The position numbers and the translations under genes were made by a program. The notes beneath the pieces were generated by a model that made no database searches, had not been told where the DNA came from, and saw only the letters and a list, made by a program, of their open reading frames with translations. This document shows positions 1 through 64,000 of a DNA stretch of 64,000 bases, piece after piece (position 1 is the stretch's first letter; every line of letters begins with the position of its first letter). Origin of the DNA: Ornithinimicrobium pekingense DSM 21552 (GTDB taxonomy: Bacteria; Actinomycetota; Actinomycetes; Actinomycetales; Dermatophilaceae); the NCBI RefSeq assembly GCF_000421185.1, contig NZ_ATWJ01000013.1, positions 1-64,000 on the forward strand. The letters run 5' to 3'.

Positions 1-893
1 TGCACTCGGTCCAGATGTCCCTCTCTGGCCGGGCGCTGCTGCACGGTGAGGACCTGCTGCTGGCCAACATCCGTGACGCCGACACCCTGGCCGAGCACTT
101 CGCCGAGCTCAAGCCCGACGTCGTCTTCCACGCCGCCGCGCTCAAGCACCTGTCCTTGTTGGAGCGCTACCCCGCCGAGGCGTGGAAGACCAACGTGCTG
201 GGCACCCTCAACGTCCTGGCCGCAGCCGCCGAGGCCGGGGTGGGCACGTTCGTCAACATCTCCACCGACAAGGCCGCCGCGCCCACCTCCGTCCTGGGCT
301 ACTCCAAGCGCGTCGCCGAACGCCTCACCGCGCACTACGCCCGCACCCAGCCCGGCCGGTACGTCTCCGTCCGCTTCGGCAACGTCCTGGGCTCGCGCGG
401 TTCGGTCATCCCCGCGTTCACCGAGCAGATCCGCCGCGGCGGGCCTGTCACCGTCACCCACCCCGACGTCGAGCGCTACTTCATGCTCATCCCCGAGGCC
501 TGCCAGCTCGTGCTGCAGGCCGGCGCGATCGGTCGCGACGGCCAGGCCGTCGTGCTGGACATGGGCACTCCCGTCAAGATCGTCGACGTCGCCCGCGAGC
601 TCATCGCCCTCTCCGGCCGGGAGGACATCGAGATCCAGTACACCGGCCTACGCCCCGGCGAAAAACTCTCCGAAGACCTCTTCACCCACGGAGAGACCCA
701 CCTCGCAGCAGGCCACCCCCTCATGACCGCCGTCAACGTCAACCCCCTCGACCCCGGCGCTGTCGCCGGCCCGGTCCTCACGGGCGAGGTCACTCCGGCC
801 CTGCGGTCGTATGCCGTCGACCAGCCCGCGGAGCAGCAGGCCTTGCCTCCGGCCACCGATCCGTCCCAGGAGAGCACTGACCGAATCGACTGA
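1..893 (+). CDS. FlaA1/CapD-type nucleotide-sugar 4,6-dehydratase, 5' end cut by window
   Basis: Polysaccharide_synt_2-type dehydratase of the FlaA1/CapD/PglF/WbpM family, which converts UDP-GlcNAc-type sugars to 4-keto-6-deoxy intermediates. The frame is already open at base 3 (H-S-V-Q before the first ATG at 15), so the N-terminal Rossmann GxGGxxGSE motif, and any membrane segments, lie outside the window. Visible family motifs are FHAAALKH, the STDKA loop (codons 261-272), LGYSKR (294-311), RFGNVLGSRGSV and the C-terminal LRPGEKLSEDLF. The Tyr of a standard YxxxK is Leu here; substitution at this position is known in this family (Met in WbpM). With the PglD-like acetyltransferase (50656-51300), the DegT aminotransferases and the PglC-like transferase (5313-6008) it could supply a UDP-diamino-trideoxy sugar; that link is inferred. 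Confidence 0.9.
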   Translation, partial: HSVQMSLSGRALLHGEDLLLANIRDADTLAEHFAELKPDVVFHAAALKHLSLLERYPAEAWKTNVLGTLNVLAAAAEAGVGTFVNISTDKAAAPTSVLGYSKRVAERLTAHYARTQPGRYVSVRFGNVLGSRGSVIPAFTEQIRRGGPVTVTHPDVERYFMLIPEACQLVLQAGAIGRDGQAVVLDMGTPVKIVDVARELIALSGREDIEIQYTGLRPGEKLSEDLFTHGETHLAAGHPLMTAVNVNPLDPGAVAGPVLTGEVTPALRSYAVDQPAEQQALPPATDPSQESTDRID

Positions 894-957
894 GTCTGGT
901 CGGCAAACGCCGGGCGCTGTGAGAATTCGGGGCTGTCGCACCCACCCTGGTTGCTGC

Positions 958-1006
958 CAGACTGTGCCCAGAGGCGCTTGCCGTGGAGCGCATCTGGTGC
1001 AGGAGG
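958..1006 (+). promoter_or_regulatory. Leader element R0: CAGACTG block, GCGC hairpin, Shine-Dalgarno
   Basis: First of three related leaders. CCAGACTG (957-964) is followed by a hairpin: CCAGA (968-972), one mismatched g, GCGCT (974-978), 8-nt loop, AGCGC (987-991), one a, TCTGG (993-997). Three bases later comes AGGAGG (1001-1006), 6 nt before the GTG at 1013. The CAGACTG block, the GCGC-stem position and the distance to the ribosome binding site recur at 1742-1837 and 5026-5150. The block upstream of CAGACTG is much less well conserved here than in the other two copies. Function unknown; it could act as RNA or as a DNA operator. Confidence 0.5.
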
Positions 1007-1012
1007 TGCGCC

Positions 1013-1729
1013 GTGCGTCGTCGGAGACGTTGGCGCCAGGATGGCTGGCGCGTGGAGCGGGCCGAGGTAGGTCGGACCCCGTCGGTCGAGCATGCCCTCG
1101 CGTGCGCCCGTGAGCACCTGCAGGACAGGGTGGTTCTCGTCACCGGTGCCGGCGGGGCGGTCGGGTCTGAGCTGTGCCGCCAGATCGCCGGCCACGGACC
1201 GGCGCGGTTGCTCCTGCTCGACCACGACGAGAGCCGACTGGTCGCGGCCTGGCTGTCGCTGGCGACCCCCTCCCCCGCCCGGTGGGACGACCTGCTGCTC
1301 GTCGACGTCCGGGACGTCGACGCCCTGGCCGAGTCGGTCGTCCCGGCCCATCCCGACATCGTGATCCACGCTGCCGCGCTGAGCGACCGTGACCTGCTCG
1401 AGCGCCACCCGCGCGAGGCGTGGATGACCAACGCCGTCGGCACCCGCAACGTCCTCGACGTGGCGGCCCGCGCCGGCACCGGGCTCTTCGTCACCGTCTC
1501 CTCCTCCGTCGCCGCCGGCGAGAGCTGCGTGCTCGGGCAGACCATGCGCATGGCCGAGGACCTCACGGCGGCCTGGGCCCGTGACGAGCCCGGACGCTAT
1601 GTCTCAGTCCGGCTGGGGGACGCGGCGGGCGCGAGTGACGCCGGCCTCCTGCAGGACCTCGTCCGGCGGGTCCTGGGGGCCGTTGCCAGCGACCTGGATG
1701 GCTGCGTCATCGGCGCACCGGCCGTGTGA
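1013..1729 (+). CDS. Degenerate FlaA1/CapD-like dehydratase paralogue, probably inactive
   Basis: A 238-residue protein clearly related to the upstream dehydratase. It keeps the NAD-binding GAGGAVGSELCRQIA, VIHAAAL, DLLERHPREAWMTNAVGTRNVL and PGRYVSVRLG. The catalytic segment is altered: STDKA of the neighbour is SSSVA here (codons 1499-1513) and LGYSK is LGQTM (codon 1544 is Met), so the Asp/Lys of the TDK loop and the catalytic Lys are gone. It also stops before the RPGEK region, about 110 residues short. The GTG at 1013 is chosen because AGGAGG lies 6 nt upstream; an in-frame GTG at 983 falls inside the leader hairpin. The frame is open and translatable, so it may be a relic in early decay or a binding-only paralogue. 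The Arg-rich N terminus resembles the start of the small protein at 5158. Confidence 0.7.
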   Translation: MRRRRRWRQDGWRVERAEVGRTPSVEHALACAREHLQDRVVLVTGAGGAVGSELCRQIAGHGPARLLLLDHDESRLVAAWLSLATPSPARWDDLLLVDVRDVDALAESVVPAHPDIVIHAAALSDRDLLERHPREAWMTNAVGTRNVLDVAARAGTGLFVTVSSSVAAGESCVLGQTMRMAEDLTAAWARDEPGRYVSVRLGDAAGASDAGLLQDLVRRVLGAVASDLDGCVIGAPAV

Positions 1730-1741
1730 CGCCGACCACAC

Positions 1742-1837
1742 AATCATCCTGCAGGGGGATTGCGCGCCTCGCGGTCGCTACCAGACTGCTCACAGGTTGC
1801 GCTTTGTAGGGGAGCGCGCCCCGTCGCAGGGAAGGGG
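1742..1837 (+). promoter_or_regulatory. Leader element R1: conserved blocks, GCGC hairpin, Shine-Dalgarno
   Basis: Second copy of the leader. An AATCATCCT...AGGGGGATTGCGCG block (1742-1767) precedes CCAGACTG (1781-1788) and CACAGGT (1791-1797). A hairpin with GCGCT (1800-1804) and AGCGC (1813-1817) follows, with loop TTGTAGGGG. The purine run AAGGGG (1832-1837) precedes adjacent GTG-ATG codons at 1845/1848. The copy at 5026-5150 shares all these blocks in the same order and also has GTG-ATG at its end. Shared sequence continues past the start codon (GCAGGCGCCGG in both), which points to duplication of the whole gene head. Confidence 0.5.
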
Positions 1838-1847
1838 CTGCACCGTG

Positions 1848-1904
1848 ATGCAGTCGGATGCATGCTGTCGGCACGCAGGCGCCGGACGAGAGGCCTGGGC
1901 ATGA
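1848..1904 (+). CDS. Possible 18-residue leader peptide overlapping the next start
   Basis: A short frame (MQSDACCRHAGAGREAWA) starts at ATG 1848, or at the adjacent GTG 1845, about 10 nt after AAGGGG. It ends in a TGA (1902-1904) that overlaps the ATG of the next gene at 1901 as ATGA, an arrangement typical of translational coupling. It occupies the same place, after the same leader, as the longer small frame at 5158-5316. There is no homology to support it; it could equally be an untranslated stretch. Confidence 0.35.
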   Translation: MQSDACCRHAGAGREAWA

Positions 1905-2761
1905 CACGGGCACGGGAGGCCCCACGCCGCGGCCCGGTCGTCATCCTGGGTGGGACCGCCGTGCAGGTCGAGGCCGTGCACGCCGCCCACGCGCTGGGCC
2001 GTGAGGCGCACGCCGTGACGACGGCGTGCGCGGATGCGGTGGGGGCGGCTGCCGACGAGGTCGCGCTCATGGACCTCGCTGACGTGGACGCGGTGACGCG
2101 CTACGCCCAGCACGTGGGCGCCGCGGCGGTCTACTCCGTCGGCTCGGACGAGGCGATGCCGGTCGTGGCCGAGGTGACGGAGCGGCTCGGGCTGCTCGGC
2201 CTGGTGGGCCGGCGGACCGTCGACCTGTGCCGCCATGAGCACCAGCTCAGGGCGGTGCTGGCCGGCGCGCCCGGGGCGCCAGCCAGCCCAGAGCGCGTCC
2301 CGGGACCTGACATCTCCGTCACCGGCTTCCTCTGGGGCGGCGAGCTGGTCTTCGTCGGCGTCTCCGACCGAGACTGCCGGGCCGAGGACGGTGACCTGGT
2401 CCACGCGCATACCTTCCCCTCGCGGTCAGCGGACTGCCTGGAGGTGCACGAGGCCGTCGTCGTCCTCGACGCCGCCTGCCAGCGGATCGGGCTGCTCGAC
2501 GGACCCGTCCACGCGCGGATGGTCGTCGGCCCGGACGGGGTGCGGCTGACGAGGCTCTCGCCGCGGCTGGACGGCTGTCACCTGTGGCGGCTGTGGCGCG
2601 AGGTCACCGGGGTCGACCTGCTGACCGCCGCGGTCGCCGGTGCCTGCGGGGAGCGGCCGGCGCTCGCCGTCCCGGACGGAGCACCGCTGGTGCCGGTGTG
2701 GCCGCGGTCGGGCGACCAGTCGGTCAGCCTGGATCCTGCCGAGGGGATGGCCGTCGCATGA
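1901..2761 (+). CDS. Degenerate ATP-grasp-like protein lacking the ATP-binding core
   Basis: The first 105 or so residues look like the pre-ATP-grasp domain of CarB/PylC-type ligases (VVILGGTAVQVEAVHAAHALG, then YSVGSDEAMPVVAEVTERLG and a helix ending RHEHQLRAVL). The rest looks like the C-terminal part of such enzymes (PDISVTGFLWGGELVFVGVSDR, HTFPS, GPVHARMVV, TGVDLL). Between them the expected stretch with the ATP-binding lysines and glycine-rich loop is missing: about 15 residues join the two halves. At 286 residues the protein is roughly 100 shorter than typical relatives. This looks like an internal deletion that leaves the frame intact. ATG 1901 is preferred (GAGAGG at 1888-1893). The 3' end overlaps the next gene by ATGA. 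Confidence 0.6.
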   Translation: MTRAREAPRRGPVVILGGTAVQVEAVHAAHALGREAHAVTTACADAVGAAADEVALMDLADVDAVTRYAQHVGAAAVYSVGSDEAMPVVAEVTERLGLLGLVGRRTVDLCRHEHQLRAVLAGAPGAPASPERVPGPDISVTGFLWGGELVFVGVSDRDCRAEDGDLVHAHTFPSRSADCLEVHEAVVVLDAACQRIGLLDGPVHARMVVGPDGVRLTRLSPRLDGCHLWRLWREVTGVDLLTAAVAGACGERPALAVPDGAPLVPVWPRSGDQSVSLDPAEGMAVA

Positions 2762-3645
2762 GGTTCGTGGTCACCGGGGCAACCGGGACGCTCGGCCGGT
2801 ATGTCGTCAACCGGCTGCGCGACTCCGGCCACGACGTGCTCGGGCTGTCGCGCACGGGGGCGGGCGGGCACACGGCCACCGACTACTCGGTGGAGTCGCT
2901 GTCGGCGCTCTTCCAGGGCGCGGACGGGGTGGTCGACCTCGCCGCCGCCCGGCCGCGGCCCGATGAGCGGCTCGACCTGGCCACGACTGTCGTCACCGCC
3001 GGCAACGTGCTGGAGGCCGCGTGCCGGGCCTGGGTTCGCACCCTGGTGCAGGCTTCCAGCGTTGCGGTCTACGGCCCGGAGGCACCGCGGCCGCTGCACG
3101 AGGCCTCCCCCACGCGTCCTCGCTCGCCCTACGCCCTGGGCAAGCTGACGGTGGAGCGCTGGGCCCGGCTGGACGACTACGTCGAGCTGCGGACCGTGAG
3201 CCTGCGCCTGTCGCACCTCATCGGCCTCGGTGACGACAGCGGTTCCCTCGTCAGCACCTACCTGCGCCGAGCCACGGCCGGGGAGAACCTCGAGGTGCAC
3301 GAGCCCCTCGGGCCTGCACGCGGCTACCTCTACGCCGGTGACGCCGCCCGGGCCGTCGAGCTGGCGCTGTGCACGGAGACGGCAGGCGGCGCCGTCAACG
3401 TGGCCGGCCCTCACCTGCTCACCCCGGCCCAGCTCGCGCAGGTGGTCAGCGAGGAGGTGGGCGGGTCGGTCGTCGGTGGTGACCCGGCGTGGCGGCACGC
3501 CCCGTGGCACAGCACGGCCGACGAGGTCGACACGACGCGGGCGCGAGAGGCGCTCGGCTTCGCCCCGGAGCACGACGTGCGCACCGCGCTGCAGGAGATC
3601 AGGCAGGTTCTGGACCGGCAGGCCGTGTCGGAGCAGGTGTCGTGA
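2758..3645 (+). CDS. NAD-dependent epimerase/dehydratase
   Basis: Extended short-chain dehydrogenase of 295 residues. It starts with the nucleotide-binding MRFVVTGATGTLGRYVV (TGxxGxxG), has the catalytic SSVAVYG and SPYALGK (YxxxK) pair in the middle, and ends with a substrate-domain segment of ALGFAPEHDVRTAL type. Such proteins epimerise, dehydrate or reduce nucleotide-activated sugars in the cytoplasm; the substrate cannot be read from the sequence. ATG 2758 overlaps the stop of the preceding gene as ATGA, so the two are translationally coupled. Confidence 0.85.
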   Translation: MRFVVTGATGTLGRYVVNRLRDSGHDVLGLSRTGAGGHTATDYSVESLSALFQGADGVVDLAAARPRPDERLDLATTVVTAGNVLEAACRAWVRTLVQASSVAVYGPEAPRPLHEASPTRPRSPYALGKLTVERWARLDDYVELRTVSLRLSHLIGLGDDSGSLVSTYLRRATAGENLEVHEPLGPARGYLYAGDAARAVELALCTETAGGAVNVAGPHLLTPAQLAQVVSEEVGGSVVGGDPAWRHAPWHSTADEVDTTRAREALGFAPEHDVRTALQEIRQVLDRQAVSEQVS

Positions 3646-3687
3646 CCGTCGCGGACGCGGGCGCCACCGCGCCGCCCGGGGTCGTCC

Positions 3688-4950
3688 GTGCCTGAGCTGC
3701 TGCTCCTGACCAATTGCTTCCCCTACGGCGCCGGGGAGGACTACCTCGAGGCTGAGCTGCCTCACCTCGCCGCCGCCTTCGACCGGGTGGTCGTCGTCCC
3801 GACCATGCAGGTTCGCGGGCAACCACCGACGCGTCAGGTGCCCGAGGGTGTCGTAGTGGTGCCGGTCGACCTCCCGCCGGGGCGGGCCGGACGGTTGATG
3901 ACCCCGCTGGGCGAGCTGCGCCGGGGCGCGGTGGGATGGGGGCTGCCGCACCTGCCGACGGCGCCGCCCTTCGCGCCCGTCCCGCACGCCTACGAGGCCT
4001 ACTTCGAGGCGCGCGCGCAGGGCATCGCCCGCCTCGTCACGGTCCGGCTGGCCGAGGCCGGGATCGCGGTCCCCGAGGTCGTCTACGCCTACTGGTTCTA
4101 CGTCACCACCCGCGTGGCCACGCTGCTGGCGGTGCACCGACCGGAGGGGCGACCGGTGGTCGTGGCCCGCGCCCACGGGTATGACGTGGACGTCGAGGCC
4201 TCCCCCGTCGGCTACCTGCCGCAGCGGGGCCTGCTGCTGCGCGAGGTCGACCACCTCTTCCCCGTCTCCGAGCGGGCGGCGGAGCGGCTGCGTACCGGCT
4301 GGCCCGAGCACGCCGACAAGATCTCCGTGCGCCGGCTCGGCAGCGTCGGATCGAGCGCGGCGCCGGTGTCTCGGCAGCACCCGATGCACGTGCTCACCGT
4401 CTCGTCCGTGCGACGGCGCGAGCGGCTGCACCTTGTCGCCGACGCGGTGGGGCTGCTGCAGCGCGACGGCGTGCCGGTGACGTGGACCCACCTCGGCGGC
4501 GGCACACCCGCCGCCGAGGCGGCGCTGCGTCGCCGGGCGGCCCGAATGGCGCCCGGGTCGGTCGAGCTGGTCGGTCCCGTGCCGCGCGCGGAGGTGCTGC
4601 ACCGGCTGGCCACCTGCCGTCCCACCGTGCTCGTCAACGTGTCTATGAGCGAGGGCGTGCCCATGTCGGTGATGGAGGCGATGGCCCACGGGGTGCCGGT
4701 CCTGGCCACCGACGTCGGCGCGGCTCGCGAGCTCCTCCTGGACCAGCCCGCGCTGCCGTTGCTGCCGCCCGACCTCGACACGGCATACCTGGCCGGGGCG
4801 CTGCTGGGCGTCGACGTGCTGCCGCCGAGCGCCTACGCGCGGGTCTGCGCCGCCAACCAGGCCGCGTGGCGGGCCGGGTGGGACGCCGGCGTCGTGCTCG
4901 CCGACTTCGCCTCCGAGCTGGCGTCGCTCGCAGGCCAGGTGCGCAGGTGA
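3688..4950 (+). CDS. GT4-type glycosyltransferase
   Basis: A 420-residue GT-B glycosyltransferase. The N-terminal half begins MPELLLLTNCFPYGAGEDYLEAE, as in GT4 enzymes; the C-terminal half has the donor-binding signature region SEGVPMSVMEAMAHGVPVLATDVGAARELL with the E-x7-E-type pattern. Expected role is adding one sugar to a lipid-linked oligosaccharide on the cytoplasmic face of the membrane. It starts at GTG, 42 bases after the epimerase stop, and belongs to the same run of plus-strand genes. Confidence 0.85.
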   Translation: MPELLLLTNCFPYGAGEDYLEAELPHLAAAFDRVVVVPTMQVRGQPPTRQVPEGVVVVPVDLPPGRAGRLMTPLGELRRGAVGWGLPHLPTAPPFAPVPHAYEAYFEARAQGIARLVTVRLAEAGIAVPEVVYAYWFYVTTRVATLLAVHRPEGRPVVVARAHGYDVDVEASPVGYLPQRGLLLREVDHLFPVSERAAERLRTGWPEHADKISVRRLGSVGSSAAPVSRQHPMHVLTVSSVRRRERLHLVADAVGLLQRDGVPVTWTHLGGGTPAAEAALRRRAARMAPGSVELVGPVPRAEVLHRLATCRPTVLVNVSMSEGVPMSVMEAMAHGVPVLATDVGAARELLLDQPALPLLPPDLDTAYLAGALLGVDVLPPSAYARVCAANQAAWRAGWDAGVVLADFASELASLAGQVRR

Positions 4951-5025
4951 GGGCTCGGGCCACTCCGGGCTGCCCGTCCGGCCACTGCCTTCTCACGGGT
5001 CACACGGGGCCCAGATGCACGCCCA

Positions 5026-5150
5026 GAATCCTCCCAGGGAGTGATTCGCGTCACGTCTACGCCCCGACAGACTGGCCCGCAGGTCGCGCCCAACAGGGGG
5101 GCGCGGTCGCCCGGATCGCGCTTGTAGGGGGCGCGACCGCACGCAGGAGG
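5026..5150 (+). promoter_or_regulatory. Leader element R2 with alternative helices and Shine-Dalgarno
   Basis: Third leader copy. AATCCTCC (5027-5034), GTGATTCGCG (5041-5050), CAGACTG (5068-5074), GCAGGTCGCGC and AGGGG blocks match R1 in order. GCGCGACC (5131-5138) can pair with GGTCGCGC at 5082-5089 (8 bp, perfect), with GGaTCGCGC at 5113-5121 (one bulged base, loop TTGTAGGGG) or, shifted, with GCGGTCGC at 5103-5110. These pairings exclude one another. AGGAGG (5145-5150) sits 7 nt before ATG 5158, and CCTCC at 5030-5034 could in principle mask it. The 362-bp gap 4951-5312 holds this leader and the small frame that follows it. Confidence 0.5.
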
Positions 5151-5157
5151 ACCCGTG

Positions 5158-5316
5158 ATGTTCTTGCGCAGGCGCCGGGGTGGCCGGCGGACCGATGTCA
5201 GACGCTGGGGCGAGGCCTCGGCGACCGGCCCGGAGGCGGCGTGCAGGACGACCGACTGGTCGCGCCATAGACCGGTGACCGATCCTCCAGGACGCGACAT
5301 CACACCTCGACCGTGA
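5158..5316 (+). CDS. Small Arg-rich protein coupled to the sugar transferase
   Basis: A 52-residue frame starting MFLRRRRGGRRTDVRRWGE and ending DITPRP. It has the best ribosome binding site of the region (AGGAGG, 7-nt spacing), while the sugar transferase that follows has none of its own. Its TGA (5314-5316) overlaps the GTG at 5313 as GTGA, so translation of the transferase probably depends on it. No domain is recognisable. It may be a true small protein, a leader peptide, or the remnant head of a duplicated gene, since its start resembles the Arg-rich N terminus at 1013. Confidence 0.5.
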   Translation: MFLRRRRGGRRTDVRRWGEASATGPEAACRTTDWSRHRPVTDPPGRDITPRP

Positions 5317-6008
5317 CGGTGGTGCGACGCACGGACGCGCTGTCCCTGCGTCTTCCGCTCGTCTCCCGCTTCGACCTCTCCCCCACCGCGGTCGCGGCTC
5401 CCCCCGCCGACGTGCACCCGCACGCGGGCTCACCGCTCAAGCGCTGCGGCGACCTCACCGGGGGCCTGGTCCTGCTCGTCTTCTTCCTGCTGATGCTGCC
5501 GGTCGCAGCAGTCCTCATCAGGCTCGACAGCCCGGGCACGGTGATCTACCGCCAGACCAGGGTCGGGCTCCACGGGGTGCCGTTCACGATCTACAAGTTC
5601 CGCACGATGTGCCGGGACGCGGAGGCCGACGGACGGGCCCGGTGGGCTCAGGAGGGCGACCCCCGCGTGACCCGGTGCGGGCGCTTCCTGCGCGCGACCC
5701 GGCTCGACGAGGTGCCACAGGCCATCAACGTCCTGCGCGGGGAGATGTCCCTCGTGGGACCTCGACCGGAGCGCCCGGAGCTGACCGACGTGCTGGTGGA
5801 GCAGCACGCCAACTACCTGCACCGGCTGACCATCAAGCCGGGCCTGACGGGCCTGGCGCAGGTCAAGCACCGCTACACCAGCTCGATGGAGGACTGGCGA
5901 CGCAAGCTGAGCTACGACCTGGCCTACGCGCGGTGGGCCAGCCACCGGCTGGACCTGTGCATCCTGCTGCGCACCATCCGCGTCGTCCTCACGATGCGGG
6001 GGACCTGA
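5313..6008 (+). CDS. PglC-type priming sugar-1-phosphate transferase
   Basis: Bacterial sugar transferase (PF02397) of 231 residues, the short monotopic form. An N-terminal hydrophobic segment ([20 protein letters not shown], about residues 53-72) follows the KRCGDLTGG lead. Then come the family motifs [16 protein letters not shown], the [16 protein letters not shown] active-site region, [11 protein letters not shown] and [10 protein letters not shown]. It should transfer a sugar 1-phosphate from a UDP-sugar to undecaprenyl phosphate, the first membrane step. The chosen GTG overlaps the small gene upstream by 4 nt; the ends meet a convergent flippase gene. A second, longer priming enzyme is at 26116-27624. 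Confidence 0.88.
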
Positions 6009-6047
6009 GACGCTCAGAGGACTGACGCCCTCGCGGGTCTGTCGACC

Positions 6048-7544
6048 TCACCGGCGCAGACGTCGGCGCAGCCACCGGCACTCCGCGGACCGCCACCACA
6101 GCAGGACCGTGACCAGCCCGACCGCCGCTGTTGTCAGCCCGATCTCCAGGAGGGGGCCCAGCAGGCCCAGCGGCACGTCGACCCTGACGACCCGCGCCAG
6201 CGCGAGGTAGGTCACGACGACGGTCGCCACCCATCCGGCCCACCGGAGGAAGAACGGCCCGACGGGGGCGTGCAGGGCGTGCCGGTGGACCACCAGCGGG
6301 TCGAACCACAACGGCATCAGCACGTAGGCCAGCGCCCAGCCGGCGAGGAGACCGGGAAGCCCGAAGAGCTGCCCGCCCGTGAGGGACAGCACCACCACCA
6401 GCCCGGCCAGGACGGCCGGACGCAGCTGCCCCTGCCGGAAGAGGCCGAACGCGTCCCGGAAGACGTTGGACACCCGTGTCACGCCCTGCAGGAAGAAGAC
6501 CAGGCACAGCCACAGCGTGGCCGTCCCCTCCAGGACGAACCGGCTCCCGATCCACGCCTGGACGAACGCGTCGAGCCCGGCGTGCAGGCCGGACGCGGAC
6601 GCACCGAAGAGGACGACACCGGCGAACACGAGCGCGCGGTATGCCTCGTGCTTGCTCCGGGTGCCCGCCACCGCGTTCAGCGCACCCAGGCTCGGCGTCA
6701 GCGCTGCGAAGACCTTCCGCACGGCGCTCTGCGCCGCATGCACGATGAGGTAGTAGTTGCTGAAGACCCCGAGGACCGCCAGGCCGAAGAGGCTGCTCAT
6801 CCACAGGACCGGGGCGCTCGCGTTGACGATGCCGGCGACCCGGAAGATCGCCAGGGCCCGCACGTCCCGCCAGACCTCTGCGGTGTCCGCGGGCTCGAGG
6901 CGCTCCACCGACGCATCAGCGGCCCACGGGTAGCGTCGGCGGACCAGGAGCCACAGGACCACGCCCTGCAGGAGCGGAAGGAGGGCCTGAAGGGCGAGGT
7001 AGGCCACATATCCGTGACCCTGGAGGAGCACGAGCACCTGCAGGGCGCTGACCAGGATCATCAGCCCGGCCAGGTTGAGCGCGACCACATACTCCCTCTG
7101 GTCGGCGACGAGCAGGGCGCCGTAGTGCGCGAACGCGTAGGTCACGACCGTCGCCGCCAGGTAGAGCACGAAGAGGGCACCGACGCCCTCGTCGATCTCC
7201 CGGACGTCCTGCAGGAAGAACCCGATCACCGGGACGCTCAGCAGGCCCAGGACGAGGATGCCCAGCGCCAGACCCAGGTTGACCTTCCGCAGGAAGCGGA
7301 AGTAGCGGGCCGACCCTGCGGTCTGTCCGCGCGACAGGGTGCCGTAGAGGCGGAAGGAGATGGCGGCGCCGATGCCCATCTCGGCGGCCCCCATCGCGTT
7401 CGCCAGCGTCGAGAAGAGCCCGTTCAAGCCGAGGTACTCCACGTCCAGGGACTGCACGAAGGCGGTCCGGACCACGAAGGCGCACCCGACGAAGACCAGG
7501 TAGGAGCCGACGGCCGTCCCCACGTTGCGCAGGGCGTTGGTCAC
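6048..7544 (-). CDS. Wzx-type polysaccharide flippase (MOP superfamily)
   Basis: A 498-residue polytopic membrane protein with about 12-14 hydrophobic segments, related to RfbX/Wzx exporters. The N-terminal region FVVRTAFVQSLDVEYLGLNG, followed by LANAMGAAEMGIGAAI, is typical of the Gram-positive capsule and teichuronic-acid branch. It should flip lipid-linked repeat units across the membrane. GTG 7544 is chosen because it overlaps the stop of the upstream glycosyltransferase as GTGA; longer in-frame starts would add an unlikely Arg/Cys-rich extension. It is the last gene of the minus-strand operon that begins at 11421. Confidence 0.87.
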   Translation of the reverse strand: MTNALRNVGTAVGSYLVFVGCAFVVRTAFVQSLDVEYLGLNGLFSTLANAMGAAEMGIGAAISFRLYGTLSRGQTAGSARYFRFLRKVNLGLALGILVLGLLSVPVIGFFLQDVREIDEGVGALFVLYLAATVVTYAFAHYGALLVADQREYVVALNLAGLMILVSALQVLVLLQGHGYVAYLALQALLPLLQGVVLWLLVRRRYPWAADASVERLEPADTAEVWRDVRALAIFRVAGIVNASAPVLWMSSLFGLAVLGVFSNYYLIVHAAQSAVRKVFAALTPSLGALNAVAGTRSKHEAYRALVFAGVVLFGASASGLHAGLDAFVQAWIGSRFVLEGTATLWLCLVFFLQGVTRVSNVFRDAFGLFRQGQLRPAVLAGLVVVLSLTGGQLFGLPGLLAGWALAYVLMPLWFDPLVVHRHALHAPVGPFFLRWAGWVATVVVTYLALARVVRVDVPLGLLGPLLEIGLTTAAVGLVTVLLWWRSAECRWLRRRLRR

Positions 7545-8656
7545 GGGGGCATCCGCTCCCCGGCAGCCGGCGCACCGACAGCCCGGGCGCCGACAGCCCG
7601 GGCGGCGACGTCGACGGCCCCGTCCCAGGTGAAGCACCTCGCCGCACGTGAGGCGAGCGCCTGTCGCGCGGCCTCGCTCGCCTCGTCGACGACGGCCGCC
7701 ACCGCCCGGGCCACGTCTCGCGGGGTCTCGGCCGTGGCCCGCCCCCCGTCAACCGACCGCACGGCGCGGATCTGGTGAGCCAAGGGCGACACCACGGCCG
7801 GCACGCCGAGCATCAGGGTCTCCACGAGCTTGAAGGGTGTGCCGTTCACCTGGTTGCGCGGCAGGTCGGAGGACGGCAGGCACAGGCTCACCGAGCTGGT
7901 CGCCAGGACCTCCAGGGTCTGCTCGCGCGGTAGCCGGCCGTGGTAGCGGATGTGGGGGTGCTCGCGTGCGGCGTCGCGCACCACGTCCGCCACTGGCCCG
8001 TCCCCGACGACGTCCAGGGCCAGGCGGTCGGGCCAGTCGGGCGACGTGGCGGCCGCGACCAGGAGCTCGATGCCCTGCCAGGAGGACAGGACACCGACAT
8101 AGCTGGCGTGCGCGGGCGAGGAGGCGGGTCGTCGTAGGTCAGCGATCGCCGGGTCCGTCCCGTTGGGCGCCCAGGTGACCTCGGTGCCCTCTGGCGCGAG
8201 CCGCCGCGCCCAGTCCCGCAGCCCCGGGCTGACGCAGATGACGGTGTGGGCGAGACGGAGCTGCACACGGGTCACGAGGCGCAGCAACGGCATGACGGGC
8301 CGCAGGCGGGGATGACCGATCTGGATGTCCCCGATCCCACCGTTGACCTCGAGGACCAGGCGCTTGCGGAAGAGCCTGGCGAGCACGCACGTCGGGAGGT
8401 CGAAGGCGTGCCACCGGCAGTAGACGGCGTCCACGCCGCTCAGGTGCCGCAGGATGCCCGACCAGACCCGGAGCCACTGCACCGGCTTGCCGCTGCTCCC
8501 GGCGGTGTTCCAGACGGTGCGGACCTGCAGGCCGCGCCGCCGCAGACCCTGCGCGATGGCGGAGGAGTGAGCCAGGCATGCCGACCCCTCCGTGGCCGGC
8601 TCGAGGCAGGTGTGGAGGACGCGGACCCGAGGGTGCCCGTCGGCGGGCGCCGTCAC
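7541..8656 (-). CDS. GT4-type glycosyltransferase
   Basis: A 371-residue GT-B enzyme. The N-terminal part (RVRVLHTCLEPATEGSACLAH, then DAVYCRWHAFDLPTCVLARL) is an acceptor domain. The C-terminal part has YHGRLPREQTLEVLATSSV and LPRNQVNGTPFKLVETLMLGVPAVV, with the glutamates of the GT4 signature. Predicted cytoplasmic or membrane-associated sugar transfer during repeat-unit assembly. The GTG start overlaps the polymerase stop and the stop overlaps the flippase start, both as GTGA. Confidence 0.85.
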   Translation of the reverse strand: MTAPADGHPRVRVLHTCLEPATEGSACLAHSSAIAQGLRRRGLQVRTVWNTAGSSGKPVQWLRVWSGILRHLSGVDAVYCRWHAFDLPTCVLARLFRKRLVLEVNGGIGDIQIGHPRLRPVMPLLRLVTRVQLRLAHTVICVSPGLRDWARRLAPEGTEVTWAPNGTDPAIADLRRPASSPAHASYVGVLSSWQGIELLVAAATSPDWPDRLALDVVGDGPVADVVRDAAREHPHIRYHGRLPREQTLEVLATSSVSLCLPSSDLPRNQVNGTPFKLVETLMLGVPAVVSPLAHQIRAVRSVDGGRATAETPRDVARAVAAVVDEASEAARQALASRAARCFTWDGAVDVAARAVGARAVGAPAAGERMPP

Positions 8657-9999
8657 GGCAGCCTGGACGGGACGGGTGGACGAGCCTGCGAGACGTCACC
8701 GGCGCGCTTCGCCGGGTCGGGCACCGGATCAGGCGCCGGGCTGGACGCCTGGAGCGCCGGACCGGCGACGACCCACACCAGGCTCAGCGCCTGCGTGGTG
8801 AACACCGGTGTCAGGGTGAGGGACTCCAGCGCCACGACGGCGCAGACCACGGCCAGCGGACCGACCTGACGGACGCCGCGGTGCCGCAGCGTCCACGGGG
8901 ACAGCAGGGCGAGCAGGAAGGCCCCGACCAGCACCAGCCCGCCCTGCAGGTAGAACGCGACGAACTGGTTGTCGATGACGCCCTCGAAGTGCACCAGCGG
9001 TGGCCCGAGGGTGCCGAAGCCGAGGCGGGGGTCCATCGGCGCGAAGTCCCAGGCCGACCGCCAGGCCTCCAGGCGGCCGAGCAGGTTGCTGTCGGCCTGC
9101 ACGCCCTCCTCGAGGACGGCGGCCCCGCTCGCCAGGCGCTCGACCAGCCGACCCTCGAGCAACTGGTCGAACACCCCGAGGACGTCGCTGACCAGCACGA
9201 CCGGCAGCCCGAACACCACGGCTCTCAGCGCCAACCGGCTCAGGGCTACCGAGTCGCGCAGGGACAGCACCAGCCAGATCATCCCCAGGAGCAGGAGGCA
9301 CACGATGGCCGTGCGGGACTGGCTGCTGATGATGCTGACGACGGCAAGGGCGACGCCGCTGTGCCGGCGCCACCCCCGCAGGCAGGCGTAGGAGAACACC
9401 AGGGAGACGACCGCCCAGAGGCCGAAGGTGTTGGCGTTGACGAACAGTCCGGTCGACCGGCCGATGATGACGTAGGCCTCGCTCAGGGAGCGCTGCGTCT
9501 CGACGTCCCACTGTCTCAGCGGCTGCCCCACCGAGGGCGGGACGAGGCCGACCCGGAAGAGCGCCTGCGTGAGGGCGTAGCCCCCGTGGACGACGATCGC
9601 GGCGTGGCACACCACCAGGGTTCGCGCGGGAGCCGTGGCCACCAGCGCCAGCACCGCCAGCGGGACGAGCACGACCGTCCAGGAGTAGAGAGAGGTCGGC
9701 CCGTAGGTGCCCAGCAGGACCCCCAGCAGCGGCAGGGCGATGAGCAGGGCGAACAGGGGTCCCACCGTCACGACCCACCCACCGGGCACGGTGGGGCGTG
9801 GCCGGCCCGCGGCGAGCCACGCCGCGACGGCCGCGACGATGAAGACGGGCTCCAGGACCGGGAGCCCGGGGAAGCCGGGGGCCCGGCCGAGGGCGACCCG
9901 CTCGTTGAGCGTCAGGTAGGCCAGCAGGGTGGCGAGCGCTAGCGGGGTCATCACCCCCGAGACCCCCGGTGCGCGAGCGCCCGAGCTCACGGCCGCCAC
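8653..9999 (-). CDS. Wzy/O-antigen-ligase-like membrane polymerase
   Basis: A 448-residue protein with about 12 hydrophobic segments and a long extracytoplasmic loop late in the chain (around LEEGVQADSNLLGRLEAWRS, then DPRLGFGTLGPP), the layout of O-antigen ligase and Wzy polymerases (PF04932). SQSRTAIVC is the segment that is often best conserved in this group. It would polymerise or transfer repeat units outside the membrane. GTG 9999 lies 6 nt after the stop of the chain-length gene; the next Val codon at residue 4 is also possible. The Wzz-Wzy-glycosyltransferase-Wzx order argues for one Wzy-dependent pathway. Confidence 0.82.
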   Translation of the reverse strand: MAAVSSGARAPGVSGVMTPLALATLLAYLTLNERVALGRAPGFPGLPVLEPVFIVAAVAAWLAAGRPRPTVPGGWVVTVGPLFALLIALPLLGVLLGTYGPTSLYSWTVVLVPLAVLALVATAPARTLVVCHAAIVVHGGYALTQALFRVGLVPPSVGQPLRQWDVETQRSLSEAYVIIGRSTGLFVNANTFGLWAVVSLVFSYACLRGWRRHSGVALAVVSIISSQSRTAIVCLLLLGMIWLVLSLRDSVALSRLALRAVVFGLPVVLVSDVLGVFDQLLEGRLVERLASGAAVLEEGVQADSNLLGRLEAWRSAWDFAPMDPRLGFGTLGPPLVHFEGVIDNQFVAFYLQGGLVLVGAFLLALLSPWTLRHRGVRQVGPLAVVCAVVALESLTLTPVFTTQALSLVWVVAGPALQASSPAPDPVPDPAKRAGDVSQARPPVPSRLP

Positions 10000-10005
10000 G
10001 CCACG

Positions 10006-11421
10006 TCACACCCGTCCGAACCAGGCCCGCTCCCGCCGCTCACGCCGCTGGCGCCGGGGCTGCGCGGTGGTCGACACGGGGCTGTAGGCCTCGTAGTAGC
10101 CGTAGGTGTGCGTGGGGTTGGCGGGGAGCCGGTTCATCAGCAGCCCCAGGACCTTGGCGCCCACACCCTCCAGGGTCGCGAGCGTCTGGGTCAGCTGGTG
10201 GCGGTGGACGATGCCCGAGCCGACGACCACGATGGTGCCGTCGACGATCTTGGACAGCACGGCCGCGTCGGTGACGGGCAGCAGGGGAGGTGAGTCGATG
10301 ACGACATACTCGAACCGGTCCCGCAGCTCGGCCAGCAGCTCACGCATCGACGGTCCGCCCAGCAGCTCGCTCGGGTTCGGCGGGATCGGGCCGGCACCGA
10401 GGGCCATCAGGTGGTCCCCGTAGGGCTGCAGGACGTCGTCGAGATCTGCCTGTCCGATGAGGACCGACGTCAGGCCGGCGCTGTTCTCCAGCCCCATGTA
10501 CTCCAGCGTCCGGGGCCGCCGCAGGTCTGCCTCCACCACGCACACCGGCACACCCGCCGCGGCCAGGGTCAGGGCGAGGTTGGCTGCGGTGGTGGACTTT
10601 CCCTCGCCGGGCAGGGTGGAGGTGAACAGCAGCACCCGTGGCTGCTCTGCGGCGTCGATGAACTGCAGGTTGGTCCGGACAGCGCGGAAGGCCTCGGCGC
10701 GGGGGCTGTAGTCACCGGCGTGGACCATCAGGGGGTTGCGCACGGCGTCACGGTCGAAGGCTAGGCCGCCGATGAGCGGCCGGTCGGTGATCCGCTGCAG
10801 ATCCGTCGGCGCCGTGATCCGGGTGTCCAGCACGTCCCGCAGCACCGCGACGGCCACACCCAACATGAGCCCCAGGCTCAGCCCCAGTGCGAGGTTGCGG
10901 GTGGGGTTGGGCGAGACGGGCGTTCCTGGCTCCCTGGCCGGCCGGATGACCGAGGCCTTCACCGGGCTGGCACCCCCGCTGTCCGGCTGCTCGAGCTCGG
11001 CGATGGTCCGGGTGAACTGCTCGGCGACGCCGTTGGCGATGCGGGCCGACTCCGCGGGATCGGTCCCACGGACGTCGATGTTGATCAGCACGGTGTCCCT
11101 GGGGACCGCGGTGCTGATCCGGCTCGCCAGCGCCTCGGACGTCTCCTGCAGGCCCAGCGAGTCGATCACCGGCTCCAGGACCACCGGCGCCGTCACCATG
11201 TCCGCGTAGGTGGTCACCTGGCGGAAGGTGAACGAGCTGCCCTGCGCCAGGTCGGCGACGTCACTCTGAGCGCCGATCGAGATGAACAGCTGCGCCGTCG
11301 CGCGATAGACCGGCGTGGCCAGTGCGGTCGCCGCGACCGCGCCGCCGACGCACAGGGCCATGACGACCGCGAGCCAGGCCCAGCGCCGGCGCAGGACACG
11401 CAGGTAGTCGCGCAGATCCAC
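10006..11421 (-). CDS. Wzz-domain chain-length regulator fused to BY-kinase
   Basis: A 471-residue protein. An N-terminal Wzz domain (VDLRDYLRVLRRRWAWLAV leading into the first membrane segment) is followed by a periplasmic-type part with PVYRATAQLFIS, a second membrane segment around LALGLSLGLMLGVAVAVL, and a cytoplasmic kinase. The kinase has Walker A GEGKSTT (residues 272-278), VVEADLRRP (Walker A'), YVVIDSPP (Walker B) and a Tyr-rich tail YGYYEAY. It is thus a one-chain actinobacterial form of CapA/CapB that controls polymer length through autophosphorylation. GTG 11421 has GGGAGG 6 nt upstream. First gene of the minus operon, divergent from 11485. Confidence 0.9.
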   Translation of the reverse strand: MDLRDYLRVLRRRWAWLAVVMALCVGGAVAATALATPVYRATAQLFISIGAQSDVADLAQGSSFTFRQVTTYADMVTAPVVLEPVIDSLGLQETSEALASRISTAVPRDTVLINIDVRGTDPAESARIANGVAEQFTRTIAELEQPDSGGASPVKASVIRPAREPGTPVSPNPTRNLALGLSLGLMLGVAVAVLRDVLDTRITAPTDLQRITDRPLIGGLAFDRDAVRNPLMVHAGDYSPRAEAFRAVRTNLQFIDAAEQPRVLLFTSTLPGEGKSTTAANLALTLAAAGVPVCVVEADLRRPRTLEYMGLENSAGLTSVLIGQADLDDVLQPYGDHLMALGAGPIPPNPSELLGGPSMRELLAELRDRFEYVVIDSPPLLPVTDAAVLSKIVDGTIVVVGSGIVHRHQLTQTLATLEGVGAKVLGLLMNRLPANPTHTYGYYEAYSPVSTTAQPRRQRRERRERAWFGRV

Positions 11422-11456
11422 AGTGACCTCCCCTTCGCGCTCGTGCGAGTAGGCGC

Positions 11457-11462
11457 AGCGTA
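11457..11462 (-). promoter_or_regulatory. Candidate -10 box in the divergent Wzz/flippase gap
   Basis: The 63-bp gap 11422-11484 separates two divergent operons. On the minus strand TACGCT (11462 to 11457) fits the actinobacterial TAnnnT -10 pattern and would give a leader of about 30 nt carrying the GGGAGG site at 11433-11428. I see no convincing -10 box for the plus-strand operon in the gap. Confidence 0.4.
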
Positions 11463-11484
11463 GTCGAGAAGCCCCTGATCCGGC

Positions 11485-12774
11485 ATGATGACGCTCGTGC
11501 GCGCCAGCAGCCTCGACCGCGGGTTCGCCCGCAACGCCGGGGCTCTCCTGCTGGGCCAGGTCGTGCGGGTCCCCGTGGTGGCGCTCTACTTCGTCGTGGC
11601 GACCCGTTCCCTGGGCGTGGAGTCCTTCGGGCGGCTGTCGGCCGTGCTGGCGCTCATCCTCATCGTGTCCCCCTTCGCCTCCCTGGGGTCCGGCGCGATG
11701 GTCGTCAAGCACGGCGCCACCCGGCCGAGCTCGACGCGCCTCTGGCTCGGCGCCGGGCTGACGCTCAGCGGGCTGGGAGCCGTGGCCGCCGGCACGCTGG
11801 TGCTACTCCTCTCGCCCTGGGTCGCCCCCGCCTCGACCGGGCTGGTGGTCGTGCTGGCGCTGCTCGTGGCCGAGCTCGTCGGCGCACGGGCGGTGGACCT
11901 GGCCGCCTCCGTCTTCGTCGCCCGGGAGGAGATGCACCTGACGGCGCTGTGCCAGGTCCTGCTCCCGGCCATGCACCTGGTCACCGTCGGGGCGCTGGTC
12001 GCCTCCCCCGCCGGCGTGGACCTCCGTGCCTGGGTGCTCGCCCTGGTGGTCAGCTCCCTCACGTCGGGCGTGGTCTGCCTGACGCTCGCGGTGCGGGCGG
12101 TCGGGCGGCCGACACTGGGACTGGCCCCCTTCTGCGGGCACTGGAGGGAGGCAGCCCTCTTCAGCGTCGGCATCGGCGTGCACACCGCCCACAACGACCT
12201 GGACAAGGTGATGCTGGGCAGGCTGGACGGCCCGGCGGGTGTCGGCCTCTACAGCGCCGCATACCGCTTGGTCGACACGGCCTGGCTGCCGATGCGGGCG
12301 ATGCTCGGCGCGGCCTGGCCACGCATGTTCCGGCATGCCCAGCAGGGGCCGGTCGAGCTGGTGCGCTTCGCCGGCGCCGTGGCCAGGCCCGCGCTGCTCT
12401 ACAGCGTGCTCGTGGTCGTCGTCATGGTGCTCGGCGCCGGTCTGGTCGTCCCGTTGCTCGGCGAGTCCTACTCCGACTCGGTGCCGCTGCTGCGCGTCCT
12501 GGCCGTGGTGGTCCTGCTGCGCTGTCTGCACTACCTGCCGGCCGACGTCCTGACCGGCATGGGACGCCAGGAGGTCCGCACCGCGGTCCAGGTCGGCGTC
12601 CTCGGCCTCAACGTGACGCTCAACCTCTGGCTCATCCCGCAGTTCGGGGTCTGGGGCGCGGCCTGGGCGACCCTGGCCTGCGAGACGACGCTGGCGCTGG
12701 CGCTGTGGACAGCTCTGGCGGTCGCGCTGCGCAGCTCCCGCCGCGCCACGCCCACGGGTTCGGAGGCGGTATGA
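11485..12774 (+). CDS. Wzx-like flippase (oligosaccharide transporter family)
   Basis: A 429-residue polytopic membrane protein of the MOP superfamily with 12 or so hydrophobic segments. The start (ARNAGALLLGQVVRVPVVAL, then TRSLGVESFGRLSAVLALIL) is the usual PST/RfbX opening. Mid-protein AHNDLDKVMLGRLDG and VGLYSAAYRLVD match this family well. It should export lipid-linked oligosaccharide. Two adjacent ATG codons (11485, 11488) lack an obvious ribosome binding site. It is the second of three flippases in the window and heads the plus-strand operon of four glycosyltransferases. Confidence 0.87.
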   Translation: MMTLVRASSLDRGFARNAGALLLGQVVRVPVVALYFVVATRSLGVESFGRLSAVLALILIVSPFASLGSGAMVVKHGATRPSSTRLWLGAGLTLSGLGAVAAGTLVLLLSPWVAPASTGLVVVLALLVAELVGARAVDLAASVFVAREEMHLTALCQVLLPAMHLVTVGALVASPAGVDLRAWVLALVVSSLTSGVVCLTLAVRAVGRPTLGLAPFCGHWREAALFSVGIGVHTAHNDLDKVMLGRLDGPAGVGLYSAAYRLVDTAWLPMRAMLGAAWPRMFRHAQQGPVELVRFAGAVARPALLYSVLVVVVMVLGAGLVVPLLGESYSDSVPLLRVLAVVVLLRCLHYLPADVLTGMGRQEVRTAVQVGVLGLNVTLNLWLIPQFGVWGAAWATLACETTLALALWTALAVALRSSRRATPTGSEAV

Positions 12775-13883
12775 CGCGGCCCGCTGCAGGCTCCCGCCTG
12801 CGCATCGTCTTTCTCGCGACGGTGCTGACCCCGCGCCTGGGCATGGAGAACGCCCTCGTGCGGCTGGCTGCCGCGCTCGCGCGGCACCACGACGTCGAGA
12901 TCCTGGTCCTGCACGACCCCGGACAGGTGCAGATCCCTGGCGTGACCGTCACCTCGCTGGACCGCGGGTCCGATCGCAGCTCTCGCCGGGCCCTGCGGCG
13001 CCGCCTCAGGCGCGGCGGCGGTGCGGAGATCCTCGTCGTGACGGGCGTCTGGGCCGCTGCCCAGCTGCTGATGACTGCACCGTGGCGGCTGCGCTCGGCC
13101 TTTGTCTGGGAGCACTCGATCACCGCCGACCGCCTGACGACCGGCCGGTTGTTCCGCGTCCGGGCCGAGACGGTCGCCCGGTGCTACCGGCACTGCCGCC
13201 GTGTCGTCAGCGTCAGCCCTCCCGTCGCCGCGGTCCTGCGGGAGCGGTGGAAGGTCAGCTCTCTCGTCGTGCCCAACCTCCTGGACCTGCCCGCGCGGTC
13301 TCCCGGCCACCGGCGGCACGCCGAGCAGGCCCGCGACGCAGGACCGGCCAGTCCTGGCGCGCCCTATCGGCTGATCACGCTGGGAGAGGCCCGCCCGGTC
13401 AAGAACTACGAGGTGCTGGTCAGGGCGCTGCCGCTGCTCAGCGTCGACTGGCGCCTGCAGATGGTGGGCGGTGGGCCTCAGCAGTCCGAGCTGAGGTCGC
13501 TCGCCGAGGAGCTGGGGGTCGGCGACCGCATCGAGTGGCTCGGCTTCGTGCCCGACCCGGGTGCCGTGCTCGCCGGGAGCGACCTGCTCGTCCACCCCTC
13601 GGCCTCGGAGACCTTCGGGTATGCGCTGTTCGAGGCCGGCGAGCAGTGGCTGCCGGTCGTGGCTCACGACGCACCGGTCATGGACAGTCTGGTGCCGCAG
13701 GTCGTGCCTGGGCTGCTGACGGTGGCAGACCCGGTCTCGCTGGCCGCGGCGATCGAGTCGGCCCTGACACGCTTCTCCCGCCCGGAGGTAGCCTCGGTCT
13801 TCATCGCCGCCGACCAGCGGCGACGACGCGACTACGGCGAGTCGACCGTGCTGAGTTCCTGGGAGGGGGTGCTGGGTGGGTAG
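12771..13883 (+). CDS. GT4-type glycosyltransferase
   Basis: A 370-residue GT-B glycosyltransferase. Acceptor-domain features include FLATVLTPRLGMENALVRLAAAL and SAFVWEHSIT. The donor domain has YRLITLGEARPVKNYEVLVRAL, MVGGGPQQSELRSLAEELGV and HPSASETFGYALFEAGEQWLPVVA, the SxxEtfG form of the GT4 signature. ATG 12771 overlaps the flippase stop as ATGA and the 3' end overlaps the next gene by 8 nt, so expression is tightly coupled. Confidence 0.87.
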   Translation: MTRPAAGSRLRIVFLATVLTPRLGMENALVRLAAALARHHDVEILVLHDPGQVQIPGVTVTSLDRGSDRSSRRALRRRLRRGGGAEILVVTGVWAAAQLLMTAPWRLRSAFVWEHSITADRLTTGRLFRVRAETVARCYRHCRRVVSVSPPVAAVLRERWKVSSLVVPNLLDLPARSPGHRRHAEQARDAGPASPGAPYRLITLGEARPVKNYEVLVRALPLLSVDWRLQMVGGGPQQSELRSLAEELGVGDRIEWLGFVPDPGAVLAGSDLLVHPSASETFGYALFEAGEQWLPVVAHDAPVMDSLVPQVVPGLLTVADPVSLAAAIESALTRFSRPEVASVFIAADQRRRRDYGESTVLSSWEGVLGG

Positions 13884-14937
13884 GAGTGCGTCGACGAGCC
13901 GGGTGCGGGTCAGCGCGATCCTCGCCGTCCGTGACCCCGGCCCGGACCTCGCCCGCAGCCTCAGGGACATCCGCGGCACGCTGGGCAGGGCCGACGAGCT
14001 GATCGTGGTGGACGACGGGTCCGTGGACGGCACCGCGGCGGTCCTCCGCGCTGCCGCCCGCCGCAACCGGCGCATGAGCGTGCTCTCGGTGCCCGTGAGC
14101 GGCGGGGTGGCCGCGGCCCGCAACCTGGGTCTCACCCGAGCGCGGGGAGAGGTGGTGTGGTTCGTCGACTGGGACGACCGGTGGGACCGGCGGATCGTGG
14201 AGCGGCTCTATCAGGGTCGGGTCGACTCCGGCGCTCCCGTGGTGTCGTGTGGCGCGGACCTTCAGGACTCGCGGGGGCGGCGGCGCGAGCTGCTGGGGAC
14301 CGTCCGCCGGCCCACCCTGCTCACCGGTGGCGAGATCGGTGTGGCCATCCTCGACGGGCGGCTGCGGGGCTACCTGTGGAACAAGCTCTTCGCCCGTGAG
14401 GTGCTCGGCGATGCCCCCTTCCCCATGCGCAGGACCCGGTCCGACTTCGCCGGCTCCGCCGAGCTCATGGCCCGGTTGTCCACCGCCTACCTGCTGCCCG
14501 ACATCCTCTTCCACCACGTCCAACGACCCGGGTCGCTCACGACGGTCCGCCACCCCTCGCTCGCGACGCTGCGGCAGTCGCTGCAGATCGGGGAGCGGGT
14601 CGCCCACCTGGCCCGGACGCACCCGGACAGGCCGGCCTCCCCTGCTGCCGTCGAGGCGGCCCTGCGCCAGTTCCGCTACCGGGAGTGGCACCTCGCGGTC
14701 GCCGGCACCGCCATGCGCGCCCCCCTGGACCCTCGGACCCGGCAGGACTGGCTTCGGGTCGCGCTGGAGGGCGCCCGGCTGCGTGACGTGGTGCCCCTGC
14801 TGCGCCACGACGTCGAGCTGGCGGCCCGGGTCGCGGCGCTCACCACCTCTGGCAGCCACTACCCCGCCGTCTACAGGTCCTACGTGGCGGTGCGGTCCGG
14901 TGCCCGCCGGGCGTCCGGCAGGGACCGCCGGCCGTGA
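13876..14937 (+). CDS. GT2-type glycosyltransferase
   Basis: A 353-residue GT-A enzyme. VSAILAVRDPGPDLARSLRD opens the fold, ELIVVDDGSVDGT supplies the nucleotide-binding DDGS, and GGVAAARNLGLTRARGEVVWFVDWDD carries the metal-binding acidic motif as DWDD instead of the usual D-x-D in LDADD. The C-terminal part after residue 220 is helical and without recognised domain. Expected to use a nucleotide-activated sugar in repeat-unit synthesis. GTG start within the end of the preceding gene. Confidence 0.85.
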   Translation: MGRSASTSRVRVSAILAVRDPGPDLARSLRDIRGTLGRADELIVVDDGSVDGTAAVLRAAARRNRRMSVLSVPVSGGVAAARNLGLTRARGEVVWFVDWDDRWDRRIVERLYQGRVDSGAPVVSCGADLQDSRGRRRELLGTVRRPTLLTGGEIGVAILDGRLRGYLWNKLFAREVLGDAPFPMRRTRSDFAGSAELMARLSTAYLLPDILFHHVQRPGSLTTVRHPSLATLRQSLQIGERVAHLARTHPDRPASPAAVEAALRQFRYREWHLAVAGTAMRAPLDPRTRQDWLRVALEGARLRDVVPLLRHDVELAARVAALTTSGSHYPAVYRSYVAVRSGARRASGRDRRP

Positions 14938-16067
14938 AGGTGCTGCTGCTGACGAACATCTACCCACCGCGGTCCACGCCGCAGGGTGCGACGTTCATCC
15001 GGTCCAGGGTGCGGGCGCTGGAGGGTCACGGCGTGACCGTGGTCCCGGTGGCCGTCTGGTCGAGCTGGACCCCCGCGGCCACGGCGCTGCGCACCGCCCT
15101 GCGCCGGCGCGACGACGAGGCGCCGGCCCCTCCGTTCCTGTCCGCCACGGCGCCCTTCGGGCTCGAGCACGCGCTCCGCCGTCGCCTCGCCAGCCGGTCG
15201 GCACGGCGATGGCTCGAGAGGGTCACCGAGGCGGTCCTGGAGCACGTGCCCGGTGGTGCGGACGTCGTGCACGCGCACGGGATGTACGACCTGCCGGCCG
15301 GTCTGGTCGCCCGGAGCGTCGCTCAGCGGCTGGGGGTGCCCTACGCGGTCACCCTGCACGGCACCGACGTCAACCTGCTCATGCCCAGGCGGGCCAAGCT
15401 CTACGCCGGCGTCCTGCGCGAGGCCTGCGCCACGATCTACGTCAGCGCGGCCCTGCAACGGGACGCGCAGGGCCTGGCCCCCGACCAGCGGCGGGCGCAC
15501 GTCATACCCAACGGCGTGGACCCCTCGCTGTTCCGGCCGGGCACCCGGGCGCCGGAGCCGAGCGTGCTCTACGCCGGCAACCTCGAGACGGTGAAGGGTG
15601 CGGACCGGTTGCCGGCGATCTGGCGGGCGGTGAGGTCCGCCGTGCCGACGGCACGGCTCGTCGTCGCAGGGTCGGGATCGTGGCTCGGCAAGGCGAGGCA
15701 GGAGCTGGACGACCCCTCCGTAGATCTTCTCGGCCGGGTGGACCAGACGGAGGTCGCGCGGCAGATGGCCCGCGCCCATGTCGTGATCCTGCCCAGCCGG
15801 GCGGAGGGGTGGCCCACGGTGATCATGGAGGCCTACGCGTCGGGCACGCCGGTGGTCGCCACCGCGGTCGGAGGCACTCCCGAGGCCGTCGTCGACGCCG
15901 ACCGCCTCGTCCCCGGTGGGCCCGGCCTGGAGACGAGGTTCGCGCAGGCGGTGACCGACGTGCTGCAGGAGGCGGAAGGCCCGCGACTCGACCTGGTGGA
16001 GCTGGCCGGCCGGCACGACTGGGTCCAGGTCGCCGCGCAGGAGATCGAGGTGCTCCGCTCGTGCTGA
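14934..16067 (+). CDS. GT4-type glycosyltransferase
   Basis: A 377-residue GT-B glycosyltransferase of the TagE/EpsD-like GT4 kind. MKVLLLTNIYPPRSTPQGATFIRS begins the acceptor domain; VVHAHGMYDLPAGLVA and YAVTLHGTDVN follow. The donor domain has PNGVDPSLFRPG, LYAGNLETVKGADRLPAIW and ILPSRAEGWPTVIMEAYASGTPVVATAVGGTPE with the E-x7-E signature. GTG 14934 overlaps the previous stop by 4 nt; the gene overlaps the following one by 7 nt. Confidence 0.9.
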   Translation: MKVLLLTNIYPPRSTPQGATFIRSRVRALEGHGVTVVPVAVWSSWTPAATALRTALRRRDDEAPAPPFLSATAPFGLEHALRRRLASRSARRWLERVTEAVLEHVPGGADVVHAHGMYDLPAGLVARSVAQRLGVPYAVTLHGTDVNLLMPRRAKLYAGVLREACATIYVSAALQRDAQGLAPDQRRAHVIPNGVDPSLFRPGTRAPEPSVLYAGNLETVKGADRLPAIWRAVRSAVPTARLVVAGSGSWLGKARQELDDPSVDLLGRVDQTEVARQMARAHVVILPSRAEGWPTVIMEAYASGTPVVATAVGGTPEAVVDADRLVPGGPGLETRFAQAVTDVLQEAEGPRLDLVELAGRHDWVQVAAQEIEVLRSC

Positions 16068-17221
16068 CGTGGCTCAGACGCACGCGCCGCGGCGAGGGAG
16101 CCGGCGACGGGCCGGCCGAAGGTCGCAGGCTCCGGGCGTTGACCGTCGCGACGGTGTCGCGGAGCCTGGCGCTGCAGAGCCCGGAGGCGTGGCGGACGCT
16201 CGAGGAGCGCGGCTACGACCTCACCTTCGCGGCCGCGCGTGACGCGTGGACGGGACCGCTGCTGGCCCGCTATACCGGGAGCGTCTTCGTCGAGATCCCG
16301 GCAGAGCGACGCCTGCGGCCGAGGACCCTGCTCGACCTCGCCGGCCGGCTGCGTCGGCTCAGCACCCAGCGGTGGGACCTGGTCCAGGTCCAGTCACCGA
16401 TCATCTCGGTGCTCTGGCGCACGGTCGCCACGGGACGTGCCCGACGGCGCACGATCTACGTCGTCCACGGCTTCCACTTCCAGCCGGGCGAGCGCGGCCT
16501 GCGGGGGCGCGCGGCCCGCTTGATCGAGGCCGCGCTGGCCCACCGCACCCAGGCGCTGGCCACGGTCAGCGCGGCCGACCACCGCTTCGTCACCAGCTTG
16601 CCGCGGCTGCTGCGACCGCCCGTCGTCGTGGCGCTGCCGGGGGCAGGCGTGCCGGTCGAGCACTACCGGGGCGGCACCCCTCCGCCCGCCGACGCGCCGA
16701 CCAGCCCCTATGCGCTCTTCGTCGGCGACCTCAACGCCAACAAGGACCCGTTGTGCGCCGTCGCCGCTGTCGAGGAGTGTCGCGCCCGGGGCCGGCTCCT
16801 CGACCTCGTGGTGATCGGCGAGGGCACCCTGGCCGCAGACCTGTCGCGGGCGGCCGGCAGCCGTCCGTGGCTGCGGCTCGTCGAGCGCAGCGACGAGGTG
16901 CCGCTGTGGATGGCGCACGCCGCCGTGCTGCTCGCCCCGAGTTACCGTGAGGGAGTGCCCCGCGTGGTCATCGAGGCGCTGGCGTCCGGGACGCCGGTGG
17001 TCGCGCGACGCAACCGCGGGACGGCCGAGCTGCTCGCCGACGGGCTCGGCCAGGTCCTGACCACGGGCGACTCCGGCGCGTGGGCGGACGCCGTCGAGCG
17101 GGCCGTCGCCGCACCACCCGACACCGCGGCGATGTGGGCACGGGCCAGTGCCTACGGGGTCGAGCCGTTCCGCCGGGCCTACGCCGCCCTGGTCTCACAG
17201 GTGGAGCCGCACGGCTCCTGA
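16061..17221 (+). CDS. GT4-type glycosyltransferase
   Basis: A 386-residue GT-B enzyme of the capsular-polysaccharide type. The acceptor domain contains WDLVQVQSPIISVLWRTVA and YVVHGFHFQPG, close to EpsD-like enzymes. The donor domain has ALFVGDLNANKDPLCAVAAV, LDLVVIGEGTLAADL and APSYREGVPRVVIEALASGTPVVARRNRG. GTG 16061 lies inside the end of the previous gene. This is the last gene of the 11485-17221 operon and ends 8 bp from a convergent gene. Confidence 0.88.
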   Translation: MLTWLRRTRRGEGAGDGPAEGRRLRALTVATVSRSLALQSPEAWRTLEERGYDLTFAAARDAWTGPLLARYTGSVFVEIPAERRLRPRTLLDLAGRLRRLSTQRWDLVQVQSPIISVLWRTVATGRARRRTIYVVHGFHFQPGERGLRGRAARLIEAALAHRTQALATVSAADHRFVTSLPRLLRPPVVVALPGAGVPVEHYRGGTPPPADAPTSPYALFVGDLNANKDPLCAVAAVEECRARGRLLDLVVIGEGTLAADLSRAAGSRPWLRLVERSDEVPLWMAHAAVLLAPSYREGVPRVVIEALASGTPVVARRNRGTAELLADGLGQVLTTGDSGAWADAVERAVAAPPDTAAMWARASAYGVEPFRRAYAALVSQVEPHGS

Positions 17222-17229
17222 GCAGAGGG

Positions 17230-18492
17230 CTACCCCGCCTGTCCGGCGCGCAGGGACTGCTGGTCGGTGACCCACAGCCCCGTCAGCCCGCGGAAGTGGG
17301 CGAGGAACTGCTCGTGCTCGTGCTCGGGGTAGGTCGCGCGGACCGTCTCCACGAGGAGCTTGTCGAAGTCGGGCGAGCCGACCCACTCCAGCACCCGCTC
17401 GGGCAGGTGGGCCAGGTGCTGGCTGCACCACTCCCAGTAGCGGTCGGTGTCGAACTCGCGGTCGGCCAGCGCCCGGTAGCCCTGCATCTTCTCGTCGTAG
17501 GAGCGGTCGGGGTCGTCGGCGATGTCGAAGTAGGCCCGCGGGTCGCGCACCCCGATGAAGGAGCGCCGCCCGGTCATCAGGGCGTAGGTCGACCAGCGCA
17601 CCAGCGCGGTGATCGCCCACGGGAAGTAGTAGTGCAGCGAGGTCAGCGCCACGTCGGGGCAGGCGTTGGCGTAGTCGATCGGGTGCACGTCGTCGCCCTT
17701 GACGAGCATCTCGCAGCTGTTGAACTCCCAGCCGAAGAAGGCGTTGACGACCTTGCTCACCGTCTCGGTCTCCCACCCGGCCTTGGGCGAGAGGAAGTTG
17801 TGCGTGACTGCATACCGGGAGTGCATGGGCTCGCCGGGGCGGAAGTCCATGACCATGGTCTCCGGCCCGATCGACAGCGCTCGGGCGAAGTGGTCGTAGT
17901 CGACCGTGGCCTGCAGGTGCATGAGCATGTTGCCCGACTCGTCGTAGGAGCGGTGCAGGCCCTCGACATCGTCGACGCGGGAGACGCCTCGCCAGCCGCC
18001 GCCGTCGAAGGGCTTCATGTAGAGCGGGTAGCCGACCTCCTCGGCGATCTGCTCCAGGTCGAAGGGGTCGTTGTAGCGCGCGGAGGTGTAGGCCCAGCGC
18101 ACGTTGTCGACCGGGTTCTTGTAGGGCACCAGCACGGTCTTGGGGATCTTCATCCCCAGGCGCAGCATCGCGACGTAGGCGCTGTGCTTCTCCATCGCCT
18201 GGAAGGTGAAGGGGCTGTTGAGCAGGTAGGTGTCGTTCATCAGCGACGCCTTCTTGAGCCACTCGCGCGGGTGGTAGTACCAGTAGGCGAGGCGGTCGAT
18301 GACCAGCCCGTGGCGCACCGGGTCGGTCAGGTCGAAGGGGTGGATGCGCACCCGCTCGCTGCTCACCGAGTGGGTCTGCCCGCCGCTCTGCACGGGCCCC
18401 ACCATCCGCAGGATCGACTCGAACGCTCGGGGCCAGTCCTCCTCCGCCCCCAGGAGCAGACCGATCAGGTGGTTGCGCACGTCGCCGCTCAT
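17230..18492 (-). CDS. ATP-grasp family protein of unknown substrate
   Basis: A 420-residue soluble protein. The central part (YPLYMKPFDGGGWRGVSRVDD, about residues 155-175) is an ATP-grasp core with the binding lysine before a glycine-rich loop. An acidic metal-binding-type segment follows (MVMDFRPGEPMHSRYAV, then WEFNSCEMLV). Enzymes of this fold join a carboxylate to an amine or similar nucleophile at the cost of ATP. The N- and C-terminal parts are not familiar. It sits alone between a glycosyltransferase operon and the deacetylase gene, so a role in decorating the polymer is possible but unproven. Unlike the relic at 1901, its ATP-binding core looks intact. Confidence 0.7.
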   Translation of the reverse strand: MSGDVRNHLIGLLLGAEEDWPRAFESILRMVGPVQSGGQTHSVSSERVRIHPFDLTDPVRHGLVIDRLAYWYYHPREWLKKASLMNDTYLLNSPFTFQAMEKHSAYVAMLRLGMKIPKTVLVPYKNPVDNVRWAYTSARYNDPFDLEQIAEEVGYPLYMKPFDGGGWRGVSRVDDVEGLHRSYDESGNMLMHLQATVDYDHFARALSIGPETMVMDFRPGEPMHSRYAVTHNFLSPKAGWETETVSKVVNAFFGWEFNSCEMLVKGDDVHPIDYANACPDVALTSLHYYFPWAITALVRWSTYALMTGRRSFIGVRDPRAYFDIADDPDRSYDEKMQGYRALADREFDTDRYWEWCSQHLAHLPERVLEWVGSPDFDKLLVETVRATYPEHEHEQFLAHFRGLTGLWVTDQQSLRAGQAG

Positions 18493-18695
18493 GCCACGGA
18501 ACGTTAGCGGGTATGGGGCCTCCCGTCAGGGCCAGCGCGAAAGTCTTTGCGGCCGGGAGGTATCTGGGGGGTCCCACGGGGCTCTGGATGGTCGGGACGG
18601 GGGATCCGTCCAGGCAGGTGCAGGGGCTTGCCTGGGTCGATCCACGAAGGTCTCGCCGGGCGGAGCACAGGGGCCCGCCCGGCGGGGCCGACGGT

Positions 18696-18732
18696 CCGTC
18701 CGGGCGGGCCGACGGGGTTCCTGCCCGGACGG
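18696..18732. repeat. Stem-loop in the leader region of the deacetylase gene
   Basis: CCGTCCGGGC (18696-18705) and GCCCGGACGG (18723-18732) form a perfect 10-bp inverted repeat with a 17-nt loop. There is no T-run after either arm. It lies upstream of the -10 box at 18780, so it would not be in the main deacetylase transcript; it could terminate read-through or bind a protein. Confidence 0.55.
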
Positions 18733-18779
18733 GCCCTTCGTCATGCCCGGCCGCGCCTCGGGTGGCGTCCTCGCGCTGC

Positions 18780-18785
18780 TACGCT
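18780..18785 (+). promoter_or_regulatory. -10 box TACGCT, probably giving a leaderless mRNA
   Basis: TACGCT ends 8 nt before the ATG at 18794, so transcription would start at or next to the start codon. The start has no Shine-Dalgarno sequence, which is consistent with leaderless translation. Confidence 0.5.
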
Positions 18786-18793
18786 CCCGCACC

Positions 18794-19558
18794 ATGTCGA
18801 GCACAGGGGACCGCAGGGCCCGCCGCCGCTGGTGGCGGCCGGTCGGACGCGGCGCGTCGTCGGCCGTGGTCGCGGCCCGGGCGCGGGTGGCGGCCCCCGA
18901 GCTGGTGACGACCGACCTCGTCGCGGTCGCGCCGCACCAGGACGACGAGGTGCTCACCCTGGGCCCGGCGATCCTCGCGGCGGTCGCCGCCGGCCGCAGC
19001 GTCACGGTGCTGCTCGTCAGCCGGGGCGAGGGCTCGAGCGTGCGCACCCGCCAGCTGCCCAAGCAGCTGGGCTTCGTCCCCTCCCTGCACCACTTCTCGG
19101 CCATGCGCGACCGGGAGTTCGACGGGGCCGTCCGCGCGATGGGGGCCACCCCGCTCGTGCTGCCCTACGAGCTGCGCCTACCCGACGGCGGCGCGACCAC
19201 CGAGGCGGTGGTGGACCTCGTCGGCACCCACGTGCCGGCCGGCACCGAGGCGGTCACCGTGAGCTGGCACGACGACCACCCCGACCACCAGGCGTGCGGG
19301 CGTGCGGTGCAGCAGCTGGTCCGTGACGGGCACCTGTCCCGCGCGGGCTACCTCATCTCCCCCGAGCGGCTCGAGCTGGTGCCCGACGGGGTGGTGCTGG
19401 AGAAGGTCGGCACCGGCTCGCCGGTCACCCGCGAGCACCAGGAGTCCTACCGCCGGCGCGACATCCCCGGCAACTGGTGGGCCATCGGGGTGCGCAGCGT
19501 CAAGGAGTCCTTCGACTACCAGCTCCTGCACGACCCCTACGGCTACCGTCACGACTGA
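18794..19558 (+). CDS. PIG-L family deacetylase (LmbE-like)
   Basis: A 254-residue zinc-dependent N-acetylglucosaminyl deacetylase-family protein. The metal motif appears as VAPHQDDEVLTLG (P-H-x-D-D-E), with the second half at VSWHDDHPDHQACGRAV. The family removes acetyl groups from GlcNAc-containing substrates such as phosphatidylinositol-GlcNAc, mycothiol precursors or bacillithiol. Beside the sulfate-activation genes it might free an amino group on a polysaccharide or glycolipid for N-sulfation; this is inference. The 3' end overlaps the convergent exporter gene by 59 bp. Confidence 0.85.
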   Translation: MSSTGDRRARRRWWRPVGRGASSAVVAARARVAAPELVTTDLVAVAPHQDDEVLTLGPAILAAVAAGRSVTVLLVSRGEGSSVRTRQLPKQLGFVPSLHHFSAMRDREFDGAVRAMGATPLVLPYELRLPDGGATTEAVVDLVGTHVPAGTEAVTVSWHDDHPDHQACGRAVQQLVRDGHLSRAGYLISPERLELVPDGVVLEKVGTGSPVTREHQESYRRRDIPGNWWAIGVRSVKESFDYQLLHDPYGYRHD

Positions 19559-20417
19559 GCGCCGCCCGGCGCACGAGCCCCCAGACGACCGGCCCGAGCA
19601 CGACCAGCCCGGCCCCGATGATGCCGACCCAGACCGGTGGCACCTGAAGCATGGCCAGCCCGGTGAGGGTGAGCACGGTGGCGATGCCGCGGCGGGTGAC
19701 CGACTGCGGCACGACCGAGGACAGCCGCGCCCCGAGGTAGGTGCCCGGCGCTCCCCCGAGGACGAGCGGGAGCAGCACGTCCCAGTCGATGCCGGAGACG
19801 ATGATGTGACTCACCGAAGCCGCGACCACGAGCGGGATGGCCTGCACGAGGTCGGTCCCGACGAGGCGCCGCGCCGCCAGCGTGGGGTAGAGCAGCAGCA
19901 GGCAGACCATGATGAGCGAGCCGCTGCCGACGCTGGTGATGCCCACGAGCAGCCCGCCGACGGCGCCGACCAGCAGCGTCGGCACGGGCCGGACGACGGG
20001 GTCGGCGGCGCGCGGGTCGACCCGGACGCGGCGGGACATGTTCAGATACATCCGCACCGTGTAGAGCCCCGCGGTGAGCAGCAGCGCGACCCCAATCGCG
20101 ACCTTGAGGAAGGCCTGCGGGTCCCCCGACGCGCCGTAGGCGTCGATGATGAACGCCCCGGCGAAGGCGAACGGCACCGACCCGGCCGTCAGCCACGCCG
20201 CCAGCCGCAGGTTGGGCGAGCCGGAGCGCCAGTGCACAGCGGCGCCGACGGTCTTGTTGACCGACGCCGCGACGAGGTCGTTGGCGACCGCGGCCGTGGG
20301 CGGCACGCCCAGGAAAATCAGCGCCGGCGTCATCAGCGCACCGCCGCCCATGCCGGTCAGGCCGATGACGATGCCCACGCCGAAGGCGACCACGAGGAGG
20401 GCGACGACCTCGCCCAT
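19500..20417 (-). CDS. TauE/SafE family anion (sulfite/sulfonate-type) exporter
   Basis: A 305-residue membrane protein with about eight hydrophobic segments in two repeats. The repeat hallmarks are VGIVIGLTGMGGGALMTPAL (residues 14-33) and VGAVGGLLVGITSVGSGSLI in the second half. TauE/SafE proteins move sulfite, sulfoacetate or other organic anions across the membrane. Its TGATG junction with cysC and closeness to cysD/cysN suggest a role in sulfur handling, possibly importing or exporting sulfate-type anions. The Arg/Gly-rich C-terminal tail is encoded antisense to the end of the deacetylase gene. Confidence 0.85.
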   Translation of the reverse strand: MGEVVALLVVAFGVGIVIGLTGMGGGALMTPALIFLGVPPTAAVANDLVAASVNKTVGAAVHWRSGSPNLRLAAWLTAGSVPFAFAGAFIIDAYGASGDPQAFLKVAIGVALLLTAGLYTVRMYLNMSRRVRVDPRAADPVVRPVPTLLVGAVGGLLVGITSVGSGSLIMVCLLLLYPTLAARRLVGTDLVQAIPLVVAASVSHIIVSGIDWDVLLPLVLGGAPGTYLGARLSSVVPQSVTRRGIATVLTLTGLAMLQVPPVWVGIIGAGLVVLGPVVWGLVRRAALSRDGSRRGRAGAGSRRTP

Positions 20418-21601
20418 CAGCAGTGCCCGCGCTCGCGGAGCAGGTCGAGCACCCGGTCGCGCGCCTTCTCGACGGTCAGGTCGGTGGTGTCGAGCACGAG
20501 GTCGGCGTCGGCCGGCTCCTCGTAGGGCGCGCTGACCCCGGTGAAGTCGGCGATCTCCCCGGCCATCGCCCGCGCGTAGAGCCCCTTGCGGTCGCGCCGG
20601 GCGCACTCCTCCAGCGGCGTGCTGACGTGCACGAGCACGAAGTCGCCGCCGCGCTCGCGGACCATCTCGGCCACGTCGCGGCGGGTCGCGTCGTAGGGCG
20701 CGATCGGCGAGCAGACCGCCATCCCCCCGTGGTGGGCGACCTCCGCCGCGACCCAGCCGATCCGGCGGATGTTGGTGTCGCGGTCCTCCGGCGAGAAGGT
20801 CAGCCCGGCCGACAGGTGGCGGCGCACGACGTCGCCGTCCAGCAGCGACACCGGGCGCCCGTCGAGCTCGAGCACGGCCGCGCGCACGGCCCGGGCCACG
20901 GTCGACTTGCCCGACCCGGACAGCCCGGTGAGGAAGAGCACGACACCGCCCGACCCGGTCTGCCCCGTCTCCGCGGGGCTCGCCCTGCGCTCGGGGAGGC
21001 GGTGGGCACGACCGCCGAGGTATGCCGTCTCCACCTGCTCGAGCAGGTCCGGGTCGGCGGCCGCCTCGGCCGGGGAGAGCGGGACGGCGACGACCTGGGC
21101 GCCAAGTAGCCCGTCGGCCAGCTCGAGGCTGCGGCGGACCAGCCGCTCGCCGTGGCCGTAGGGCGAGTGCGTCGGCCCGGCCAGCACGAGCAGCACGACC
21201 CGCAGCCCGTCCGCCCGCCGCCGGACCTCCTCCAGGTCCTGCGCGTCGGGGAGCCGGTCGACCACGACGCCGAGCGCGTCCTGGCCCGCCCGCGACCGGG
21301 CCTCGGCCGGGCTGAGGTAGAGCCGCTCGAAGGGACGCGGCGCCGTGCTGCCCAACCACTCGGGGACCCCCACCGCGCCGTCCTCGTCGACCTGGTCGGC
21401 CGTCCAGCGGGCCAGGGGCACCCCCTCCGGGTCGACGACCTCCAGGCCCGCCCCGGCCGCGGCAGCGCGGTCGTCCGCCTCCAGCGGCAGGACGGCGGCG
21501 TCGGGGTCGCGCGCCATACCCATGCCCATGCCAAGCCGCAGCCGCTCGAGCGCGTCCAGCGCGGCGAACGGCATACAGATCTGGTGGGGTCGGGCGCTCA
21601 C
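20417..21601 (-). CDS. cysC: Adenylyl-sulfate kinase with N-terminal ATP-sulfurylase-like domain
   Basis: The C-terminal half (from about residue 218) is an APS kinase that phosphorylates APS to PAPS: Walker A GLSGSGKST (226-234), LLDGDVVRRHL, FSPEDRDTNIRRIGWVA and KGLYARAMAGEI. The N-terminal 200 residues resemble the PUA-like and catalytic parts of ATP sulfurylase (ERLYLSPAEAR, LVLAGPTHSPYGHGERLVRR), but I find no QTRN/HNGH-type catalytic motifs, so this half is probably non-catalytic. With CysD/CysN next door, true sulfurylation is done by that complex. The GTG at 21601 lies 7 nt after a CAGAAT box (21613 to 21608, minus strand), so a leaderless mRNA is likely. Confidence 0.88.
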   Translation of the reverse strand: MSARPHQICMPFAALDALERLRLGMGMGMARDPDAAVLPLEADDRAAAAGAGLEVVDPEGVPLARWTADQVDEDGAVGVPEWLGSTAPRPFERLYLSPAEARSRAGQDALGVVVDRLPDAQDLEEVRRRADGLRVVLLVLAGPTHSPYGHGERLVRRSLELADGLLGAQVVAVPLSPAEAAADPDLLEQVETAYLGGRAHRLPERRASPAETGQTGSGGVVLFLTGLSGSGKSTVARAVRAAVLELDGRPVSLLDGDVVRRHLSAGLTFSPEDRDTNIRRIGWVAAEVAHHGGMAVCSPIAPYDATRRDVAEMVRERGGDFVLVHVSTPLEECARRDRKGLYARAMAGEIADFTGVSAPYEEPADADLVLDTTDLTVEKARDRVLDLLRERGHC

Positions 21602-21644
21602 CCCCGCATTCTGGCAGGACCGGCCCGGTCGCAGACCCGCGCGT

Positions 21645-21650
21645 TATGGT
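21645..21650 (+). promoter_or_regulatory. -10 box TATGGT for cysD-cysN
   Basis: TATGGT lies in the 84-bp gap between the divergent cysC and cysD genes and would give a leader of about 30 nt before GTG 21686, with GAGAG at 21676-21680 as a modest ribosome binding site. Activation and kinase genes are therefore divergently transcribed from one short control region. Confidence 0.45.
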
Positions 21651-21685
21651 GTGCTCGCATCCGTCCCTCGGCAGTGAGAGAGCCC

Positions 21686-22597
21686 GTGTCCACCCACGTC
21701 GACTACCGGTTGAGCCACCAGGACCAGCTGGAGGCGGAGTCCATCTTCATCTTCCGCGAGGTCGCGGCGGAGTTCGAGAAGCCGGTGCTGCTCTTCTCCG
21801 GGGGCAAGGACTCCATTGTCATGCTGCACCTGGCGGCCAAGGCGTTCCACCCGGCGCGGATCCCCTTCCCGGTGCTGCAGGTCGACACCGGCTACGACTT
21901 CCCCGAGGTGCTGGCGACCCGTGACGAGTGGGTCGAGCGGCTGGGCGTGCGGCTGCACGTCGCCTCGGTCGAGCAGGCGATCGCCGACGGCATCGTCGTC
22001 GACGACGGCAGGACCACCCGCAACCGGCTGCAGATCGGCACGCTGCTGCACGCCATCGAGACCCACGGCTGGACGGCCGCCTTCGGCGGGGGCCGCCGCG
22101 ACGAGGACAAGGCCCGGGCCAAGGAGCGGGTCTACTCCCACCGCGACGACTTCGGCCAGTGGGACCCCAAGAACCAGCGGCCCGAGCTGTGGTCGCTCTA
22201 CAACGGCCACCTGCGCGAGGGCGAGCACATGCGCGTCTTCCCGCTGAGCAACTGGACCGAGCTGGACATCTGGCAGTACATCGGGCGCGAGGACATCACG
22301 ATCCCCTCGCTCTACTTCGCCCACCGGCGCAAGGTCTTCGAGCGCGGCGGCCTGCTCTACACCGCCAGCCCGCACAACCCCTGCCGCGACGGCGAGACCG
22401 TGACCGAGCGGCGGGTGCGCTTCCGCACCGTCGGCGACCTGACGCTGACCGGGGCCGTGGAGTCCGACGCCGACACGGTCGAGAAGGTCGTCGAGGAGGT
22501 CGCCACCTCCCGGGTGACCGAGCGCGGGGCCACCCGCGGCGACGACCGCTTCTCCGAGGCCGCCATGGAGGACCGCAAGAAGCAGGGGTACTTCTGA
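21686..22597 (+). CDS. cysD: Sulfate adenylyltransferase subunit 2
   Basis: A 303-residue protein, the same length as CysD of other bacteria. The PP-loop ATP pyrophosphatase motif SGGKDS is at residues 38-43, followed by FPVLQVDTGYDFPEVLATRD, FGGGRRDEDKARAKERVYS and the C-terminal GDDRFSEAAMEDRKKQGYF typical of the family. It catalyses adenylation of sulfate to APS, driven by the CysN GTPase. GTG 21686 gives the standard length; an in-frame GTG at 21674 is the alternative. TGATG junction with cysN. Confidence 0.95.
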   Translation: MSTHVDYRLSHQDQLEAESIFIFREVAAEFEKPVLLFSGGKDSIVMLHLAAKAFHPARIPFPVLQVDTGYDFPEVLATRDEWVERLGVRLHVASVEQAIADGIVVDDGRTTRNRLQIGTLLHAIETHGWTAAFGGGRRDEDKARAKERVYSHRDDFGQWDPKNQRPELWSLYNGHLREGEHMRVFPLSNWTELDIWQYIGREDITIPSLYFAHRRKVFERGGLLYTASPHNPCRDGETVTERRVRFRTVGDLTLTGAVESDADTVEKVVEEVATSRVTERGATRGDDRFSEAAMEDRKKQGYF

Positions 22598-23856
22598 TGA
22601 CCCGGCGCCACGTGGACCTGCTGCGGGTGGCGACGGCCGGCTCCGTCGACGACGGCAAGTCGACCCTCATCGGCCGGCTGCTGCTGGACAGCAAGGCGAT
22701 CTTCGAGGACCAGCTGGCCTCGGTGGAGAAGACGTCGGCGGAGAAGGGCTACGACTACACCGACCTGGCGCTGCTCACCGACGGGCTGCGCTCCGAGCGC
22801 GAGCAGGGCATCACGATCGACGTGGCCTTCCGCTACTTCGCGACGCCGAAGCGCAAGTTCATCATCGCCGACACCCCCGGGCACATCCAGTACACGCGCA
22901 ACATGGTCACGGGCGCCTCGACGGCCGACCTGGGCCTGGTCCTGGTCGACGCCCGCAACGGGGTCAGCGAGCAGTCGCGCCGCCACGCGGTGCTGCTCTC
23001 GCTGCTGCGGGTGCCCCACATCGTGCTCGTGGTCAACAAGATGGACCTGGTGGACCACTCCGAGGAGGTCTTCGCCCGCATCGACGACGAGTTCACCGCC
23101 TTCGCGAGCAAGCTCGACATACCCGACCTGACCGCGATCCCGATCTCGGCGCTGCACGGCGACAACGTGGTCAACCGCAGCGAGAACATGCCGTGGTACG
23201 GCGGCGCGAGCCTGCTGCACCACCTCGAGCACGTGCACACCGCCTCCGACCGCGACCTGCGCGCGGTCCGCTTCCCGGTGCAGTACGTCATCCGCCCCAA
23301 GTCCGAGGCCTACCACGACTACCGCGGTTATGCGGGGCAGGTCGTGGGCGGGGTGCTCAAGCCCGGCGACGAGGTCGTCGTGCTCCCCAGCGGTATGACG
23401 AGCACGATCGCCGGGATCGACCTCGACGGCGAGGAGCTGGCCGAGGCCTACCCGCCCATGTCGGTGACCGTCCGCCTCGACGACGACCTCGACGTCAGCC
23501 GCGGCGACATGATCGCGCGGGTGCACAACCAGCCGGAGCCGGTGCAGGACCTCGACGCGATGGTGTGCTGGATGACGACGTCGCCGCTGCGGATCGGGCA
23601 GAAGCTGGCGATCAAGCACACGACGCGGGTGACGCGGGCGGTGGTCAAGGACATCCACTACCAGCTGGACATCAACACCCTGCACCGCGTGCAGGACGCC
23701 GACCAGCTGCACCTCAACGAGATCGGCCGGGTCAACCTGCGGGTGGCGCACCCGCTGCTGGCCGACTCCTACCAGCAGAACCGCTCGACGGGCTCCTTCA
23801 TCCTCGTCGACGAGGCGACCGGCGGCACGGTCGGCGCCGGCATGATCAACGGCTGA
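22597..23856 (+). CDS. cysN: Sulfate adenylyltransferase subunit 1 (GTPase)
   Basis: A 419-residue translation-factor-like GTPase. G1 is GSVDDGKST (15-23), G3 is DTPGH (92-96) and G4 is NKMD (147-150); the EF-Tu-like beta-barrel domains follow. It powers sulfate activation by CysD. The length corresponds to CysN without a fused CysC kinase, which agrees with the separate cysC gene at 20417. ATG 22597 shares one base with the cysD stop. Confidence 0.95.
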   Translation: MTRRHVDLLRVATAGSVDDGKSTLIGRLLLDSKAIFEDQLASVEKTSAEKGYDYTDLALLTDGLRSEREQGITIDVAFRYFATPKRKFIIADTPGHIQYTRNMVTGASTADLGLVLVDARNGVSEQSRRHAVLLSLLRVPHIVLVVNKMDLVDHSEEVFARIDDEFTAFASKLDIPDLTAIPISALHGDNVVNRSENMPWYGGASLLHHLEHVHTASDRDLRAVRFPVQYVIRPKSEAYHDYRGYAGQVVGGVLKPGDEVVVLPSGMTSTIAGIDLDGEELAEAYPPMSVTVRLDDDLDVSRGDMIARVHNQPEPVQDLDAMVCWMTTSPLRIGQKLAIKHTTRVTRAVVKDIHYQLDINTLHRVQDADQLHLNEIGRVNLRVAHPLLADSYQQNRSTGSFILVDEATGGTVGAGMING

Positions 23857-23879
23857 TCGGACGCGTGGGTGCCCGGCGC

Positions 23880-23885
23880 TAGGGT
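23880..23885 (+). promoter_or_regulatory. -10 box TAGGGT, leaderless promoter of the sulfotransferase
   Basis: TAGGGT ends 7 nt before ATG 23893, placing the expected transcription start on the start codon. The same box and spacing occur before the oxidase gene at 29081 (minus strand). Confidence 0.5.
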
Positions 23886-23892
23886 TGCCCGC

Positions 23893-24732
23893 ATGAGCGC
23901 CGACCGGACGATGCTGGCCCGATGGACCTCGGCGATCAGGCGGCGAATGCCCGCCCGCGGCGGTCGTGGCGCGCCGCAGCACCCGGGGCAGATCTTCGTC
24001 CTCGGCAACCAGAAGGCGGGGACCACGGCGATCGCCGCGCTGCTGGCCGAGTGCTCCGACGAGCCCTTCGTCTCCGACGTGCTCTACACCAACAAGGTCC
24101 GACTGCGGGACGTGCTCGCGGACCGGCCCAGCCTGGCCGAGCTGGCGGAGAAGCACCCGGAGTCGTTCGCGGCGACCGTGGTCAAGGACAACGACTTCGT
24201 CTTCCTCTACCCCCAGCTGGCCGCGCAGTTCCCCAATGCCCGCTTCCTTTTCGTCGTGCGCGACCCGCGGCAGAACGTGCGCAGCATCCTCAACCGCCTG
24301 CAGATCCCCGGTGACCTGCCCGAGCTCCCGCAGGAGGAGTATGACCGGCTGGCCAAGAAGCTCAAGGGGTGGCACGGCATCATCACCGGCGCCGACTTCG
24401 GCGAGAGCGGCGGCCACTACATCGACGTGCTGGCCGACCGGTGGATCCGCGCGGCGCGGACCTACCTGGACTCGCCCGAGAAGATGACGCTGGTGCGCTA
24501 CGAGGACTTCGACGCCGACAAGCGCGGCTTCATCGAGCGGCTCGCGCGCGACCTCGGCCTGTCGGTGGTCAACGACATCTCGACCTCGCAGGACAAGCAG
24601 TACCAGCCGCGGGGCGACCGGGAGGTGACGCCGCAGGACTTCTTCGGGGCCAACCTCGAGCGGCTGGAGCGACGCTGCGCCGACCTCATGCCGCGGTTCG
24701 GCTACGCGCCGCTCACCCGGCTCGACGGCTGA
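23893..24732 (+). CDS. PAPS-dependent sulfotransferase family protein
   Basis: A 279-residue cytosolic protein. The 5'-phosphosulfate-binding loop is FVLGNQKAGTTAIAALLAE (GNQKAGTT at 38-45) and the 3'-phosphate-binding region is ARFLFVVRDPRQNVRSIL, with LVRYEDFDADKRGFIERLARDL near the C terminus; all are standard in Sulfotransfer_1/3 proteins. It should move a sulfuryl group from PAPS to a hydroxyl or amine acceptor. Directly downstream of cysDN and near cysC, it forms a self-contained sulfation unit. The acceptor, a polysaccharide, glycolipid or precursor, is unknown. Confidence 0.85.
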   Translation: MSADRTMLARWTSAIRRRMPARGGRGAPQHPGQIFVLGNQKAGTTAIAALLAECSDEPFVSDVLYTNKVRLRDVLADRPSLAELAEKHPESFAATVVKDNDFVFLYPQLAAQFPNARFLFVVRDPRQNVRSILNRLQIPGDLPELPQEEYDRLAKKLKGWHGIITGADFGESGGHYIDVLADRWIRAARTYLDSPEKMTLVRYEDFDADKRGFIERLARDLGLSVVNDISTSQDKQYQPRGDREVTPQDFFGANLERLERRCADLMPRFGYAPLTRLDG

Positions 24733-24741
24733 GGCGCGCGC

Positions 24742-26079
24742 GTGCCCCTGCTCAGACAGCTCGGCGAGCGCTTCTGGTTCGTCCCCGCGCTGCTGTGCCT
24801 CGTCGCGGTCGTCCTCTCCCAGCTGCTCGTCTGGGTCGACCGGGTGTGGGAGATGTCGCTGCCCGGCTGGGCCGACACCCTGCTCTACCGCGTCGGCGAG
24901 AGCGGCAGCCGCGACATCCTCGGTGCCATCGCCGGGTCGTCGCTGGCGGTCGCCGGCACGACCTTCTCGATCACGATGGCCGTGCTGGCGCTGACCTCCT
25001 CCAGCTACGGCCCGCGGCTCATCCGCAACTTCATGACGGACCGCGGCAACCAGGTCGTGCTCGGCGTCTACGTCGCCACCTTCCTCTACAGCCTGCTCGT
25101 GCTGCGCTCGGTCCGGGCGATCGGCGACCCGGGCGACCCCGAGGCGGAGGTCTTCGTCCCGCACCTGGCGGTCAACTTCGCGGTGGTCCTCGCGGTGCTC
25201 AACGTCGCGGTGCTCATCTACTTCATCCACCACATCTCCGACTCCATCCAGATCTCCACGATCTCCCGGCGCGTGCGCACCGACCTGCGCCGCACCGTCG
25301 AGCGGCTCTACCCCGAGCAGGTGGGCCACGGGCCCGAGGAGCTCGACGGGCCTGAGCCGCATACCGAAGAAGCGTGCGACCACGCCGAGGAGCACGGGGA
25401 GCCGGTGCGCGCGGGGCGGCAGGGCTATGTGACCGCGGTGCACGGCGACGACCTCGTGCGGACCGCGCAGGAGGCCGGCGGGGTGGTGCACCTGCGGGTC
25501 CGCCCGGGGCAGTACGTCCTGCAGGACTCCGTCGTGGCCCACCTGCACGCCGACGCCGTCGGCGAGGACGCCCTCGACGCCGTGCGCGACGCGGTGCAGG
25601 TCGACGACGCCCGCAGCCCCTACCAGGACGTCTCCTTCGCGGTGCAGCAGCTCACCGAGCTCGCCGTGCGGGCCCTCTCCCCCGGCACCAACGACCCCTT
25701 CACCGCCGTCAACGCCCTCGACGACCTCTCCTCCGGGCTCTCGCTGCTGGCGCAGCGGGAGATGCCCTCGACCCGCCGCTACGACGACGCCGGTGCGCTG
25801 CGGGTCTGCGCGCCGCAGGTCGGGGCGGTCGAGCTCACCTCCACCGTGCTCGACAACGTCCGGTGGTATGCCGTGACCTCCCCCTCGGTCATGCACGCCG
25901 CGCTCGACCTCGTCCGCCGCGTCGGCCGGCACGCACGCCACCGCGACCTGCGCGCCCGCCTGCTGACCCAGGTGCGGCTGCTGGAGGAGGCGTTCGAGCG
26001 GGCCGACCACCAGCAGCACGACGTGGAGGAGTACGCCGAGCGGGTCCGCGAGACCGAGCGGGTGCTCGCGCAGGTCTGA
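24742..26079 (+). CDS. DUF2254 family membrane protein
   Basis: A 445-residue predicted inner-membrane protein. Four hydrophobic segments lie in the first 175 residues (FVPALLCLVAVVLSQLLVWV, a segment around ILGAIAGSSLAVAGTTFSIT, VVLGVYVATFLYSLLVL and VNFAVVLAVLNVAVLIYFIH). A soluble domain follows with FAVQQLTELAVRALSPGTNDPFTAV, the most recognisable DUF2254 stretch. The family has no settled function. GTG start 9 bp after the sulfotransferase, so they are probably co-transcribed. Confidence 0.8.
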   Translation: MPLLRQLGERFWFVPALLCLVAVVLSQLLVWVDRVWEMSLPGWADTLLYRVGESGSRDILGAIAGSSLAVAGTTFSITMAVLALTSSSYGPRLIRNFMTDRGNQVVLGVYVATFLYSLLVLRSVRAIGDPGDPEAEVFVPHLAVNFAVVLAVLNVAVLIYFIHHISDSIQISTISRRVRTDLRRTVERLYPEQVGHGPEELDGPEPHTEEACDHAEEHGEPVRAGRQGYVTAVHGDDLVRTAQEAGGVVHLRVRPGQYVLQDSVVAHLHADAVGEDALDAVRDAVQVDDARSPYQDVSFAVQQLTELAVRALSPGTNDPFTAVNALDDLSSGLSLLAQREMPSTRRYDDAGALRVCAPQVGAVELTSTVLDNVRWYAVTSPSVMHAALDLVRRVGRHARHRDLRARLLTQVRLLEEAFERADHQQHDVEEYAERVRETERVLAQV

Positions 26080-26115
26080 CCCCGGCCGGAGGCCCCGCTC
26101 CCCGCACCGCGACCG

Positions 26116-27624
26116 TCAGTAGGCGCCGCTGCGGGCGGGGCGGAGCACGACCCGCAGGGTGCGCCACAGGATCATCAGGTCGAGGACGGGGGTCCAGTTC
26201 TCGACGTAGTAGAGGTCCAGGCGGACGGCCTCCTCCCACGGCAGGTCGCTGCGTCCGCTGACCTGCCACAGGCCGGTCATCCCGGGTCTGACGAGCAGGC
26301 GGCGGAAGGTGGCGGGCTCGTACGCCGCGACCTCGCGCGGCAGGGGCGGGCGGGGTCCGACGAGGCTCATGTCGCCCGTCAGGACGTTGAGCAGCTGGGG
26401 CAGCTCGTCGAGGGAGTACTTGCGGATCACGGCTCCGGTGCGGGTCACCCGTGGGTCTGAGCGCAGCTTGAACAAGGGACCGGCCCCTTCGCTGAGCAGC
26501 TGCAGGCGGGGCAGCTGTGCCTCCGCGTCGGTCACCATGCTGCGGAACTTCCACATGCCGAAGGACCGTCCGTCATGCCCCACGCGCACCTGCCGGAAGA
26601 GCACCGGACCCCTGTCCTCGACCTTGACGCACAGCGCCACCGCGACGAGCACCGGTAGGAGAAGCAGGAGGATCAGCACGGCCGCGACACGGTCGGTCAC
26701 CTGCTTCGCCACTCGCTGGGGGCCCGAGAGAGCGGGCGCCTCGACGTGGATCAACGGCAGCCCCTGGACCGGCCGCGTCAGCACTCGCGGGCCGGCCACG
26801 TCCATGATCCCCGGGGCGACCACGAGGTCCATGCCGGTGCCCTCGAGAGCCCAGCCCAGGCGCCGCAGTCCGGCAGCGCCGATGCCCGCCGTGGAGGACA
26901 CCGCGACCACGTCGACGTCCAGCTCCGTGGCCCGGACCAGGACGTCCAGCTCCCGCCCGACGACGGGGACGCCCGCGACCGCGTCCGTGCCGGCGTCGTC
27001 GACGCAGGCGCCCACGACGTGGTAACCGGCCTCGGGCGTGCGGCCGAGCGAGACCACGAGCTCGCCGACCTGGGCACGGCCGCCGACCAGCAGCACCCGG
27101 TCGCAGAACCGGCCGCGCTGCCGTTGCCCGACCAGCCACCGGCGCGCGGACCAGCGATTCAGCAGGACCAAGACCGTCCCGAGGGGGAAGGCGACCAGCA
27201 CGTAGCCCCGGGCGAAGTCCAGCCTGAGCGCGAAGCCGGCGATGGCCAGGGCGGCGAAGAGCCACGTGCACGCCTGGAAGGCCGCCCTGTACTCCTGCAC
27301 ACCGTGGCCGACCACACGCCCGTCGTAGGAGCGCTGCAGGTGGAGACTGGCCATCCAGCCGAGCACCAGGAGCGTCGAGACGACGACGTAACCGACGGGC
27401 CGAAAGCCCTCGAGCGCAGCACCACGTTCGGTCCCGAACCGCAGCAGGTGGGCGCCGGCGACCGCGGCCAGGACCGCGACGAGATCGCCGAGCCGGACGG
27501 CCTGCAGGTAGCCGTCCAGATATCGCCGGGTCCGTGCCGATCCTTGCGCGCGGGTGTCCGGCCAGGCCTCCGGCACGGTGAAGAACGTCGTGCACAGACC
27601 CGTTGAGTTGTTGCCGGCGCTCAC
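26116..27624 (-). CDS. WbaP-type polyprenyl glycosylphosphotransferase (long form)
   Basis: A 502-residue priming enzyme. About five N-terminal membrane segments and a CoA_binding_3-like Rossmann part (DRVLLVGGRAQVGELV...) precede the C-terminal bacterial sugar transferase domain: [66 protein letters not shown]. It loads a hexose 1-phosphate onto undecaprenyl phosphate. GTG 27624 is chosen for the GGGGG run about 6 nt upstream; a TTG at 27669 would lie inside a palindrome. Being the second priming enzyme beside 5313-6008, it implies a separate polymer. Confidence 0.9.
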   Translation of the reverse strand: MSAGNNSTGLCTTFFTVPEAWPDTRAQGSARTRRYLDGYLQAVRLGDLVAVLAAVAGAHLLRFGTERGAALEGFRPVGYVVVSTLLVLGWMASLHLQRSYDGRVVGHGVQEYRAAFQACTWLFAALAIAGFALRLDFARGYVLVAFPLGTVLVLLNRWSARRWLVGQRQRGRFCDRVLLVGGRAQVGELVVSLGRTPEAGYHVVGACVDDAGTDAVAGVPVVGRELDVLVRATELDVDVVAVSSTAGIGAAGLRRLGWALEGTGMDLVVAPGIMDVAGPRVLTRPVQGLPLIHVEAPALSGPQRVAKQVTDRVAAVLILLLLLPVLVAVALCVKVEDRGPVLFRQVRVGHDGRSFGMWKFRSMVTDAEAQLPRLQLLSEGAGPLFKLRSDPRVTRTGAVIRKYSLDELPQLLNVLTGDMSLVGPRPPLPREVAAYEPATFRRLLVRPGMTGLWQVSGRSDLPWEEAVRLDLYYVENWTPVLDLMILWRTLRVVLRPARSGAY

Positions 27625-27650
27625 GTGGACCCCCTGCGGTCCGCGAGAGG

Positions 27651-27671
27651 CCTTGACTGATGCTGTCAAGG
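27651..27671. promoter_or_regulatory. Palindrome CCTTGAC-N7-GTCAAGG, candidate operator
   Basis: A perfect 7-bp inverted repeat with 7-bp spacer lies 27 bp upstream of the chosen GTG of the long priming transferase. Size and symmetry fit a dimeric repressor or activator site. The 242-bp gap 27625-27866 otherwise holds another inverted repeat (27695-27723) and a possible -10 box TACTGT near 27755 on the minus strand. Confidence 0.45.
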
Positions 27672-27694
27672 GAAGGGTCCCATCTGCGAAGACC

Positions 27695-27723
27695 CCACCA
27701 GCGTGGTGTCACGGCGCTGGTGG
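27695..27723. repeat. Inverted repeat CCACCAGCG-N11-CGCTGGTGG
   Basis: Perfect 9-bp arms (27695-27703 and 27715-27723) in the control region of the long priming transferase. It could be a second operator, or an attenuating hairpin in the leader if transcription starts near 27750. Confidence 0.45.
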
Positions 27724-27866
27724 CGCTACCTCTTCTCGCCTCTGCGTTCCTCACAGTAGACCCGCTCGCAGGAGCCGTCCACCCCCTCGCCCCTCCCGCG
27801 GATGGTGCAGATGAGGCTGGACCAACGTCCCGGGGCCACCGGGTCCAAGGGTGCGCCGACGCGGGC

Positions 27867-29081
27867 TCAGGCCGGTCCGGTCAGGTGGTCCGCGACCAAG
27901 CCTGCGATCGGCAGGGCCGACGTCGCGGCGGGCGACGGTGCGTTGAGAACGTGCACCGTGCGGGGGGTCTTGAGGACCAGGAAATCCTCCACCATGGTGC
28001 CGTCGGCCCGGAGCGCCTGCGCCCGGATACCGGCCTCGTGCGGTCCCAGGTCGTCGACGCCGAGACTGGGGCAGTACCTGCGCACGAGCGCCAGGTAGGC
28101 CCCCTTGGACAGGGAGTTCCACTGCTCGGCGAGCCCGCTGCGCAGGTTGGCCCGGGCGAATCGCCACCAGCCAGGGAAGCTCAGGACGTCGGCCGTGTCC
28201 CGGGCGTCGACGGCGAACCTGGGGTAACCCTCCCGCGACCAGCCCTGCACCGCGTTGGGCCCGACCGTGACGCCGCCCTCCATCATCAGCGTCAGGTGCA
28301 CGCCGAGGAACGGCAGCGAGGGGTCAGGCACCGGGTAGATGAGCGCCCGCACGATGTCGTGGCGGCTCTCGGGCAGCCGGTAGTACTCCCCCCGGAACGG
28401 GATGATGCGCACGTCGGTGCGCACGCCCGCCATCCGGGCCAGGCGGTCGGCCTGGATACCGCCGCAGGCGACGAGCCGACGGGCCGCCACGGGGCCAGCC
28501 ACCTCGTCGCTCTCACGGAGCTCGACCCTGACCTGGCCGGGAGTCTCGATCAGGCCGATGACCTCGCACCCCACCCGGACCTCGCCCCCGAGGCGCTCCA
28601 CCTCCCTGGCCAGCGCACGACATATCTGGGCGTAGTCGACGATCCCGGTGCTCGGCGAGAAGAGCGCGCCGAGGCCGGCGACGTTCGGCTCGCGGCGGTG
28701 CAGCTCGGCAGCGTCGATCCGCTCGAGGTCCAGACCGTTGCCCGCGGCACGCTCGTGGAGCGCCTCCATCCGCGCCAGCTCGGCCTCGTCGGTGGCGACG
28801 ATGAGCTTGCCGGTGTCGCGGTAGGCCACACCGTGCTCGTCGCAGAACTCCCGCGTGGCACGAGCCCCCTCGACGCACAGCCGCGCCTTGAGCGAGCCGG
28901 GCGCGTAGTAGACGCCGGCGTGGATCACCCCGCTGTTGTGGCCGCTCTGGTGCTGCGCGAGCCGCTGCTCCTTCTCGAGCACGAGCACGTCCGAACCAGG
29001 CCGGCGCTGCAGGAGCGTCATCGCGGTCGCCAACCCCACGATCCCGCCCCCGATCACGACGACGTCGTGGGCGTTGGGCAT
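27867..29081 (-). CDS. lhgO: L-2-hydroxyglutarate oxidase (FAD-dependent)
   Basis: A 404-residue DAO-family flavoprotein. The FAD-binding VVVIGGGIVGLATAM (GGGIVG at 11-16) and the LhgO-specific HQSGHNSGVIHAGVYYAPGS region are intact, followed by AGVRTDVRIIPFRGEYYRL and VPDPSLPFLGVHLT. It oxidises L-2-hydroxyglutarate to 2-oxoglutarate, passing electrons to the respiratory chain or oxygen. This is a metabolic repair function with no obvious link to the surrounding polysaccharide genes. A TAGGGT box 6 nt upstream of the ATG suggests its own leaderless promoter. Confidence 0.92.
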   Translation of the reverse strand: MPNAHDVVVIGGGIVGLATAMTLLQRRPGSDVLVLEKEQRLAQHQSGHNSGVIHAGVYYAPGSLKARLCVEGARATREFCDEHGVAYRDTGKLIVATDEAELARMEALHERAAGNGLDLERIDAAELHRREPNVAGLGALFSPSTGIVDYAQICRALAREVERLGGEVRVGCEVIGLIETPGQVRVELRESDEVAGPVAARRLVACGGIQADRLARMAGVRTDVRIIPFRGEYYRLPESRHDIVRALIYPVPDPSLPFLGVHLTLMMEGGVTVGPNAVQGWSREGYPRFAVDARDTADVLSFPGWWRFARANLRSGLAEQWNSLSKGAYLALVRRYCPSLGVDDLGPHEAGIRAQALRADGTMVEDFLVLKTPRTVHVLNAPSPAATSALPIAGLVADHLTGPA

Positions 29082-29087
29082 GGAGGC

Positions 29088-29093
29088 ACCCTA
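29088..29093 (-). promoter_or_regulatory. -10 box TAGGGT, leaderless promoter of lhgO
   Basis: Reading leftward, TAGGGT (29093 to 29088) is followed by 6 nt and the ATG at 29081. No ribosome binding site is present. Confidence 0.5.
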
Positions 29094-29131
29094 GTCCGCT
29101 CGAGGCTCTGGTGCCGGGGGCCGTCCTGCGC

Positions 29132-29137
29132 TAGGTT
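29132..29137 (+). promoter_or_regulatory. -10 box TAGGTT for the large exported protein
   Basis: TAGGTT in the context GCGCTAGGTT resembles the boxes at 42433 (GCGCTAGAAT) and 43524 (GCGCTAGGAT). It would give a leader of about 120 nt that contains a small hairpin, GCACCT-GGCGC-AGGTGC, near 29176-29192. Confidence 0.45.
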
Positions 29138-29262
29138 CGTCCCAGGCACCGTGAGCAGGGTCACGGGGCCGCAGCGGCGCACCTGGCGCAGGTGCTCGGT
29201 CGTGCAGGGGTCGTTCGTCCGCGCTGCCAGCGTGACTTCCACCGTGACGGAAGAAGAGTGCA

Positions 29263-32200
29263 GTGAGCGGTTCGAAGGACAGCCGTCGGAGAGGACAGCT
29301 GAGTCGGCGCGGCTTCCTGGGGTATGCCGGCGCGGGCGCCGGGGCCGGGGCCATCGCCGCCGCCGGACCCGCGTCCGCAGCACCCCCGGGGCCGCTCACG
29401 GCCTCGGGCTTCGGGCGGACCGTCGCGGCAGAGAACGCGTTGGCCGGCTCGCCGATGAGCGAGTGGGAGTCGTGGGAGGACGACGAGGCCATCGCCGGCT
29501 TCACCACGGAGTACAGCTTCCTGCCCGGGCAGACGGTCACGTTCAAGATCAGGACCGACGCGACCGCCTACCGGATCCGGGTCTACCGCCTGGGGTGGTA
29601 CCAGGGGCACGGCGCGCGCCGTCTCGCGGACGTCACCCCGTCGGTCTCTCTTCCCCAGTCCCAGCCCGATCCGCTCGTTGACGAGGCCACCGGGTTGATC
29701 GACTGCGGCAACTGGGCGGTGTCGGCCACCTGGCGCGTCCCCGACGACGCCCTGTCCGGTGTCTACTACGCCCTCTTCGACCGCACGGATGGCGGACGGT
29801 CCAGCCACACCGTCTTCGTCGTCCGTCGGTCCGGCCCGTCGGACATCCTCGTGCAGACGTCGGAGATGACGATGCACGCCTACAACCGCTACGGCGGGAA
29901 CAGCCTCTACTACGGCGAGCCGGTGGGGCGTGCCTACAAGGTCAGCTACAACCGGCCGTTCAACAACGGCGAGGCCGAGAGCAACTTCTTCAACGCCGAG
30001 ATCGCCCTGCTGCGATGGCTCGAACGCAACGGATATGACGTCGCCTACTGCGGTGGCATCGACGTGCACCGTGACGCCTCGGTCCTGCAGGACCGCAAGG
30101 TCTTCGTCTCCTCGGGTCACGACGAGTACGTCACCGGCCCTCAGCGCGACCACGTGACCGAGGCGCGTGACCGGGGAGTGCATCTCATCTTCATGACCGG
30201 CAACGAGTACTTCTGGCGGGTGCGGATGGAGCCGTCCGTCGACGGCACGACCACGCCCGACCGGACGTTGGTCTGCTACAAGGAGACCCTGGCCAACGCC
30301 AAGATCGACCCGTTGCCCGAGTGGACCGGCACCTGGCGTGACCCCCGCTTCAGCCCCCCTTCCAACGGTGGCCGCCCGGAGAACGAGCTGACCGGAACGC
30401 TGTTCCGCGCCATCCTGCCCGTCTCCGCCCCGGACCTACGGATCCGGGTGGCTGCCGAGTACGCACGGCACCGCACCTGGCGGGACACGGCGATCGCGGA
30501 CCTGGCGCCTGGGGAGGTCTACGAGCTCTCGCCGAACACCCTCGGCTACGAGTTCGACGTGGATGCCGACAACGGGCACCGGCCGCCGGGACTCATCCGG
30601 CTGTCCACCACCGAGGCCGAGGTCCCCCAGCTGCTGGTGGACCACGGCTCGACGTACGTCCGTGGCACCTGCACCCACCACACCACCATGTACCGGGCCG
30701 CGAGCGGAGCGCTCGTCTGGGGCCTCGGCACCGTGCAGTGGTCCTACGGGCTGGACGAGTACCACATCTGCGACCCGGGCACACCGACCGACGCAGCCAC
30801 GCAGCAGGCCACGCTCAACGTGCTGGCGGACATGGGCGTCCAGCCCGTCACCCGGCAGACCGGCCTGGTGCCGGCGAGCGCGTCCACGGACACCCTTGCC
30901 CCTACCGTGACCATCACCAGCCCGGCACCGGAGGCCAAGGCGCCCATCGGTGCTCCCGTCGTCGTCAGCGGCACCGCCACCGACTCCGGTGGCGGCATCG
31001 TCGCCGCCGTCGAGGTCTCGCTCGACGGCGGGGTGAGCTGGCACCTGGCCACGGGCCTGGAGTCGTGGAGCTACGTCTTCACCCCGATGGAGACCGGGAC
31101 GATCGAGGTACACGTCCGCGCGATCGACGACAGCTGCAACATCGGCGCGGCTGCCCTGGTGCTCCTGGAGGGGGTCTCCAGGGGTTTTCCGTGCTCCATC
31201 TGGCCGGAGGGGACGATCCCGCAGACCGAGTCCGTCGACGAGACCACGCCCATCGAGGTCGGTGTGCGGTTCCGCTCGGAGATCGACGGGTTCCTCACGG
31301 GTCTGCGGTTCTACAAGGGTCCCGGCAACACGGGGACCCACGTCGGGCGCCTGTGGACGCAGGACGGGCGTGAGCTTGCCAGTGCCACCTTCGCCGACGA
31401 GACCGCCTCGGGCTGGCAGACCCTCACCATGCCCGCTGTCGCCGTGAGCGCGGGCGTCACCTACGTGGCCTCGGTGTTCATGCCCGAGGGGCGGTACTCC
31501 GCGGACGCAGGCTACTTCGCCGCCGCCTACGAGCTGGCTCCGCTGACGGCACCAGCCTCCGACGCCCAGGGAGGCAACGGGGTCTACCGCTACGGCGGCC
31601 CGGGTTTTCCCACGTCGAGCTTCGGTGCGAGCAACTACTGGGTCGACGTCGTCTTCGACACCGACAACCGTGTCGTCCCCGCGGTCGTCGACCAGGCCCC
31701 CGCAGCGGGCCTGCAGTCGGTGGCCCCCGGCACGGTCGTCACCGCGACCTTCAACGAGCAGGTCGACCCGGACACGGTGGAGATGAGCCTGGTCGGCCCG
31801 GACGGGTCCTCGACAGCCGGCACCGTCAGCTATGACCCGCCGAGCCGCACAGCCACCTTCAGCCCCTCGTCGGCCCTCGGCCCGTTGACCGACTACACCG
31901 TCACGGTCAGCGGCGCTCGTGACACCACCGGCAACGTCATGGACCCCCACACCTGGGTCTTCACCACCATCGGTCCTCCCGGCACCAGTCCGACGAGCCT
32001 GTGGGACACGTCCGCGGTGCCGGCCGTCACGGACGGGGACCCCAGTCCGGTCGAGCTCGGGATGAAGTTCCGCGTCTCTGTCGCCGGCTCGGTGACGGCG
32101 CTGCGGTTCTGCAAGGCGGAAGGCAGCAACGGCCTTCACGTCGGACACCTCTGGTCCGCCGCCGGCGAGCTGCTGGCCACCGCGGCCTACACCTACGAGA

Positions 32201-34074
32201 CCGGGTCGGGGTGGCAGCAGGTGCGGCTCGAGACCCCCGTCGAGCTGACCCCGGGCACCACCTACGTCGTCTCCTACCACGCGCCGCACGGCACCTACGG
32301 CGTCGATCCCGGGATGTTCCGCACCTCCGAGGTCGCTCGCGGCCCCGTCCGGGCACCCAGCGGCGAGGCGGTGGGCGGAAACGGTGTCTTCGCCTTCGGC
32401 GACCCCCGTTTCCCGACCGGGTCGTGGGGTGATGCCAACTACTGGGCCGACATCGTGTTCCAGACCGCCCCCGACGTCGGCCCTCCCGAGGTCGTGAACG
32501 TGGAGCCGGCGCCGAACCTGGTCTCCGTGGCGCTCTCCGCCCCCGTGGTCGCCTCGTTCAGCGAGCCGGTCGCCCCCGACTCCCTGAGCCTGCGCCTCGA
32601 AGGACCCGCCGGCCCGGTCCCCGCCAGCCTCACCTACGACGCAGCCACCTCGACGGCGACGCTCGCCCCCGACGGGGACCTCAGCCCCGGCACGGAGTAC
32701 ATGGCCACAGTCTCGGCCGGCGACGGGTCGGGCAACGCCATGACGGAGCCCTACACCTGGGGTTTCCGTACTGTCACCCGCGACGGCGCCTCCCCGGTCA
32801 CGCTGTGGGACACCAGCGCCGTCCCGGCGGTCGCGGCGGAGAACGACGCCTCCGCGGTCGAGGTCGGAGTGCGGGTGCGGACCGACCGGGCCGGACAGCT
32901 CACCGGCCTGCGCTTCTACAAGGGTCCGGGTAACGAGGGACCGCACGTGGGCCGGCTGTGGTCTGCGACCGGGTCGCTGCTCGCCACCACGGCGTTCACC
33001 GGGGAGACCCGGACCGGCTGGCAGCAGGCCCTGTTCCCGGAGCCGGTCCCGGTGGAGCCCGGCACGACCTATGTCGCGTCCTACCACGCGCCGTCGGGTC
33101 GCTACGCGGCGACCGGCGGAGGTCTTCGCTCGGCGCGCTCCAACGGGCCGCTCACCGCGCCGGCCACGAGCGACCAGTCGGGCAACGGCGTCTTCTCCTA
33201 CGGCCCCGGTGGGTTCCCCGCACAGAGCTGGGGCGGGGCGAACTACTGGGTCGACGTGATCTTCAGCGACGTGTCCGGACCGAGCGTGGTGGACCGCGCT
33301 CCGTCACCGGGTGCCACGGTGGGGGTCCAGGAGGTCGTCCGGGCGACGTTCGACGAGGCAGTCGTGCCGGGGAGCATCATCATGACCCTGCGGGACGGGA
33401 CCGGGAGCCTGGTGCCGGCCTCGGTGAGCTACGACGGGGCCGAGCGGGTGGCTGTGCTGACCCCGTCCGCCCCGCTGGCGGCGGGCGCGACCTACACCGC
33501 CACGGTGGAGGCGGCCACAGACCTGGACCGCAACCCGCTCGTGAGCGTCTCGTCGTGGAGCTTCTCGGTCCTCGGCGCGAACTACGTCTCCCTCTGGAGC
33601 ACGTCCACGGTTCCCACGAGCACCACGATCGACGACCCCGGCCCGGTCAACCTCGGCACCAAGTTCCGGGCATCGGTGGGCGGATCGGTCGTCGGCGTGC
33701 GGTTCTACAAGGGTGGTCCGGACAACGCAGGTCCGCACACCGGCGTCCTGTGGGCGGACGACGGGACCCTGCTCGCGAGCGTGGCGTTCGCGGGCGAGAC
33801 GGCGCGCGGGTGGCAGACCGCCATGCTGGCGACCCCGGTCGCGATCACCCCGGGCACCGTCTACGTCGTGTCCTACCTGGCTCCCAACGGCCGCTACTCC
33901 GCGGACGGCGGATTCTTCGGCTCCGGGCACTCGAGCGGTCCGCTGGAGGCGCTGGCCAACGGTGCGAGCGGTGGCAACGGCGTCTATGCCTACTCCGGGC
34001 AGGTCACCTTCCCGGTGAGCTCCTACAACGCGGCCAACTACTGGGTCGACGTGCTCTTCGCGCCCGGGTCGTAG
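29263..34074 (+). CDS. Tat-exported dimethylformamidase-like protein with DUF4082/Ig-like repeats
   Basis: A 1603-residue exported protein. The N terminus is a Tat signal (RRGQLSRRGFLGYAGAG...) ending near ASAAPP. Residues of about 60-520 resemble the large-subunit C-terminal domain of N,N-dimethylformamidase: MHAYNRYGG (from 204), SGHDEYV (H286-D287-E288-Y289) and GNEYFWRV (313-320). An Ig-like segment is followed by four DUF4082 modules (about 645-800, 912-1068, 1180-1336, 1443-1603), separated by three SbsA/Big_5 Ig-like domains (810-901, 1075-1169, 1341-1437). Each DUF4082 ends in an NYWVDV/NYWADI motif. The family is a metal-dependent amidohydrolase in DMFase; whether this copy is catalytic is unknown. 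GTG start with GAAGAAG upstream. Confidence 0.8.
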   Translation: MSGSKDSRRRGQLSRRGFLGYAGAGAGAGAIAAAGPASAAPPGPLTASGFGRTVAAENALAGSPMSEWESWEDDEAIAGFTTEYSFLPGQTVTFKIRTDATAYRIRVYRLGWYQGHGARRLADVTPSVSLPQSQPDPLVDEATGLIDCGNWAVSATWRVPDDALSGVYYALFDRTDGGRSSHTVFVVRRSGPSDILVQTSEMTMHAYNRYGGNSLYYGEPVGRAYKVSYNRPFNNGEAESNFFNAEIALLRWLERNGYDVAYCGGIDVHRDASVLQDRKVFVSSGHDEYVTGPQRDHVTEARDRGVHLIFMTGNEYFWRVRMEPSVDGTTTPDRTLVCYKETLANAKIDPLPEWTGTWRDPRFSPPSNGGRPENELTGTLFRAILPVSAPDLRIRVAAEYARHRTWRDTAIADLAPGEVYELSPNTLGYEFDVDADNGHRPPGLIRLSTTEAEVPQLLVDHGSTYVRGTCTHHTTMYRAASGALVWGLGTVQWSYGLDEYHICDPGTPTDAATQQATLNVLADMGVQPVTRQTGLVPASASTDTLAPTVTITSPAPEAKAPIGAPVVVSGTATDSGGGIVAAVEVSLDGGVSWHLATGLESWSYVFTPMETGTIEVHVRAIDDSCNIGAAALVLLEGVSRGFPCSIWPEGTIPQTESVDETTPIEVGVRFRSEIDGFLTGLRFYKGPGNTGTHVGRLWTQDGRELASATFADETASGWQTLTMPAVAVSAGVTYVASVFMPEGRYSADAGYFAAAYELAPLTAPASDAQGGNGVYRYGGPGFPTSSFGASNYWVDVVFDTDNRVVPAVVDQAPAAGLQSVAPGTVVTATFNEQVDPDTVEMSLVGPDGSSTAGTVSYDPPSRTATFSPSSALGPLTDYTVTVSGARDTTGNVMDPHTWVFTTIGPPGTSPTSLWDTSAVPAVTDGDPSPVELGMKFRVSVAGSVTALRFCKAEGSNGLHVGHLWSAAGELLATAAYTYETGSGWQQVRLETPVELTPGTTYVVSYHAPHGTYGVDPGMFRTSEVARGPVRAPSGEAVGGNGVFAFGDPRFPTGSWGDANYWADIVFQTAPDVGPPEVVNVEPAPNLVSVALSAPVVASFSEPVAPDSLSLRLEGPAGPVPASLTYDAATSTATLAPDGDLSPGTEYMATVSAGDGSGNAMTEPYTWGFRTVTRDGASPVTLWDTSAVPAVAAENDASAVEVGVRVRTDRAGQLTGLRFYKGPGNEGPHVGRLWSATGSLLATTAFTGETRTGWQQALFPEPVPVEPGTTYVASYHAPSGRYAATGGGLRSARSNGPLTAPATSDQSGNGVFSYGPGGFPAQSWGGANYWVDVIFSDVSGPSVVDRAPSPGATVGVQEVVRATFDEAVVPGSIIMTLRDGTGSLVPASVSYDGAERVAVLTPSAPLAAGATYTATVEAATDLDRNPLVSVSSWSFSVLGANYVSLWSTSTVPTSTTIDDPGPVNLGTKFRASVGGSVVGVRFYKGGPDNAGPHTGVLWADDGTLLASVAFAGETARGWQTAMLATPVAITPGTVYVVSYLAPNGRYSADGGFFGSGHSSGPLEALANGASGGNGVYAYSGQVTFPVSSYNAANYWVDVLFAPGS

Positions 34075-34076
34075 CG

Positions 34077-34928
34077 ATGCCGACGGTCGAGCATGTTCTG
34101 CTGACCCGCTTCAACCTGCCCTCGGGAGGTGTCGAGGCGCGGATCAGGGCCAGCGATGCCTGGCTGGAGCGGCGGGTGGCCCTCTTCGCCAGGTACTGCG
34201 CCCCGTCGGTCGCCGTGCAGGCCGGCCCCAGGCCGCGGTGGATCGTCTATCTCGACCCGGAGAGCCCAGGCTGGCTCGTGGACGCGCTCTCGCCGTACGT
34301 CGACACCGGACTGTTCACACCGCTCTACCGCGCGGAGGTGCCGCCGGCGACCCTGCGGGCCGACCTGAGGGCGGTCACCCGCGGGGCGGACCTGCTGGTG
34401 ACGACGAACCTCGACAACGACGACGGGCTCGCGGTGAACTTCTCCGAGCGGGTGCGACGCGCCGCTGCGGCCAGCACGGAACGCCGCGCCCTCTACCTGA
34501 CGCACGGTCTGATCAAGGGACCGGAGGGGGTCTACGCGCGCACCGACCGCGTCAACGCGTTCTGCTCGGTCGTGGAACCGGCCCGACAGCCCGTCACCTG
34601 CTGGGCAGACTGGCACAACCGCCTCTCGCGCCACATGCCGGTGACCGAGCTGGGCGGCCCACCGGCATGGCTCCAGGTCATCCACGGCACCAACGTGAGC
34701 AACCGCGTGCGGGGTCGGCTGGTGTCCCCCTCGCCGTGGACCCACCTCTTTCCCTTCGCACTGGACGACATGCCCCTCCCCCGGCGGCGGCTCCTCGTCC
34801 ACGACCGTCTGGTCCGGGCCCCGCTCAGGTCGGCCCGCGACGTCAGCCGCGCGCTGGTGCGACGGGCTGCGGTCGCCACCCTCGGCAAGGAGGGGCTGCA
34901 GAGCCTCCGGTCCCAGGTGCACGGCTGA
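34077..34928 (+). CDS. Rhamnosyltransferase-like glycosyltransferase
   Basis: A 283-residue protein similar in layout to the putative rhamnosyl transferase family (PF11316). The start is VEHVLLTRFNLPSGGVEARI, WIVYLDPESPGWLVDAL follows, and the acidic motif TTNLDNDDGLAVNF supplies a D-x-D-D sugar-nucleotide/metal site. ATG 34077 lies two bases after the stop of the giant exported protein, so the two are probably co-transcribed and this enzyme might glycosylate a surface polymer or that protein. Family assignment is moderate. Confidence 0.7.
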   Translation: MPTVEHVLLTRFNLPSGGVEARIRASDAWLERRVALFARYCAPSVAVQAGPRPRWIVYLDPESPGWLVDALSPYVDTGLFTPLYRAEVPPATLRADLRAVTRGADLLVTTNLDNDDGLAVNFSERVRRAAAASTERRALYLTHGLIKGPEGVYARTDRVNAFCSVVEPARQPVTCWADWHNRLSRHMPVTELGGPPAWLQVIHGTNVSNRVRGRLVSPSPWTHLFPFALDDMPLPRRRLLVHDRLVRAPLRSARDVSRALVRRAAVATLGKEGLQSLRSQVHG

Positions 34929-34939
34929 GGGGCACCGGC

Positions 34940-36781
34940 TCAGCGACCTGATCTGAAGAACGTGTCGTGCCAGACCTCGAGCGACATCAAGGTCCAGATC
35001 CGGATGTCCTCGTTGAAGGAGCCGCTGTCGTGCCGGTCGAGCAGGTCACGCACGAGCGCCCGGTCGAGGGTGTCCGCCACGAAGCCTCCGGGTGCGGTGA
35101 GCCGCTCCCGCACCGTGGCCCGCAGCGAGCTGCGGAACCACGCGTCGAGGGGGACGCGGAAGCCGACCTTTCGCCTGTCCACGATGTCCGGTGGCAGGTG
35201 ACGACGGGCCACCTGCTTGAGCACCCACTTCGTCTCACCGCCGCGGACCTTGAGGCCGGACGGGAGCCGGAAGGCCAGCTCGACGAGACGGTGGTCCAGG
35301 AACGGGGGGCGCAGCTCGAGGGAGGTCGCCATCGACATGCGGTCACCCCGCTCCAGCAGGTTGTCGGGCAACCAGCCGCGGAGGTCACCGAGCAGCATCT
35401 GGCGCACCGGGTCGCCCTCGTCGCGCCCGTCCTCATGGGTCCGCGTCGGCACGCCAGCGAGCAGGCCGGCCCGCTCGCTCGCGGTAAAGGGCGAGAACCA
35501 TGCCCGGTGCTGATCCTGCCGTTCGCGAGTGCCCCAGACACGGACGGCGATGCGCAACCGGGAGAGCCGCTCCGGCAGGTGCCGGTCGAGGACGCCACCC
35601 ACCGGCCCACGCACCCCGGCCGGGAGCACCGACAGGGCCGCCATGGCCCGGGCTGCTGCATATTTCGGATAACCACCGAAGATCTCGTCCGAGCCCTCAC
35701 CGGACAGCACCACGGTCACGTCCTCACGCGCGGCCTGGGCCAGCCGGTAGACCGCGAAGTCCGCCGGCTCGGACATCGGGGCGTCCCGGTGCCAGGTCAG
35801 CAGCGGCCAGAGGTCCTCGAAGTCACGGGCGGCGATCGCCACCTCACGATGGTCCGTGCCGAACTGCTCGCTGACGCGCCGGGCGTGCGGCAGCTCGTCG
35901 TGCCGGGGATCGCCGAACCCGGCGGCGAACGTCTTGAGCCTGCCGCCCCCGTGCAGCTGGGCCGCCTTGGCCACGATGAGGCTGCTGTCCACCCCTCCGC
36001 TCAGATAGGCCCCGACGGGCACGTCGGCGACCAACGAGGCACCCACGGCCTGCGTGAGCGCCTCATCGACGGCTGCGACCGCGCCGCGCGGCGACCATGC
36101 GCCCCGCTCCTCCTCCGGCGGCCGCCAGTAGCGCACCTGCTCGGCCCGGCCTGTGTCGAGGCTGACCTCGACGCGGTGACCCGGCAGCACCTTGTGGACC
36201 CCCTCGAAGAGCGTGTAGGGGGCCGGGACCGACCGTCCGGCGAGATAGGCGTCCAGGCTCTCGAGGTCGACGGACGGTCGCTGCCGCATCCCGGCCAGGA
36301 CGCCCTTGACCTCTGAGGCGAAGACCAGCCGGTCCGTGTCGTGGCTGAGGTGCAGCGGCAGGACGCCCAACCGGTCGCGCACGAGATGCAGCACTCGCTC
36401 CTGCATGTCGTAGGCGGCCAGGGCGAACTGGCCGACGAGCCGGGTGACGTAGCCGATGCCGTGCAGCGCGAGACCCGCGAGGATGGTCTCCGTGTCGCCC
36501 TGTGTCCGGAACGGGTAGTCCAGCGCCCCCCGCAGCTCGCGGTAGTTGAAGATCTCCCCGTTGAAGGCCAGGGTCCACCGGCTGTCCGCGCTGGACATGG
36601 GCTGGTGGGAGCCGGCGACGTCGATGATCGACAACCGCCGGTGGCCCAGCCCGAGCCCCGCCGCGCGCCAGCAGCCCTGGTCGTCGGGACCGCGGTGGCG
36701 CAGGCTGGCCGTCATCCTGCCCAGGGCCTCCTCGTCCACCTCGCCACCGTCGAAGCGCATCAGCCCCACTACCCCGCACAC
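34940..36781 (-). CDS. asnB: Asparagine synthase-type glutamine amidotransferase
   Basis: A 613-residue two-domain enzyme. The class-II glutaminase domain begins V-CGVVGLMRFDGG with Cys2 as nucleophile after removal of the initiator, then RHRGPDDQG, LGHRRLSIIDV and FNGEIFNYREL. The synthetase domain has the ATP pyrophosphatase motif AYLSGGVDSSLIV, LSGEGSDEIFGGYPKY and DRMSMATSLELRPPFLDHRLVE. The GTG at 36781 places Cys at position 2 as required. Homologues within capsule loci amidate sugar carboxyls or other acids, so the substrate need not be aspartate. Leaderless promoter box at 36789-36794. Confidence 0.88.
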   Translation of the reverse strand: MCGVVGLMRFDGGEVDEEALGRMTASLRHRGPDDQGCWRAAGLGLGHRRLSIIDVAGSHQPMSSADSRWTLAFNGEIFNYRELRGALDYPFRTQGDTETILAGLALHGIGYVTRLVGQFALAAYDMQERVLHLVRDRLGVLPLHLSHDTDRLVFASEVKGVLAGMRQRPSVDLESLDAYLAGRSVPAPYTLFEGVHKVLPGHRVEVSLDTGRAEQVRYWRPPEEERGAWSPRGAVAAVDEALTQAVGASLVADVPVGAYLSGGVDSSLIVAKAAQLHGGGRLKTFAAGFGDPRHDELPHARRVSEQFGTDHREVAIAARDFEDLWPLLTWHRDAPMSEPADFAVYRLAQAAREDVTVVLSGEGSDEIFGGYPKYAAARAMAALSVLPAGVRGPVGGVLDRHLPERLSRLRIAVRVWGTRERQDQHRAWFSPFTASERAGLLAGVPTRTHEDGRDEGDPVRQMLLGDLRGWLPDNLLERGDRMSMATSLELRPPFLDHRLVELAFRLPSGLKVRGGETKWVLKQVARRHLPPDIVDRRKVGFRVPLDAWFRSSLRATVRERLTAPGGFVADTLDRALVRDLLDRHDSGSFNEDIRIWTLMSLEVWHDTFFRSGR

Positions 36782-36788
36782 GACGTTG

Positions 36789-36794
36789 ATGCTA
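36789..36794 (-). promoter_or_regulatory. -10 box TAGCAT, leaderless promoter of asnB
   Basis: TAGCAT (36794 to 36789) is followed by 7 nt and the GTG at 36781. The plus-strand gene at 36895 starts 113 bp away, so this is a divergent control region; I see no clear plus-strand -10 box in it. Confidence 0.45.
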
Positions 36795-36894
36795 GCGTCT
36801 ACCTGCAGACACAGTGCGTGCGACGGAGGACTGCAGCCGGCAGGGGGCAGCAGCGGCAAGGCCCGTCGCGTCAACGTTGCGGAGGGCCCACCCG

Positions 36895-38238
36895 ATGTCG
36901 GAGTCGACGCCACGCGTCCTCATCATCGTGCAGAACCTCTCGGTGCCCCTGGACCGTCGCGTCTGGCTGGAGTGTCAGGCGCTGGTGTCCCAGGAGTATG
37001 CCGTCACCGTGATCTGTCCGCGCGGCCCCGGGGACAGCCCCCACGAGCTGCTCGACGGCGTGCACATCTACCGCTACCGCCCCGCCCCCGAGGCCAAGGG
37101 CCTGCCGGGGTTCGCGCTCGAGTTCGCCTACTCGTGGCTGCGGACCGCGGGGCTGTCCCTGCTGGTCCGGCGGCGGCACGGTTTCGACGTCATCCAGGCG
37201 TGCAACCCGCCGGACACCTACTGGTTGCTCGCGCTTCTGTGGCGGGCTGCGGGTGTGCGCTTCGTCTTCGACCACCACGACCTGTCGCCGGAGCTGTTCC
37301 TCTCCCGGTTCGGCGAGCCGGCCGGCCCGGGTGCTCGACTGCAGCTGGGTGTCCTCCGGTGGCTGGAGCGGATGACCTTCCGGGTAGCCGACCGGTCCGT
37401 CGCCACCAACGAGTCCTACCGGGGCATCGCCGTCGGGCGGGGCGGGATGGACCCTGAACGGGTCACGGTCGTGCGCAGCTGTCCCGACACGACGACCATG
37501 CGACCCGAGTACCCTCGCGCGGACCTCCTCGCCGCACCCTCGTCCGACCTGCTCGCCTACCTGGGCATCATGGGACCGCAGGACGGGGTCGACAACGTCC
37601 TGCTGGTGATGGACGAGCTGGTCCACCGCCGGGGACGCACCGACGTGCGCGCTGTGCTGATGGGGTTCGGAGACTGCCTGGAGGACCTGCGGGCGCAGTG
37701 CACCCGCCTCGGCCTCGACGAGCACGTCACATTCACCGGCCGGGTCGGCCCGGCAGAGGTGGCCCAGTACCTCAGTGCGGCAAAGGTCGGGCTCGGGCCG
37801 GACCTGAACACCCCGCTCAACAACCTGTCCACGATGAACAAGACGATGGAGTACATGGCCTACGGCTTGCCGTCGGTCTCGTTCGACCTGGTGGAGACCC
37901 GTGCGTCCTTGGGCGGCGCCGGCATACTCGTGCCCTCGGGTGACATCGGGGCCTTCGCCGATGCCGTCTGCCGCCTGCTCGACGACGACGACCTCCGGGT
38001 GGACCTGGGTCTGGCAGCTCGACGACGGGTGGTGGAGTCCCTGGACTGGCAGGTCCAGGCCGTCGCCTACGTCGCGGTGTTTGACGAGCTTCTGGGGCGT
38101 CCGCCCAGCGAGGACAGGCGCGGTCGCTGGCCGCACCGGCGCCCGGCCGAGCCCGCACCGGCACCCACGCAGGTGAGCCTCGAGGACGAGAGCGAGCTGC
38201 GCCGGTTCCTGCGCGAGCGGACCCCGTCGAAGGCGTAG
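36895..38238 (+). CDS. GT4-type glycosyltransferase
   Basis: A 447-residue GT-B enzyme of the WbuB/EpsF-like group. PRVLIIVQNLSVPLDRRVWLE is its characteristic opening, with DVIQACNPPDTYWLLALLW and FVFDHHDLSPELF after it. The donor half has LAYLGIMGPQDGVDN, VRAVLMGFGDCLEDLRAQ and LSTMNKTMEYMAYGLPSVSFD. The C-terminal 40 residues are charged and appear disordered. ATG 36895 follows GGAGGG at 36880-36885. Confidence 0.88.
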   Translation: MSESTPRVLIIVQNLSVPLDRRVWLECQALVSQEYAVTVICPRGPGDSPHELLDGVHIYRYRPAPEAKGLPGFALEFAYSWLRTAGLSLLVRRRHGFDVIQACNPPDTYWLLALLWRAAGVRFVFDHHDLSPELFLSRFGEPAGPGARLQLGVLRWLERMTFRVADRSVATNESYRGIAVGRGGMDPERVTVVRSCPDTTTMRPEYPRADLLAAPSSDLLAYLGIMGPQDGVDNVLLVMDELVHRRGRTDVRAVLMGFGDCLEDLRAQCTRLGLDEHVTFTGRVGPAEVAQYLSAAKVGLGPDLNTPLNNLSTMNKTMEYMAYGLPSVSFDLVETRASLGGAGILVPSGDIGAFADAVCRLLDDDDLRVDLGLAARRRVVESLDWQVQAVAYVAVFDELLGRPPSEDRRGRWPHRRPAEPAPAPTQVSLEDESELRRFLRERTPSKA

Positions 38239-38287
38239 CACCCCGCGCCCCCGCCCGAGGGGGAGACACGCCGCCCGACCACGTCGT

Positions 38288-38318
38288 TTGTGAGGCCCGT
38301 TGGCGGGTCGCCTAACCT
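38288..38318 (+). promoter_or_regulatory. Candidate promoter TTGTGA...TAACCT of the DUF4082/beta-helix gene
   Basis: TTGTGA (38288-38293) and TAACCT (38313-38318) are 19 bp apart, a little wide, and would leave a leader of about 35 nt before ATG 38360. The start codon has no strong ribosome binding site. Confidence 0.4.
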
Positions 38319-38359
38319 TGCCCGGTCCCAATGTCCCTCTCCCACGGGGTTATTCCTGC

Positions 38360-39871
38360 ATGCCTACATCCACGTCCCCTGCCATGTGGCGCGTCCTGCT
38401 CGCGCCCGTCCTAGCCTTCCTTCTCGTGGCAGCCGCCACGACGTGGGCGCCACCGGCGCTCGCGGCCACTTCTGGTGGTGCCATCCCTGACGACCTGCGT
38501 CCCCGGGTCGCCGTCGACCCCGACCGGGACTCGGTCGAGCTCGGCGTCCGTTTCACCGCCGAGGCCGCAGGCACCATCACGGCCCTGCAGTACTACCAGG
38601 GCCGTGGCGCGCAGGACGTGAGCACCGCCCGGCTCTGGAACGCCAAGGGCGAGGTGGTGGCCTACCGCTACTTCCGGCCGTCGACACGTGAGGGCTGGCG
38701 CACCCTCCCACTTCGCGAGCCGGTGAGCGTGAAGGCCGGAGAAACCTTCGTCGCCTCCTACCACGCCCCGCGCGGCGGCTACCCGGCCACGAACGACTAC
38801 TTCACCCGGACGACGACCACGAACGGCCTGAAGGTGTCGCCGGGGGCCGGCGTCTACAAGTACGGACGGTCCGGTCTCCCTACGCGGTCCTACCAGAACT
38901 CCAACTACCTCGTGGACGTGGTGTACACCCCGTCGGCGACGACCGCCCCGGCTCCGGCGCCCGAGCCGGAGCCGGAGCCCACTCCCGAGCCGCCCGCTCC
39001 CGAGCCGTCCCCCACCTCCGACCTGCGCGGCTGGGAGCTCAACGCCTCCAACACCGGCCTGGCTCCGCACGGCCTGTCCTGCGCCTCCCTGCCGCGGTAC
39101 ACCGGTTCGTTGACCCCCCGGGCCGGCACCCGGATCTCCGGCGTGCGCATCGAGGGCATCCTCGACCTGTCGGCCGGTGACATCGTCATCACCAAGTCCT
39201 GCATCCGCCCGCCCACCGGGGACAACCGCAACCTGGTGTTCAACGACAACTGGCGGACCGGCGGCGGCAACGTCACCTCCGCCTCGACGGTGACGATCAC
39301 CGACTCCGAGTTCGACGGCTCGGCTGCCCCGGCCTCGCAGATCGGCAAGTCCTGCGCGTTCCGTGGCGTCGGCACCCTCGAGCGCAACTACATCCACGGG
39401 ATGGGCTCGGGCATCTGCTTCTTCGGTACCGGCAGCAAGCACGACGCTGTGGCGAAGCACAACTACGTGACCGGTCTGCGCGCCTACGGTGACTCGCACA
39501 ACGAGGCAGCCACCATCCGCGACTTCGCCAAAAACTCGACCGACACGCGCCGTGCCGAGTTCATCGACAACCGCTTCGACTGCCGGACCGGCAACGACAC
39601 GGGTGGCCTCTTCATCCAGCCGACGTTCGCGAGCCTGCACAACGTGTTCATCTCCGGGAACTACATGGAGGGCGCCGGGTACAACCTGTACCTGGAGAAC
39701 AGCCCCCGTGCGGTCTACACCAACGTGAACGCCACCAACAACCGGTTCCGACCGACGTCGTGGGGCGCGGTCGCCGTCGCCTCGGGCGAGCGGTTCCGCA
39801 CCTGGTCCGACAACCACATCTACGACGCCAACGCCGCGGACGGCAAGGGCCGGCTGCTGTCCCGACCCTGA
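38360..39871 (+). CDS. Secreted DUF4082 plus beta-helix protein
   Basis: A 503-residue exported protein. A Sec signal peptide (MWRVLLAPVLAFLLVAAATTW... ending ALA-A near residue 36) leads to a DUF4082 domain (about 38-195: VELGVRF, TARLWNAKGEVV, FVASYHAPRGGYPATNDYF, NYLVDVVYTP). A Pro-Glu linker (PEPEPEPTPEP) follows, then a C-terminal domain of about 280 residues rich in short N/D-containing strands (TITDSEFDGS, RNYIHGMGSG, FIDNRFDCRTGND, ATNNRFRP), which look like turns of a right-handed parallel beta-helix. The same C-terminal domain occurs at 42478-43512. Such folds are common in polysaccharide lyases and glycosidases; activity is unproven. Ends at a strong terminator. Confidence 0.7.
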   Translation: MPTSTSPAMWRVLLAPVLAFLLVAAATTWAPPALAATSGGAIPDDLRPRVAVDPDRDSVELGVRFTAEAAGTITALQYYQGRGAQDVSTARLWNAKGEVVAYRYFRPSTREGWRTLPLREPVSVKAGETFVASYHAPRGGYPATNDYFTRTTTTNGLKVSPGAGVYKYGRSGLPTRSYQNSNYLVDVVYTPSATTAPAPAPEPEPEPTPEPPAPEPSPTSDLRGWELNASNTGLAPHGLSCASLPRYTGSLTPRAGTRISGVRIEGILDLSAGDIVITKSCIRPPTGDNRNLVFNDNWRTGGGNVTSASTVTITDSEFDGSAAPASQIGKSCAFRGVGTLERNYIHGMGSGICFFGTGSKHDAVAKHNYVTGLRAYGDSHNEAATIRDFAKNSTDTRRAEFIDNRFDCRTGNDTGGLFIQPTFASLHNVFISGNYMEGAGYNLYLENSPRAVYTNVNATNNRFRPTSWGAVAVASGERFRTWSDNHIYDANAADGKGRLLSRP

Positions 39872-39903
39872 TCGACCCTGCACGACCCTTCCAGGAGTCG
39901 TGA

Positions 39904-39958
39904 TCGCACAAGGCGGACGGGTCACGCGCAACGCGCGTGACCCGTCCGCCTTGTGCGA
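39904..39958. terminator. 26-bp perfect inverted repeat with AAC loop, bidirectional terminator
   Basis: Arms 39904-39929 and 39933-39958 are exact reverse complements around the 3-nt loop AAC. It lies 32 bp after the beta-helix gene and 16 bp after the convergent glycosyltransferase gene, so it can serve both. There is no long T-run on either side, as is usual for actinobacterial terminators. Confidence 0.85.
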
Positions 39959-39974
39959 CTCGCGAGGCATGCGG

Positions 39975-40808
39975 TCATTCTCGCGTCTCCCGGGAGCTCG
40001 TGTCCCTCTCCCAAGCAGACGCAGGAGGACGTCGCGCCCGCAGCCTCGCGTATCCGACCAACCCGACGTAGACGGCCGCGTCGAGGACGCGGCCGGGCTC
40101 CTGGCGGACGATGCGAGCCAGGTCGGTCAGCTGGGTCTTCTGCCCGGATGATACGGCCCCGCCACCCGCCCCGGCCTGCACCTCGCCCTGCGTCCGGTAG
40201 CTACGGACCAGGATCCGCACCAGGTCTCGGGTCCGGCGCGGCGTGGTGACGACAACCGGGTCGGTGTCGATGATCGTGATCTCGTCCTGGGTGAAGAGGC
40301 TGTCGACGAACAGGTCGTCCGAGACGATGTCCGGAAAGTCCCCGAAGCGTGCCCGTCCCTCGACCGACAGGGCGTAGCAGCCCGCTCCCCACAGGGCCCC
40401 GGCGATCGACGGCAGGTCCTTGCGGACGGCGTACCAGCGGCGCACCATCCAGGATGCGCCGGCCGTGTCGAAGACGTGCGGGGGCCGCCCCGCGAGGGTG
40501 TCCCCCGCCAGCGCCCCAATCAGGTCCCTGACCGCGACCGCCGTGAGCACGATGTCGGCGTCAAGGTAGATCCTGGGGCCCTCGGCGGCCCGGGCGTCAC
40601 CGACCCGCAGTGCCGCCGCCTTCGAGGGGACGGGGATCTCGATGACCTCCACGCCGCCGAAGCTGCGCGCGACCTCGGCCGTGCGGTCGACGCATCCGTT
40701 GCAGACCACGACGACCCTCGCGCCGGCCACCGAGCGGAGCGGCTCCAGGGTCCGGCCGATCACCGCCTCCTCGTCGTGCGCCGGGATGACGATGGTGCCG
40801 AAGGTCAC
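39975..40808 (-). CDS. GT2-type glycosyltransferase
   Basis: A 277-residue GT-A enzyme. FGTIVIPAHDEEAVIGRTLEPL begins the fold, VVVVCNGCVDRTAEVAR matches the nucleotide-binding strand, and RIYLDADIVL carries the D-x-D metal motif. A catalytic-base-type acidic segment occurs at DIVSDDLFVDSLF. The C-terminal 60 residues are amphipathic and could associate with the membrane. GTG 40808 overlaps the stop of the next upstream gene as GTGA. Last gene of a three-gene minus operon starting at 42447. Confidence 0.85.
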   Translation of the reverse strand: MTFGTIVIPAHDEEAVIGRTLEPLRSVAGARVVVVCNGCVDRTAEVARSFGGVEVIEIPVPSKAAALRVGDARAAEGPRIYLDADIVLTAVAVRDLIGALAGDTLAGRPPHVFDTAGASWMVRRWYAVRKDLPSIAGALWGAGCYALSVEGRARFGDFPDIVSDDLFVDSLFTQDEITIIDTDPVVVTTPRRTRDLVRILVRSYRTQGEVQAGAGGGAVSSGQKTQLTDLARIVRQEPGRVLDAAVYVGLVGYARLRARRPPASAWERDTSSRETRE

Positions 40809-41713
40809 CGCGCACCGCCTGGCAGCGCCGCGCGCGCACGCCTCGACACCAGGGCCTTCACCGCGGCCCGAGCACCTGGTCGGTGCGGCCGCGCGACGTT
40901 GCGGGCCGTCAGGAGGGCAAGGAACAGCCCAGAGCTCACCGGGCCGTGCCACTTGCGGTAGTAGCGCAGCTTGTTGACCTGGAGCAGGGCGTCGAGCTGC
41001 GGTGTGCTGCCGGACCCCCCCTCACGGTGCACCACCACCGCCTCGGGCACGAAGATGACCTGCCCGCCCCCCTCCCGTATCCGGCGGGCGAAGTCAGTCT
41101 CCTCGGAGTAGAGGAAGAATCGCTCCGCATCCCACGGCCCCACGGTGTCGACCACCTCGGTGCGCACGGCCAGAGCGGCGCCGGTGGCCCAGTGCACCGG
41201 GTGCCGTCGACGGTACTGCGCAGGGTCTCGCACGACCTCGGAGAGCAGCTGCGGGCGACCGGCCCACCCGTTGCCGAAGATCGTCTCGCCCAGGGTTGTG
41301 AGCAGGGTGGGTTCTCTGCGCAGAGAGTCCTGCCGTCGTCCCCCCTCGTCGACCATCAGGGGCACAGCCGCGGCCGACCCGCCCGCCAGCTCGGTGACGA
41401 GCGCGTGCAGCGATCGCGGCCGCAGGACGAGATCAGGGTTGAGAAAGACGGTGAAGCGGCCGCGGCTGCCGCTCGCCACGCCGGCGTTCAATCCGCCCGA
41501 GTAACCGAGGTTCTCACCGGTGCGGACGACGGTGACCCGCTCGTCGAGGGTCTCGAGCTCGCTCAGGTCGTCGCCACCGGGCCAGTTGTCGACCACGGTG
41601 GCGCGCCAGCTCAGGCCATCCGCCGCTGCGTCGATCGAACGCACCAGCCTGGTCACGAGCTCGGCACTGCGGTAGGAGACCACGATGAGCGACACGTCTG
41701 GCTGGCTGTGCAT
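40805..41713 (-). CDS. GT2-type glycosyltransferase (rhamnosyltransferase-like)
   Basis: A 302-residue GT-A enzyme. VSLIVVSYRSAELVTRLVRS, VRTGENLGYSGGLNAGV, FTVFLNPDLVL (N-P-D as the metal motif), HWATGAALAVRTEVVDTVG and FFLYSEETDFARRIREGG are the standard sequence of motifs in WbbL/dTDP-rhamnose transferase-type GT2 proteins. Its donor may be a deoxysugar, but no rhamnose biosynthesis genes are present in this window. ATG 41713 joins the preceding stop as TGATG. Confidence 0.88.
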   Translation of the reverse strand: MHSQPDVSLIVVSYRSAELVTRLVRSIDAAADGLSWRATVVDNWPGGDDLSELETLDERVTVVRTGENLGYSGGLNAGVASGSRGRFTVFLNPDLVLRPRSLHALVTELAGGSAAAVPLMVDEGGRRQDSLRREPTLLTTLGETIFGNGWAGRPQLLSEVVRDPAQYRRRHPVHWATGAALAVRTEVVDTVGPWDAERFFLYSEETDFARRIREGGGQVIFVPEAVVVHREGGSGSTPQLDALLQVNKLRYYRKWHGPVSSGLFLALLTARNVARPHRPGARAAVKALVSRRARAALPGGAR

Positions 41714-42447
41714 CAGGGCGCGGCTCCCGCCTCCGGGTCCCGACGACGGAGTCGGCCAGCCGCGGCGGCTGCGCACAGGCTCGCCACGCCCGCGACCCCC
41801 AGCCAGACGACACCCGCCCGAAGAAGCTGCCCCCGCGACGGTGCGGCCTGCTCACGGTCCGGCGCCTCCATCGTGACCTGGATTCGCCGGGAGGCGGCGA
41901 TCCCCTCGGCCGCCTGCAGCTCGGCGGTGGTACGCCTGATCTCCGCCACCTTCGCGCGAAGCACCCGCCCCACCTGTTCTGCGTCCGGGTCGACGACCTC
42001 CACGATGAGCGTGGGACGGTTGAAGGCCTGCACCCACTGACCGCCCTCGTCCGCGAGCCGGACCGAGGCATCCTGCCGGGCGAAGGCGTGCAGCGTCGCC
42101 TCGTCGGAACTGAAGCGATGCTGGGCCCTGCCGGCCACGGCACGCTGAACCGCAGCCGCGAAGGGGACCAGCGAAGCGTCCGTGGGAAGGTCCTGCTGCC
42201 AGACGGCGACCGATTCGGGAGCGACGAAGCCCACCTCCGCGCGCATCCAGTGCACCCCGCTACGGTGCGTCTGCTCTCCCAGCACCACGACGGCCAGGAC
42301 AAGGCAGGCGACGACCACGCCCCACTGGGACGGATGCCACCCCCACAGAAGTCGAACCTGACGGACCTCGTCGTCCGACCCCGGCCCATGCTGGCCCCGC
42401 CCTGCCGAGCCCGATCTGTCGACGCCCCGCGCTAGAATGCGCCCCAT
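41713..42447 (-). CDS. Wzz-like membrane protein without kinase domain
   Basis: A 244-residue protein with two membrane segments (WGVVVACLVLAVVVLG near 43-58 and VVWLGVAGVASLCAAAAAG near 208-226). They enclose a roughly 150-residue extracytoplasmic part with predicted helices (VGRVLRAKVAEIRRTTAELQAAEG), the topology of polysaccharide co-polymerases. Sequence similarity to Wzz is weak. It probably modulates chain length, paired with the similar protein at 43558-44358. The ATG at 42447 overlaps the plus-strand promoter box at 42433, so a shorter start (for example the GTG at V-R-Q-V) is possible. Confidence 0.6.
   Translation of the reverse strand: MGRILARGVDRSGSAGRGQHGPGSDDEVRQVRLLWGWHPSQWGVVVACLVLAVVVLGEQTHRSGVHWMRAEVGFVAPESVAVWQQDLPTDASLVPFAAAVQRAVAGRAQHRFSSDEATLHAFARQDASVRLADEGGQWVQAFNRPTLIVEVVDPDAEQVGRVLRAKVAEIRRTTAELQAAEGIAASRRIQVTMEAPDREQAAPSRGQLLRAGVVWLGVAGVASLCAAAAAGRLRRRDPEAGAAP
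42433..42438 (+). promoter_or_regulatory. -10 box TAGAAT of the membrane-anchored beta-helix gene
   Basis: GCGCTAGAAT followed by GGCGTCATCCTAGGGGAAGGG upstream of ATG 42478 resembles the region before 43558 (GCGCTAGGAT, GGCGTCACCGTAGGAGG). The two neighbouring genes thus seem to carry related promoters. The leader would be about 33 nt. Confidence 0.5.
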
Positions 42448-42477
42448 GGCGTCATCCTAGGGGAAGGGCGCAGCACC

Positions 42478-43512
42478 ATGCCTGACGTGCGGACACGTCG
42501 CCGGCGCACGCGGCACACCGTCATCCTCCTCGTCCTCCTGCTGCTCTGCGGCTCGGTCTACGCCCTGATCGCCAGGGACGTCACCCACGACGACCAGCGG
42601 GTCGCCGGCCGCAGCACGGCGCCTGCCGACGTCGTCACCAGCACCTCGCCGGTCGCGCCCTTCCGGGGGGTGGGGAACGCCCGCTCGGTCGGTCTGGCAG
42701 GCCAGGGGTTGACCTGCGACTCGTTGCCGGCCTACACCGGCCCCGAGCAGGTGACGGCGAGGACGGTGCTTTCACGACAGCGCTTCGAGGCACCGCTCGA
42801 TCTGTCGGCCGGCGGGATCACGATCACCCAGAGCTGCTTCCGACCGACCTCGGTGGGACGCGGGCTGCCCGCCGTCAGCACGACGGACCACAACAGCGGG
42901 AGGATGGCCACGTCGACGGTGACCATCCGCGAGAGCGACTTCGACGGCTCTCTCCTCGACCCCGAGACCGCCGCCTTCTCCACCGGCTTCATCGGCGTTG
43001 CGAACCTGACGGACAACTACGTCAGCGGCTTCGGCAGCGGCTTGGCGATCATGGGATCCGGTGAGCAGCTGGACGCTCGGGTCGAGGGGAACTACGTCAC
43101 CGGTCTGGTCGCCTGGGGCGACGGGGCCACGACGGGCAACCACTCCAGCGCCTTCACCGTGCGTGACTTCTCCGGCGCGGTCCGGCCCGACCGTGCCCTT
43201 GTCGTGCGGGGCAACCGCTTCGACTCCAGCTCCGGCAACGACACGGGGGCCGTCTTCATCCAGACGTTCTCCGGCAGGATCGACAACGTCCTTCTGGAGG
43301 CAAACCTGCTCGAGGGCCTGGGCTACCAGTTCGGCCTGGAGGAGACCAACCACCCCTACTCCGGGATCCACGTCGTCGACAACCGTGCGACCGGCACCGG
43401 CTGGGGGCCGGCCTACGTCTCCGGTGGCCCAGGGCCGGCCAGGTGGGTCGACAACCGCCTCTACGACCCGACGGCCGACGCCGGCCGGGGCGAGGCGATC
43501 CCGGCGCCCTGA
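42478..43512 (+). CDS. Membrane-anchored beta-helix protein, paralogue of 38360-39871
   Basis: A 344-residue protein. An Arg-rich N terminus and one hydrophobic segment (TVILLVLLLLCGSVYALIA, about 14-32) anchor it, with the rest outside. The body matches the C-terminal domain of the protein at 38360: LTCDSLPAYTGP, LDLSAGGITITQSCFRP, STVTIRESDFDGS, LTDNYVSGFGSGLAIMGSG, GNYVTGL, VRGNRFDSSSGNDTG, LLEGLGYQFGLE. The repeated short strands suggest a right-handed parallel beta-helix. Neither enzyme nor binding function can be assigned. Flanked by two Wzz-like genes and a Wzy-like gene, it may act on the nascent polymer outside the membrane. Confidence 0.68.
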   Translation: MPDVRTRRRRTRHTVILLVLLLLCGSVYALIARDVTHDDQRVAGRSTAPADVVTSTSPVAPFRGVGNARSVGLAGQGLTCDSLPAYTGPEQVTARTVLSRQRFEAPLDLSAGGITITQSCFRPTSVGRGLPAVSTTDHNSGRMATSTVTIRESDFDGSLLDPETAAFSTGFIGVANLTDNYVSGFGSGLAIMGSGEQLDARVEGNYVTGLVAWGDGATTGNHSSAFTVRDFSGAVRPDRALVVRGNRFDSSSGNDTGAVFIQTFSGRIDNVLLEANLLEGLGYQFGLEETNHPYSGIHVVDNRATGTGWGPAYVSGGPGPARWVDNRLYDPTADAGRGEAIPAP

Positions 43513-43523
43513 CCAGGCTGCGC

Positions 43524-43529
43524 TAGGAT
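43524..43529 (+). promoter_or_regulatory. -10 box TAGGAT of the Wzz-like/Wzy-like pair
   Basis: TAGGAT lies 28 bp before ATG 43558, and GTAGGAGGG in the leader provides the ribosome binding site. The gap from the preceding stop is only 45 bp. Confidence 0.5.
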
Positions 43530-43557
43530 TCCGCAAGGCGTCACCGTAGGAGGGCTG

Positions 43558-44358
43558 ATGGATCCGCGTGACATCCTGGCCAGTCTGCGGCGCGCGTGGT
43601 ACGTCCTTCTCGTCGGCCTGCTGGCGGCGGCCGGGGCCACCTACTACGTCATGACCCAGACCGGGCCGGAGTTCGAGGCGCAGGCCAGCGTCGTGCTTGT
43701 GCCGGGGGAGGCTGTCATCCCCGAGAACAGCAACCCCTTCCTCTACCTCGGCGGTGGCACCGCCCTGCGTGACGTGCTCGTGCGTGTGCTCGCCTCCGAC
43801 GAGATCGGCGATCCGCTCCTCACGGGACGCGCCGACGGGACGACGTACGAGATCGGGCCGGACCCGACCACGGCGGGGCCGATCCTCGTCGCCTCTACGT
43901 CGTCCACGACAGAGTCAGAGGCGCTCGGCACGCTCCAGGGCCTCCTGGACCTGATTCCGACGACGCTCGAGGACGTCCAGGCGAGCCGAGACGTCCCGGC
44001 GGACGCGCGGTTCACCTCGTTGATCCTGGCGCAGGACCAGGAGGCCTCCGTCAACCGCTCCGGCATGATCCGCATGCTCGTCGTGGTGCTCGGCGCCATC
44101 GGCGTCCTCACGCTCTTCGTCGCGGCCTGGCTCGACGGCAGGCGCGGCCGCGCGGAGCCACGGCACGGCGTTCCGGACAACCCGTCGCAGACGCACAGCC
44201 CAGGACCCGTGACTGAGACGCCGCCGACGACGCCACGTCCTCAGAACAGTCCGGACGAGCCCGAGCCACAGGTTGCGCCACCGGCCGCGTCGACGGCCGA
44301 TGACGGTCCCGCCGGGACGAGCAGCAGTCCGGGTGCGAGGAGCGGGACACGGGTGTGA
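43558..44358 (+). CDS. Wzz-like chain-length protein without kinase
   Basis: A 266-residue protein. MDPRDILASLRRAWYVLLVG leads into the first membrane segment (about 14-32), the usual Wzz start. An extracytoplasmic stretch has AQASVVLVPGE, the segment commonly conserved in Wzz (Y/FxAxAxVVV), and the second membrane segment is MLVVVLGAIGVLTLFVAAWL (about 170-190). The last 75 residues are a Pro/Ser/Thr-rich cytoplasmic tail without kinase motifs. GTGA overlap with the polymerase gene indicates they work together. Confidence 0.75.
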   Translation: MDPRDILASLRRAWYVLLVGLLAAAGATYYVMTQTGPEFEAQASVVLVPGEAVIPENSNPFLYLGGGTALRDVLVRVLASDEIGDPLLTGRADGTTYEIGPDPTTAGPILVASTSSTTESEALGTLQGLLDLIPTTLEDVQASRDVPADARFTSLILAQDQEASVNRSGMIRMLVVVLGAIGVLTLFVAAWLDGRRGRAEPRHGVPDNPSQTHSPGPVTETPPTTPRPQNSPDEPEPQVAPPAASTADDGPAGTSSSPGARSGTRV

Positions 44359-45668
44359 CAGCGGCAGGACGGACCACAGCCAGAGTCCGACCCTTCGCCG
44401 GGGAGCGCGCCGATGCGGTGGGGGCTCTCACGCTCTACCTGATCCTGCTCTGTGCCGTTCCCTCCAGCCTGCGCGTGGCCGGTCTGGGGTCTGCCGGCTC
44501 CCCCGCCATGCTGCTGGGCATCGTGTTCCTCATGTGGTGGGCGTCTGAGCATGTCCGGGCGCGCACCCCGGTGCTGCGCAGTGTGCGACTCCTCCCGGCG
44601 CTGCTCGTGGCGTTCATGCTGGCCCTGGGCCTGTCCTACGTCAACGGCATGCTCCACGGGCAGCCGCCCCTGGAGGGCAACACCGCAGACATGGGTCTCA
44701 TCCGGGCCGTGGCGTGGGCCGGTCTGCTGCTGGTGGCCTACGACGGCGTCACGAGCAGCGCGCGGCTCGTGACCGTCGCCCGACGGCTCGTCCGCGCCGG
44801 AGCCCTTCTGTCGGTGCTGGGCCTGGTCCAGTTCGCCCTCGACCGCCCCCTCGTCGACTGGGTGACCGTCCCCGGACTCGTCACAGACTCCTCCGTCGCC
44901 GTGATCGACCGCTCTGGGTTCACCCGACCTATGGCGACGGCCGTGCACCCGTTGGAGTTCGGCGTCGTGACCACGATGACGCTGCCCTTCGCAGCCGTTC
45001 TCGCGTTGCACGACCGCGGGCGTGGCTACGTGGCCCGCTTCTGGCCGGTGGTGGCCATCGTGGGGGCCATCTCGCTCAGCTTGTCCCGGTCGGCGCTCGT
45101 CGGCCTGGCGGCCACGGTCATCATCCTGACCCTGGGGTGGGGGCTGCGCACCCGGCTGGCCGTGGGACTGCTCGGGCTCGCGATGCTGACCGGCATCTAC
45201 GTGCTGGTCCCGGGCATGGCGAGCGCGGTGCTGGAGCTCTTCGCCGGCATCGGTACCGACGACTCGACGGTCTCCCGGATCGGCGCCTACGGCGTTGCCC
45301 TCTGGGTGACGGAGCAGAACCCACTCCTCGGGCGAGGCCTCGGCACCTTCGTCCCCCAGTACTACATCCTGGACAACCAGTGGCTGCTCCTCCTGGTCGA
45401 GAGCGGCGTGCTGGGCGTCGCGGCGTTCTTCGCGCTGCTGACCGGCGGGGTCCTCGTCGCCGTACGGGCACGCCGTCGGCACACCGATCCCTTCCAGCGT
45501 GACCTCGGCCAGGCCTTCGCGGCCGCCGTCGTCGGGTGCGCCGTCATCATGGCGTTCTTCGACGGCCTGTCCTTTCCCATGGCGGCAGGGACGCTGTTCC
45601 TGATCCTCGGGCTCTCCGGTGCCTACGCCCGGCTCGGGGAGCGCGAGGTCAACGCTTCGACCAGCTGA
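44355..45668 (+). CDS. Second Wzy/O-antigen-ligase-like membrane polymerase
   Basis: A 437-residue polytopic protein with about 12 hydrophobic segments. SLSLSRSALVGLAATVI is the segment most often conserved in Wzy_C/O-antigen ligase proteins, and the large loop ends with QNPLLGRGLGTFVPQYYILDNQWLLLLVESG, the GxGxGtf-Ny-L-E pattern of that family. It should polymerise repeat units outside the membrane with its coupled chain-length protein. The 3' end overlaps the convergent glycosyltransferase gene by 46 bp. Confidence 0.85.
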   Translation: MTAAGRTTARVRPFAGERADAVGALTLYLILLCAVPSSLRVAGLGSAGSPAMLLGIVFLMWWASEHVRARTPVLRSVRLLPALLVAFMLALGLSYVNGMLHGQPPLEGNTADMGLIRAVAWAGLLLVAYDGVTSSARLVTVARRLVRAGALLSVLGLVQFALDRPLVDWVTVPGLVTDSSVAVIDRSGFTRPMATAVHPLEFGVVTTMTLPFAAVLALHDRGRGYVARFWPVVAIVGAISLSLSRSALVGLAATVIILTLGWGLRTRLAVGLLGLAMLTGIYVLVPGMASAVLELFAGIGTDDSTVSRIGAYGVALWVTEQNPLLGRGLGTFVPQYYILDNQWLLLLVESGVLGVAAFFALLTGGVLVAVRARRRHTDPFQRDLGQAFAAAVVGCAVIMAFFDGLSFPMAAGTLFLILGLSGAYARLGEREVNASTS

Positions 45669-46789
45669 GCCGCTCGGTGCTGCCAGGTGTGGGCCCCAGC
45701 CAGACGTCGTCGCAGGTCCGCGGTGGCCGGGTCCGGAGGTTCAGCGTACCGACGCGCCACCAGCGCGACGAAGTCCTCGCTGGTGGTCGCGATGTCCACG
45801 AGCTCACTGCCCAGCCACTGCGCCGCGGGGAGGTCGGAGGCGACGACAGGCAGCCCGTACGCCAAGTACTCCAGGGTCTTGAGGGGAAAGCTCGCCCGGT
45901 TGAAGTCGTCGATGCGGTACGGCGTCACACCCACGGTCAGGTGCGGAAGGTATCGGGAGAGCTCCTCGGGCGCCTTCCGGCCCAGCCAGGTCACCCGCTG
46001 GCGGGCGAACAGTGCCTGGAAGCGGCGCGTGATCGCCGGGGAGCTGCAGGTCAGCGGACCGATGACGACCAGCGACATGCCGCTGTCGACGATGGCATGG
46101 AGCACATCGAGATCCAGGCGCTCGTTCACCTGGCCCACCAGACCGACCAGCGGCCCGGCGGGCAGGTCTCCCGGCCGTTGCGCCGACATGTCTCGTGCCG
46201 GGAGGGCACACCCGTTGGGCACGAGCTCGACGGGCCTGTCGGGGTCCAGTCGACTCAGCTTGTCGACGAGAACCGGCGTCACGGCGCAGGCAAGGTCGGC
46301 ACGCGCCAGCTCACGCCCGAGCTGCCCCCTCACGCCTTCCCCGGTCTTGCCCGTGAGAACCGCGCCCGCTTCCCAGTCGTCGGTCAGGTACAGCACCCTG
46401 TGCCCCGGGAGGCCCGGCACGAACGAGTTCCACGGAGTCGCGAGGACGACCGCGACCGGCCGGATGCCGCAGCGTGCGACCGCATGTCGCACGGCTGCTG
46501 CCTGCAGGGCACGCGTCAACGGGAAGACTCCCCTGCGGGTGAGGAACGGTGGCCCGAGGGTCCGGAGCCGGGTCACACGCGGGGCCACCGTGCTGAGCCC
46601 CATGGGCACGGTTTCCTCCCCGGCGAGCCGTCGTCGCAGGGTTCCGGACACGGAGACGACGGGATCGACGTAGAGGCTGGGTCCGAGAAGGTCAGCCAGG
46701 GCGAGGGTGAGGTGGCGATCTGTGGCCGCCACGTGCGCCCAGTCGGTGCCCCCGAGGTACACCACCCCGCTGCCGGGGTCGCCCGTCAT
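45623..46789 (-). CDS. GT4-type glycosyltransferase (TuaH-like)
   Basis: A 388-residue GT-B protein. VVYLGGTDWAHVAATDRHLTLAL, RVLYLTDDWEA and LVPNGCALPA in the first 200 residues, then PLVGLVGQVNERLDLDVLHAIV and VTPYRIDDFNRASFPLKTLEYLAYGLPVVASDLPA, are the pattern of TuaH/teichuronic-acid-type transferases. In this group the LKxxEYLAxGxPVV motif replaces the usual ExxxxE. The start overlaps the stop of the upstream gene (46786) as ATGA. It is the last gene of the long minus operon. Confidence 0.82.
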   Translation of the reverse strand: MTGDPGSGVVYLGGTDWAHVAATDRHLTLALADLLGPSLYVDPVVSVSGTLRRRLAGEETVPMGLSTVAPRVTRLRTLGPPFLTRRGVFPLTRALQAAAVRHAVARCGIRPVAVVLATPWNSFVPGLPGHRVLYLTDDWEAGAVLTGKTGEGVRGQLGRELARADLACAVTPVLVDKLSRLDPDRPVELVPNGCALPARDMSAQRPGDLPAGPLVGLVGQVNERLDLDVLHAIVDSGMSLVVIGPLTCSSPAITRRFQALFARQRVTWLGRKAPEELSRYLPHLTVGVTPYRIDDFNRASFPLKTLEYLAYGLPVVASDLPAAQWLGSELVDIATTSEDFVALVARRYAEPPDPATADLRRRLAGAHTWQHRAAQLVEALTSRSPSRA

Positions 46790-48045
46790 GCCCTCCTCCC
46801 GCCCGACGTCGAACGCTGCGCGGCCACCGGCCGGGCGTTGAAGTCGTCAAGACGCACCCTGCCACTCAGACGCTGGCGGGCCCGGTCCACGGTGTACCTG
46901 GTGAAGGCCAGACCGCTGCGCGACAGCGACAAGGGGTCGACCGTGGTGCGGGGCCCGGCCGCGCGCGCGGCCTCGTAGTGATCGGCCTGCCGTCGGGCGG
47001 CGGCCTGCAAGGAGTAGCGAGCCCGCACCGTCTCCAGGGCGAACGCACCCAGCTCCTTGCGTACGCGGGCACTGCGCACGAGCGGCTCGAGCTCGGCCCG
47101 CAGCCGCATCGTCCCGGTACCTGCCCCGTCCCCCACGCCGTACCATCCGGTCCACGCGAAGTCACCCAGGTTCTCGGGCCGAAGCGTCCGCCAGAAGCCG
47201 CTCTCGCCCTGCACCACCAGAGGCTTGCCGAACGCCATGGCGCGCAGGGCCGAGCTGCCCATGCCGAGAGCCACGTCCGCCGCCGCATAGGCGACCCTCG
47301 GGTCGGAGAGCTCGCCGACGAGCTGCACCGCAGGTCCACCGGCCCTCGGAGGGAGGTTCGCGACGACGGACTCCAGCTCGGCACGTGCCGGGCCGTCGCC
47401 GACCACCAACAAGCGGACCGGATGGCTGGCGTCCAGCTCCCCCACGACCCGTGCCGCGACCAGGAGGCCCTCCCGCTTCATCTCCGTCGCGAGCCGCGAG
47501 ACCACGACGACCAAGACCTCGTCTGCGCGTATGCCGTGCTGCCTCCGGAAGGCCTCGGTGTCGAGCCCCAGGTCCGGGTTGTTGGCGGCGAGGTCGACCG
47601 GCGGCTCCAGCACCCCGACCGCGGTCCGTCCGCTTCTGCGCTCCGCGTCCGCGATCTGCTCGGTCCCCACGAGCAGGGGGAGAGAACGGGGGATGAAGTC
47701 CGCCACGGCCATCGACATGACCGTGCCGACCGCCAGGCGCCCGGTCCGGCGCGCGACGAGCCACGACTCGAGGATCGGCGGCCACTCGTAGCCGTGCAGC
47801 ACGTCGATCTCGCGTGAGCGCACGACGGCCGCCAAGGACGCCATCACGGTCGGGGACGGACGCCTCCTGGGTCGAGGGGATGCGACGAAGTCGAGTCCCA
47901 GCCTGGTGATCTTCTCCACCAGCGGCCCGGGGTAGCCGTAGACCGTGACGTCGTGCCCAAGGTCGGCGACCCCGCGCGCGAGCTCGATCGCGTTGATCTG
48001 GCTGCCGCCGATGGCGAGGTCGTGCGGGTAGACCAGGATCTTCAC
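46786..48045 (-). CDS. GT4-type glycosyltransferase
   Basis: A 419-residue GT-B enzyme. VKILVYPHDLAIGGSQINAIEL opens with the GG-Q-N pattern of acceptor-binding loops, and EIDVLHGYEWPPILESWLVAR follows. The donor domain shows VLVVVVSRLATEMKREGLLVAA and GMGSSALRAMAFGKPLVVQGESG, where the canonical ExxxxxxxE appears as a weaker S-A-L-R-A-M-A form. Its activity is therefore less certain than that of other GT4 copies here. GTG 48045 overlaps the flippase stop as GTGA. Confidence 0.8.
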   Translation of the reverse strand: MKILVYPHDLAIGGSQINAIELARGVADLGHDVTVYGYPGPLVEKITRLGLDFVASPRPRRRPSPTVMASLAAVVRSREIDVLHGYEWPPILESWLVARRTGRLAVGTVMSMAVADFIPRSLPLLVGTEQIADAERRSGRTAVGVLEPPVDLAANNPDLGLDTEAFRRQHGIRADEVLVVVVSRLATEMKREGLLVAARVVGELDASHPVRLLVVGDGPARAELESVVANLPPRAGGPAVQLVGELSDPRVAYAAADVALGMGSSALRAMAFGKPLVVQGESGFWRTLRPENLGDFAWTGWYGVGDGAGTGTMRLRAELEPLVRSARVRKELGAFALETVRARYSLQAAARRQADHYEAARAAGPRTTVDPLSLSRSGLAFTRYTVDRARQRLSGRVRLDDFNARPVAAQRSTSGGRRA

Positions 48046-49529
48046 GACGCACCCACCTGCGCCGGCCGGCGCCGGAACCGCCCCGTCACGGCAGACAGCG
48101 CGGCGGGCTCGCGGGCGAGCATCGCGAGGATGGCGACCAGGCCGACGACCGCGGACAGGGCGATGGCGAGCAGGTCCGACCTGAGCCGTTCCACGAGGAC
48201 CAGCGACACCGCGTACAGGGCCAGGCCCACCCCCGTCGGGAGGACGAGCCTGCCGACGAACCGGCTGGCGGCTACACCAGCAGCGGAGAGCCGCCACAGG
48301 TACAGGGGCAGGACGATGGCGGCCGCGACGACCACCTGGCCGACCGCCACCCCGCCGATCCCCCACCGGTTCGCTCCGAGGAGCACCGTCGGGACCAGAG
48401 CCGCCAGCCACGCCAGCTGGATCAGGAGGATCGCGCCGGTCCTCCGCAGCACGACGAGGTAGTCGTAGCTGAGCTCCAGCACGATCCGCACCGCCGCCAG
48501 CACCCCCAGCGCGGCGAGCGGCACCCCGGCAGGCTCCCACTGCACGCCGTAGACGACTCGCGTCACAGCCGGTGCAGCCCCGGCCAGCACGAAGCACACC
48601 GGGAAGGAGACTGCGGCCAGGAGTCCGACGACCCAGACGAGGTTGCGCGCCATGAGCACGGGGTCCGACTGCATCCGCGCGAAAGCCGCCGGCGCCACCG
48701 AGCGCAGCGGCTGGGAGAGCACCGCGATCGGCCACGAGGCCAGGTTGAAGGCGAGGACGTAGAAGGCGAGCTGCGTCGGCCCGAGCACCATGCCGGCGAT
48801 CAGCTGGTCGGCATAGCTCGAGGCGAAGACGATGATGCTGGCACCGGCCAACGGCAGCCCGAACCGCAGCAACGGCCTGACCTGCGAGCGGTCCAGCCCG
48901 AGCCGGAAGGCCGAGGGGACGTAGCGCAGGAAGAGGAGCGCCCCCACCACGCTGCCCGCCAGACGGCCGAGGGCCAGGCTCATGGCTCCCATGCCCGACA
49001 GCGCGAGCATGATCGACACGCCCGCCCCCAGCCAGGCGTTCGACTGGTCGGAGATCATCCTCTCCCGCTGGCGGAACTCACGCTGGAGCAGTGCTGCCGG
49101 TGCTGCGCTCACCCCGTTGACCAGGATGGCGATCAGCAGGACGCGCACCACGGGCGTGGACTGGGGGCTGCCCATGGCCGCCGTGTAGGCCGGGGTCGCC
49201 GCCCAGCACGCGGCGAAGAGGGCCAGGCTGGTGACGACGGAGATCGTCGCCACCGTGGGGATGATCGAGGCGGGGTCGCGCTTCCACCGGACGATGGCCA
49301 GGCTCACGCCGAGCTCGTTGAAGCTGAGGACGGCGAGCAGCGCGACCATCGCCACGGCGAATGTGCCGAACTCCTCCGGGCCCAGGATGCGTGCGAGGGC
49401 GATGCCGATGACCAGGGTGCCGACCTTGGAGGCCGCCGTGTTGAGCAGGCTCCAGCCGAGCGCGCCGCCGGCCTGCCGAGCGAGGGTGACCTCGACCTCG
49501 GGCGAGTTGGCACGGCGGCGGCGGGTCAC
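48042..49529 (-). CDS. Third Wzx-type flippase
   Basis: A 495-residue MOP-superfamily protein with 12-14 hydrophobic segments. ALGWSLLNTAASKVGTLVIG, LARILGPEEFGTFAVAMVAL and LLQREFRQRERM are typical of the WzxC/lipopolysaccharide exporter subgroup, and SYADQLIAGMVLGPTQLAFYVLAFN sits at the repeat centre. Predicted to flip a lipid-linked oligosaccharide. GTG 49529 overlaps the aminotransferase stop as GTGA. Confidence 0.87.
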   Translation of the reverse strand: MTRRRRANSPEVEVTLARQAGGALGWSLLNTAASKVGTLVIGIALARILGPEEFGTFAVAMVALLAVLSFNELGVSLAIVRWKRDPASIIPTVATISVVTSLALFAACWAATPAYTAAMGSPQSTPVVRVLLIAILVNGVSAAPAALLQREFRQRERMISDQSNAWLGAGVSIMLALSGMGAMSLALGRLAGSVVGALLFLRYVPSAFRLGLDRSQVRPLLRFGLPLAGASIIVFASSYADQLIAGMVLGPTQLAFYVLAFNLASWPIAVLSQPLRSVAPAAFARMQSDPVLMARNLVWVVGLLAAVSFPVCFVLAGAAPAVTRVVYGVQWEPAGVPLAALGVLAAVRIVLELSYDYLVVLRRTGAILLIQLAWLAALVPTVLLGANRWGIGGVAVGQVVVAAAIVLPLYLWRLSAAGVAASRFVGRLVLPTGVGLALYAVSLVLVERLRSDLLAIALSAVVGLVAILAMLAREPAALSAVTGRFRRRPAQVGAS

Positions 49530-50659
49530 GGTGCTGCTGCCTCCACGACGCGCCCCCCGTCCAGGGCGGCGGTGAGAGCCTCGACCACCACCACCTGTTG
49601 GTCGGCGGTGAGGTGGGGGAACATCGGCAGCGACAGGATGCGCCCGGCGGCGGCTTCGGCCACCGGGCACGTGCCCGGCGGCAGGCCCAGGTGTTGAAAG
49701 GCAGGGGTGAGATGCACCGGCGTGGGGTAGTGGACACCGGCCCCGATGCCCCGCTCCTGGAGGCCCGTCAGCACCCGGTCGCGGTCGTCCACCTGGACCA
49801 CGTACAGGTGCCAGACGTCGACGTTGTCCGGGTGCCGCTGCGGCACCCGCACGCCCTCGACGTCCGCGAGCAGCTCGTCGTACCGGCCCGCGGCGCGACG
49901 ACGCGCCTCGTTCCACCCCTCGAGCCGGCGCAGCTTGGCGCGCAGCACGATCGCCTGGAGGGCGTCCAGGCGGGAGTTGGTCCCGACGACCTCGTGGACA
50001 TACTTGCGCGGGCTGCCGTGGTCGGCCAGGACGCGCACCCGGTCAGCGACCTCCGGGTCGTCCGTCAGGACCGCTCCGGCGTCACCGGCAGCCCCCAGGT
50101 TCTTGCCCGGGTAGAAGCTGGTGCCGGCAGCCAGACCCCAGGTGCCGGCTCGTCGCCCGCCGCGGCTGGCCCCCTGCGACTGTGCCGCATCCTCGATGAT
50201 CACGGCCCCCGCAGCCTCGGCGATCGGCACCAGGTCGGGCACCGGCGCCGTCTGACCGAAGAGATGGACCGGCATGATCGCCCTGGTCCGTTCGGTGACA
50301 GCGGCCGCCACGGCGTTCGGGTCGATGAGGAGGTGGTCGACGTCGACGTCGACGGGCACCGGGACTGCCCCGACCTGGCTGATCGCCTCTGCCGTGGCGA
50401 TGAAGGTGTTGGCGGGCAGGATGACCTCGTCGCCCGCTCTCACCCCGGCCGCGCGCAGGGCGAGCGTGAGTGCGTCGGTGCCGTTGCCGACCCCGACGCA
50501 GTGGGCGACGCCCGCATACTCGGCATACGCCTCCTCGAACTGCCGCACCGGCGGCCCCCCGATGAAGGCGCCGCGCGCCAGGAGGTCGAGCCCGGCCGGG
50601 CCGACCTCATCCATGATCTCCGCACTCTGCGCGGCCAGGTCGACGAAGGGGACGGTCAT
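49526..50659 (-). CDS. DegT/DnrJ/EryC1/StrS sugar aminotransferase (1)
   Basis: A 377-residue PLP-dependent aminotransferase that adds an amino group to a keto-sugar nucleotide. GNGTDALTLALRAAGV, GDEVILPANTFIATAEAI, VIIEDAAQSQGA and the lysine motif SFYPGKNLGAAGDAGA (Lys186) are all in place, as is the C-terminal HLYVVQVDDRD...GVHYPTPVHL. It belongs to a five-gene nucleotide-sugar set (49526-54500) coupled by overlapping start and stop codons. It is the usual partner for a 3-keto or 4-keto sugar. Confidence 0.9.
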   Translation of the reverse strand: MTVPFVDLAAQSAEIMDEVGPAGLDLLARGAFIGGPPVRQFEEAYAEYAGVAHCVGVGNGTDALTLALRAAGVRAGDEVILPANTFIATAEAISQVGAVPVPVDVDVDHLLIDPNAVAAAVTERTRAIMPVHLFGQTAPVPDLVPIAEAAGAVIIEDAAQSQGASRGGRRAGTWGLAAGTSFYPGKNLGAAGDAGAVLTDDPEVADRVRVLADHGSPRKYVHEVVGTNSRLDALQAIVLRAKLRRLEGWNEARRRAAGRYDELLADVEGVRVPQRHPDNVDVWHLYVVQVDDRDRVLTGLQERGIGAGVHYPTPVHLTPAFQHLGLPPGTCPVAEAAAGRILSLPMFPHLTADQQVVVVEALTAALDGGRVVEAAAP

Positions 50660-51300
50660 GCGGTTGCCTCCGTGGGTGTGCAGGGGAGGGACCGGGCCGG
50701 GACCCCGGCCCAGGTCTGGTGTGCGGGCAGGTCTTCCAGCAGGACCGCGCCCATGCCGAGCGTCGCGCCGGGCCCCACCCGCACGTGCTGGCGCACGGAC
50801 GCGGCCATGCCCAGGTATGCGGCCTCTCCCACCTGGACGTGCCCGCCCAGGGTCACGCCGGCGGCCAGGGTGGCGAAGTCGGCGACGACGACGTCATGGG
50901 TGAGGACGACGTTGGGCATCAGCACGACGTGCGCACCGACCCTGACCGAGGCTGTGGCGATCACTCCGCCCAGGATGATCGTGCCGTGCCCCACGTCCGT
51001 GCCCACCGCGAGGTCGGCGGTGCCCGCGACGGCCGTCGCGTATCGCTCGACCTCGACGGAGAGGCGAGCGGCGAGCGAGCTCCGTGACGCCCCGCTTCCG
51101 GCGCACAGCAGCAGCTGCGCCTCAGGGTGCCGACGCGCCTGGTCCAGGCCGCCCAGCACGGGGACACCGTCCAGCCGGGCCCCGTGCCGGCGCGTGTCGT
51201 CGTCGAGGACCCCCACGACACGGTGCTGGCCGAGGGCCCGCACCACCGCGAGCGCCTCGCGCGCCAGCCCGCTGGCCGCCACGAGGAGCAGGTCGTCCAT
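50656..51300 (-). CDS. PglD/NeuD-like sugar O- or N-acyltransferase
   Basis: A 214-residue protein. The N-terminal Rossmann-like part starts DDLLLVAASGLAREALAVVRA and has VVGVLDDD. It is followed by hexapeptide-repeat strands of a left-handed beta-helix (HGTIILGGVIATASVRVGAH, VLTHDVVVADFATLAAGVTLGG), with the catalytic-type His in L-T-H-D. PglD N-acetylates UDP-4-amino sugars using acetyl-CoA. Its location directly between two sugar aminotransferases supports acetylation of a newly formed amino sugar. The stop overlaps the start of the next aminotransferase gene. Confidence 0.85.
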   Translation of the reverse strand: MDDLLLVAASGLAREALAVVRALGQHRVVGVLDDDTRRHGARLDGVPVLGGLDQARRHPEAQLLLCAGSGASRSSLAARLSVEVERYATAVAGTADLAVGTDVGHGTIILGGVIATASVRVGAHVVLMPNVVLTHDVVVADFATLAAGVTLGGHVQVGEAAYLGMAASVRQHVRVGPGATLGMGAVLLEDLPAHQTWAGVPARSLPCTPTEATA

Positions 51301-51301
51301 C

Positions 51302-52438
51302 TCAGCGCCCCGAACGGCGCAGCACGGCGACGACGCGGTCGAGCTCGTCGTCGGTCATGTGGTGGAAGAGCGGCAGGATCAGCGTCCGGTCGGTGAGCCG
51401 CTCGGTGACCGACAGGTCCGCGGTCCCGGTGTCGCGGCCGGCGTAGGCCGGCTGGCGGTGGGCCGCCATGATGCCGCGGCGGCCCGAGACGTCAGCCTCC
51501 GCAAGCCGCACCAGCAGTCCGTCACGGTCGAGCGGGTAACCGGGCAGGACCTCCACCCAGAAGGACTGGTAGTTGGTCGTGCCCCAGGCCGGGTCGCTGA
51601 CCGGACGCAGGCCGGTCAGGCCGGCGATGGCTGCCTGGTAGGCCGTCGCGAGCTCGCGCCGCCGCTTGACGATCTGGTCGAGGCGGTCGAGCTGGACCAG
51701 GCCGACCGCCGCCTGCAGGTCGGTCATCCGGTAGTTGAAGCCGACCTCGAGGTACTTCTCGGCCGGGGCCAGGACCTGGGTATGGCGTGCTGCTGCAGAG
51801 ACGCTCATAGAATGCTCGCGCAGCTGCCGGGCGCGCGCCGCCCACTCCTCGTGAGGCGTGGTCAGCATGCCGCCCTCGCCGGTGGTGAGGAGCTTGCGCG
51901 GGTGGAAGGACCACGCGCTGACGTCGGCGCGCGCACCGACGGGTCGGTCGCGGTAGGCCGAGCCGATCGCACAAGCCGCGTCCTCGACGATCACGATCCC
52001 GCGCGGGTCGCAGACGGCGCGCAGGGCGTCGAGGTCGACCGGGACGCCGCCCTGGTCCACCGCGATGACGGCCCGGGTCCGCTCGGTCAGCGCGGCCTCG
52101 AGAGTCTCCGGCGTGAGGTTGCCCGTCTCCGCGTCGACGTCGGCGAAGACCGGCCGGGCCCCCACGTAGGTGGGGGCGTTGGCCGTGGCGATGAAGGAGA
52201 ACGACGGCACCACCACGTCGTCGCCGGCCCCCACCCCCGCCACGACCAGTGCCAGGTGGAGGGCGGTCGTGCAACTCGAGGTCGCGACCGCATACCCGAC
52301 GTCCTGGCGCTGCGCGAAGGAGCGCTCGAACTCCGCCACCCGGGGCCCCTGGGCGACCCAGCCCGACCGGATGACCTCCCCGACGGCCAGGACCTCCTCC
52401 TCGCCCAGCCAGGGCTGCATGACGTTGATCCGGGTCAC
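51302..52438 (-). CDS. DegT/DnrJ/EryC1/StrS sugar aminotransferase (2)
   Basis: A 378-residue PLP-dependent aminotransferase. SSCTTALHLALVVAGVGAGDD, VVPSFSFIATANAPTYVGA, VIVEDAACAIGS and the lysine motif FHPRKLLTTGEGG (Lys182) identify it. FNYRMTDLQAAVGLVQLDRLD is the conserved dimer/substrate segment. The GEGG form after Lys groups with ArnB/PglE-like enzymes acting on 4-keto sugars, so this copy, rather than the one at 49526, may pair with the 4,6-dehydratase at the left edge; this is inference. Confidence 0.9.
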   Translation of the reverse strand: MTRINVMQPWLGEEEVLAVGEVIRSGWVAQGPRVAEFERSFAQRQDVGYAVATSSCTTALHLALVVAGVGAGDDVVVPSFSFIATANAPTYVGARPVFADVDAETGNLTPETLEAALTERTRAVIAVDQGGVPVDLDALRAVCDPRGIVIVEDAACAIGSAYRDRPVGARADVSAWSFHPRKLLTTGEGGMLTTPHEEWAARARQLREHSMSVSAAARHTQVLAPAEKYLEVGFNYRMTDLQAAVGLVQLDRLDQIVKRRRELATAYQAAIAGLTGLRPVSDPAWGTTNYQSFWVEVLPGYPLDRDGLLVRLAEADVSGRRGIMAAHRQPAYAGRDTGTADLSVTERLTDRTLILPLFHHMTDDELDRVVAVLRRSGR

Positions 52439-53433
52439 GGGACGCTCACTGCCGGCGCGCCGGCGGCGATCGACTCACGCCGGGGTCTCCACCAGTCGAC
52501 GAGCTGTCGCAACCCGTCCTCCAGGGTGGTTGTCGCCTCGAAGCCCAGGTCCCGCCTCGCGGCCGAGATGTCGCCGAGCCGTCGGGTCACCCCGTTGACC
52601 GGGCGGTCGGGGCCGTGCTCCACGCCGAGGTCGGAGCCCATCGCACGCAGCAGCGCCTGGGCCAGCTGGAGCAGGGACGTCTCGGTGCCGCTGGCGATGT
52701 TGTAGACGCCCGAGGTCACGTCGCTGCCGGCGGCAAGCACGTTGGCCCTCGCGATGTCGGGCACGTAGACGAAATCCATCGTCTGGCGGCCGTCGCCGAA
52801 GATCAGGGGCGGCTTGCCGTCGGCGATGCGCTCCATCCAGCGGACCAGCACCTCGGTGTAGAGGCCGTAGATGTCCATCCGCGGCCCGTAGACGTTGAAG
52901 TAGCGCAGCATGATGTAGTCGAGCCCCTGCATGGCCCGGAAGCTGTGCGCGAGACCTTCGTTGAAGGTCTTGGCCGCGCCATAGATGGTGTCGTTGTCGT
53001 AGGGGTGGTGGTACTCCCCGGTGGGGAAGGTCTCCGCCAGCCCGTAGACCGACGCGCTCGAGGCGCCGACGAACTTGCCGACCTTGTGCTCGGCGGCCGC
53101 CTCCACGACGTTGAAGGTGCCGTCGACGAGGACCTCGAGCGCCAGCCGCGGCTGCTCGGCGCACATCGTGATGCGGATCGCCGCCTGGTGGAAGACCAGG
53201 TCGGTCCCGCGGACGAGGTCGTGCACCAGGTCGCGGTCCCGGATGTCGCCCTCGACCAGCTCGACCCGCCCGCTCACCATCGCCTCCTCGAGGTTCTCCC
53301 GCCGACCGCGCACCAGGTTGTCGAGGACCAGCACGCGCGAGGCTCCTGCCCCCACGAGCTGGTCGACCAGCGTGGAGCCGATGGTGCCGGCCCCTCCGGT
53401 GACGAGGGCGGACGCACCCTGGACCTGGCTCAT
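52435..53433 (-). CDS. NAD-dependent sugar epimerase/dehydratase
   Basis: A 332-residue extended SDR of UDP-glucose 4-epimerase type. It has SALVTGGAGTIGSTLVDQL (GxxGxxG), GDIRDRD, VFHQAAIRITMCAEQP, the serine region GASSASVYG and the catalytic DNDTIYGAAKT (YxxxK, Y-G-A-A-K). VFHQAA and MLRYFNVYGPRMD are typical of nucleotide-sugar epimerases. ATG 53433 shares a base with the previous stop (TGATG); a GTG codon lies directly before it. Confidence 0.9.
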   Translation of the reverse strand: MSQVQGASALVTGGAGTIGSTLVDQLVGAGASRVLVLDNLVRGRRENLEEAMVSGRVELVEGDIRDRDLVHDLVRGTDLVFHQAAIRITMCAEQPRLALEVLVDGTFNVVEAAAEHKVGKFVGASSASVYGLAETFPTGEYHHPYDNDTIYGAAKTFNEGLAHSFRAMQGLDYIMLRYFNVYGPRMDIYGLYTEVLVRWMERIADGKPPLIFGDGRQTMDFVYVPDIARANVLAAGSDVTSGVYNIASGTETSLLQLAQALLRAMGSDLGVEHGPDRPVNGVTRRLGDISAARRDLGFEATTTLEDGLRQLVDWWRPRRESIAAGAPAVSVP

Positions 53434-54500
53434 CACGCGACCACCATCGCGGGCGTCTCGGCGGCGAAGGGGACCAGCGCGCCGCCCTGGGCCAGACTCT
53501 CGCGCGCCGCGTCGAGCACCCTCAGCACCCGCAGACCGGAGTCACCGCCGGTCACGCTGGGTCGGCCCTCGCGGATGGAGGCGGCAAACTCGGCCACCAT
53601 CTGCCGCAGGGGCTCGACCTCGGGCAGGGCGGGAGCCCACATGTCGCCGAGGCGGTAGGAGATCATCGCGGCGCGCCGGTCCTCGGCGTCCTCGGCCTGC
53701 TGCACCAGGTCGACCCCCCGGTCGTAGACGCTGAGACGCTGCTGGGGGTTGAGGTCGTCCCAGACGACGGTGCGGCGCGTGCCGGCCACCACCATCTGGC
53801 GGATCTTCGTGGGGCTGAGCCAGTTGACGTGGACGTTGACCATCCCGCCGGTCGCCAGCGGCATGCTCAGGTAGCCGACGCACGCCTTGCCCGCACGCAG
53901 CGGGTCCGCGCCGTGGGCGGCGACCCCGGTCGGCTCGAGGCCGCCGGGCAAGATGAAGTCGAGGATCGACAGGTCGTGCGGTGCCAGGTCCCAGAAGACG
54001 TCGACGTCGGGCTGGACGAGGCCCAGATTGATGCGCACGGAATCGACGAAGAGGATGTCGCCGAGCTGCCCGGTCTGGACCAGCTCTCGGAGCTTGCGGA
54101 CCGCCGGCGTGTAGCAGTAGGTGTGGTCGGTCATCAGCACCCGGCCGCGCTCCGTGGCCAGCCGCACCATCCGCCGGCCGGCGGCCGGGTCGTGGGCCAG
54201 GGGCTTCTCGACGACGACGTGCACGCCCGCCTCGAGTGCCTGGGTCACCAGCGCCTCGTGGGTGTGCGCGGGCGTCGCGATGGCGACCGCGTCCACGTCA
54301 CCCGCGTCGAGCAGCTCCGTGAGCGAGCTCGTGACCCTGACCCCGGGCACCGCCGCGACGGCGCGCTCGGCGCGGGCGACGTCGAGGTCGACGACCGCCC
54401 GAAGATCCCAGTCCGGGCTCGCGCTGAAGTTCCGGATGAGGTTGGGGCCCCAGTAGCCGGCCCCGACCACGGCAATTCTCAACATCCCTGCAGACACCAC
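53433..54500 (-). CDS. Gfo/Idh/MocA-type sugar oxidoreductase
   Basis: A 355-residue NAD(P)-dependent dehydrogenase. LRIAVVGAGYWGPNLIRNFS is the nucleotide-binding start, VHVVVEKPLAHD carries the EKP motif and VFWDLAPHDLSILDFILP supplies the D-x-x-x-H active-site pair. Relatives such as WlbA/WbpB oxidise C3 of UDP-GlcNAcA, and others reduce keto-sugars. GTG 54500 is preferred because GGGAGG is 5 nt upstream (54511-54506); the ATG at 54485 would sit right on a weak AGGG. First gene of the minus operon that runs to 45623. Confidence 0.88.
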   Translation of the reverse strand: MVSAGMLRIAVVGAGYWGPNLIRNFSASPDWDLRAVVDLDVARAERAVAAVPGVRVTSSLTELLDAGDVDAVAIATPAHTHEALVTQALEAGVHVVVEKPLAHDPAAGRRMVRLATERGRVLMTDHTYCYTPAVRKLRELVQTGQLGDILFVDSVRINLGLVQPDVDVFWDLAPHDLSILDFILPGGLEPTGVAAHGADPLRAGKACVGYLSMPLATGGMVNVHVNWLSPTKIRQMVVAGTRRTVVWDDLNPQQRLSVYDRGVDLVQQAEDAEDRRAAMISYRLGDMWAPALPEVEPLRQMVAEFAASIREGRPSVTGGDSGLRVLRVLDAARESLAQGGALVPFAAETPAMVVA

Positions 54501-54772
54501 GACGGCCTCCCTGCCATACCGTGCGACGCGCCCCGAAGGATCAGGGCACGGCGGGCGTCGCCCCGTCTGCGTCATCCCCCGAAACCGAGCGTCACGACTC
54601 GGCACCCCATCGTTGTTGCTGCAGGATCACGCGTGCTTCCCGGGCGAGCACCCACTTGCGAGATTAGTGCGAGCAACGGTCCTGCACCAGCCCCCCTGAG
54701 ACCGACATTTCGCCTTCCCGCCTGTGACCCTGGACACACTGAACCAACCGGCCACCCCAGCGCTGGGCCGGC
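54501..54772. other. 272-bp control region of the nucleotide-sugar operon
   Basis: It lies between the VanZ-like gene end and the operon start. On the minus strand TAATCT (54666 to 54661) is a fair -10 box that would leave a leader of about 160 nt; within it GGGGCGACGCCC (near 54550) can form a small hairpin. TTGC-N13-GCAA (54655-54675 region) is a weak symmetric element around the box. No small coding frame was supported. Confidence 0.4.
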
Positions 54773-55204
54773 TCAGGTGAGCGAGGCGCTCAGCTGTGCC
54801 CTCCGTGCGGACGCCACGAGGCGGAACAGCGCGGCGCCGATCAGCGCACCCGCGGTGTTGAAGACGACGTCGCGCAGGCTGGAGGTGCGCCCGCTCAGTC
54901 CCATCTGCGCAACTTCGATGGCTCCGGACAGCAGCAGCCCGGCCAGCCCGGCCAGCCACCATGCGCGGTCGGGCAGCGCCCCGGCGAGCAGCAGGCCGAA
55001 GGGAAGGAAGAGGCCAAGGTTGGCGAGCGCTTCCACATGGCCGTAACGGACCCCGGAGACGCCCTGGTCTGCCAGCCATGCCAGACCGTCGTCGAGCGGC
55101 GCGCGCACAGGGGCGTCGACGGCCGTCGCCCACAGGGCCACGGCCGCGAGGATCACGAGGTAGCCCGCGAGAATCGCGGCCCAGCGACGTCGGTCCCTGC
55201 GCAC
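54773..55204 (-). CDS. VanZ-like family membrane protein
   Basis: A 143-residue protein with four hydrophobic segments. EALANLGLFLPFGLLLAGAL, GAIEVAQMGLSGRTSSLRDVVFNTAGALIGA carry the conserved N-x-x-x-F-x-P-x-G, E-x-x-Q and R-D-x-x-x-N-x-x-G pattern of VanZ domain proteins. VanZ gives low-level teicoplanin resistance, but most chromosomal relatives have no known role. GTG 55204 follows GGGAGG at about 9 nt. Between two unrelated genes, it is probably monocistronic. Confidence 0.85.
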   Translation of the reverse strand: MRRDRRRWAAILAGYLVILAAVALWATAVDAPVRAPLDDGLAWLADQGVSGVRYGHVEALANLGLFLPFGLLLAGALPDRAWWLAGLAGLLLSGAIEVAQMGLSGRTSSLRDVVFNTAGALIGAALFRLVASARRAQLSASLT

Positions 55205-55242
55205 CCCAGCCTCCCTGCGTCCGGTCAGTGCCCCGGCCTCTC

Positions 55243-55248
55243 AACCTA
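55243..55248 (-). promoter_or_regulatory. -10 box TAGGTT of the VanZ-like gene
   Basis: TAGGTT (55248 to 55243) would give a leader of about 35 nt containing the GGGAGG ribosome binding site. Confidence 0.45.
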
Positions 55249-55330
55249 GTCCCCGGCTCCCCACCGGCACCAGCCTCAGGCGCCACCAGCCTTACGGCTC
55301 AACCGCGCAAGGATCCGCCCTAGTGACGTC

Positions 55331-57217
55331 CTAGGACGCGCGCGTGAGGAAGTCGTCCATGAGCGGGCCGACCGTGGTCGAGCCGAACTCGCCCTCCTCG
55401 ACGAAGATCGCCACCGCCAGGTCGCCCTGGAGGGCGATCATCCACACGTGCGTGCGGGGAGGGTCGTCGGTGCCGAACTCCGCGGTGCCGGTCTTGGCCA
55501 GCACCGGCTCACCGGGGTTGTCGGCGAGCATCGAGCCGCCGCCCTCGGTGACGACCGCACGCATCAGCGTGCGCAGCCCCTCCGCCTCCTCGGGCGTCAG
55601 CGTGCCCTCGGGCTCGGGCACCTCCTGGTCGAGCACGACGCGCGGCACGACGGGCCGGCCCTCGGCGACGGAGGCCGCGACCGCGGCCATCGCCGCGGGC
55701 GACGCCAGGACGCTGCCCTGCCCGATGAGGCTGGCGGCGGCCTCGGTCTCCGAGCCGGCCTCGGTGGGCACGCTCCCGCTGAAGGCCGTCACCGGCATCT
55801 CCCACACCGCGCCCATGCCCAGGTCGCGGGCGGCCGCGGCCAGCTCGTCCACGGGGATGCGGTCCCGCTCGTTGATCAGCGCGGTGTTGCAGGAGTTGGC
55901 CATCGCGGTGCTCAGCGGGATCTCGCCCAGGGCCAACTCGGGATAGCCGGTGACGTTCTTGAACTCGTAGCCGTCGACCACGAGGGTCTCCTCGCACTGC
56001 ACCGTCGACTCCGGCGTCAGGCCCTGCCGCAGGAGCACGAGGGCGGAGGCGAGCTTGAAGGTGGAGCCGGGCGGGTACTGACCGGCGAGCGCGGTGCTGA
56101 CCCCCTCCGAGCCGGGGCCGTTGGCCAGGGCCAGCACGTCGCCGCTGCTGGGCCGGATCGCCACGAGCGCGCTCGGCGGCTCGACGTCGGAGAGCACGTC
56201 CTCGGCCAGCTGCTGCAGGTCGGCGTCGAGGGTCGTGGTCAGCGGCTCCGGCGGCGGGGCAGCGTGCTCGACCAGCAGCTCGTCGCGCCCGGTGTCGGGG
56301 TCGAGCGCGACCACCCGCAGCGAGGGCTGCCCGCGCAGCTGGTCCTCGAAGGCCGCCTGCAGCCCGGAGAGCCCCACGACGTCGCCCGGTGCGTAGCGCT
56401 CCGGGTCCTCCTCCACCATCTCGGCGGTCACCTCGCCGACGGTGCCGAGCAGCGGCTGGGCGAAGGTGCGGCTCGGCCCGAGGACCTGCTCGGCGTCCAG
56501 GGCCGCGGCGCCGGGGATGCCCTCCACCGACTCGACCAGCCGGTGGCCGTCGCCGTCGCTCTGCCGGTAGGTGATGAGCCGGACGAACGCCTCCGGGCCC
56601 GCCGCGGCGACGGAGGCGGCATACCCCTCGGGGTCCAGGCCGGCGGCCTGCGCGAGCGCGCGGGCGGACTGCTCGGCCTCGGGCGCCTCCACCCTGGTCT
56701 TGTCGATGCCGAAGTGCCAGACCGGGCGGGTGGTGGCCAGCGGCTCACCGTCGCGGTCGACGATGTCGGCGCGGCGGCTCGGGGCGGTCTCCTCGAGCGC
56801 CAGCACCTGGCCGGCCGGCACGCCGAGCAGCGCGTGCTCCCAGGCGCCGGCCCACTCCCCCTCGGCGACCCGCATCCGCAGCGGCGCCTCCCGCACCAGC
56901 TCGTCACCGTCACCGGGGATGTCCCAGGTCAGGCGCAGGTCGGCCTCGGCCCGCCCCTCGTCCTCGTCGGCGGTCACGCCCAGGACCTCGACGTCCAGCG
57001 GCAGCTCACCCAGCCGCTCGTAGGCCTCCTGCCGCTGGGCCTGCGCGTCGGCGGGTATGCCGTCAACAAGCGGCACCGCGCCGAACTGCCCCGTCTCGAG
57101 GGCGACCGCCATGGCCTCGGCCACCTGCTGGGGTGAACCCTCGACGGCGGGCTCGCACGCCGTCAGGGCGAGGGCTCCGACCAGGGACAGGCCGACGGCA
57201 GGGGTCAGGGCACGCAT
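55331..57217 (-). CDS. Lipoprotein penicillin-binding transpeptidase with NTF2-like domain
   Basis: A 628-residue cell-wall D,D-transpeptidase. The signal ends in a lipobox (GALALTAC, Cys about 21), unusual in place of the transmembrane anchor of class B PBPs. An NTF2-like MecA_N domain (about 30-145) and a PBP dimer domain (about 150-320) precede the transpeptidase domain. The active-site motifs are PGSTFK (S385, K388), SCN (442-444) and KTGTAE (575-580). It should cross-link peptidoglycan outside the membrane and is related to PBP2a/PbpA-like proteins of low beta-lactam affinity. Confidence 0.92.
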   Translation of the reverse strand: MRALTPAVGLSLVGALALTACEPAVEGSPQQVAEAMAVALETGQFGAVPLVDGIPADAQAQRQEAYERLGELPLDVEVLGVTADEDEGRAEADLRLTWDIPGDGDELVREAPLRMRVAEGEWAGAWEHALLGVPAGQVLALEETAPSRRADIVDRDGEPLATTRPVWHFGIDKTRVEAPEAEQSARALAQAAGLDPEGYAASVAAAGPEAFVRLITYRQSDGDGHRLVESVEGIPGAAALDAEQVLGPSRTFAQPLLGTVGEVTAEMVEEDPERYAPGDVVGLSGLQAAFEDQLRGQPSLRVVALDPDTGRDELLVEHAAPPPEPLTTTLDADLQQLAEDVLSDVEPPSALVAIRPSSGDVLALANGPGSEGVSTALAGQYPPGSTFKLASALVLLRQGLTPESTVQCEETLVVDGYEFKNVTGYPELALGEIPLSTAMANSCNTALINERDRIPVDELAAAARDLGMGAVWEMPVTAFSGSVPTEAGSETEAAASLIGQGSVLASPAAMAAVAASVAEGRPVVPRVVLDQEVPEPEGTLTPEEAEGLRTLMRAVVTEGGGSMLADNPGEPVLAKTGTAEFGTDDPPRTHVWMIALQGDLAVAIFVEEGEFGSTTVGPLMDDFLTRAS

Positions 57218-57307
57218 GGACGACAGCGAACCAGGAGGTCAGGGCCGGTGCCAAGCCGACACACGCGGAGGGCGTCGGCTCATCGTGCACGAGGTGGGGC
57301 TCGTGCC

Positions 57308-57313
57308 TAACGT
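57308..57313 (+). promoter_or_regulatory. -10 box TAACGT of the Cys-rich protein gene
   Basis: TAACGT lies 41 bp before ATG 57355, and GAAGGAG (57340-57346) in between is a good ribosome binding site. The gap also separates it from the divergent penicillin-binding protein gene, for which I see no clear box. Confidence 0.4.
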
Positions 57314-57354
57314 CGGAGAACACCCGACACCGTCTGACGAGAAGGAGCCGTGCC

Positions 57355-57762
57355 ATGACCCACGTGACCTCGATGCTGGAGACCTACCCCGGCGACCTGG
57401 GCTCGGTCGACACGCAGAAGCTGGCCGAGTGCATCGCCGCCTGCTTCGAGTGCGCCCAGACCTGCACCGCGTGCGCCGACGCCTGCCTGGCCGAGGACAT
57501 GGTCGCCGACCTGCGCGAGTGCATCCGCACGAACCTCGACTGCGCCGACGTGTGTGCCGCCACCGGCGCCGTGCTGACCCGCCAGACCGGTGCCAACGCC
57601 GAGACCGTCCGGGCGATGCTCGAGGCGTGCCGCACCGCGTGCAAGGCCTGCGGCGACGAGTGCGCCGACCACGCCGACATGCACGAGCACTGCCGCGTCT
57701 GCGCCGACGCCTGCCGCCGCTGCGAGGCCGCCTGCGAGGCGCTGCTGTCCTCGATGGGCTGA
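57355..57762 (+). CDS. Cys-rich four-helix-bundle protein, copper-storage (Csp/DUF326) type
   Basis: A 135-residue protein with 18 cysteines spaced mostly as C-x2-C and C-x3-C along predicted helices (LAECIAACFECAQTC, CADACLAED, ECIRTNLDCADVC, ACRTACKACGDECADH, HCRVCADACRRCEAAC). Csp proteins are four-helix bundles whose inward-facing Cys bind many Cu(I) ions. No export signal is visible, so this is the cytosolic Csp3-like form. It protects against copper and stores it. Single gene; no copper regulator is next to it. Confidence 0.85.
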   Translation: MTHVTSMLETYPGDLGSVDTQKLAECIAACFECAQTCTACADACLAEDMVADLRECIRTNLDCADVCAATGAVLTRQTGANAETVRAMLEACRTACKACGDECADHADMHEHCRVCADACRRCEAACEALLSSMG

Positions 57763-58000
57763 GCGCTCGCCCAGCACACGTCGTCGTGACCTCGTGACCA
57801 AGCTCGGGATCCTGGAGCGTGCCCGGTGTCCGCACTACTGGGTGGTCGACCCCGACGACCTGTCCCTGCGCGCGTGGCACCTCGTCGACGACCGGTACGT
57901 GCTGCATACGCGCGTCGCAGGTGACCAGGAGGTGCGTCTGACCGCACCGCTGGACGTCGCCTTCCGTGTCGCCGACCTGGTGCCTGCTGACCAGGACTGA
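57763..58000 (+). pseudogene. 3' remnant of a Uma2-family (DUF820) nuclease gene
   Basis: The frame running RSPSTRRRD, LVTKLGILERA, CPHYWVVDPDDLSLRAW and ending VADLVPADQD matches only the last third of Uma2 proteins, whose usual form is SPST..RD...K..LY...GVPEYWVVDP. The N-terminal two thirds are missing, no start codon with a ribosome binding site precedes it, and it follows the Cys-rich gene without a gap. It is therefore a truncated relic, probably of a PD-(D/E)XK-type nuclease. Confidence 0.65.
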
Positions 58001-58054
58001 CCGACCTGGGCAGACCCTTGCCTGCGGATGCATCTGGCGCAGGTCGCCCGACCG

Positions 58055-58113
58055 GACAAGGTTGTGCACCGGATGCACCGTCATCCGCGTTGTCCTCGGT
58101 GCACATCCTTGTC
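58055..58113. repeat. 16-bp inverted repeat (one mismatch), 27-bp loop
   Basis: GACAAGGTTGTGCACC (58055-58070) and GGTGCACATCCTTGTC (58098-58113) pair at 15 of 16 positions. It lies between the Uma2 relic and the convergent ligase gene. It could terminate transcription or be the end structure of a small decayed mobile element. Confidence 0.6.
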
Positions 58114-58157
58114 TGACTGATGGGCCCGGCCGCGCCGCGTCCCCGGTCGGGCGTATG

Positions 58158-58213
58158 GCGTGCACACGATGTCGTCGGTCGCGGAGACGGCGCGCACACG
58201 ACGTCGTCGGTCG
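58158..58213. repeat. Two 24-bp direct repeats, 32-bp period
   Basis: 58158-58181 and 58190-58213 share GCGyGCACACGAyGTCGTCGGTCG-type sequence with two differences. Together with the inverted repeat and the gene relic it fills the 263-bp gap 58001-58263, which has no other feature. Confidence 0.6.
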
Positions 58214-58263
58214 GGAAGGGGGCGGCGGTCAGGAAGGGGGCGGGGGTCGGGAGGACTGGCCGG

Positions 58264-59526
58264 TCAGCTCCAGTCGCGGAGGTCCACGAGGGGGCCGTCG
58301 CCGGAGGTGAGCGTGTCGACGAGGTCGACCTGGGTGCTGAAGCGCAACCCCTCACGCACGCGGCCGGCCACGGTCGTCGCCAGCTCCTCCCCCGACTGTC
58401 CACCAGCGTGGCCCCCGCGTCCGTGACCCTCCGTGGGCACGACCTCGCACCGCAGCTGGTCGACGTGGTCCACCCGGTCGATGACGAACCGGTAGTCGGC
58501 CACCCCCGGCACGCCCTCCATCACCGCGGTCACCTGGCGCGGGTGCAGGAACATGCCGCGCACCTTGACCGCCTGCCCGACCCGGCCGAGCACGCCGCGC
58601 AGCCGCAGCGAGCCGTCCGCCCCGAGCATCCAGCCGGACAGGTCTCCGGTGGCGAAGCGGACGAGCGGGTAGTCGGGCCGCAGCAGCGTCACCACCACCT
58701 CGCCCTCGGTGTCGTCGGTGACCGGCACGCCGGTGCCGATCTCGCAGACCTGCACGTGCACGCCCTCGGCCAGGACGAGGCCGTTGCCGGGCTCCTCGCC
58801 CGCAGGCTCCCAGGCCAGCAGCCCGGTCTCGCCGGTGCCGTAGGCCATGCGCACGTGCGGCACGCGCTCGGTGAGCACGGCGCGCAGCGAGTCTGGCAGC
58901 GGCTCGGCCGTCACCAGCGCCCGCTCCAGCCGCCACCGGTCGGCCGGCAGACCGGCCTCGTCGTAGCGCTCCACCAGCGCCTTGAGGTAGGACGGCAGGC
59001 CGGTGTATGCCGTGACCCCCAGGTCGGCGACGGCGCGCACCTGCAGGTCCTGGGCGCCGATGCCGCCGGGCAGCACCGCCGCACCGACCGAGCGGGCGCC
59101 CTGCTCGAGCATCGCGCCGGCCGGGGACAGGTGGTAGCCGAAGCAGTTGAGCACCACGTCGGACGTTCCGACGCCCAGGTCGCCGAGGGCCTGACCCCAG
59201 CGCCAGTCGGCACCCTCGAGCTGGGGCTCGTAGAGCGGCCCCGGCGACTGGAACCACCGCGCGACGTCGGCGTCGGGGGCGAGCAGCCCGCCGGTGGGCG
59301 GGTCGACCCGCTGCCGCTCGACCAGGTCGTCCTTGGACAGGACCGGCAGCAGCGCGAGCCCGTCGGCGCCACCGGCGAGCTCACCGCATACCTGCTCGGC
59401 GGTGAGGCCCGCGTCGGCGAGCCGGGCCGCGAAGCCCGGGACCCGCTGCGCCGCCTGCGCCACCACGTCGGCGAGCGCCGGCGCGAGCCCCTCCTCGCGC
59501 TGCCTCAGGGCAGCCTCGATCGACAT
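58264..59526 (-). CDS. Phenylacetate-CoA-ligase-like AMP-forming enzyme
   Basis: A 420-residue protein of the PaaK branch of the ANL superfamily. The N-terminal part has LPVLSKDDLVERQ. ATP/AMP-binding-type motifs are AYTGLPSYLKALVERY, MAYGTGETGLLAWE and LVRFATGDLSGWML, and the C-terminal lid has VGQAVKVRGMFLHPRQV. It activates a carboxylic acid to its CoA thioester; the acid is unknown. ATG 59526 is preferred (GAGGAG 9 nt upstream); another in-frame ATG at 59535 directly follows that site. It is transcribed with the ABC transporter upstream, so the transported solute may be its substrate. Confidence 0.8.
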   Translation of the reverse strand: MSIEAALRQREEGLAPALADVVAQAAQRVPGFAARLADAGLTAEQVCGELAGGADGLALLPVLSKDDLVERQRVDPPTGGLLAPDADVARWFQSPGPLYEPQLEGADWRWGQALGDLGVGTSDVVLNCFGYHLSPAGAMLEQGARSVGAAVLPGGIGAQDLQVRAVADLGVTAYTGLPSYLKALVERYDEAGLPADRWRLERALVTAEPLPDSLRAVLTERVPHVRMAYGTGETGLLAWEPAGEEPGNGLVLAEGVHVQVCEIGTGVPVTDDTEGEVVVTLLRPDYPLVRFATGDLSGWMLGADGSLRLRGVLGRVGQAVKVRGMFLHPRQVTAVMEGVPGVADYRFVIDRVDHVDQLRCEVVPTEGHGRGGHAGGQSGEELATTVAGRVREGLRFSTQVDLVDTLTSGDGPLVDLRDWS

Positions 59527-59571
59527 CGATCCCATCTCCTCACCGTTCGGAAAAGTGCACGCTGCCGGCTG

Positions 59572-60432
59572 CTACAGCCAGCGCTTGCGCCGCTTGTAGT
59601 GCTTGACGTCGCGATAGCTCTTGCGGCTGCCCTCGTCACCGAGACCGAGGTAGAACTCCTTGACGTCGGGGTTCTCCCGCAGCTCGGCCGCGGGACCCTC
59701 GAGCACGATCCGCCCCTGCTCCATGATGTAGCCGTGGTCGGCCACCTCCAGGGCGCGGCGGGCGTTCTGCTCGATGACGAGCACGGTCAGCCCGGTCTCG
59801 GCGTTGAGCCGCTGGATGTAGCCGAAGATCTCCTGCACCAGCAGCGGCGCCAGGCCCAGGCTGGGCTCGTCGAGCATGAGCAGCTTGGGCCGGGCCATCA
59901 GCGCCCGCCCGATGGCGAGCATCTGCTGCTCGCCGCCGGAGAGGTAGCCGGCGACCCGGTTGCGCATGTCGGCCAGCTTGGGGAAGAAGGTGTAGACCTC
60001 GTCCAGGACCTCGGCCGAGGACGCGCCGGCTTTTTGCGTGTAGGCGCCGGCGACGAGGTTCTCGGCGATCGTCAGGTGCTCGAAGACGTGGCGGCCCTCC
60101 ATGCACAGGCTCATCCCCTGCTTGACCCGCTCGGCGGCGTCCATGCGGGTGATGTCCTGCCCGGCGAAGGTGATCGACCCGTCGGTGACCTCGCCGTGCT
60201 CGCTCGGCAGCAGCCCGGAGACCGCCTTGAGCGTGGTCGACTTGCCCGCGCCGTTGGAGCCGAGCAGCGCCACGATCTTGCCCTCGGGCACCTGCAGCGA
60301 CAGGCCGCGCAGCACCAGGATGACGTCGTCGTAGATGACCTCGACGTTGTTGAGGGTCAGCATGGCCGGGCCGGCCCCGGCGGGGACACCCCCTGCCAGG
60401 ACTGTCCCCGCCGGGACCGGTTCGGTGCTCAT
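59572..60432 (-). CDS. Branched-chain-type ABC transporter ATPase (LivF-like)
   Basis: A 286-residue ABC ATPase. Walker A is GSNGAGKST (about 58-66), the signature is YLSGGEQQMLAIGRALM and Walker B is LLMLDEPSLGLAP. GRHVFEHLTIAENLVAGAY is characteristic of LivF-type proteins of hydrophobic amino acid transporters. A basic tail (KHYKRRKRWL) extends beyond the usual end. It overlaps the substrate-binding protein gene by ATGA. The LivG partner is not in the window and probably lies beyond the right edge. Confidence 0.9.
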   Translation of the reverse strand: MSTEPVPAGTVLAGGVPAGAGPAMLTLNNVEVIYDDVILVLRGLSLQVPEGKIVALLGSNGAGKSTTLKAVSGLLPSEHGEVTDGSITFAGQDITRMDAAERVKQGMSLCMEGRHVFEHLTIAENLVAGAYTQKAGASSAEVLDEVYTFFPKLADMRNRVAGYLSGGEQQMLAIGRALMARPKLLMLDEPSLGLAPLLVQEIFGYIQRLNAETGLTVLVIEQNARRALEVADHGYIMEQGRIVLEGPAAELRENPDVKEFYLGLGDEGSRKSYRDVKHYKRRKRWL

Positions 60433-61631
60433 GGCGTGGCGCCCGCCTCGACCTCGACCATCTGGCCACCCTCGGCCATGTAGACACCGGTGCCGGTGGA
60501 GCCGCGGTGGGACTCGGCGGAGAACTCCACCGTGCCGTCGCCGACGACGCCGCCGGTGTCGATCTCGCCCATGGTCTCCAGCGCCTCGCGGATCGCGGGG
60601 CCGTCGACCTCGCCGTCACCGCTGGCGATTGCCTCGCGGATGCCCTCGGCCATCACGTGCATGACGTACCAGCCTTGGACCCAGGAGGTGCCGATGGTGG
60701 CCGGGTCGATGCCCTCCTCCTCGAGGTAGGTGTTGATGACCTCGTGGCCCTCCTTCTCGGCGACCAGCGGGGCGAACGGCTGGATGAGCATGTGGCCCTC
60801 GGCCGCCTCCTCGCCCGCGGTGGTGATGAACAGCTCGTTGGCGCACCAGTTGAGGCAGACGATCTTCATGTCCAGGCCCTGGTCGGCGATGTCCTTGGCC
60901 ACGAGCGCGGCGGGGCTGGCGACGTTCTGGATGACGATGTACTTCGCGCCCTGGCTCTGCGCCTGGGACAGCAGGCCGACGTAGTTCTGCTGGCCGCCGG
61001 GCATCGGGTAGGCCTGGTAGCCCAGGTCGTAGCCCTGCTCCTCGATCCAGGCCTCGCCGTCGGCGACGGGCGCCTGGCCGAAGGGGCTGTCGTTGTGGAA
61101 GACGGCGACCTCGCCGGAGCCGCCGGAGTCCTCGTTGATCCAGTTGAGCGCGACGCGCATCTGGTCGGAGTAGGTCGGCGCGACGACGAAGTTGTAGGGC
61201 GCCTCCTCCGGGTCGGTGAGGGTCTCGGCGAAGGAGCCGGACATGAACGGCAGCTCGTCGCTGGCCACCCGCGAGGACAGCGCCTCGGTGTCGCCGGTGC
61301 CCCAGCCCTGGATGGCCACGACGCCGTCGTTGACGTACTGGCGGTAGAGGTCCTCGGCCTGCGGCACCTCATACGCGTAGTCGTTGGAGTCGGCCTCGAT
61401 CATCCGGCCCTCGATGCCACCCTCGGCGTTGATGTGGTCGATGTAGGCGAGCATGCCCTCGTTGTAGGGGCTGCCGACGTCGCCGGTGGCGCCGGTGAGG
61501 TCGGCGATGATGCCGATCTTGATGGGTGCTGCGTCGTCGCCGCCACCGCCGCCGTCGCTGCCGCAGGCCGACAGGCCCAGGGCGAGCGCCGAGCAGGCGG
61601 CCACGAACGCCACGCGTGAGGTGCGGGTCAT
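60429..61631 (-). CDS. ABC transporter substrate-binding lipoprotein (Leu/Ile/Val-type)
   Basis: A 400-residue periplasmic-binding-type lipoprotein (type 1 fold, Peripla_BP_6). Signal MTRTSRVAFVAACSALALG ends in the lipobox LSAC (Cys about 23), followed by a Gly/Asp linker. IKIGIIADLTGATGDVGSPYNEGM begins the mature domain. It captures a small organic acid or amino acid outside the membrane. The nearby acyl-CoA ligases argue for a carboxylate, not a branched-chain amino acid; inferred. Confidence 0.9.
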   Translation of the reverse strand: MTRTSRVAFVAACSALALGLSACGSDGGGGGDDAAPIKIGIIADLTGATGDVGSPYNEGMLAYIDHINAEGGIEGRMIEADSNDYAYEVPQAEDLYRQYVNDGVVAIQGWGTGDTEALSSRVASDELPFMSGSFAETLTDPEEAPYNFVVAPTYSDQMRVALNWINEDSGGSGEVAVFHNDSPFGQAPVADGEAWIEEQGYDLGYQAYPMPGGQQNYVGLLSQAQSQGAKYIVIQNVASPAALVAKDIADQGLDMKIVCLNWCANELFITTAGEEAAEGHMLIQPFAPLVAEKEGHEVINTYLEEEGIDPATIGTSWVQGWYVMHVMAEGIREAIASGDGEVDGPAIREALETMGEIDTGGVVGDGTVEFSAESHRGSTGTGVYMAEGGQMVEVEAGATP

Positions 61632-61701
61632 GATTTCTCCTTGGTGGGTGACACGGGTATGACGTGGAGCTGGGGTCTGGGGAGGTGCGGTGGGTGGGAG
61701 G

Positions 61702-62772
61702 TCAGTAGCGGAACGGCCAGAAGCGGAAGTACTCCTTGATCCGTTCCCAGAGCCGGTTCAGGCCCCGGGGCTCGATGATGAGGAAGAGGATGATGACCAG
61801 GCCGAAGGTGGCGTTCTGCACCGCCGGCAGCTGGCTGCCCAGGAAGGGCACGACCGACTCCAGGGCGTTGGCCACGTTGCGGATGACCACGGGCAGCAGG
61901 GTCATGAAGATCGCGCCGTAGACCGCGCCGGCGATGCTGCCCAGGCCGCCGACGATGATCATCGCCAGGTAGAGGATCGAGACCTCCAGGGTGAACTTCT
62001 CCCAGGAGACGACCTCGCTGTAGTGGGCGGTCAGCGCGCCGGCCAGGCCGACGAAGCCGGAGGAGACCGCGAAGGCGGTCAGCTTGGCCCGGGTCAGGTT
62101 GACGCCGATCGCCTCGGCGGCGATGTCCTGGTCGCGCACGGCCATGAACGAGCGGCCCAGGCCGGTGCGGAAGATGTTGCGGGCGGCGACCACCGAGAGC
62201 ACGGCGAGCACCGCGAGGATGACGTACCACTGCCGCTCGAAGACGTCGCGCCCGCCGACCTGGAAGCCGAGGAAGCCGAGGCGCTCGACGTTGATGTAGC
62301 CCAGGCCGCCGGTGAGGAAGTCGCCGTAGTCGCGGCGGATGAGGAACTCGATGATCTGCTGGCTGGCCAGCGTCGCGATCGCCAGGTAGAGGCCCTTGAG
62401 CCGCAGGCCCGGCAGGCCGAAGAAGGTGCCCACGACCGCGGTCATGACGACGGCGAGGGCGATCGCCAGCGGTGTCGGCAGCCCCATACGGTCCGAGAGG
62501 ATCACCGAGGTGTAGGCGCCGACGGCCAGGAAGCCGCCCTGGCCCAGGGAGATCTGGCCGGTGTAGCCGACGAGGATGTTCAGTCCCACCGCGCCGATGA
62601 TCGCGATGAGGATCGTGTTGGCGATCGACATCCAGTAGTTGTCGAGCACGAACGGGACGACGACGAGCAGGACGCCCATCAGCGCCAGGCGGACGTACTC
62701 CGCCCGGGTGGCCCGCAGCCGCAGCTCGGAGGTGTAGGAACGGTGGTGCACACCGGTCGCGGTCATCGCCAT
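61702..62772 (-). CDS. Branched-chain-type ABC transporter permease (LivM-like)
   Basis: A 356-residue permease with about nine membrane segments. LNILVGYTGQISLGQGGFLAVGAY is the standard LivM motif, and AVRDQDIAAEAIGVNLTRAKLTAFAVSS is the coupling-helix segment that contacts the ATPases. ATG 62772 has in-frame alternatives at residue 3. Seventy bases separate it from the substrate-binding gene, more than other junctions here, so that gene may also have its own promoter. Confidence 0.92.
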   Translation of the reverse strand: MAMTATGVHHRSYTSELRLRATRAEYVRLALMGVLLVVVPFVLDNYWMSIANTILIAIIGAVGLNILVGYTGQISLGQGGFLAVGAYTSVILSDRMGLPTPLAIALAVVMTAVVGTFFGLPGLRLKGLYLAIATLASQQIIEFLIRRDYGDFLTGGLGYINVERLGFLGFQVGGRDVFERQWYVILAVLAVLSVVAARNIFRTGLGRSFMAVRDQDIAAEAIGVNLTRAKLTAFAVSSGFVGLAGALTAHYSEVVSWEKFTLEVSILYLAMIIVGGLGSIAGAVYGAIFMTLLPVVIRNVANALESVVPFLGSQLPAVQNATFGLVIILFLIIEPRGLNRLWERIKEYFRFWPFRY

Positions 62773-62779
62773 GTGCGTC

Positions 62780-63652
62780 TCACACCCTCTCGATGCGGGT
62801 CTCGCCGAAGAGGCCGTAGGGCTTGACCAGCAGGATCAGCACCAGCACGACGTACGGGATGACGGTGGCCAGGCCCGGGTCCCAGTAGCTGGCCGTCGCC
62901 TGCTTGAGCAGGCCGATGATGATGCCGCCGACGATCGTGCCGGGCACCGAGTCCAGGCCGCCGAGGATGACGACGGGGAAGACGAGCAGGCCGAAGGCGG
63001 CGAGGTTCTGGTCGACCGCGGAGATGTCGGCCAGCAGCACGCCGGCGATCAGCGCGCTGACGCCGGCCAGCGCCCAGGCCATCGCGAAGATGCGGCGCAC
63101 CGAGATGCCCATGGTCATCGCGGCCTGCTGGTCGTCGGCGACGGCGCGCATGGCGATGCCGTGCCGGGAGCGGCGGAAGAAGATCGTGAAGGCGGTCAGC
63201 ACGACCGCGGCCACGAGGATGACCAGCAGCCGGTTGAGCGGGACGGTCGCGCCGAGGATGTTGACCGAGCCGGTCGGCAGGATCTTGGGCATCGACTTGG
63301 GGCTGGTGCCGTAGAACATCTGCACCACCGCCCGCAGCAGGGAGGACAGCCCGATCGTGACCATGATGATGCTGATCGGGCTCTCGCCGATCATCGGCCG
63401 CAGGATGAGCCGCTCGACCAGCACGCCGATGATGGTGGCGACCACGACGCCGACCACGACGGCGGCCAGCAGCGGAAGCCCCATGACGACGAACGCGGTG
63501 TAGAACATGTAGGCGCCGACCAGCAGGAACTCGCCCTGGGCGAAGTTGATGACCGACGTGGCCTTGTAGATCAGCACGAAGCCCAGCGCGGCCAGCGCCA
63601 GGATCGCGCCGTCGGCCAGCCCGTAGGCCAGCACGGCAACCAGTGTGCTCAT
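62780..63652 (-). CDS. Branched-chain-type ABC transporter permease (LivH-like)
   Basis: A 290-residue permease with about eight membrane segments. VLAYGLADGAILALAALGFVLIYKATSVINFAQGEFLLVGAY is the LivH opening and AMRAVADDQQAAMTMGISVRRIFAMAWALAG is its coupling segment. It forms the membrane channel with the LivM-like protein. ATG 63652 overlaps the preceding ligase gene by 4 nt. Confidence 0.92.
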   Translation of the reverse strand: MSTLVAVLAYGLADGAILALAALGFVLIYKATSVINFAQGEFLLVGAYMFYTAFVVMGLPLLAAVVVGVVVATIIGVLVERLILRPMIGESPISIIMVTIGLSSLLRAVVQMFYGTSPKSMPKILPTGSVNILGATVPLNRLLVILVAAVVLTAFTIFFRRSRHGIAMRAVADDQQAAMTMGISVRRIFAMAWALAGVSALIAGVLLADISAVDQNLAAFGLLVFPVVILGGLDSVPGTIVGGIIIGLLKQATASYWDPGLATVIPYVVLVLILLVKPYGLFGETRIERV

Positions 63653-64000
63653 CGGCGTCCGCTCCAGACGGGTCGGCGACCCCGGCCCTGCGGGATCTCG
63701 TAGGTGGTCAGGTCGAAGATGCGCAGCGCCAGCTCGCGGACGACCGAGCTGCCGTCCTGGTAGGTGACGCGGCTGGAGATCCGGGCCTCGTCCTGAGCCT
63801 CGCGCAGCGCGGAGATGATGTCCTTGTAGCGCTCGTCGATGACGTTGCGGCGCACCTTGCGGGTGCGGGTGATCTCGTCGTCGTCGGGGTCGAGCTGCTT
63901 GTGCAGCAGCACGAAGCGCTGCACCCGGATCGGCTCGGGCAGGTCCTCGTTGGCGCGGGTGATCTCCTCGGCGAGGAGGTCATAGACCTCCTCCTTGCCC
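63649..64000 (-). CDS. Long-chain acyl-CoA synthetase-like enzyme, 5' end beyond window
   Basis: Only the C-terminal 116 codons are inside. Reading from the edge, GKEEVYDLLAEEITR, ANEDLPEPIRVQRFVLLHKQ and DDDEITRTRKVRRNVIDERY match the C-terminal lid of AMP-forming long-chain acyl-CoA synthetases, where LDPDDDEITRTRKVRR carries the conserved catalytic-Lys region. Overlap with the LivH-like gene places it in the same operon, next to a transporter for an organic acid it may activate. Confidence 0.75.
   Translation of the reverse strand, partial: GKEEVYDLLAEEITRANEDLPEPIRVQRFVLLHKQLDPDDDEITRTRKVRRNVIDERYKDIISALREAQDEARISSRVTYQDGSSVVRELALRIFDLTTYEIPQGRGRRPVWSGRR

What the first reader, a model, noticed from the sequence alone, without database searches (positions are those of the whole stretch)
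932..5160. Three related leader elements (R0, R1, R2) before three polysaccharide genes
CAGACTG, then C-rich/CAGG, then a hairpin with a GCGC stem, then a purine-rich ribosome binding site, recurs at 958-1006, 1742-1837 and 5026-5150. R1 and R2 also share an upstream AATC-TCC...GATT-GCG block. The hairpins keep their position although the pairs differ: GCGCT/AGCGC in R0 and R1, TCGCGC/GCGCGA in R2; R0 adds a CCAGA/TCTGG extension. Different bases keeping the same pairing suggests an RNA structure. I do not recognise it as any known actinobacterial riboswitch (c-di-GMP, ydaO, SAM, cobalamin signatures absent).
Basis: partly seen in the sequence, partly recalled or inferred. Interest (0 to 1): 0.75.

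Follow-up and report, generated by a model that had tools for sequence, protein, structure and literature searches.

The report
Narrow RNA-like leader before polysaccharide genes
A short, probably RNA-folding DNA element sits before two, perhaps three, genes of one surface-sugar gene cluster in an Ornithinimicrobium bacterium; a matching copy in a sister species suggests that it is a real but very narrowly distributed gene-control signal, with no tested function.

Summary
The repeated leader is real. R1 (1742-1818) and R2 (5027-5136) share a 5' hairpin (AATC-nTCC/GGA-GATT), CAGACTG, CAGGT and a GC-rich hairpin. A clear orthologue of R1 lies between orthologous genes in a second genome of the genus, G109. 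A covariance model built from R1 and G109 alone finds R2 as its only other hit at E<=1 in the window's genome (36.5 bits, E 4e-4). Three of 16 model pairs change on both sides. R0 is the weak member: it resembles R1 pairwise, but a model without R0 does not find it (12.2 bits), and its G109 counterpart keeps a hairpin but no CAGACTG. R1, R2 and the G109 copy are each followed by a small ORF whose stop overlaps the next start. Nothing matches Rfam 15. No convincing copy turned up in the other 29 of 31 genus genomes, and among 396 order genomes only the own one matched. Most likely a lineage-specific intercistronic control RNA, not a riboswitch class. Operator DNA or a duplicated relic remain possible.

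The parts
948..1006 (+). R0: CAGACTG (958-964), CCAGA (968-972)/TCTGG (993-997) outer stem, GCGCT (974-978)/AGCGC (987-991) hairpin, SD GCAGGAGG (999-1006)
   Evidence: similar to R1 (score 29, shuffle maximum 32, 5 of 1000 shuffles as high), but only 12.2 bits, E 0.3 with a model that left it out
1013..1729 (+). R0 gene: 238-aa shortened CapD-like protein, Polysacc_synt_2, without the two conserved lysine motifs of the intact relative
1742..1761 (+). R1 5' hairpin P1: AATC.TCC...GATT
1782..1797 (+). R1 conserved segment CAGACTG-CTCA-CAGGT
1798..1818 (+). R1 main hairpin P2: 8-bp stem, loop GUAGG (1806-1810)
   Evidence: in the minimum-energy fold, not in that; G109 orthologue with U-A to C-G change
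1827..1837 (+). SD-like CAGGGAAGGGG in front of the R1 small ORF
1845..1904 (+). small ORF after R1 (GTG 1845 or ATG 1848; MQSDACCRHAGAGREAWA), stop overlaps ATG 1901
1901..2761 (+). R1 gene: 286-aa relative of a 407-aa ATP-grasp-like protein (label from reading) of Ornithinimicrobium sp. F0845; an internal stretch and the C-terminus are missing; no Pfam match at E<=0.001
5027..5046 (+). R2 5' hairpin P1: AATCCTCC-CAG-GGAG-T-GATT
5068..5084 (+). R2 conserved segment CAGACTG-GCCCG-CAGGT
5085..5105 (+). R2 hairpin P2a, the homologue of the R1 hairpin
   Evidence: found by a model made without R2; fold
5116..5136 (+).
5155..5316 (+). small ORF after R2 (GTG 5155 or ATG 5158; 52 aa from ATG), SD CAGGAGGA at 5144; stop overlaps GTG 5313
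5313..6008 (+). R2 gene: bacterial sugar transferase (Bac_transf)

Best explanation
R1 and R2 are copies of one lineage-specific, structured intercistronic mRNA element of about 80-110 nt. P1, the CAGACUG and CAGGU segments and the GUAGG-loop hairpin lie just upstream of a Shine-Dalgarno and a small ORF whose stop overlaps the start of the next enzyme gene. I infer that the element, probably bound by a protein or small RNA at the conserved loop or segments, sets translation (or mRNA stability) of the small ORF and, through coupling at the NTGA overlap, of the enzyme. R0 is a diverged or partial copy that keeps mainly the hairpin-before-SD part. Shown: sequence conservation, likely pairing, position, overlap. 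Inferred: transcription through the element, the bound factor, the coupling and the direction of control.
For: The orthologue in G109 lies between the orthologous genes (CapD-like and NAD-epimerase) and aligns over window 1738-1817 with 79% identity by blastn. The CAGACTG-to-hairpin core is 32 of 37 identical, against 66% and 57% at four-fold sites of the two flanking gene pairs (binomial P 6e-4). A model of R1+G109 alone finds R2: E 4.4e-4 in 3.85 Mb, no other hit of that genome at E<=1. Pairs 9-19, 64-84 and 69-79 change on both sides, and the structure beats all six slid controls. The gaps between R1 and G109 are 1 and 2 nt, which speaks against coding. 3 of 3 R1/R2-type copies are followed by a small ORF ending in ATGA or GTGA at the next start. 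At the R0 place G109 also has a hairpin before the SD (z -2.19, 6 of 200 shuffles as stable) with the SD block conserved. No sigma-70-like promoter or T-tailed terminator was found in 800-5400, which says little, since shuffles also give 0.1 and 0.2.
Against: Covariation rests on 3 sequences aligned to the model's own structure, and 39 of 500 shuffles match it. Over the 82 aligned columns R1-G109 identity (56 of 82) is not above four-fold sites (P 0.10). Folding energies of the leaders are ordinary (z -0.85, -0.38, -1.28; -0.24, 0.09, -0.48). SD pairing is not clearly above shuffled upstream sequence for R0 (50 of 200 as high), R1 (132) or G109-R1 (99), and only weakly for R2 (21) and the G109 R0 place (10). 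The small-ORF peptides are not alike. The R0 and R1 genes look reduced next to the F0845 cluster, which has no element.
Confidence: 0.43

Rival explanations
1. DNA operator: the AATCnTCC-3-GGAnnGATT dyad and CAGACTG are binding sites of a transcription factor that controls internal promoters of the cluster.
For: P1 arms are conserved as sequence in 3 of 3 copies (5 of 8 pairs never vary), which fits protein-DNA contact as well as RNA pairing; a dyad also produces apparent compensatory changes.
Against: The dyad is off-centre by one base in R2 and G109 (reading); R1 begins 12 nt after the preceding stop; the second conserved block is a hairpin right before an SD. No sigma-70-like promoter was found, but the scan does not cover other promoter types.
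Confidence: 0.18
2. Duplication relic: pieces of an older leader copied along with gene loss and duplication in a shrinking cluster, with little present function.
For: The R0 gene is a shortened CapD paralogue without the lysine motifs, the R1 gene lacks an internal part and the C-terminus, the ATP-grasp-like gene is absent next to the G109 copy; only 2 of 31 genus genomes have the element.
Against: The core is better conserved than four-fold sites; one of the core stem differences between R1 and G109 is a paired U-A to C-G change; the CapD-like gene is kept at 58% identity with dN/dS 0.55, like the epimerase at 0.59 (NG86, dN 0.322 and dS 0.581, dN 0.338 and dS 0.572; the YN00 method failed).
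Confidence: 0.26
3. Small-ligand riboswitch for a sugar nucleotide or second messenger.
For: Conserved unpaired segments and loop between two helices before enzyme genes of one pathway.
Against: No Rfam match; small simple fold without a conserved junction; no copy found beyond the genus; R2 carries an extra tandem hairpin.
Confidence: 0.07
4. Recruitment site for a NusG paralogue (RfaH/ops-JUMPstart or LoaP type), giving processive transcription of a long polysaccharide operon.
For: Same gene setting as JUMPstart (PMC2864571, passages) and a hairpin leader as for LoaP (PMC12691694, passages); GUAG in the hairpin loop.
Against: Only one NusG above the Pfam cut-off in each of 4 of 4 genus genomes searched, the window's own included; the LoaP hairpin is of UNCG type, unlike GUAGG; the ops octamer GGCGGTAG (recalled) is not in R0, R1, R2 or the G109 copy; no Rfam model, JUMPstart included, matched up to E 5.
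Confidence: 0.03

Closest known systems
JUMPstart/ops element (Rfam RF01707) with RfaH
   Same: Short element with a stem-loop in leaders of polysaccharide genes (PMC2864571, passages)
   Different: Gammaproteobacterial; works with the NusG paralogue RfaH; no match here; R1 and R2 sit between cistrons
epsC/EAR motif (RF01735) of Bacillales
   Same: Structured RNA before exopolysaccharide genes (PMC2864571, passages)
   Different: Another phylum; no match; here two or three copies inside one cluster
LoaP-bound dfn/mln leader hairpin
   Same: Small hairpin in a biosynthetic operon leader; LoaP is reported from Actinomycetota (PMC12691694, passages)
   Different: UNCG hairpin plus terminators; no NusG paralogue found in this genome; no terminator-like site here
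Leader-peptide or uORF-coupled control (recalled as a general bacterial layout)
   Same: Small ORF whose stop overlaps the next start
   Different: Peptides are not conserved between copies; stalling motifs were not tested

Membership tests
Any Rfam 15 family, JUMPstart and epsC included | Covariance-model score | tested here: not met
   0 matches at gathering score over the window; 0 up to E 5 over 880-5400 and over L048 8000-9200 of G109
RfaH/ops system | NusG paralogue in the genome | tested here: not met
   One PF02357 match above cut-off in each of 4 of 4 genomes; the second G000 match is 12.3 bits against a cut-off of 22.2
RfaH/ops system | ops octamer GGCGGTAG (recalled) in the element | tested here: not met
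   6 places in the window and 4 in L048 (both strands), none in R0, R1, R2 or the G109 copy
LoaP system | UNCG-type hairpin (PMC12691694, passages) | tested here: not met
   Loops read as GUAGG (R1, R2b, G109), ACAGG (R2a) and GCCGUG (R0)
Structured cis-regulatory RNA (general) | Homologues with compensatory changes | tested here: inconclusive
   One further homologue; 3 of 16 pairs change on both sides among 3 sequences; 39 of 500 shuffles as high
Structured cis-regulatory RNA (general) | Transcribed as part of the mRNA | not testable with these tools
   No transcript data
Riboswitch | Ligand-dependent switching | not testable with these tools
   Needs in-line probing

The most novel reading that the evidence does not exclude
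A hitherto undescribed control RNA, confined so far to a branch of Ornithinimicrobium, that is repeated inside one surface-polysaccharide operon and recognised by an unknown factor through CAGACUG, CAGGU and a GUAGG pentaloop, tuning each cistron through a coupled small ORF.
Probability: 0.3. Interest if true: 0.5.

Novelty: new member of a known kind. Interest (0 to 1): 0.36.

Why it matters
If real as RNA, it is an actinobacterial counterpart of the JUMPstart and epsC leaders in a genome where only one NusG was found, and it shows how a control element can be copied within one operon. Its narrow spread would also explain why comparative screens miss such elements. It does not by itself open a large question.

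Tried and rejected
Known RNA family: none by Rfam. Mobile repeat: only 3 strong copies in the own genome (74.6, 66.7 and 40.1 bits, next 20.1; 150 of 1113 candidates scored) and no plasmid match for R1 or phage match for the G109 copy. NusG-paralogue site: rejected. Intrinsic terminator or sigma-70 promoter: none found (shuffles 0.2 and 0.1). Coding remnant: gaps of 1 and 2 nt between orthologues and no similarity of the small-ORF regions to the F0845 cluster above shuffles. One frame through R1 is, however, open in both genomes: in the window it is in frame with the R1 gene, in G109 with the small ORF, so a translated extension is not fully excluded. SD sequestration by the leader: not clearly above shuffles. 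Conserved arginine-rich leader peptide: RRRR occurs near all three starts in the window, but of 15 peptide pairs only three scored high against shuffles, R2 small ORF with R1 N-terminus (6 of 200 shuffles as high), R0 with its orthologue (3 of 200) and R0 with R1 N-terminus (12 of 200), and the small-ORF peptides of R1 and G109 do not match (69 of 200).

Clusters of G020, G027 and F0845 hold relatives of the R1 gene but no element (best model score there 14.8 bits).

Limits: large scans use stricter filters and score only part of the candidates (24 per genome, 11, 150), so weak relatives can be missed.
Full report
What is there. The window is the first 64 kb of contig C13 of a 3.85-Mb genome. 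Another genome of the same genus (G121) carries the cluster found in Ornithinimicrobium sp. F0845, on a contig of the same length of 311,144, so the genus is very likely Ornithinimicrobium. The region reads CapD (up to 893), R0, shortened CapD-like gene (1013-1729), R1, small ORF, reduced ATP-grasp-like gene (1901-2761), NAD-epimerase (2758-3645), glycosyltransferase (3688-4950), R2, small ORF, sugar transferase (5313-6008) ('ATP-grasp' is my reading, no Pfam match for the window protein).

The observation. The best common reading is P1 (AATC-nTCC-3-GGA-n-n-GATT, R1 and R2 only; R1 fits it less well), 20-21 nt, CAGACTG, 4-5 nt, CAGGT, then at once an 8-bp hairpin P2. In R1 it is UGCGCUUU-GUAGG-GGAGCGCG; in R2, CGCGCCCA-ACAGG-GGGGCGCG, with a non-standard innermost pair. 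Pairwise scores of R1-R2 and R0-R1 exceed nearly all shuffles, R0-R2 does not; against real window sequence only R1 as query ranks R2 first. Simple motif counts are only moderately unusual. From the window alone the case would be open.

The second genome. A first model (A6) hit one new true place in 31 genus genomes, G109:C2:282951 (33.2 bits). It lies between a CapD-like gene (57-58% identical to the R0 gene product) and the NAD-epimerase (61% identical), so it is the orthologue of R1; blastn aligns window 1738-1817 with it at 79% over 85 columns. The ATP-grasp-like gene is missing at that place: a 37-codon small ORF follows, whose TGA overlaps the epimerase ATG.

Independent test of R2. The second model was built from R1 and the G109 copy only (A8). 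It finds R2 at 36.5 bits, E 4.4e-4 for the whole own genome, with no other hit of that genome at E up to 1, and nothing better than 24.2 bits in the other 29 genus genomes (that hit lies in a long unrelated ORF). R0 scores 14.8 and 12.2 bits in models that did not contain it, no better than background. At the R0 place G109 has a strong hairpin (stem GGCGCCGA/TCGGCGCC) right before a similar SD block, but no CAGACTG. R0 is therefore best called a partial or diverged copy.

Distribution. One of 396 order genomes (the own one) at E<=0.01. In 186 family genomes 6 matched at E<=0.05, only G000 and G109 above 30 bits; the other four (22.8-29.9 bits) do not look like homologues. F0845 has the fuller cluster, tightly packed, without the element. 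Of 31 genus genomes 3 have the epimerase at E<=1e-20, and 2 of these 3 have the element.

Structure evidence. On the three-sequence alignment A9, 93.8% of cells pair, 3 of 16 pairs change on both sides (C-G/G-C in P1; C-G/U-A twice in P2), and all six slid registers do worse; but 39 of 500 shuffles reach the covariation score, and A9 was fitted to the structure. The core from CAGACTG through P2 is 32 of 37 identical between R1 and G109, against about 61% at four-fold sites of the two flanking gene pairs (P 6e-4); 56 of 82 aligned columns are not above that level (P 0.10). Energies are not unusual, and the minimum-energy folds of longer stretches do not always contain the helices (R1, R0, R2 as one nested stem), while shorter stretches of R1, R2 and G109 show P1 and P2. 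So pairing is likely, not proven.

How it may work. R1 begins 12 nt and the G109 copy 19 nt after the preceding stop: an intercistronic position. No promoter-like or terminator-like site was found, in a scan that expects almost none. Behind each of R1, R2 and the G109 copy comes an SD-like stretch, a small ORF and an NTGA overlap with the next start. R2's target gene has no obvious SD of its own before GTG 5313 (reading). I infer translational control of the small ORF and coupling to the enzyme, with a protein or small RNA reading the conserved CAGACUG, CAGGU and GUAGG. SD sequestration by the leader alone is not clearly supported. A DNA operator cannot be excluded, since P1 is mostly conserved as sequence, nor can a relic.

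Comparison with what is known. Papers seen as passages only: PMC2864571 (JUMPstart and epsC motifs before polysaccharide genes) and PMC12691694 (LoaP and its UNCG hairpin, LoaP reported in Actinomycetota). Neither fits: no Rfam match, one NusG above cut-off in each of 4 genomes, other loops. My paper searches (listings only) turned up no description of such an element in Ornithinimicrobium; that is no proof of absence from print.

Verdict. A real, narrow, probably RNA-based control element; two good copies and one doubtful in the window, one orthologue elsewhere. A new member of the broad kind of structured leaders of polysaccharide genes. Interest moderate.

Noticed in passing
1013-1729 (and L048 8134-8901): A shortened CapD paralogue in which both lysine motifs of the intact relative (TDKAA and SKR) read SSxAA and T(M/L)(R/Q) in both species, yet it is 57-58% identical with dN/dS 0.55 (NG86), like its neighbour: looks like a conserved, catalytically dead CapD-like protein (the role of the lysines is recalled).
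   Followed up: partly
1901-2761: ATP-grasp-like protein that lacks an internal stretch and the C-terminus of its 407-aa relative in Ornithinimicrobium sp. F0845 and matches no Pfam family; the gene is absent next to the G109 copy.
   Followed up: partly
1-893 and G000:C11:343873-344409: The window starts at a contig end inside an intact-looking CapD gene; another CapD match lies on contig C11, so similar copies may have broken the assembly.
   Followed up: no
5079-5136: R2 can form either two neighbouring GC-rich hairpins or one long nested stem (GGTCGCGCCC with GGGCGCGACC), i.e. mutually exclusive folds.
   Followed up: no
1742-1837 and 5027-5151: The 5' arm of P1 could also pair with the SD (UCCUGC with GCAGGG in R1, UCCUCC with GGAGGA in R2; only CCUC with GAGG in G109), by reading; not tested against chance.
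   Followed up: no
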